From: Bacteroidota bacterium
GTDB lineage: Bacteria > Bacteroidota > Rhodothermia > Rhodothermales > Rubricoccaceae
Reading direction: 5' to 3'
DNA length: 7,432 nt
NCBI GenBank assembly: GCA_022564455.1
Contig: JADFLK010000100.1
Location: forward strand, 1 to 7,432
Below the pieces are notes generated by a model. The model was not told where the DNA came from, ran no database searches, and saw only the letters and a program-made list of their open reading frames with translations. Shown piece by piece: positions 1 to 7,432 of the stretch. Position numbers and translations under genes: made by a program. Position 1 is the first letter of the stretch. Each line of letters starts with the position of its first letter.

Positions 1-1003
1 CGTCGGCGTACAGCTTGACCGTGACCTGCCCGCTCCGGGTGATATAGCCCCGGTACATTCCTTTCGTGTTGAACGGCATGGCCACGTTGCCATGGCGATC
101 CAGCATGATGACGCCGCCCGTGCCACCGGCCTCGGTCAGCGTTTCGTGAATAACGGCTTCAGCGGCTTCGGTGCAGGTCTCTCCGCCGTACATCGCACGC
201 GCATGTATGTCGTGGGCGATGGCAAGCCGGATGAAGTACTCGCCGTGGCCTGTCGAACTGACGCCGCACGTCGCATCGTTGACAAACGTCCCCGCGCCGA
301 TGATGGGCGAGTCGCCGATTCGGCCCCAGCGCTTGTTCGTCATCCCGCCCGTGGAGGTGCCCGCTGCGAGATGCCCCTCGTTGTCGAGGGCTACTGCCCC
401 CACCGTGCCGATCATCTGCCATTCCTCGGGCACATAGCCTGCATCACCTTGCAGCTCGCGTTCACGTTCCTGGGCGGCCTCCAGCGCCCTTCGGCGGTGC
501 TCGGTGTGGAAGAAACTATTCGGCACGATCTCCAAACCCTGTTGGATGGCAAACTCCTCCGCGCCCTCCTCGTTGAGCATCACGTGGACGGAGTGCTCCA
601 TCACGGCTCTCGCCAGTTGGATGGGGTGGCGGATGTGCATCGTCCCCGTCGACGCGCCCGCCTGCCCAGTAGCGCCATCCATGATGGAGGCATCGTGACG
701 CACGGTGCCGTCGGCTGCAAAAACACCGCCGATTCCTGCGTTGAAATGCGGGTCATCCTCCAGCACCTCAATAGCATCCACCACACCGTCGAGCGCAGGA
801 TTGCCCTCCTCAATGGCCGCATACCCTGCGCGGAGGGCTTCCTCCAGTGCCGAGCGGATGGCAGTCTCCCTGTCGGGCGTCACCCGATCCCGACTAATGG
901 TACCCGCCCCGCCGTGGACAACAAGAACGACCGGATCAGCGGACTGGGCGGATGTGGAGACGACAGCCATCACAAAGAACAGAACAAGTACGATGAAGTG
1001 CAT
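1..1003 (-). CDS. Exported isoaspartyl peptidase / type III L-asparaginase (C-terminus beyond window)
   Basis: Ntn-hydrolase that removes N-terminal isoaspartyl residues from damaged peptides and often hydrolyses L-asparagine. The 334 visible codons cover nearly the whole family length (about 320 residues plus a leader); only a few C-terminal residues should lie beyond the left edge. Residues 1-21 (MHFIVLVLFF... ending TSAQS) form a signal peptide, so the enzyme should act outside the cytoplasm. The family start VVHGGAG lies near residue 28. The autocleavage nucleophile is Thr200 in IGTVGAVALD, followed by GTSTGG and by GRIGDSP, whose Arg228 and Asp231 match substrate-binding residues of the family. 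The C-terminal GGVIMLD and MPFNTKGMYRGY segments are also typical. The ATG at 1003 is chosen because it includes the whole leader; no Shine-Dalgarno is visible. It lies 73 bp downstream of the DUF2270 gene on the same strand and may be co-transcribed. Family assignment is confident; substrate preference is not visible. Confidence 0.95.
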   Translation of the reverse strand, partial: MHFIVLVLFFVMAVVSTSAQSADPVVLVVHGGAGTISRDRVTPDRETAIRSALEEALRAGYAAIEEGNPALDGVVDAIEVLEDDPHFNAGIGGVFAADGTVRHDASIMDGATGQAGASTGTMHIRHPIQLARAVMEHSVHVMLNEEGAEEFAIQQGLEIVPNSFFHTEHRRRALEAAQERERELQGDAGYVPEEWQMIGTVGAVALDNEGHLAAGTSTGGMTNKRWGRIGDSPIIGAGTFVNDATCGVSSTGHGEYFIRLAIAHDIHARAMYGGETCTEAAEAVIHETLTEAGGTGGVIMLDRHGNVAMPFNTKGMYRGYITRSGQVTVKLYAD

Positions 1004-1076
1004 GACGACGGTTATGCCGAGGTTGAGATAGAAGATAGGATGCGCACCTTGCCATTAGCGGCATCGCGGCCGCATC

Positions 1077-1754
1077 CTATGTTTTTGGCTGCCCCCTTCG
1101 GCGGACGAGCTTCCTGGCCGGTGAGGCGTCGGCCGCCCAGTCGACGATGTGCTCGGAGGGCGCGCCCAGTGCAGCAATCACACAAAGGGCGAAGAAGACA
1201 CCCATCGCAACCAGGACGGCAGCTCCGGGCACGATTCCTACGGCGGCGCGAGCTACGAATTCCGCGGCCTCGTAGGAAGGCGTGGGGTAAAGCCACAGCT
1301 TTAGCAGCCAGGCCAACAGCAAGATCGTGAACAGAGGCCCGTAGTTCCGGCGAATCCTAAGTCCGGCCGCCCCGAGGAGGGATATTCGCGGGAGCGTGTT
1401 GCCAAGATCCCGCGCGATCTGCGCTAGGCCGGCCTCGATGGCTTCCTTGTCCGTTTCCGAGTTTTGCAATAGCGCCGGCCGGACGAGGTGTTGATGCAGG
1501 TCGCGGATCAGAAGCTCCCACACATGATAGATCTGGTAGCGGCGTGACTCCATCACGAGAAAGAACAGAGTGAACAACAATGCCATCAGGAGGACAAAAT
1601 GCGGAGCCTGCGCCTCGCCGAACGCGAATGTGACCACCGCGGCCGTAGTCACCACCGCCCAGTTCGTCGTGGCATCCAGGCGCCGACGCCATACGTCCGC
1701 GTGCACGACCGCAGCACGGTAGAAGTGGACCAGCACCATCGTTTTGTCTACCAT
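1077..1754 (-). CDS. DUF2270-family integral membrane protein
   Basis: A 225-residue predicted membrane protein of the DUF2270 family, function unknown. The family signature is the N-terminal cytoplasmic segment FYRAAVVHADVWRRRLD followed by TTNWAVVTTAA, which leads into the first membrane helix. Four hydrophobic segments can be seen at about residues 30-47, 52-69, 140-157 and 174-196. A charged, helix-rich stretch (about 70-138, including SRRYQIYHVWE) lies between the second and third. The C-terminus is basic (RKLVRRRG). The start is well fixed because an in-frame TAG lies 9 nt upstream of the ATG at 1754; Met6 at 1739 is a possible alternative. It diverges from the metal-type cluster and precedes the peptidase gene. 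Nothing in the sequence ties it to metal handling. The family call rests on recognised motif style, not a search. Confidence 0.85.
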   Translation of the reverse strand: MVDKTMVLVHFYRAAVVHADVWRRRLDATTNWAVVTTAAVVTFAFGEAQAPHFVLLMALLFTLFFLVMESRRYQIYHVWELLIRDLHQHLVRPALLQNSETDKEAIEAGLAQIARDLGNTLPRISLLGAAGLRIRRNYGPLFTILLLAWLLKLWLYPTPSYEAAEFVARAAVGIVPGAAVLVAMGVFFALCVIAALGAPSEHIVDWAADASPARKLVRRRGQPKT

Positions 1755-1879
1755 CGCGAACTACCGGGGTGAAGCCGTGGAGTACAATCAACCGCGCCTA
1801 AGTTAAGGTTACTCCTTTCGGAGCAATAGGATGAACGGGTATCGAAAAAATCTCTGGTTGTAAAGTTTTCATGAACCTC

Positions 1880-1910
1880 GGAACTCTGTAGTATACAACA
1901 GGCTGTAGAT
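1880..1910 (+). promoter_or_regulatory. Candidate MerR-type promoter with operator in a 19-bp spacer
   Basis: A 16-bp imperfect palindrome (CTGTAGTATACAACAG, 1886-1901, 14 of 16 positions symmetric) sits between a weak -35-like GGAACT (1880-1885) and a weak -10-like GTAGAT (1905-1910). The spacing is exactly 19 bp. Known MerR-family targets have over-long 19-20 bp spacers with the operator between the hexamers, and the ACTCTGTAGTA start resembles, from memory, CadR/PbrR-type operators. The predicted transcript would start about 30 nt before the thioredoxin-like gene. Both hexamers match the general consensus poorly, so this is a position-and-shape argument. Confidence 0.45.
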
Positions 1911-1947
1911 GTCTTCGCGACAAACCTGACAACCTAGACGTATCGTG

Positions 1948-2214
1948 ATGAGTCCCAAACGCCTCATAGAAATCTATACGGCAGGCTGCCCCATCTGTAT
2001 CGAGACCCTCCAAATGGTCGAGACCCTGGCCTGCTCTTCTTGCGATGTGACCGTCCTGGATCTGAACGATCCAGAGGTGGCGCGTCGGGCCGCAGCATTG
2101 TCGATACTGTCCGTGCCGGCCGTTGTCGTTGACGGTATACCTGCAACCTGCTGCGTCGACCGAGGTGTGTCCGAGGACGCGTTGCGGGCTGCGGGCGTAG
2201 GACAACAGCTTTAA
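1948..2214 (+). CDS. Small six-cysteine thioredoxin/glutaredoxin-like protein
   Basis: An 88-residue cytoplasmic protein with a minimal thioredoxin-like fold. It has a beta strand (RLIEIY) leading into Cys14-Pro-Ile-Cys17 at the start of a helix, a second strand (VTVLDL), and SVPAVVV with the cis-proline (Pro57) typical of the fold. Besides the CxxC there is a second CxxC (Cys29/Cys32, ACSSC) and a vicinal pair Cys68-Cys69 (TCC), many thiols for so small a protein. There is no signal peptide. A GTG at 1945 lies directly before the ATG at 1948; the ATG is preferred, and no Shine-Dalgarno helps decide. As first gene downstream of the candidate MerR-type promoter, it may deliver or sequester a thiophilic metal, or reduce its partners. 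The redox or metal role is inferred. It could also be a glutaredoxin-like hypothetical protein without redox activity. Confidence 0.75.
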   Translation: MSPKRLIEIYTAGCPICIETLQMVETLACSSCDVTVLDLNDPEVARRAAALSILSVPAVVVDGIPATCCVDRGVSEDALRAAGVGQQL

Positions 2215-2302
2215 CCAACAAACAGATCTACGGGATTTAAGACTCCAATCCTATAGACTGAACCCTCATCGCATTCACATTCACCCCATTCGAACTAAAA
2301 CC

Positions 2303-2701
2303 ATGGAACACACCATGAAACGACCAACCCCAGCACCGCTGACAGCAGGTAGACGATTCGCCGCATGTGCGCTCGTTGCACTTTTCGCTACGATGGCCCT
2401 TGCACAGCAAGCGAGCGCTCAGGATGACAAACTCATAGAAGATCCCGATATCATCATCGAGGTAGACGGGATTGCATGTCCCTTTTGTGCCTATGGTATC
2501 GAGAAGCGCCTGAAGAGGATCGACGGCGTAGCTGAGCTGTCCGTTCTGCTGGAGGAGGGCAGGGTTCAACTGAAGATGGACGAGGGGGCAACGGTCTCCG
2601 AAGAACGCCTTCGAGAGGCAGTCGCCGAGGCCGGGTTCGAAGCGCGAAGTATTGTCTTCGTCAACGAAGAGGTGCGAACATCATCGGGGGTTGGTCGATG
2701 A
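2303..2701 (+). CDS. Secreted heavy-metal-associated (HMA, MerP-like) domain protein
   Basis: A 132-residue protein with an N-terminal signal peptide (basic GRR near residue 17, hydrophobic FAACALVALFATMALA, likely cleavage after ASAQ at residue 40) and one HMA domain (about 48-118). The metal-binding loop is GIACPFCAYG with Cys59 and Cys62, followed by the expected helix (IEKRLKRIDGV), strand, and a second helix ending EAGFEA. MerP, CopZ and ATPase HMA domains share this ferredoxin-like fold and bind one soft metal ion (Hg(II), Cu(I) or Zn(II)) with the cysteine pair. The CPFC loop differs from the usual MerP loop, so the metal cannot be assigned. An acidic linker (DDKLIEDPD) precedes the domain. 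The start may be Met1 (2303) or Met5 (2315); either keeps the signal peptide. Its TGA overlaps the next ATG (ATGA), implying translational coupling with the outer-membrane barrel, a likely partner. Confidence 0.85.
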   Translation: MEHTMKRPTPAPLTAGRRFAACALVALFATMALAQQASAQDDKLIEDPDIIIEVDGIACPFCAYGIEKRLKRIDGVAELSVLLEEGRVQLKMDEGATVSEERLREAVAEAGFEARSIVFVNEEVRTSSGVGR

Positions 2702-3654
2702 CTTGCCAAGCCCATTGCGGAAAAAAGGTGCTCCTCTTCCTTCAAGGAATTGGGCCTGGACCCTTGCCACATGCGGCTGCCTTCGTGCTGCTGGCAATAA
2801 TCGCGGCCTCACCAGCGCGCGCGCAGATTACGACGAATACAGCGCTGCCCGTAAGCGCAGGAGAGGGAATTATACGCGTTCAGTCGAAACTCATTCGCTC
2901 TACGGGCGACCCCAGTGAGATGGATCGGGAATTGCGAGTGCTGGCGTTTCCCTTGGTCGGTGTTTACGGCGTAACGCCGAAGCTAACATTGTTCGGTGTT
3001 CTTCCGATCCTCGATAAGAACCTGGAGGTCACCACACCACAGGGCCGCCGCGTCACAAGGAAGACCTCGGGGCTGGCCGACGCTCGTCTTTTTGCGCGCT
3101 ACACGGTGTACCAGTTCAACCGGCGCGGTGAAACCGCCCGGCTCGCGCCTTTCGCCGGAGTTGAGCTGCCCACCGGCACGAATGACGCAACGGACGGCTT
3201 GGGCCTACTGCCGCCGCCACTGCAACTAGGTTCTGGGTCGTGGGACCCCTTCGCGGGCGTGGTGTTTACCAGGCAAACCTTTGCCTGGCAAATCGATGTT
3301 TCGGCATCTTACAAATTCAGCACGGAAGCCGATGACTTTCAGTTCGGGGATGAGGCTCGCCTGGACGTGGCCACGAAGGTGCGCCTCCTACCACGCCGCC
3401 TCAGTAGCGGGTTGCCCAGCTTCCTCTATGGCAACCTAGAGACGAACGTAATCTGGCAGGACCAGAACGAGATGGGCGGTGCCGTGGATGTGAACTCGGG
3501 CGGCACCACTTGGTACATCGCGCCGGGCATTCAGTACGTGACCAGGCGGATCATTCTCGAAGCGGCTGTGCAAGTCCCTGTTGTCCAGGATTTGAACGGA
3601 AGCGCCCTCGAAAACAACTTCATCATCACGCTGAGCTCGCGCTTCAGCATTTAG
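2698..3654 (+). CDS. Outer-membrane beta-barrel, MetA/phenol-degradation 'transporter' type
   Basis: A 318-residue exported protein that looks like an outer-membrane channel of the family often labelled 'transporter' (MetA-pathway of phenol degradation, PF13557-like). The hydrophobic signal (about 24-39) ends in ASPARA with likely cleavage before QITTN. The mature part alternates short amphipathic strands with turns (RELRVLAFPLVGVYGVTPKL, KTSGLADARLFARYTVYQF, LAPFAGVELPTGTND, TFAWQIDVSASYKF) and ends in a strand closing with SSRFSI, as barrel proteins often do. The start codon overlaps the HMA stop by 4 bp, which strongly suggests coupled translation and a shared job. Residues 1-9 (MTCQAHCGKK) put two cysteines and a histidine ahead of the signal segment; an internal GTG at 2728 would drop them. 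Substrate and direction of transport are unknown. A porin-like structural role is possible. Confidence 0.75.
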   Translation: MTCQAHCGKKVLLFLQGIGPGPLPHAAAFVLLAIIAASPARAQITTNTALPVSAGEGIIRVQSKLIRSTGDPSEMDRELRVLAFPLVGVYGVTPKLTLFGVLPILDKNLEVTTPQGRRVTRKTSGLADARLFARYTVYQFNRRGETARLAPFAGVELPTGTNDATDGLGLLPPPLQLGSGSWDPFAGVVFTRQTFAWQIDVSASYKFSTEADDFQFGDEARLDVATKVRLLPRRLSSGLPSFLYGNLETNVIWQDQNEMGGAVDVNSGGTTWYIAPGIQYVTRRIILEAAVQVPVVQDLNGSALENNFIITLSSRFSI

Positions 3655-3691
3655 GCCCTCCTGCAAACACTCCCGGACGGAACCTTTAGCC

Positions 3692-4654
3692 ATGCCTACT
3701 GCTTTTTTTGCAAAACGCCTCTTCCTTTTGGCCTCTCTTGCCGTGTCCCTGCTCGGCTGTCAGCCGTCTACGCCGGAAACACCCACGTATCGCTTTGTGA
3801 AGACCTGGGGCCAGAGAGGCGCCGAACCGGGGGAACTGCGAGAGCCTATCGGCATCGTCATCTCCGGCGAGGAGGTCTTCGTCAGCGATGCGGGCAACAA
3901 CCGGATTCAAGTCTTCGACCGGGAGGGCTTATTCCTTCGCCAGTTTGGCTCCGAGGGAAGTGGCCCCGGCGAGTTAGGGCGACCAATGCATCTCGGCGTA
4001 CAGGGAGGCACTTTATACGTTGCGGAATATCTCAACGACCGTGTGCAGCGCTTCGCACTCGACGGCACTCCGCAGTCATCGATCGGTTCGGCGGGCGCAG
4101 GACCGGGACAATTCGACGCGCCGACCAGCGCCACAGTCGATGCCGATGGTCGCATCTATGTAGCTGATTTCTACAACCAGCGTATCCAAGTACTCAGCCC
4201 GGAGGGCGATTTGGTCCGACAGTTTGGCACGACCGGAGAAGATGGGCCTGAGCCAGAACAGTTTACCTATCCGACCGCAGTGGCGCTGTTTCCTGATGGT
4301 GGCTTCGTTGTGGGTGATGCGTACAATCACCGCATTCAGGCCTTCGATGCCGACGGCGCCTTTCGTTGGATGATTCCAGATGACATCAACTGGGCAGATT
4401 CGACGCAAGGTCGTTTTAACGTGGCCACCTCGGTTACCGTTGGACCAGAGAACCATATCTACGTAGCCGATTTCTACAACCACCGCATCCAGATTATTGG
4501 AGAAGATGGCCAGTTCGTCTCAGCCTTTGGCTCGCAGGGCTCAGGCCCGGGTCAGTTCGAACGCCCCACGGATATCGCCTTCGATGTGGACGAGAATCTC
4601 TACGTCGTCGATTTCGGCAATGACCGCATCCAGAAATTCGAGCCGGTTCGCTGA
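3692..4654 (+). CDS. NHL-repeat lipoprotein, six-bladed beta-propeller
   Basis: A 320-residue lipoprotein. A signal peptide ends in the lipobox SLLGC, making Cys23 the lipidation site. It is followed by a short Ser/Thr/Pro linker and six NHL repeats. The repeat cores are AGNNRIQVF (67-75), YLNDRVQRF (113-121), FYNQRIQVL (160-168), AYNHRIQAF (210-218), FYNHRIQII (261-269) and FGNDRIQKF (308-316), enough for a closed six-bladed propeller. Linkers of the type FGSEGSGPGELGRP are regular except before repeat five, where a longer segment (MIPDDINWADSTQGRFNVAT) replaces the usual glycine-rich loop. NHL propellers are generally binding platforms and only sometimes enzymes; no catalytic site is evident. 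It starts 37 bp after the barrel gene and probably sits in the same operon as an envelope scaffold or binding partner. No cysteine remains after Cys23, so direct thiol metal binding is unlikely. Confidence 0.9.
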   Translation: MPTAFFAKRLFLLASLAVSLLGCQPSTPETPTYRFVKTWGQRGAEPGELREPIGIVISGEEVFVSDAGNNRIQVFDREGLFLRQFGSEGSGPGELGRPMHLGVQGGTLYVAEYLNDRVQRFALDGTPQSSIGSAGAGPGQFDAPTSATVDADGRIYVADFYNQRIQVLSPEGDLVRQFGTTGEDGPEPEQFTYPTAVALFPDGGFVVGDAYNHRIQAFDADGAFRWMIPDDINWADSTQGRFNVATSVTVGPENHIYVADFYNHRIQIIGEDGQFVSAFGSQGSGPGQFERPTDIAFDVDENLYVVDFGNDRIQKFEPVR

Positions 4655-4754
4655 GAACTTGCGTCACCATTTGCGGATTAATACGCAGGCATGAGCAACG
4701 GATTGAACGTGTCTCCGACGATACACTGCCGCCGAGCTGACCCCACAGAGCGCC

Positions 4755-4759
4755 AGGAG
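4755..4759 (+). promoter_or_regulatory. Ribosome binding site that favours the second ATG of the MerR-type gene
   Basis: AGGAG at 4755-4759 is only 2 nt from the ATG at 4762 but 8 nt from the ATG at 4768. The 8-nt spacing is the functional one, so translation probably starts at 4768. It is one of the few clear Shine-Dalgarno sites in the window. Confidence 0.6.
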
Positions 4760-4767
4760 CGATGAAG

Positions 4768-5187
4768 ATGATAACCCGAGGAAAATTAGCCCGGCGTACC
4801 GGCGTGAACATTGAGACGATCCGCTACTATGAGCAGCGCGGGCTGATTCCCGAGCCGCCTCGAACTACATCCGGCTACCGGCAATACACCGAGGACTACG
4901 TTGAGCGCATCCGGTTCATCAAACGGGCGCAGGAACTCGGTTTCACGCTGTCCGAGATCAAGGAGCTGCTCTCGCTCCGCGTTGACCCGGAAACGGACCG
5001 CGGTGAAGTGAAGCAGCGTGCCGCGACAAAAATCGTCGACATCGAGAAGAAGATCAGTGACCTGGAGCGGATGAAGAACCAGTTGACGAGACTGGTAACT
5101 TCTTGTAGCGGGCGCGGACCAACGAGCGAATGCCCGATCTTGGAAGCGATTGAGAGCGAGGAATCCTTCCACGCCGTCGCCAATTGA
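4768..5187 (+). CDS. MerR-family metal-responsive transcriptional regulator
   Basis: A 139-residue cytoplasmic dimeric activator. The winged helix-turn-helix covers about residues 2-70 (LARRTGVNIETIRYYEQRGL, then SGYRQY and the FIKRAQELGFTLSEIKELL helix), all strongly MerR-like. A long dimerisation helix (about 84-110) follows. The metal loop is SCSGRGPTSECPIL, with Cys113 and Cys122 spaced as C-X8-C, as in MerR of Tn501. CueR-type Cu(I) sensors have C-X7-C. The third mercury ligand of MerR, a Cys at the start of the dimer helix, has no equivalent: this region reads DPETDRGEVKQRA, with Arg78 about where the Cys would fall. The inducer is therefore uncertain (Hg, Cd, Pb, Zn or Cu class). Start 4768 is preferred to 4762 on ribosome-site spacing. 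The gene lies 113 bp after the NHL gene on the same strand and probably controls the upstream cluster, perhaps through the palindrome at 1886-1901. Confidence 0.9.
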   Translation: MITRGKLARRTGVNIETIRYYEQRGLIPEPPRTTSGYRQYTEDYVERIRFIKRAQELGFTLSEIKELLSLRVDPETDRGEVKQRAATKIVDIEKKISDLERMKNQLTRLVTSCSGRGPTSECPILEAIESEESFHAVAN

Positions 5188-5325
5188 GAGCACAGGCCCC
5201 GGCCGGTTCAACGTGGCGACGGCCGTAGCCGCCCGGCCGACGTTGCCGTCGACTTAGAAGGCCAGCCGTACGTAGCAGACTTCCACAACGACCGCATCCA
5301 GGTATTTCAACCCGCGGAGAACTGA
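5183..5325 (+). pseudogene. Frameshifted remnant of a second NHL-repeat protein
   Basis: Immediately after the regulator stop, one frame (from 5183) reads STGPGRFNVATAVAARPT. A second frame (5236-5325) reads ADVAVDLEGQPYVADF, then HNDRIQVFQPAEN and a stop. These match the last two repeats of the intact NHL lipoprotein upstream (TQGRFNVATSV, and ERPTDIAFD ending in NDRIQKFEPVR). The expected RPTDVAVD would be restored by adding 4 bp, as if a GACGGACG direct repeat had slipped to GACG. There is no start codon and only about one blade survives, so this is a fossil. DNA identity to the intact copy looks moderate, which suggests an old paralogue and not a recent duplication. Confidence 0.65.
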
Positions 5326-5434
5326 CGGATGAAAACGAGGACCCGCGGCGAAGCAGCGAAGGCCGCAGAAGACGGAAAGTGCGAACAGGCCAACGAAGAA
5401 GTAGAGCGCACGTTCGCCGAGTGGCAGACGGGGA

Positions 5435-5450
5435 TAGAACTGCAGTTCTA
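5435..5450. repeat. Perfect 16-bp palindrome
   Basis: TAGAACTGCAGTTCTA is a perfect inverted repeat that could form a 6-bp stem with a TGCA loop. It overlaps the CTAG at the left edge of the MITE-like element. There is no T-tract, so a rho-independent terminator is not supported. It may be a decayed terminator or a preferred target structure for the element. Confidence 0.5.
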
Positions 5451-5451
5451 G

Positions 5452-5612
5452 GACCTGTTCACAGTAAATCATGAAGGATCGTTTCGGCCCATTCTGGACC
5501 GTTTCGGCGTTGCACTCGTCGTTCGGGACTATTGCCCCGACCTCCTCGCGCGCCTTGAATCGGCCTCAGACTGTCCTCGAACCAATCTCAACACGCTCAC
5601 TGTGAACAGGCC
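5452..5612. mobile_element. 161-bp MITE-like element with CTAG flanks
   Basis: The ends form 14-bp terminal inverted repeats with one mismatch: GACCTGTTCACAGT on the left (5452-5465) and the complement of GGCCTGTTCACAGT on the right (5599-5612). Both sides carry CTAG (5448-5451 and 5613-5616), matching the YTAR/CTAG target duplication known for IS5-family transposons. Because CTAG is its own reverse complement, it could instead be part of an 18-bp inverted repeat. The 133-bp interior has no transposase-sized ORF, so the element would be non-autonomous and need a transposase elsewhere. The family assignment is inferred from target and end shape only. Confidence 0.6.
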
Positions 5613-6110
5613 CTAGTTCAGAATCGGAGGCGGAACCCTTCTCAGGCAAAGCCTAGCCTGTCCCCTGAGACTCTGCCGCTTGAGTAAGTTCGGTGGGTGC
5701 GTCGGCAACGGCTCCCCCGCAGGACTGGACGGTGCTTCCGGCACGCCCCACTTCTTCCACCCGTCCACCTCGACGGTCAGCTGCCTCACCCGCGTCTTGT
5801 CCAGCAGCATGAGGAGCGGGTGATTCGGTCTCTGGGGCTCTGGAGGCATCGCCTTCCAAAATACGCCGAACCGGCGGGCGAAGAAGTCGAGAGCACGAGC
5901 GCCGGGTGAATGAAGGGCCGAGGCTTCGAGCCGACCCTCGCCCGCCGGCGGGTGAGGCGTAGAAGACGACTTCTCCAGATTCTCCTGATCCATTCGCCGC
6001 CAGCGGAGACTCCTCTCCAGTGCCCGGTTCTCCTCGCCCTGCGTCCAGCGGACTAGCAATCTGAGGACGGTTGCGAGCTCAACGAGGTCAGGTGTCAGGC
6101 GGTTGGTCAT
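5613..6110 (-). CDS. Doubtful hypothetical ORF, 165 aa
   Basis: An open frame of 165 codons with no recognised family. The N-terminal third (LTPDLVELATVLRLLVRWTQ, then ENRALERSLRWRR) is helix-like. The middle is rich in proline and glycine (TPHPPAGEGRLE) and is encoded over a 20-bp GC-rich near-palindrome. The segment LLDKTRVRQLTVEVDGWKKW looks protein-like, while the C-terminus is Arg/Pro-rich and unconvincing. Third codon positions are mostly G or C, which is compatible with coding but also with high-GC background. There is no Shine-Dalgarno, and the TAG stop lies inside the CTAG bordering the MITE-like element. It may be a lineage-specific gene or a chance ORF in decayed DNA. Confidence 0.3.
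   Translation of the reverse strand: MTNRLTPDLVELATVLRLLVRWTQGEENRALERSLRWRRMDQENLEKSSSTPHPPAGEGRLEASALHSPGARALDFFARRFGVFWKAMPPEPQRPNHPLLMLLDKTRVRQLTVEVDGWKKWGVPEAPSSPAGEPLPTHPPNLLKRQSLRGQARLCLRRVPPPILN
5937..5956. repeat. GC-rich 20-bp near-palindrome
   Basis: CTCGCCCGCCGGCGGGTGAG is symmetric at all but one base pair. Such sequences can be dispersed intergenic repeats, which would count against the overlapping ORF being a true gene. Only one copy is seen in this window. Confidence 0.45.
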
Positions 6111-6564
6111 GAAGGTAGGGTTGGTTGAACTGCTACCCTAGACACCATCGACGGTAAGATGTAACGTCGGCCGGGCCGTCTTCGCCCACGCCTCATGATG
6201 ACCTGTCGTTCGACTTCGGCGCATCGTCCTTCCGTTTTGGCCGGGTCGTCGGCATTTCCAGTTGGCTTGGGCAGAGCTTCGCTATTTCACGAGCGTAATG
6301 CGCTGGGTGTGGGTGCCAACCCGTACCACGTACACTCCTGCCGTTCTCCCCAATACCTGCGCAGAGTACGCAAAGCCGAGCTTCTGCGAGATGCTGGCTG
6401 GATTCGTATTCGTTTAGCCGTGATGGAGCCAGAGGCTGGTGGCTCTCCCAGAGCTTTCAGGCAGCGACTGACGCTTCTCAAGTAGCCGTTCCAATCACGT
6501 TGAAAAATGGCTGTGGATACACTTCTGTCTGGTAGATTTAGAGAGGTGTTAACCGGATCGTCCC
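6111..6564. other. Gene-poor stretch before the S41-type peptidase
   Basis: No convincing complete gene was found here. Short frames exist on both strands but lack family resemblance and start signals. The one interpretable part is a minus-strand sorting-domain-like tail (6282-6413, listed separately). Near the right end, TAGATTTA (6533-6540) resembles a Bacteroidota -7 element and would suit the peptidase gene 25 nt downstream, but no -33 element is seen at the proper distance. Confidence 0.5.
6282..6413 (-). pseudogene. Degraded C-terminal tail resembling a type IX secretion (por) sorting domain
   Basis: A minus-strand frame of 43 codons, ending in TAG at 6284-6282 and closed upstream by TAA, contains TNTNPASISQKLGF and ends in LGRTAGVYVVRVGTHTQRIT followed by LVK. 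Type IX type A sorting domains typically carry an NPA element and end in a strand like GVYVVRV followed by a short basic tail. The usual domain is about twice as long, there is no usable start codon, and neighbouring frames do not clearly continue it, so it is probably a decayed gene end. Resemblance is by eye and modest. Confidence 0.35.
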
Positions 6565-7432
6565 ATGTCCCGCTTCATCTCCATTTTATTCTCAGCCATT
6601 CTCCTCTTTCAGTCGGCAGCAAGCCAGGTGCCTTCTGGAGCGCCCGACTGGAGCCAGGACCTCGACGTCCTTGCCCAGGAGCTCCCTGAGCGGCACCCGA
6701 ACCCGTTTGGTCAGATCAGTCGTGACGATTGGGATGCGGCTGTCGCGGACGTGCGTCGCGGCCTACCCGAAATGGATGCCAATCAGTGGATGGTCGCGAT
6801 CCAACGTCTTGTGGCCCGGCTAGGTGATGCACATACTTCAGTGGTCCCCGTTGCCGACCCGGCCCTCAGCGTCCGTTTTTACCCCGTCGAATATTACCTC
6901 TTTGATGACGGGCTCTTCGTCCAGCGCGCCGCAGCCGAATACTCCGAGATCGTCGGCGGCAGGGTGGTAGAAATTGGTCGTGTTAGTGTGGAGGATGCCC
7001 TCGCGGCAGCCGGATCTCTAGTCTCGCACGAGAACGAGTGGTGGGTGAGGGCATGGGCACCACATTACCTCACTATGGTGGAAGCCCTAGATGGCCTCGG
7101 TATCGCCGATGATGCGGAGCGCCTAACCGTGGTCATTGACAAGAATGGAGTACTCGACACGGTTATCCTGATACCGCTGGAACGAATCGAACCGAGCGGA
7201 CACAACCCGCTCGCAACAAGAGAGATGTCTGGCTGGGTCGATATGCGCCAGAGCAGCGAGGCGCCCCGGTGGCTACGTCAACTCGACCGGATCTATTGGT
7301 ACGACTACGATGCTGAGACGAAAACCTTATATGTGTCGTACCGAGCGGTCGCGTCCATACCGCACGGGCCGTCCAATCGCACTTTTTGGGACGAGGTATT
7401 CTCATTCGCCGACACAAGTGATGTTGAGCGGT
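6565..7432 (+). CDS. Exported S41-like (C-terminal processing/tricorn type) peptidase, C-terminus beyond window
   Basis: An open frame of 289 codons running off the right edge. Residues 1-20 (MSRFISILFSAILLFQSAAS) form a signal peptide with likely cleavage near AAS/Q. The next part (DLDVLAQELPERHPNPFGQI, DDWDAAVADV, then LVARLGDAHTSV at 82-93) is the N-terminal helical region of S41-type proteins; GDAHT at 87-91 is the familiar hairpin motif of that region. About residues 105-205 look like a PDZ-like domain (YPVEYYLFDDGLFV, then VVEIG). The catalytic Ser/Lys domain would lie beyond the window, so activity cannot be judged. The ATG at 6565 is chosen because it precedes the signal peptide; GAGAGG at 6541-6546 is too far away for a standard ribosome site. 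It shows no visible functional link to the metal-type cluster. Confidence 0.8.
   Translation, partial: MSRFISILFSAILLFQSAASQVPSGAPDWSQDLDVLAQELPERHPNPFGQISRDDWDAAVADVRRGLPEMDANQWMVAIQRLVARLGDAHTSVVPVADPALSVRFYPVEYYLFDDGLFVQRAAAEYSEIVGGRVVEIGRVSVEDALAAAGSLVSHENEWWVRAWAPHYLTMVEALDGLGIADDAERLTVVIDKNGVLDTVILIPLERIEPSGHNPLATREMSGWVDMRQSSEAPRWLRQLDRIYWYDYDAETKTLYVSYRAVASIPHGPSNRTFWDEVFSFADTSDVER

Follow-up and report, generated by a model that had tools for sequence, protein, structure and literature searches.

The 7,432-nt stretch of DNA analysed here (the window) carries a set of envelope-protein genes followed by the gene for a MerR-family regulator, and the first-pass annotation had proposed a metal-responsive module that lacks an inner-membrane pump and a reductase. 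The locus raises the question of which metal such a module would serve and whether it stands alone. All features lie on the + strand, in the order operator, thioredoxin-like protein (TRX), HMA protein, barrel, NHL protein and MerR:

1880..1911, + strand: MerR-type operator/promoter; GGAACT, 20-bp spacer, TAGATG; contains a 27-bp element shared with relatives
1945..2214, + strand: TRX with six Cys (CPIC, CSSC, CC); sub-threshold PF13192; homologues near mer genes
2303..2701, + strand: HMA protein, predicted to be exported, MerP-like; PF00403, E=4e-10; CPFC at residues 59–62
2698..3654, + strand: predicted 12-stranded outer-membrane barrel of PF13557/COG4313 type; PF13557, E=5e-9; AlphaFold2 and Foldseek
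3692..4654, + strand: predicted NHL six-bladed propeller lipoprotein; PF01436, E=9e-42; structural model; lipobox LLGC by eye
4762..5187, + strand: MerR-family regulator; PF13411, 77.6 bits (cut-off 21.6); sub-threshold TIGR02051
5190..5325, + strand: decayed duplicate of the NHL C-terminus, from the translation as it stands

Layout of the locus and its operator

The gene content, single orientation and tight spacing described in the first-pass annotation are borne out by these coordinates and the Pfam matches. The intergenic gaps are 88 bp (TRX–HMA), 37 bp (barrel–NHL) and 107 bp (NHL–MerR), and the 4-bp overlap reported between the HMA and barrel genes is indeed present as the ATGA at 2698–2701. 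Export signals of the window proteins were assigned by eye, and ORFs in related loci were taken from a simple ORF script. Profile searches gave no match to pump or reductase families within the window, which contains no MerA and no family match to the inner-membrane mercury transporters MerT, MerC, MerE or MerF. Rfam gave no match for the window, and PHROGs none for three flanking ORFs.

Within the 20-bp spacer of the operator lies the dyad CTGTAG-TATA-CAACAG (1886–1901). The 27-bp element, GAACnnTGTAGnnnnCTACAGGnnGTA, of which the window copy has 1 mismatch, recurs 5' of the module in L003, L004, L005 and L094 with 0–2 mismatches, and also in the near-identical L001; this pattern, composed post hoc from the sequences that it describes, has 0 matches in a single 1.19-Mb shuffle. 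In L002 and L006, which carry the module as well, the element was not found. A strict scan (E. coli-like boxes, 19–20-bp spacer, dyad) returned nothing in four tests on three intergenic regions of the window, one on both strands; over the whole window it gave one match, which is chance level, and it gave one match in L049. The 16-bp near-palindrome alone also occurs at chance frequency (1 found against 0.86 in shuffles). The MerR-type promoter proposed earlier is thus upheld by the conservation of the element in four relatives and not by the strict scan or the near-palindrome. Positions 1880–1911 provide the upstream MerR-type operator characteristic of mer operons, with a sequence that differs from that of Tn501, and a Tn501-like operator is absent from the window even when 4 mismatches are allowed.

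Proteins encoded by the module

The HMA protein scores 40.3 bits against PF00403 (cut-off 24.8) and has the CxxC of an HMA domain in the form CPFC, which is present in 70 of the 79 members of two HMA clusters. Its score against the MerP model TIGR02052 is 27.1 bits, short of the cut-off of 92.55; copper-chaperone (CopZ) models outscore MerP, and all the listed curated cut-offs for MerP and CopZ are missed. The HMA domain and CxxC are common to the window protein, MerP and CopZ, but the window protein belongs to a subfamily of its own, distinguished by CPFC and by an N-terminus of greater length. TRX, in which no export signal was recognised by eye, reaches 22.8 bits against PF13192 (Thioredoxin_3), just below the cut-off of 24.8. 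A TRX homologue adjoins MerR–MerTP in genome G005 (L088). Plasmid searches returned 26 records with TRX, 2 with the HMA protein, 5 with the barrel and 46 with the NHL protein. Three of the TRX contexts were viewed: plasmid pB1701 has a TRX–MerR–MerT–MerP stretch, and the remaining two show no more than a MerR or a different metal regulator. No mer gene is nearer than 6 kb to the one plasmid HMA–barrel pair inspected.

The barrel scores 37.1 bits against PF13557 (cut-off 22), and its AlphaFold2 model (mean pLDDT 88) has 12 long strands; the N-terminal plug region (residues 1–44) is modelled with low confidence, the pLDDT of the first 40 residues being about 45. The barrel family has no sequence match among solved structures. 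The top Foldseek matches to the model are FapF (5o67/5o65) and the COG4313 channel 4rl8, to which the window protein is 13–16% identical. Its predicted fold, 12 strands and Pfam family are those of the COG4313/PF13557 channels (Pput2725, SphA, TcpY) and FapF, whereas its genomic partners are metal proteins rather than catabolic or amyloid genes. COG4313 channels are thought to import hydrophobic molecules, not ions, and where a role has been proposed for a member it is uptake (PMC4493636).

Assignment of the NHL protein is supported by a score of 139.6 bits against PF01436 (cut-off 20) and by a model (pLDDT 94.7) that forms a six-bladed propeller and whose Foldseek matches are NHL domains. For the regulator, the mercuric MerR model TIGR02051 is still the top NCBIfam model, at 141.4 bits, below its cut-off of 150.85; the CueR model gives 133 bits (cut-off 147.4), and the closest solved structure is 4ua1. 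The mercury-binding cysteines of Tn501 MerR are residues 82, 117 and 126. Two of the three are kept in the window protein, as C115 and C124 (C-x8-C), and Arg80 occupies the position of the third. Arginine is found at this position in 10 of the 58 MerR proteins of the neighbour set, including the near-identical L001 copy. CueR is without the third cysteine.

Related loci and the company of mer genes

Comparison was made with the best 80 of 304 related loci, 12 of the 80 being titled Marinobacter and many of the genomes being MAGs. Of the 80 loci, 36 have a gene for MerA, MerT, MerF or MerTP no more than 7 kb away; among the 47 with the HMA–barrel–NHL triad the number is 26. MerA itself is within 7 kb in 28/80, where about 0.3 would be expected on an estimate of one MerA per 4 Mb. 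The names of the MerT, MerF, MerTP and MerA clusters rest on motifs and one or two tested representatives (one each of MerT, MerTP and MerF and two of MerA passed the NCBIfam cut-off). For L032, assignment to the MerF-like cluster is doubtful. The absence of pump and reductase asserted in the first-pass annotation therefore holds for the window but not for the surroundings of many related loci.

The triad may follow directly on mer genes. In L040, from a Rhodocyclaceae MAG, merT–merP–merA is succeeded after 33 bp by an HMA ORF, then barrel and NHL; in L049, from Undibacterium griseum, MerP–MerF–MerA and one ORF precede TRX–HMA–barrel–NHL–MerR, the same order as in the window. L037 reads MerR–MerTP–barrel–HMA–MerT-like–MerA, its barrel being recognised by phmmer only (4e-11), with no Pfam match, and its HMA protein scoring slightly below cut-off. 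L045, from Halomonas elongata, is likewise flanked by mer genes. Across the 80 loci, HMA precedes the barrel in 42 and follows it in 24, and 14 have no scored barrel beside HMA; because gene order varies in this way, the HMA–barrel coupling of the window is not general. Among close relatives, HMA–barrel–NHL–MerR is kept in L001, L002, L003, L004 and L006, with TRX seen only in L001 and L006. The NHL proteins of L003, L004 and L006 are 54–66% identical to that of the window, and the barrels of L003 and L004 are 60–62% identical.

In two class relatives, L005 and L094, the place of the 88-bp gap is filled by a MerT-like gene, absent from the window. The product resembles MerT (PF02411) in having a CC pair near the N-terminus, and 14 of 16 members have a second Cys pair; one member scores 23.4 bits against PF02411 (cut-off 32.9), another has no Pfam match, and NCBIfam gave no match to this partner. 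MerT-like genes occur near 3 of the 47 triad loci and 13 of the 33 others (p=4e-4, kinship uncorrected).

Operators were also compared, using the Tn501 operator sequence. Sites with at most 2/16 mismatches lie between −350 and +90 of HMA in 9 of the 80 loci, against 0.0 in shuffles and 21 of 2145 control tiles (p=5e-7); of these sites, the L009 one and two at L013 may control the divergent merT, and that of L071 falls within the ORF as called. Among the loci with such a site are L025 (Marinobacter algicola DG893) and L026, where no mer gene is nearer than 7 kb. Twelve of the 80 loci have a P1B ATPase at most 7 kb away, in some cases accompanied by CcdA-like or Cus-like genes, and the clustered ATPases have YPC in 12/12. 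Twenty-seven of the 80 loci have neither a mer, a MerT-like nor a P1B-ATPase gene within 7 kb.

At the level of whole genomes, MerA is above its curated cut-off in 37 and MerT in 39 of the 47 triad genomes; four (G006, G011, G226 and G228) have neither. Within the class, MerA occurs in 10/17 module genomes and 21/178 others (p=2e-5), sorted by hand from maps of loci about 2–3 kb long and leaving out 8 of the 25 genomes with an HMA match, those whose match is part of, or next to, a P1B ATPase (G014, G035, G047, G052, G060, G074, G128 and G140). With these restored the figures are 11/25 and 20/170 (p=3e-4); MerA may be undercounted in both, as 7 candidates were scored per genome. The proportions 37/47 and 31/195 come from different, partly overlapping sets and do not constitute a test. 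G001, whose module is near-identical, has MerA on a separate contig, C43, where a second, 83% identical copy of the MerR lies 3.3 kb away, and MerT was not detected in this genome. An NHL fragment also lies 5' of that MerR paralogue (L083), as one lies 3' of the window module. Overall, we reject a stand-alone pump-free system, given the mer genes near related loci and in the triad genomes.

A possible outer-membrane stage of mercury resistance

That the locus encodes an envelope module under MerR control, one part of it in the outer membrane, has gained support, the gene set recurring widely. We read the module as an outer-membrane-facing accessory operon of resistance to mercury or a closely similar thiophilic metal, with a probability of roughly 0.6. 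A link to mercury is probable; that transport runs inward seems to us slightly short of an even chance. Both metal and direction are what we infer, the former because HMA–barrel(–NHL) adjoins or sits inside mer operons in many bacteria, and because Tn501-like operators are enriched at HMA and MerA in module genomes of the class, most triad genomes also having MerT. In the proposed mechanism, Hg(II)-bound MerR would turn the operon on. The barrel would offer neutral mercury (HgCl2, for example) or thiol complexes a passage through the outer membrane, and the HMA protein, translationally coupled to it here, would bind Hg(II) through the CPFC pair in the manner of MerP, while the membrane-anchored NHL propeller might dock or hold barrel or HMA parts. 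Hg(II) would then pass to a MerT-type protein and be reduced by MerA, the genes for both lying at other sites in the genome, and TRX could serve as a thiol relay or buffer in the cytosol.

Several observations were counted against the mercury reading: Arg80 and the sub-threshold TIGR02051 score; the lack of a Tn501-like site in the window and of the clade operator in L002 and L006; the nearness of HMA to copper-chaperone models and the 27 loci without mer, MerT-like or P1B-ATPase neighbours; the four triad genomes without MerA and MerT and the failure to detect MerT in G001; the variable gene order, the two plasmid TRX contexts without MerT/MerP and the plasmid HMA–barrel pair without mer genes nearby; and the hydrophobic substrates proposed for COG4313 channels.

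Compared with the mer operon (MerR, MerT, MerP, MerA), the module is alike in its regulator and operator, exported HMA carrier, neighbourhood and genomes, but it is without MerT and MerA and adds the barrel and NHL protein, neither named among mer genes in the portions consulted of the reviews PMC3466566 and PMC8261052. In those portions MerP, in the periplasm, is where the named transport proteins start, no outer-membrane protein is mentioned, and diffusion arrows appear in a figure legend. A published description of the module was not found in the open-licence PMC literature, where no paper joined mercury resistance, NHL repeat and mer operon, or PF13557 and mercury; among the matches listed, titles and abstract starts connect neither COG4313 nor NHL nor the HMA set with mer. 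We tentatively suggest, at less than even odds, that Gram-negative mercury resistance has an overlooked dedicated outer-membrane stage, in which a COG4313-type channel and CPFC carrier, with an NHL anchor (MerT and MerA elsewhere) or a divergent MerT-like protein, form an envelope-spanning Hg(II) route in several phyla. The module may be the missing outer-membrane step of mercury detoxification, and a conserved barrel–carrier pair in an apparent mer regulon opens that step to testing in hosts that can be cultured (Marinobacter, Halomonas, Undibacterium). Its genes would extend the list for spotting mercury detoxification in metagenomes and give a likely function to proteins annotated only as 'transporter', '6-bladed beta-propeller' or 'heavy-metal-associated domain-containing protein'.

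Among the alternatives, a module for copper, silver or gold, with a CueR-like two-Cys MerR and a CopZ-like HMA protein, is unlikely. It would account for the top models of HMA, the missing third cysteine, the CueR score and the P1B ATPases near 12 loci, but mer genes are three times commoner as neighbours, the Tn501-like operators stand at HMA, and the clustered ATPases have YPC, not the CPC of copper pumps. Marginally less likely still is an outward route, the barrel exporting metal or a metal-loaded carrier, or secreting the HMA protein, and so keeping mercury outside the cell. FapF, a top Foldseek match, is a secretion channel, no inner-membrane transporter is encoded in the window operon, and NHL-type and MerT-like-type modules seldom coincide; the inner-membrane partner, where present, is nevertheless MerT-like, of an importer family, an energy source for export is not seen, and the roles proposed for COG4313 members are in uptake. 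An import route for organomercurials, or for other hydrophobics that accompany mercury, would suit such channels but is very unlikely, and specificity for organomercury is rejected, MerB being present in only 2 of the 26 genomes examined.

The accessory-operon reading also has to be set against the least probable alternative, which we reject, namely that the window locus is the remnant of a broken mer operon: the MerT-like gene at the gap position in L005 and L094 and the decayed NHL fragment 3' of the module would fit, and pump and reductase genes do lie beside related loci, the circumstance in which the first-pass annotation would have seen simply a broken operon, but this does not follow because all five genes are open, HMA–barrel–NHL–MerR is kept in the five relatives named above, with the NHL and barrel identities given there for L003, L004 and (NHL only) L006, and the operator is kept in L001, L003 and L004 as well as in L005 and L094.

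Genes and predicted folds of the module

Five genes with open reading frames and tight spacing occupy positions 1945–5187 of the + strand of the window; the first-pass annotation had described such a co-oriented, closely packed set, with a 4-bp overlap between the HMA and barrel genes, and both features are present. The genes are as follows.

Thioredoxin-like gene, first of the five; window, + strand; PF13192, score slightly below cut-off
HMA gene; window, + strand; PF00403, firm domain assignment
Barrel gene; window, + strand; PF13557, firm domain assignment
NHL gene; window, + strand; PF01436, firm domain assignment
MerR gene; window, + strand; PF13411/PF09278, firm domain assignment

The AlphaFold2 model of the barrel has 12 strands (pLDDT 88), and its top Foldseek matches are FapF, with TM 0.53–0.64 when normalised by query length, and the COG4313 channel 4rl8, with 0.62–0.63. 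For the NHL protein the model is a propeller with pLDDT 94.7, which Foldseek places near NHL domains, and a decayed NHL tail lies at about 5190–5325. JADFQN010000016.1 ('Bacteroidetes bacterium isolate B7T1B5'; locus L001) encodes an HMA protein identical to that of the window; the remaining near relatives are, by record title, Rhodothermales and Bacteroidota MAGs, and two protein matches bear the names Rhodocaloribacter and a Rhodothermia bacterium, so that the window probably derives from a Rhodothermia-like organism. The flanks, without visible link to the module, encode an asparaginase/beta-aspartyl-peptidase (2–1003, − strand), a DUF2270 membrane protein (1077–1754, − strand) and an ORF with no family match (6565–7431, + strand).

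Neighbourhoods and the association with mer genes

Among the best 80 of 304 confirmed relatives, 75 loci have a barrel gene no more than 2.2 kb from HMA and 48 an NHL gene within 2.6 kb, both being near in 47; MerR is found within 4 kb in 42 and a thioredoxin-like gene nearby in nine. Within 7 kb there are MerA in 28 loci, MerT/MerF/MerTP in 33, a divergent MerT-like family in 16 and a P1B ATPase in 12, and 27 of the 80 have none of these four. The first MerA cluster ends in an SCCA tail in 18 of 20 members and the second in 7 of 11, where two of the four tail-less members have no active-site motif and were left out of the MerA count; one counted member in L045 (748 aa) is of doubtful nature, and that locus also has a clear MerA. 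The ATPases (L061:4445-6943, L015, L016, L020, L023, L027, L033, L034, L056, L058, L062 and L076) carry YPC ahead of their phosphorylation site in 12/12 members, the usual motif being CPC or SPC. A Tn501-like site (2 mismatches) lies directly 5′ of the ATPase in L015, L016, L020, L023, L027 and L062. On the plasmids of L119 (pB1701) and L082, GDCCVxC (seleno)protein genes adjoin MerR-MerT-MerP or HMA genes.

The gene order of the module is not fixed. Judged from phmmer ORFs (n = 80), HMA comes before the barrel in 42 loci (NHL follows in 31 of these) and after it in 24, while neither arrangement is present in the remaining 14. An exact 4-bp overlap occurs in 13 of the 42 HMA-first loci; the other spacings run from −385 to 421, and several of them depend on uncertain start codons. 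The order is merT-merP-merA-HMA-barrel-NHL in L040, with 33 bp from merA to the HMA ORF, and MerR-MerTP-barrel-HMA-MerT-like-MerA in L037, where the barrel has no Pfam match and HMA is slightly below cut-off. L049 (Undibacterium griseum) has MerP-MerF-MerA, one ORF, then TRX-HMA-barrel-NHL-MerR, which is the window's order in a different phylum.

MerA is above cut-off in 37 of the 47 genomes with the HMA-barrel-NHL triad and MerT in 39, four having neither. Among 195 genomes sampled from the class Rhodothermia, 10/17 with the module, counted as triad or MerT-like type, have MerA, vs 21/178 others (p = 2e-5); counting any genome with an HMA match gives 11/25 vs 20/170 (p = 3e-4). The original reading, a metal-responsive envelope module without inner-membrane pump or reductase, had to be revised in view of these MerA counts and of MerA or MerT/MerF/MerTP within 7 kb in 36 of the 80 relatives. 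The gene set, operator, co-occurrence and predicted folds are observed, and the module most probably serves mercury resistance as an arm facing the outer membrane, rather than being a pump-free metal system; as far as our searches show, the open literature holds no prior description of such an arm. By record titles the module is widespread, in Bacteroidota, Pseudomonadota, Ignavibacteriae, Calditrichota, Gemmatimonadota, Acidobacteria and others. The L006 contig, titled Luteimonas sp. MAG, has a Bacteroidota-like version, perhaps through a binning or naming error.

Operator and regulator

A MerR-type promoter had been proposed upstream of the module. A scan for textbook promoter boxes gave none and the dyad at 1886–1901, taken alone, is no more than chance, but a 27-bp element round it is repeated 5′ of the module in L003, L004, L005 and L094 with 0–2 mismatches. 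The dyad sits within a spacer of 19–20 bp, as in MerR-family promoters (PMC1526738). Comparison among relatives thus supports the promoter, since the element recurs upstream of the module with this geometry. The element occurred 0 times in one shuffle of 1.19 Mb, and was not found in L002 and L006. L041 and L043 carry weaker, 3-mismatch copies 5′ of MerR genes, and L054 has a further such copy to which no role is assigned. Tn501-like sites occur between −350 and +90 relative to HMA in 9/80 loci vs 21/2145 control tiles from the same loci; in L008 (Thalassospira), MerR-TRX-HMA-barrel-NHL follows a near-perfect Tn501-type operator (1 mismatch, −35 TTGACT).

By tree distance the window's MerR is nearest to those of L001 and a paralogue on L083, then L006, L004, L003 and L084, the last a member of a mer operon. 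Cys115 and Cys124 are kept, and a two-Cys site would fit mercury with two ligands, or copper. Arg at position 80 is a recurrent variant, because it is found in the L083 paralogue near MerA and in 10/58 neighbour-set MerRs, L001 included.

Proposed connection to the inner membrane

The class relatives L005 (TRX-MerT-like-HMA-barrel, then contig end) and L094 (TRX-MerT-like-(HMA)-barrel-MerR) have a MerT-like gene between TRX and HMA, which therefore occupies the place of the window's 88-bp gap. This family (motif TLxCCALP; L005:9510-9929 and 15 other loci) falls under the PF02411 cut-off where tested and has no NCBIfam match; class relatives also have MerT-like-barrel-HMA-MerR operons. The family gave no match in genomes G001 (that of L001), G002, G003, G004 and G006. 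All of these except G006 have MerA above cut-off on another contig, adjoined by MerT in G002–G004. On contig G001:C43, MerA starts at the contig edge, leaving its upstream neighbour unreadable; a MerR lies 3.3 kb from it, shares 83% identity with the MerR of the window and follows an NHL fragment, and because of this pair the two loci seem to share a duplicated stretch.

A MerT-like gene is near 3/47 triad loci vs 13/33 others (p = 4e-4, not corrected for kinship). Since NHL-type and MerT-like-type modules seldom coincide, this suggests that they are two alternatives for connecting the inner membrane with the outer stage. We infer the identity of the metal, its transport and direction, and the roles of the NHL and thioredoxin-like proteins. 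It is plausible that the COG4313-type barrel would be a gate for mercury, which would then be handed to the CPFC carrier (HMA), because HgCl2 is neutral and lipophilic and such channels are thought to pass hydrophobics. COG4313 channels are 12-strand plugged barrels thought to admit hydrophobic molecules (PMC4493636).

Three Bacteroidota loci (L083, L085 and L087) have a membrane protein with a VPIQL motif near MerA, matching DUF6789 weakly in L083 and L085, and L085 also has a DUF302 protein near MerA.
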